Of a stretch of 9,111 bases of DNA, positions 1-9,111 are shown one piece after another. Numbering within the stretch: the stretch's first letter is position 1; every line of letters starts with the position of its first letter. Source of the DNA: JADFSZ01 sp022560555 [NCBI: PVC group bacterium] (GTDB lineage: Bacteria; GCA-001730085; JADFSZ01); the NCBI GenBank assembly GCA_022560555.1, contig JADFSZ010000060.1, positions 1-9,111 on the forward strand, read 5' to 3'. A program made the position numbers and the translations under genes. The notes under the pieces were generated by a model. The model saw only the letters and a program-made list of their open reading frames with translations. It was not told where the DNA came from and searched no databases.

Positions 1-363
1 CGTCAGATTAAAGAGGCAGGTAACAAGGCCGGTGTGGCCATTAAACCGAAAACAAAACTAATTGAGGTATGGCCTTATCTCGATATTCTTGATCTTGTTG
101 TTGTCATGACTGTGGAGCCGGGTTTTGCGGGCCAGGCTTTCATGCCCGAAGTGATGCCGAAAATAAAGGAACTTAGACGTCTTATTGATGAGAACGGGTA
201 TCAAGCTCTCATTGAGGTTGACGGAGGCGTGGATGCGAACAATATCGTATCCATCAGACAAGCGGGGGCCGATGTGATTGTCGCGGGAAGCGCGGTCTTT
301 GGTCAATCGTCTCCGGGGGAAGCCGTGAAGAACTTGTTTCATCAATGTCATGCATCCTGTTAA
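1..363 (+). CDS. rpe: Ribulose-phosphate 3-epimerase, C-terminal part (5' end outside window)
   Basis: This enzyme interconverts D-ribulose 5-phosphate and D-xylulose 5-phosphate in the cytosolic pentose phosphate (or Calvin) pathway. The frame is open from base 1, and the visible 120 residues are the second half of a (beta/alpha)8 barrel that is normally about 220 residues long. Family signatures are present: the VVVMTVEPGFAGQAF segment (usually MSVNPGFGGQ), EVDGGV carrying the conserved barrel aspartate, and AGADVIVAGSAVF, the phosphate-binding end of the barrel. The GTG at 34 is internal and is not the start. The stop is followed by 64 bp before the next gene, with no terminator seen, so co-transcription downstream is possible. 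The family call is secure; only the N-terminus is missing. Confidence 0.95.
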   Translation, partial: RQIKEAGNKAGVAIKPKTKLIEVWPYLDILDLVVVMTVEPGFAGQAFMPEVMPKIKELRRLIDENGYQALIEVDGGVDANNIVSIRQAGADVIVAGSAVFGQSSPGEAVKNLFHQCHASC

Positions 364-427
364 TGTTTTGATAAGCAGCCGTTTTTGGATAAGAAAGATA
401 AAATATTCCGATGAGGAGGAATAAAAC

Positions 428-889
428 ATGAAAAAGATTATTCGCTTAACGGTGCTGGTTTTGGGATCTTTTTTGATCGTTGTTGGGGCGTGCAAGGCAT
501 ATCTAAATACGGATTTCTTTATAAGCTCATTTACTATGATGAGCGTCGGCGGTTTCCCGATTCAAAACAGTATATCGACTGTGCTTTTAAGTGAACTTTA
601 TATTCTGATTAATTTCTTTGGGTTTGTGTGCGGGATTGGGTTGATCTTTAACACGCTGTGGGGAAAGAAATGCATGTTTATCCTGTACGCGGCATCATTT
701 CTCATAAATTTAATCATTGACGTATTTGAAATCACACTTGGGGAGCCGATGGTTATGGAGTACTTTTCAAAACTGGGTATAAAATATGAGAGCGAGAGTT
801 TTTTGATTAATGCGCTTATCGACGTGTTCTTTTTATCAATGTGTATTTTTAGCGTGGTTTTGATTAAGCAGCATCGAAAAGGCGATTGA
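428..889 (+). CDS. Unknown small integral membrane protein, about four helices
   Basis: I do not recognise this 153-residue protein. It is strongly hydrophobic, with four likely membrane segments at about residues 5-25, 55-78, 81-100 and 126-146. The first is preceded by MKKIIR, so it may act as an uncleaved signal anchor. A loop of about 25 residues (GEPMVMEYFSKLG...) lies between helices 3 and 4. The ATG is well supported by a GAGGAGG-type ribosome site about 7 bases upstream. The gene ends only 12 bp before the ATG of the metal permease, which suggests one transcript and perhaps a shared role at the membrane. No catalytic or metal-binding motif is evident. The size and helix count resemble DoxX/MauE-like proteins, but I see no defining motif and assign no function. 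Confidence 0.8.
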   Translation: MKKIIRLTVLVLGSFLIVVGACKAYLNTDFFISSFTMMSVGGFPIQNSISTVLLSELYILINFFGFVCGIGLIFNTLWGKKCMFILYAASFLINLIIDVFEITLGEPMVMEYFSKLGIKYESESFLINALIDVFFLSMCIFSVVLIKQHRKGD

Positions 890-901
890 TTCAGGTTGCA
901 T

Positions 902-1987
902 ATGACACAAGTATTGACGTGGGTTAAAGATTTTGGCATTGAATCATTGATGCTATTTACGGCTATGTCGCCGTATTTGCTGATTGGTTTCTTTTTTGCC
1001 GGAATTTGCCATGTATATTTCCCGTCTGATTTTATTTTTAAACATCTTGGAAAAAACAATTTTTCGAGTTCTCTCAAAGCAGCATTGGTCGGTGTGCCCA
1101 TCCCGCTATGTTCCTGCGGTGTTATCCCGGCGGCATTAACCCTGCGTAAACATAAAGCGAGTCTCGGGGCAACATTGTCATTTCTAGTGTCCACTCCTCA
1201 AACGGGTATTGACAGTATCATCGCGACGGGAGGATTAATGGGGCCTGTTTTCATGTTCTTTAGACCTATAGCCGCCATGGTTATGGGTGTTGTCGGAGGT
1301 GTAACGGGAAACATTTTTTTGGCAGACGTTCCGGCTAATGAAGTTGCGGGTGATAAAAGCTGCTGTAATAATAATGGCGGATTCTCGTCAAGTAATTGGT
1401 TTGAAAAATTAAAGCACTCAATTCAATTTGCCTATAAAGATTTTCTTGATGAAATTACGGTGCATTTGATCTTGGGCCTTTTTCTCGCGGGGGCTATAGC
1501 GGCATTTGTCCCGGACTCCTTGTTTGTTGAAATAGGCCAAGGACTCAAAGGTATGCTCGTTGTACTCGTTGTCAGTATCCCGATGTATGTATGCGCGACG
1601 GCATCGATTCCTGTCGCTCTTGTGATGTTGGCGAAAGGGGCCTCTCCCGGTGTTGCCTTCGTTTTTCTCGCGGCCGGCCCCGTGAGCAATATGGCCTCGA
1701 TCACGATTGTTAACAATATGCTTGGGAAAAAATTTACGATCCTTTATCTTGCCGTAATATCGATCGGAGCCATTCTCATGGGCCTGTTGTTGGATGGCTT
1801 ATACGCGTTTTTTGGGTGGGACGCACTTTCCGACATCTCTGACACGGTTGTGGAGCATCAAATGACCCCGATTGGTTTGATGGCCGGGATCATAATGTTT
1901 ATTTTAGTCGCTCTATCTCTTAAAAGAATCCTTCGAAATAAAAAAATTGCAAAACGAAGTGAATTCACTACAATGAAAGGCTCTTGA
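902..1987 (+). CDS. SO_0444/ArsP-type (DUF318) permease, probable metal or metalloid efflux
   Basis: This 361-residue polytopic inner-membrane protein belongs to the DUF318/ArsP_1 permease superfamily and best fits the group annotated as SO_0444-family Cu/Zn efflux transporters. Two internal half-repeats are visible. The first holds [18 protein letters not shown] (residues 67-84) followed by STPQTG. The second holds [14 protein letters not shown] (226-239) followed by [10 protein letters not shown]. The conserved cysteines C70, C72 and C231 in these motifs would line the substrate path. A C154-C155 pair sits in the hydrophilic loop between halves and could bind metal. The C-terminus is basic and cytosolic. 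I chose the ATG at 902, six bases after CAGG; the TTG at 896 would touch that site. The gene runs into metX with a 5-bp gap, or overlaps it by 4 bp if metX starts at TTG. The substrate is inferred, not visible. Confidence 0.87.
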
Positions 1988-1992
1988 TTGGA

Positions 1993-3174
1993 ATGGCGTT
2001 AAATCTAGACAAGAATACGAATGTGAGAATGGGCATGGATCAAAAAAGTGTTGGTCTCGTAGAAACTAAGACGCATACGTTTGCGAAGCCGCCAAATGAA
2101 CTGTTGCTTGAATGCGGGCGAAAACTTGGTCCAATCACAATTGCCTATGAAACTTACGGTAAATTAAATGACAAGAAATCGAACACGATTCTTATTCTTC
2201 ACGCTCTTTCCGGTGATGCTCACGCTGCCGGTTATCACTCCTATGATGAGGAAAAAGCCGGATGGTGGGACATCATGATCGGACCCGGCAAAGCTTTTGA
2301 CACGAACAAATATTTTGTGATCTGCTCAAACATTCTCGGAGGGTGTAAAGGGACTACGGGCCCTATGTCAATTAACCCGGAATCCCAAAAACCCTTTGGC
2401 ATGTCATTCCCCATGATTACAGTGAGCGATATGGTGAATGTTCAGAAGGAGCTAATTGACCACTTGGGAATCAAAAAAGTGCTTTGTTTGTCCGGTGGGT
2501 CCTTAGGCGGCATGCAGGCACTTCAATGGACGATCAGTTATCCTGATTGGGTTGAAGCCGTTATTCCGATTGCGACTACGAGTCGACTTAGCGCGCAATC
2601 TCTTGCTTTCAACGCGGTTGGGAGGAACGCTATAATTTCGGATCCTGATTGGAATAATGGGGAGTACTTTCCCGGTAAAACACCCGCGCAGGGGCTTGCC
2701 ATCGCGCGTATGATCGGACACATCACGTATCTTTCTCCTGAATCGATGCATGACAAATTCGGACGCCGTCTTCAGGAAAAAGAACAGTATAGTTATGATT
2801 TTGTCACTGATTTTCAAGTTGAAAGCTATCTTCATTATCAGGGGATACAATTTGTTGAGCGTTTTGACGCGAATACCTATCTCTATTTCACCAAAGCCAT
2901 GGACTACTTTGATCTGGCAGGAAAATTTGGGAGTTTGGAAAGAGCTTTTGAGAAAATCAAGTCAAAGTATTTGGTGATCTCTTTTACTTCGGATTGGCTT
3001 TTCCCTGCGTATCAATCGAGAGAAATCGTGAGAGCGCTGATCAAAAATGGTGTGGATGTTTCTCTGTGCGAGATTAAAACTCCTTATGGGCATGATGCAT
3101 TCTTGCTTGAAAACGAACAGCTCACGCGCTTGATCTCAAGTTTTCTATCAAATCTAAAATTAAAAGAAAAATAA
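1993..3174 (+). CDS. metX: Homoserine O-acetyltransferase
   Basis: MetX transfers an acyl group to the homoserine hydroxyl, the first committed step of methionine synthesis, in the cytosol. The protein is an alpha/beta-hydrolase of 393 residues, close to the family norm. Visible features are [12 protein letters not shown] (oxyanion region), [15 protein letters not shown], and the full triad: Ser170 in [10 protein letters not shown], Asp334 in SFTSDWLFP and His367 in PYGHDAF. The start is uncertain. ATG 1993 has AAAGG 12 bases upstream; TTG 1984 gives a 4-bp overlap with the permease but lies only 3 bases from AAAGG; ATG 2029 is also possible. metW begins right after its stop. Acetyl-CoA is the likely donor because metY lies in the same block, but some MetX proteins paired with MetW use succinyl-CoA, and sequence alone does not settle this. 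Confidence 0.95.
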
Positions 3175-3810
3175 ATGAACTTTATGACCAATCCTAGATT
3201 GAACGAGCGCGCTGATTACAATCAAATCGTTAAATTGATTGAGCCCGATTCCCGTGTGCTTGATGTTGGGTGTGGATCCGGAGAACTTCTCAAACAGCTT
3301 ATCAAAGAAAAAAATGTTCAGGGACGCGGCGTTGAAATCGATGAAAATGGCATTATTTCCTGCATCGATAAAGGGATCTCTGTTATTCAGGCAGATGTGG
3401 ATGAAGGATTAGCAGATTTTCTAGATCTGACATTTGATTATGTCATTTTAAGCAAAACTCTTCAAGTTGTGCATCAGCCGGATTATGTGATTCGTGAAAT
3501 GCTTCGTGTTGGCAAGAAAGGAATTGTTTCGCTTCCCAATTTCGGCTTTTGGCCTCTTCGTTTTCAAATGATCACCAAGGGGAAAATGCCCAAAGGTAAA
3601 CATGTTCCTTTCGAATGGTACAATACCCCTAATATTCACATCGGCACATTGAGCGATTTTCGTGATCTTTGCCAGAAAGAAAAGATATCTATTGTTAAGG
3701 AAATTTCCTTTCGGTCATCCAAGCTTCTATCCGGATCATGGCAGGGATGGTTCTCAAATATTCTGGCGGATGAGTCTATATTTGTGATCGCGAAACAAGC
3801 AGATGCATAA
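3175..3810 (+). CDS. metW: Methionine biosynthesis protein MetW
   Basis: MetW is a class I methyltransferase-fold protein of about 200 residues; this one has 211. It is known as a partner gene of metX and is needed for full homoserine acyltransferase activity in some bacteria, but its own chemistry is not established. The SAM-type glycine motif is VLDVGCGSGELL (28-39), followed by GVEIDE with the acidic ribose-binding position. The family hallmark WYNTPNIHIGTLSDF (148-162) and SLPNFGFWPLRF (119-130) are both present. The ATG immediately follows the metX stop codon with no Shine-Dalgarno between them, so translation is probably coupled to metX. An in-frame ATG at 3184 is an alternative. The gene ends before a 189-bp gap. 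Confidence 0.94.
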   Translation: MNFMTNPRLNERADYNQIVKLIEPDSRVLDVGCGSGELLKQLIKEKNVQGRGVEIDENGIISCIDKGISVIQADVDEGLADFLDLTFDYVILSKTLQVVHQPDYVIREMLRVGKKGIVSLPNFGFWPLRFQMITKGKMPKGKHVPFEWYNTPNIHIGTLSDFRDLCQKEKISIVKEISFRSSKLLSGSWQGWFSNILADESIFVIAKQADA

Positions 3811-3875
3811 AGTACTTATATATAAAGTTTTATGTATTATCACGACATGAACGATAAGGTTTGTAAAGTTTTCAA

Positions 3876-3904
3876 TTGATCGGTGACACATATCATGGTA
3901 TATT
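3876..3904 (+). promoter_or_regulatory. Putative sigma-70-type promoter for cysK-metY-thioredoxin
   Basis: TTGATC (3876-3881, four of six consensus bases) and TATATT (3899-3904, five of six) are separated by exactly 17 bp in the gap between metW and cysK. Initiation would fall near 3911, leaving a leader of about 90 bases before the cysK ATG at 4000. No recognisable riboswitch, T-box or attenuator is visible in that leader. The only pairing noted is CCATCA (3913-3918) with TGATGG (3967-3972), which is too weak to call. The assignment rests on sequence match and position alone. Confidence 0.5.
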
Positions 3905-3999
3905 CTTTAACCCCATCAAAATGAAGTGGTTGTTGAAGGATATTCTCACGCATTCCAACTCAAATCTGATGGTTTTGACATTCTAAAAAGGAGGTTTTC

Positions 4000-4959
4000 A
4001 TGTCTACTAAAACAGCTTCACTGAAAATAGCTGAAGATGTGACGGGTCTTGTTGGAAACACCCCTTTAGTTAAGCTAAAGAAGATATCGTCTGGCTTGCC
4101 GGGAATGGTAGTCGCAAAGATGGAATCCATGAATCCCCTGGGAAGCGTTAAGGATCGGATCGGTTTTAGTATGATTAAAGATGCTGAAGATCGCGGTGTG
4201 ATTCATGAGGGTACAGTCATCATTGAGCCGACAAGCGGAAACACTGGTATCTCGCTTGCGTTTGTATGTGCCCAACGCGGTTACCGGCTGATTTTGACTA
4301 TGCCGGACACCATGAGTGTAGAAAGAAGAAAGCTCTTAAAAATATTTGGTGCCGAGTTAGTGCTGACACCGGGTGAAAAAGGGATGAAGGGGGCTGTGGA
4401 AAAAGCAGAAGAGCTCCTGAAAGAGCATAAAGACTCATTTATGCCTCAGCAATTCAAAAACCCGGCTAATCCTAAGATTCACCGGGAAACCACGGCCGAA
4501 GAAATCTGGAACGACACAGAGGGACAAGTGGATTTTTTGGTGTCGGGAATCGGAACAGGAGGCACCATCACGGGCGTGACGTCTGTCATTAAACAGCGCA
4601 AGCCCGAATTTAAAGCCATTGCGGTTGAGCCGGAAGGATCGCCGATTTTATCAGGTGGAAGTCCCGGGCCGCACAAAATCCAGGGGATTGGTGCCGGTTT
4701 TATCCCGGATGTGTTGGATACGAAACTTTACGATGAGGTTATTAAAATTTCAAATGAGGATGCCGGGATTTACGCGCGGCGTCTTGCGAGAGAAGAAGGA
4801 CTTCTCGCGGGAATATCTTCCGGAGCTAATGTCGCCGCGGCTGTTGAAATTGCTAAACGGCCTGAAAATAAGGGAAAAATGATTGTCACGATTATTTGCG
4901 ATACGGGCGAAAGATATCTGAGCACATGGTTATTTGAACAATTAACTAACGTCGAATAG
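4000..4959 (+). CDS. cysK: Cysteine synthase (O-acetylserine sulfhydrylase)
   Basis: This PLP enzyme (fold type II) makes L-cysteine and acetate from O-acetylserine and sulfide in the cytosol. It has 319 residues, typical for CysK. The Schiff-base lysine is K51 in [17 protein letters not shown] (77-83) is the substrate-carboxylate loop, GTGGTITG (185-192) binds the PLP phosphate, and SSGAN and [10 protein letters not shown] close the active site. The start is set by AAGGAGG (3988-3994) five bases before the ATG. A 14-bp gap containing AAGGAG separates it from metY, so the two are one operon. CysK and CysM are hard to tell apart by eye, but the length and the C-terminal ERYLST motif favour CysK. 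Confidence 0.95.
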
Positions 4960-4973
4960 AAGGAGAAATCAAC

Positions 4974-6284
4974 ATGCCAAGCAACGGTTATAAATTTGAG
5001 ACTTTAGCGTTACATGCAGGACAAGAGCCGGACTCTACGACAACCTCGAGAGGTGTTCCTATTCATAGAACATCGTCTTACGTGTTTCACAACACCGAGC
5101 ATGCTGCCAATCTGTTTGGGTTAAAAGAACTCGGGTATATTTATACGCGTTTGGGAAATCCCACTCAGGACGTACTCGAAAAAAGAGTCGCGGCTCTCGA
5201 GGGCGGCGCGGCAGCCCTTGCGCTTGCATCGGGAACATCGGGTGTTTTTTATTCTATTGTTAACATTTGTTCGGCCGGAGAAGAATTTATTTCGACGAAC
5301 AACCTCTATGGCGGAACATACACGATGTTTGCCAATATCCTTCCGCAATTTAACATCAAGGCAAAATTTATTGATAATACTCCTGAAGCCGCGAAAAAGG
5401 CGATCACCGACAAAACTCGCGCGATTTTCATTGAAACAATCGGGAATCCCGTTCTGGATATTGCCGATGTGGAAGGTTTCGCGAAAGTGGCCCATGAAAA
5501 CAATATTCCTCTAATTGTGGATGCCACATTTACAACTCCTTATTTGCTTAAGTGTATTGAGTACGGAGCGGATGTGGTTATCAATTCGCTCACAAAATGG
5601 ATGGGCGGCCATGGAACCGGAATCGGAGGCGTTGTTGTCGATGCCGGTAAATTCAACTGGAAAGACCCAAAATTTAAACTTTTCAATGAACCGGAGGAAA
5701 GCTACTTTGGTATTCGTTTCGCACATGATCTTGGAGACCTCAACCCGATTGCGTTTATCCTAAGAATGAGAACTGTTCCCTTGAGAAATTTGGGAGCCTG
5801 CATTTCTCCGGATAACGCGTGGATGTTTCTTCAGGGATTGGAAACTTTGCCGGTGCGTATGCAGAGACATTGCGACAATTCTTTAGCTGTCGCAAAATGG
5901 CTCAAAAAGTGTCCTTCTGTCGAATGGATCCGCTATCCGGGACTCGATGATGATCCGGCCCATGAAAACGCGAAAAAATATCTTAAGAATGGCGCCGGTG
6001 CCGTGATTGTATTTGGTATTAAAGGCGGCCGTGAAGCGGGGGAAAAACTGATTAACAGCGTTAAGCTGTTCAGTCATCTGGCCAATGTCGGAGATGCCAA
6101 GAGTCTTATCCTGCATCCGGCAAGCACATCTCATTCACAGCTCACAGAAGAACAGCAGCGTTCCAGTGGTTTAACTCCGGAACTTGTGCGGCTCTCTGTC
6201 GGAATTGAGCATATTGATGATATTATTGCGGATCTTGAGCAGGCGATTAACGCCGCTGTGAAGAATACCGTGGGTGCTGTTTAA
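4974..6284 (+). CDS. metY: O-acetylhomoserine sulfhydrylase (aminocarboxypropyltransferase)
   Basis: MetY is a Cys/Met-metabolism PLP enzyme (fold type I) that condenses O-acetylhomoserine with sulfide to give homocysteine, bypassing cystathionine. The 436-residue length matches MetY, which is longer than the roughly 390-residue MetB/MetC/MetZ. Diagnostic features are the N-terminal ETLALHAGQEPD, YIYTRLGNPTQDVLE (56-70) for cofactor contacts, ALASGTSG, and the PLP lysine K208 in NSLTKWMGGHG. HPASTSHSQL near residue 385 is the carboxylate-binding region. AAGGAG (4960-4965) lies eight bases before the ATG. The stop overlaps the next start by one base (TAATG). Together with metX it supports direct sulfhydrylation as the route to homocysteine. 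Confidence 0.95.
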   Translation: MPSNGYKFETLALHAGQEPDSTTTSRGVPIHRTSSYVFHNTEHAANLFGLKELGYIYTRLGNPTQDVLEKRVAALEGGAAALALASGTSGVFYSIVNICSAGEEFISTNNLYGGTYTMFANILPQFNIKAKFIDNTPEAAKKAITDKTRAIFIETIGNPVLDIADVEGFAKVAHENNIPLIVDATFTTPYLLKCIEYGADVVINSLTKWMGGHGTGIGGVVVDAGKFNWKDPKFKLFNEPEESYFGIRFAHDLGDLNPIAFILRMRTVPLRNLGACISPDNAWMFLQGLETLPVRMQRHCDNSLAVAKWLKKCPSVEWIRYPGLDDDPAHENAKKYLKNGAGAVIVFGIKGGREAGEKLINSVKLFSHLANVGDAKSLILHPASTSHSQLTEEQQRSSGLTPELVRLSVGIEHIDDIIADLEQAINAAVKNTVGAV

Positions 6285-6793
6285 TGATGAAACGGATCGC
6301 TCTCGGTATCTTCTTTGCTTTTATTGTTTCGGCGGCTTCTCTTGTTGGATGTAGTCGAAACGGTGGGGCTGTGCAGGATGCCGCTTTATCAAGCGGTCCT
6401 GCGGCGGGGTTTGCTCTTTCGAACCTTCACGGCGAAACCGTAAGTTTGTCGGATTTTAAAGGGCAAAAGGTCCTTTTGGATTTTTGGGCTACCTGGTGTC
6501 CTCCCTGCCGAATTGAACTTCCCGGATTGAATAGTATGGTTCCGGAGCTTAACAAAAGCGGTGTTGTTGTTTTAAATATCAGTGTGGACAAGAAAATTGA
6601 TACGGTTAAGAAGTTTATTGCGGACAACCGGTATTCAAATCTCATCGTGCTTCACGATGATCAGAACATTGCCGATCGTTATCAGGTTAGCGCGATACCG
6701 ACAAAGGTTCTCATTGGAGAAGACGGAAATATTCTGGCAAGGAAAGTGGGTTCGTTGACGGAAGAGCAGATGAAGGATTTTGTAGGGCTGTAA
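6284..6793 (+). CDS. TlpA/ResA-like thioredoxin-fold lipoprotein
   Basis: This 169-residue protein is a probable periplasm-facing thiol-disulfide oxidoreductase anchored by lipid. A signal peptide (MMKRIALGIFFAFIV...) ends in the lipobox LVGC, with C23 as the lipidated cysteine, followed by a flexible Ser/Gly/Ala-rich linker to about residue 40. The thioredoxin domain has the redox site WATWCPPCR (C72 and C75), LNISVDK, and the cis-proline in SAIPT (P139). The WCPPC centre is typical of TlpA/ResA proteins that reduce cytochrome c apoproteins or other exported thiols. The first ATG overlaps the metY stop by one base; a second ATG follows directly at 6287. The partner protein is not visible. 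The link to sulfur-amino-acid genes may be functional or only transcriptional. Confidence 0.9.
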   Translation: MMKRIALGIFFAFIVSAASLVGCSRNGGAVQDAALSSGPAAGFALSNLHGETVSLSDFKGQKVLLDFWATWCPPCRIELPGLNSMVPELNKSGVVVLNISVDKKIDTVKKFIADNRYSNLIVLHDDQNIADRYQVSAIPTKVLIGEDGNILARKVGSLTEEQMKDFVGL

Positions 6794-6832
6794 AAACAAG
6801 GCAAATTCGTTTTATTTTGATCAGATTAATGT

Positions 6833-6865
6833 AAATAAGGCACCTGAAAGGTGCCTTATTTATTT
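6833..6865. terminator. Bidirectional intrinsic terminator between convergent genes
   Basis: A perfect 13-bp stem (AAATAAGGCACCT, 6833-6845, with its complement at 6849-6861) closes on a GAA triloop. On the plus strand the stem ends in TTATTTATTT. On the minus strand the AAATAA arm supplies the U-rich end. It lies 40 bp after the thioredoxin gene and 35 bp from the end of the convergent minus-strand gene, so it can serve both. Confidence 0.9.
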
Positions 6866-6899
6866 GCAATGCATGACATATTGTTGCAGTCTGTATAAG

Positions 6900-7337
6900 T
6901 TACTTTTTGAAATATTTATCAAATGCCTGGTCTAGTTCCGATAGTGTTGTAATAAACAATATGATGTCGCAGTCTGAAGCCAGGCTCTTCACTTGTTCAA
7001 AAGTTTTAACACCTATATCATCAGCCACTGCAATTGTCAGCACATTTGCAATTCGATCGACCGGCAATAATCCCATGTTACGGCATACCTCTTCGGGAAA
7101 CGTGTCAAGCAGCGTCACATCAATTTCATACTTTTCTAAAGGCAAATAGGCACGATCATGGTCTCCTTGCTCCATGAGATGATTTGCAACCTGTTCCTCG
7201 GTTACAAACCCACACCCCACAAGAATTTTCCCCAAAAAGCCTCCATCCTTTTCTTGGATTTTAAGAGCATGCGCCAGTTTCTTTTCATCGATCAGCCCGC
7301 TGTTAATGAGCATTGCCCCAATACGTTTTGTAGTCAT
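6900..7337 (-). CDS. Stand-alone MshEN/T2SSE_N-type domain protein, possible c-di-GMP receptor
   Basis: The 145 residues match the N-terminal region of PilB/GspE/MshE secretion ATPases, but no Walker motifs or ATPase domain follow, and the gene ends in a normal stop. Residues 5-28 fit the MshEN nucleotide-binding pattern RLGxxLxxxG(L/I/V)(L/I/V)xxxxLxxxLxxQ, with R5, G7, L10, G14 and Q28 present. Residues 34-57 repeat the pattern, but F34 replaces the leading arginine. Residues 62-145 form the usual alpha/beta part: RAYLPLEKYEIDVTLLDTFP, GLLPVDR, LTIAVADD and a final helix DQAFDKYFKK. A role in c-di-GMP sensing for type IV pili or secretion is inferred from the family only. The upstream ribosome site is weak. 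The gene converges on the thioredoxin operon and has its own promoter. Confidence 0.83.
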   Translation of the reverse strand: MTTKRIGAMLINSGLIDEKKLAHALKIQEKDGGFLGKILVGCGFVTEEQVANHLMEQGDHDRAYLPLEKYEIDVTLLDTFPEEVCRNMGLLPVDRIANVLTIAVADDIGVKTFEQVKSLASDCDIILFITTLSELDQAFDKYFKK

Positions 7338-7390
7338 AATGATCTTGGTATCCGTGTTGAATTATTATTCATTTTTATTGTAAGCCCAAG

Positions 7391-7419
7391 ATTATATGTG
7401 AATTACCATATGCATGCAA
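7391..7419 (-). promoter_or_regulatory. Putative sigma-70-type promoter for the MshEN-type gene
   Basis: Read on the minus strand, a perfect TATAAT (7396-7391) lies 17 bp after TTGCAT (7419-7414), which keeps only the TTG of the -35 consensus. Initiation would fall near 7384, about 47 bases before the ATG at 7337. It is the only good -10 element in this short upstream region. Confidence 0.5.
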
Positions 7420-7456
7420 GATATTCCTATGGAGAGGAGGTCTAAGAGAAGTATAT

Positions 7457-7500
7457 TGCCCCGGTTAAACAAATAAGGCGAACTAAGTTAGAATTGGCTC
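7457..7500 (+). repeat. Left terminal inverted repeat of IS-A
   Basis: This pairs with the reverse complement of 8556-8597. Two well-conserved blocks stand out. The outer block is TGCCCCGGTTAAACAA against TGCCCCCGGTTAAGCAA. The inner block is TAAGTTAGAATTGGCTC against TAAGTTAGAACTGGCAC. A diverged stretch of 8-11 bp separates them. The inner block also supplies the -10 box and one arm of the hairpin over the orfA ribosome site. Confidence 0.85.
7465..7494 (+). promoter_or_regulatory. Putative IS-A transposase promoter inside the left end
   Basis: TTAAAC (7465-7470) and TAGAAT (7489-7494, five of six -10 bases) are 18 bp apart inside the left inverted repeat. A start site six or seven bases downstream would be near 7501, directly after the left arm of the hairpin described next. 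The -35 match is poor (three of six), so this is tentative. Confidence 0.4.
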
Positions 7501-7523
7501 ATAACCGAAAGGAGCCAATTCTA
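7489..7523 (+). promoter_or_regulatory. RNA hairpin covering the orfA ribosome site
   Basis: A perfect 12-bp stem (TAGAATTGGCTC, 7489-7500, with GAGCCAATTCTA, 7512-7523) closes an 11-base loop. The orfA Shine-Dalgarno AAAGGAG (7508-7514) lies across the loop and right arm, and the first base of the ATG is the last paired base. Transcripts entering from outside the IS would contain both arms and hide the site. A transcript started near 7501 would lack the left arm and be translated. This matches a known strategy by which IS elements block activation by neighbouring transcription. Confidence 0.65.
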
Positions 7524-7810
7524 TGAAACGCAGACAATGGACCAGAAAACAAAAGTTTCAAATCGTTCTTGAGGGTCTCTCTTGCTAAATTGATGTCAGT
7601 AAACTCTGCCAAAAATATCAGATATCTCAAACACAATATTACAAATGGCGAGATCAGTTCCTGCAAACCTGCCATCAAGCCTTTGACGTCAAAAAACAAT
7701 CACAAAAAGAGCAACATTTGGAAACTAAGGTCAAACAACTTAAAAACATCATTGGTGATCTCACTATTGAGTTAAAAACGAGTACGAGTTATGCAACGCC
7801 AACGTTCTGA
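7523..7810 (+). pseudogene. IS3-family orfA (helix-turn-helix transposase subunit) with premature stop
   Basis: OrfA is the DNA-binding regulatory subunit of IS3 transposases. Reading starts MKRRQWTRKQKFQIVLEGLS, typical of this family, but codon 22 (7586-7588) is TAA. The same frame then continues open with the expected homology (IDVSKLCQKYQISQTQYYKW), through a helix-turn-helix and a Gln/Lys/Leu-rich helical segment, to a TGA at 7808-7810. A single C-to-T change (CAA to TAA) explains the break. Read through, it would be 95 residues, normal for orfA. The start is set by AAAGGAG eight bases upstream. The 3' end overlaps orfB by 20 bp. Confidence 0.8.
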
Positions 7811-8573
7811 AGCAACCAGGCAGCGTGACTTAGGGCTCCTTGCTATGATTCAACCCATCAAGGATGATCACCCCCTTTGGGGCTACCGCCGTACCTGGGC
7901 TTATCTGAAATATCGCCTAGGTTACCCTACCGGTAAAAATCGTATCCATCGTGTCATGAAAGAAAACAACCTTCTCGTGACTAAACGACAGCGGATACGT
8001 GCTCGTCGCGGTCCGTTCCGCTCTAAACCTAGAGCCTACCGCCCTAATCATTACTGGGGCATCGATATGACAAAAATCAAAATGTACCCCTGGGGCTGGC
8101 TCTATCTGTGTATTGTCCTAGATTGGTGCACCAAAGAAATCGTTGGTTATTCTCTGAACATCCAATCCAAAACAGATGATTGGCTTTTAGCTCTCGAAAA
8201 TGCTGTTAACAAGCGTTTCCCTCGCGGCATCCGAGACTCTATCAAAGATCAATCGCTCTTTCTCATCTCTGACAACGGTTGTCAGCCAACCAGTCAGAGA
8301 TTTATGATGAACTGTTCCCTTGTTGGTATCAAACAAATCTTTACAACCTGGTGTAACCCCAAAGGCAATTCCGATACAGAACGTGTCATGCGAACCATCA
8401 AAGAAGACTTAGTCTGGACTTATGACTGGGATAATCCCTTTGCCTTCTCTGATGCTCTGAGCAAATGGATCAATGCATACAACAGTTATTATCCCCACCA
8501 ATCCTTGAACAATATGACGCCAAAACAATATTATGAAACTTTTAGCCAAAAACCAGTGCCAGTTCTAACTTAA
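7791..8573 (+). CDS. IS3-family orfB, DDE transposase catalytic subunit
   Basis: The 260-residue protein has an N-terminal HTH_21-like part (DDHPLWGYRRTWAYLKYR) and an rve integrase core. The catalytic triad is complete: D92 in GIDMTK, D161 in SDNGCQPTS and E197 in GNSDTERVMRTIKED. There are 35 residues between the last two, the IS3 spacing, followed by YNSYYPHQSLNNMTPKQYY. The frame is intact and the stop at 8571-8573 lies inside the right inverted repeat. orfB is in the +1 frame relative to orfA, so an ordinary -1 frameshift would not make the fused OrfAB. The ATG at 7791 within the orfA overlap may be used alone, or an indel may have shifted the frame. Confidence 0.9.
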   Translation: MQRQRSEATRQRDLGLLAMIQPIKDDHPLWGYRRTWAYLKYRLGYPTGKNRIHRVMKENNLLVTKRQRIRARRGPFRSKPRAYRPNHYWGIDMTKIKMYPWGWLYLCIVLDWCTKEIVGYSLNIQSKTDDWLLALENAVNKRFPRGIRDSIKDQSLFLISDNGCQPTSQRFMMNCSLVGIKQIFTTWCNPKGNSDTERVMRTIKEDLVWTYDWDNPFAFSDALSKWINAYNSYYPHQSLNNMTPKQYYETFSQKPVPVLT

Positions 8574-8597
8574 AAAACCCTTGCTTAACCGGGGGCA
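8556..8597 (-). repeat. Right terminal inverted repeat of IS-A
   Basis: This is the partner of 7457-7500; its reverse complement starts TGCCCCCGGTTAAGCAAGGG. It contains the orfB stop codon and ends in CA at 8596-8597, followed directly by the truncated orfA of IS-B. Confidence 0.85.
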
Positions 8598-8739
8598 TTA
8601 CACTGCTTCGCCTTCCTTCAAAACCCTGATAGTTTGCTCCTCTGTATGCCTCTTTCTACCCATTCTGGACCTCCTCTTGACCGCTTTTACCATCTTTACG
8701 TTATACTTTCAACTGATCCAGTTTGCGGGGGGAAGGTCA
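8598..8739 (-). mobile_element. 5' remnant of a second IS3-family element (IS-B)
   Basis: Read on the minus strand, the segment begins at 8739 with TGACCTTCCCCCCGCAAACT, an IS3-type terminus starting in TG and rich in C. It continues through a leader with AGGAGGT into the start of an orfA. It stops where IS-A begins. The rest of IS-B is not found on the other side of IS-A: 7338-7456 has no orfA continuation in any minus-strand frame. The 5' boundary at 8739 is inferred from the TG and C-rich pattern, because no second end exists here to pair with it. Confidence 0.7.
8601..8663 (-). pseudogene. Truncated IS3-family orfA of IS-B (first 21 residues)
   Basis: The reading MGRKRHTEEQTIRVLKEGEA is the start of an IS3-family orfA of the IS407-like type, whose members typically begin xKRxTEEQIIRxLKEAEAG. 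The start is firm: AGGAGGT (8675-8669) lies five bases before the ATG. After V21 the frame meets TAA at 8600-8598, right at the IS-A junction, so the helix-turn-helix is lost. It differs from the orfA of IS-A, so the two elements are distinct IS3 members. Confidence 0.75.
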
Positions 8740-8775
8740 AAAAATATCAATGGCTTCCCAGCCCTGAAATAAAAG

Positions 8776-8796
8776 TGGTGGGGAGATCAGGATTCG
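8776..8796 (-). other. Sequence with the geometry of a tRNA 3' end (no complete tRNA)
   Basis: On the minus strand, CGAATCCTGATCTCCCC followed by ACCA reads as the last five bases of a T-loop (CGAAT), a 5-base T-stem arm (CCTGA), a 7-base acceptor arm (TCTCCCC), discriminator A and CCA. The match ends inside the T-loop: the next bases give AC instead of TT, and no TCAGG arm follows, so this is not a functional tRNA. Such 3' ends often mark integrase attachment sites, but at 21 bases chance similarity cannot be excluded. Confidence 0.3.
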
Positions 8797-8868
8797 GTCA
8801 CTCTCGCTCGATTGCATCTCGCTCCAGCAGGCTCCTTCATCCCGAATATGGAACCCAATAAGCCCGTG

Positions 8869-8907
8869 CATGGTTTTCGAGGCCCGTAAGGGCATCGGAA
8901 AACCATG
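8869..8907. repeat. Hairpin of repeat unit 1
   Basis: CATGGTTTTCGAGGCCC (8869-8885) pairs with GGGCATCGGAAAACCATG (8890-8907) around a GTAA loop, with one bulged base on the right arm and one mismatch. A further GTG/CAC pairing outside it adds a second bulged base. No U-run follows, so it is not a standard terminator. Confidence 0.7.
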
Positions 8908-8977
8908 CCACTCGTTTGCTTTATCCTCGCTCTTCGCTCGGTTCAACCTGAGTCTGGAACCCGAAAAGCTCGTGTCA

Positions 8978-9008
8978 GATTTTTGAAGAGCTTTGCTCTT
9001 CGAAAATC
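8978..9008. repeat. Hairpin of repeat unit 2
   Basis: GATTTTTGAAGAGC (8978-8991) pairs with GCTCTTCGAAAATC (8995-9008) around a TTT loop, with a single T-G wobble in 14 pairs. Its position in unit 2 matches that of the first hairpin in unit 1, yet the stem is different. No U-run follows. Confidence 0.75.
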
Positions 9009-9111
9009 CAGGCCGCTCTCTCGGGTCCGTCGCTCCGAAACTTCGGAGTTCCTCCCCTATGTAGGCCAAAAATCTTTCTATAGCATTAACAACTCAAAAA
9101 ATGGGGAGACC

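Follow-up and report, generated by a model that had tools for sequence, protein, structure and literature searches.

The two hairpins near the end of the sequence analysed are probably two copies of a non-autonomous mobile DNA unit of about 72 bases (range about 70-73 nt), in which a bulged hairpin is joined to a conserved tail of about 32 nt. The window, that is the whole stretch of 9,111 nucleotides, is the entire contig C29 of a 1.66-Mb draft genome with a completeness of 91.5%. Comparison of the copies makes it very probable that these units are mobile and have inserted between genes, in one gene and in their own copies. There is an even or slightly better chance that a Y1/RAYT-type enzyme moves them in the form of folded single strands of DNA.

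An earlier note on this DNA had described a tandem array with a shared 33-bp block ahead of hairpins of different sequence. The block is real, as 8836-8868 and 8942-8974 are identical at 26 of 33 bases, while the top value reached by shuffling the bases of 8776-9111 300 times was 22. The array is a pair rather than anything longer, since R1, a covariance model for which 18 units were chosen by hand, sees in the window only two full units and a weak overlapping row on the opposite strand of unit 2. In the orientation of the element, which is the minus strand for both units, a hairpin (GCC...GGC) is followed by the tail ACGAGCTT..GGGTTCCAG....GATGAA. Unit 1 (8836-8908, minus strand) is complete with 73 nt, reads GCA...GATGAA, has its ends defined by comparison with nested copies and scores 85.1 bits (E 2.7e-20); unit 2 (8942-9013, minus strand), also complete, has 72 nt, reads GCC...GTTGAA and scores 79.6 bits (E 8.6e-19), both being training units of R1. 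According to the ssDNA folds and the alignment, the hairpin of unit 1 (8868-8908) carries the variable tip GCCC/GGGC and, within the same interval, a neck CCGAT/CTCG with a T x C mismatch and an extra C. Its conserved tail (8836-8867) has no stable fold of its own (z +0.79). The hairpin of unit 2 (8974-9013) has the tip GAGC/GCTC, by the tip table and the ssDNA folds, and lower arms that are chimeric (GCCTGGATTT versus AAAATCTGAC, 6 of 10 Watson-Crick); the comparison of the blocks places its conserved tail at 8942-8973.

As had been claimed, the two stems differ in sequence and yet each of them folds. Taken alone as ssDNA, hairpin 8869-8907 has z -7.7 on the plus and -6.2 on the minus strand and hairpin 8975-9012 has z -4.7 and -3.9, each being more stable than all of 200 dinucleotide shuffles on both strands. 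An unpaired base on the right arm near the stem base, proposed for both, exists in unit 1 but lies in mid-stem; unit 2 lacks it, with 14 consecutive pairs (one G-T) and zero unpaired bases on the plus strand and one mismatch on the minus strand. The units stand within a longer GAGCGAG-rich segment (8789-9037) that recurs near the end of contig C46 (L002), the two agreeing at about 81% over 131 columns and in shorter pieces; by sequence comparison the part surrounding unit 1 that recurs there, at about 81% identity, is 8789-8916.

In the genome itself blastn gave 14 matches, two of them inside the window, and R1 gave 61 rows at E<=1 and 35 at E<=6e-9. Eighteen of these 35 strong rows match by construction; the 17 outside the training set are on C136, C152, C65, C63, C180, C170, C190, C216, C96, C100 and C47, together with the second row at C21:3294. 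The latter is the other strand of another row, which leaves 34 distinct units at 22 places on 21 contigs, a count that excludes interrupted outer units, recognised only once their inserts are removed. Most places are intergenic as judged by reading frames, and one of the 22 was recognised as lying within a gene. Seven of the 22 are 250 bases or less from a contig end (expected 6.7%, p 4e-4), and more copies than were counted therefore probably exist. A tail of a second type, CACGAGATATTTTGGGTTCCAG...GGGGAG, is present at C166, C170, C180, C190, C152 and C206, and at C206 three contiguous 43-nt units combine three different short hairpins with one kind of tail.

The further copies for which the earlier note had proposed a search are therefore present as 35 strong rows in the own genome, but none is comparable in 40 other genomes, one of which is from the same phylum. 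Across these 40, R1 gave no match of own-genome strength and blastn gave zero matches; the sole other genome from the phylum had no R1 row. The single R1 row elsewhere at E<=0.01 (G024, E 0.0067), in a scan with stricter filters and a limited number of candidates scored per genome, was taken as chance. The exact tail pattern was found in 14 stretches of genome_contigs and one of viral_contigs, collections which may exclude the own and very near genomes. These 15 stretches reached at most 21.8 bits with R1 against 44-88 for the 35 strong own rows, and for this reason they were taken as chance matches to the tail only. Rows matching the pattern with three mismatches were not counted as copies, because a backward-read control gave 33 matches compared with 48.

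Nested copies provide empty and filled versions of the same sites in one genome, which largely fixes the ends of the unit without a second strain. At C152 one outer unit of the second type holds three units of the first type (72, 72 and 70 nt), in its loop, its right arm and, inverted, its tail. Without them the outer unit can be aligned to copies that bear no insert, which it matches at 67 of 71 columns (C190a and C170 each) and 66 of 69 (C180). The inserts at C98, C63 and C21 are 71 nt each and inverted, and the outer tail is continuous after their removal, the outer hairpin of C63 running off the contig. C96 has three levels, with a 71-nt unit within a 72-nt unit within a third. At C96 and C216 removal of the inserts restores the outermost tip imperfectly, and C47 has two tails with the outer hairpin not seen. 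Unit starts and insert edges were set by hand or eye, and, since GAA stands on both sides of the right-arm insert, its edge could lie a few bases away. No clear target duplication was found at the nested sites examined, the 3-base GAA repeat at the right-arm site being a possible one. The two-tailed forms were also considered as full-length ancestral palindromes. This was rejected, since removal of the inverted insert shows nested units in C152, C98, C63, C21 and C96. Read in this way, most of the palindromes of about 100 nt are units inserted inverted in the tail of another unit. Some nested sites recur, a type-2 unit being found in the right arm at no fewer than five places, and part of the nesting may thus be copied composites rather than independent jumps. 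Among the titles and abstract beginnings of the literature searched, in which subscription papers are thinly covered, no self-nesting units of such kind are described.

The copy recognised within a gene is a 72-nt unit at C190:935-1014, in frame (24 residues) and directly after CxxCxxCC. The host protein matches PF03692 (E 1.4e-11), and eight of the 40 other genomes gave a match to it. Seven loci were tried, and the 72-nt stretch is absent from all four alignable homologues that bear CxxCxxCC; among these four the L083 match includes a stop codon. This copy and the self-nesting together support the idea of a transposition substrate, which was one of two alternatives put forward for the hairpins at the outset, the other being a structured RNA.

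The maintenance of the fold was evaluated in an alignment of 33 units (A2), the cut-off unit at C216:11066 and the opposite-strand C21:3294 row being left out of the 35. In the stem of 17 pairs, 82.1% of the cells are paired (68.4 in shuffles), and two-sided changes affect 13 of the 17 pairs (9.0 in shuffles). Two-sided changes amount to 73 cells compared with 21.8 (sd 4.7) in shuffles and 9-19 in slid versions, cells that are not independent events, all units being related copies from a single genome. Of fifteen different tip pairs, nine are fully Watson-Crick over 4 bp; when the partners were re-dealt 20,000 times, the mean was 1.0 and the highest value 6. In the neck, 19 of the 33 units have the T x C mismatch, across 10 different left tips, and the remaining 14 are paired at that position. 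As aligned, the tip is paired but variable in sequence and stands on a neck in which a mismatch is often kept. Pairing is less strict in the lower stem, where 25 of 33 rows fail to pair at 11-41 and 14 at 6-45, and in several copies the arms look drawn from two different subfamilies. The claim that the fold is kept while the sequence changes accordingly holds for the upper stem but only in part for the lower, where some pairs vary uncompensated, as the earlier note had said would count against it. RNAalifold on A2 returned six tip pairs only, fewer than the tested structure of 17, and the number of further standard pair types was unremarkable (65 of 500 shuffles as high).

A covarying stem would also be expected of a structured RNA family, such as a regulatory RNA, a terminator or an mRNA-stabilising hairpin, kept for its fold, and such a family would fit the mostly intergenic places and the observation by eye that, where the neighbours are co-directional, the outer unit mostly points the same way. 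Nevertheless this explanation appears very unlikely. The window has zero Rfam matches at gathering scores, and in 8590-9111 nothing related was found at E<=5, one unrelated family giving E 2 and 10.9 bits against 80. No terminator-like site was seen in 8400-9111, which is weak evidence because just 0.8 is expected there by chance. Moreover, one would expect an RNA to be disturbed by units nested in its loop, arm and tail, and both orientations of the unit are found within C152, C190 and C21. The structured-RNA alternative of the earlier note is in consequence not supported.

The flanks also bear on the preferred reading, that of mobile DNA. Of the 35 rows, 31 have the dinucleotide [A/T][G/C] just before the unit; with repeated sites collapsed by hand, 24 units remain, and 21 of these have it (p 7e-11 for this set, against a background of 0.237). 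In the orientation of the insert, the tip sites in C38 and C152 read GATAAG and several tail sites read TAAG or AAAG, TAAG recurring at several of the nested tip and tail sites. On the opposite strand the flanking dinucleotides are CT, CA, GT and GA. Two of them, CT and CA, are given as cut sites of studied TnpA_REP enzymes (PMC8266576), an overlap between unit flanks and cut sites that is suggestive only.

The window contains an IS3-family element (7452-8604) whose transposase frame (7791-8573) matches NF033516 with 163.5 bits against a cut-off of 160; by eye its ends, near 7452 and 8604, match and its first frame is broken. A similar stretch, by eye an apparent IS3-type remnant on the minus strand, follows both this element (about 8600-8660) and the RAYT gene of C102 (L015, about 1040-1115). 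Short dispersed repeats are often MITEs, and with an IS3-family gene at 7791-8573 the units might be MITEs of a DDE transposase such as that of the adjacent element. There is little likelihood of this, as the unit begins with GCC and finishes with GATGAA or GGGGAG, ends that do not form an inverted repeat, and no clear target duplication is seen at the nested sites examined.

It is unlikely, though less so, that replication errors alone (slippage, template switching, quasipalindrome correction and recombination between copies) produced the units without any dedicated enzyme. The head-to-tail copies, two similar ones in C166 and the three contiguous ones of 43 nt in C206, point to local copying, as do the chimeric arms, the mixed tails and the repeated identical nested sites, and template switching can repair palindromes and thus mimic covariation. 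Such errors would hardly explain, however, why whole units stand inserted at scattered places that are unrelated to each other, an unrelated gene among them, or why their ends recur and a dinucleotide is preferred. In addition, repair would be expected to erase the neck mismatch, which persists in 19 of the 33 rows with 10 tips.

If the units are instead moved by an enzyme, the folded single strand would be recognised and moved in trans by a Y1 HUH (RAYT/TnpA_REP-like) protein, the neck and the tail serving as recognition and guide parts and pairing being the sole requirement on the tip. With a tip that changes and a neck and tail that are conserved, the copies hint at the parts that an enzyme would have to read. 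A hairpin with unpaired bases and a variable centre would likewise suit a folded single-strand recombination site such as the integron attC, an explanation that is extremely improbable here. The copies are nested or solitary and do not bound cassettes, and the stem feet in A2 are mostly GCC/GGC, unlike the core sites of attC, where the hairpin foot is formed by the paired core sites AAC/GTT.

Three Y1 genes are present in the genome, on C102, C27 and C37. The C102 protein is a RAYT (NF047646, 85.5 bits against a cut-off of 80), and the other two fall under that cut-off with 55.9 and 25.3 bits. At its C-terminus the C102 protein weakly matches Bac_DnaA_C (22.4 bits, below the cut-off of 31.5), a domain that TnpA_REP subgroup 2.1.2 is described as having (PMC6006769). 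No unit was found beside the Y1 genes at the three loci with R1 run without filters, the best score being 4.3 bits; the C102 locus ends 54 bases before the gene, at the contig end. On C27 (L016) the RAYT-like gene lies between two copies of another hairpin, GTTACCACCTACGAGGTGGTAAC, at 115-137 and 824-846, and these are its only two sites genome-wide with up to three mismatches allowed. A relationship to the unit was considered for this hairpin, on which the row of 4.3 bits lies, and is unsupported.

Taken together, it seems rather likely that the units work like miniature DNA of the REPIN/RPE type. In common with REPs and REPINs they are short, dispersed and often irregular hairpins with a variable self-complementary part and compensatory changes, such changes being reported for REPIN hairpins too (PMC3116915), and the E. 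coli TnpA_REP is described as requiring an unpaired stem bulge (PMC8266576). The likeness extends to a RAYT gene in the genome and to in-frame insertions, which are on record for those systems (PMC3116915, PMC8266576, PMC6006769). In contrast to them, the units have no GTAG-type tag at the hairpin foot, carry a conserved tail of about 32 nt on one side and nest in one another at internal sites that recur; no copy was found next to a RAYT gene. GTAG stands right before the hairpin in one of 35 units (C170), and also in the interrupted outer unit of C152; the complementary strand reads CTCGT, CTTGT or CCCGT at that position. According to their description, REPIN doublets consist of two inverted REPs around a spacer, whereas most two-tailed forms here are a unit in a unit. 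With no GTAG tag and no copies flanking the RAYT, the statement that the unit is a REPIN fails on two tested features, and the statement that it works like one is supported.

RPEs are likewise dispersed palindromic repeats, reported in frame inside unrelated genes (PMC10969869), of which there is one such case here. They differ in being about 150 bp (PMC10969869), compared with about 72 nt for the unit, and in carrying a CGTC tag (PMC3733652), which the units are without, no such conserved tetranucleotide being visible in A2 by inspection.

Elements of the IS200/IS605 family generally have a hairpin close to one end and insert next to a short sequence with no visible target duplication (in part PMC6006769). 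The units share the hairpin and, with edges set by hand and a loose target, may share the mode of insertion. They differ in having no internal transposase, one hairpin and not two, and a looser dinucleotide preference, and no ends shared with a TnpA-bearing element were found.

Tentatively, and with the odds rather against it, the units might constitute a distinct minimal kind of mobile DNA, in which a hairpin with any paired tip and a fixed unpaired tail moves as folded single-stranded DNA by an enzyme without a GTAG guide. If this were true, their own hairpin tips and tails would be landing sites, giving rise to nested stacks, and the 43-nt units of C206, with three hairpins and one kind of tail, would be the smallest form. 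ARAGORN found zero tRNA in the piece C206:11450-11779 (L063), which ends at the contig end; by eye the three mini-units stand there just after an apparent tRNA-fragment start, GGGCCCTTAG, and a second such start lies downstream.
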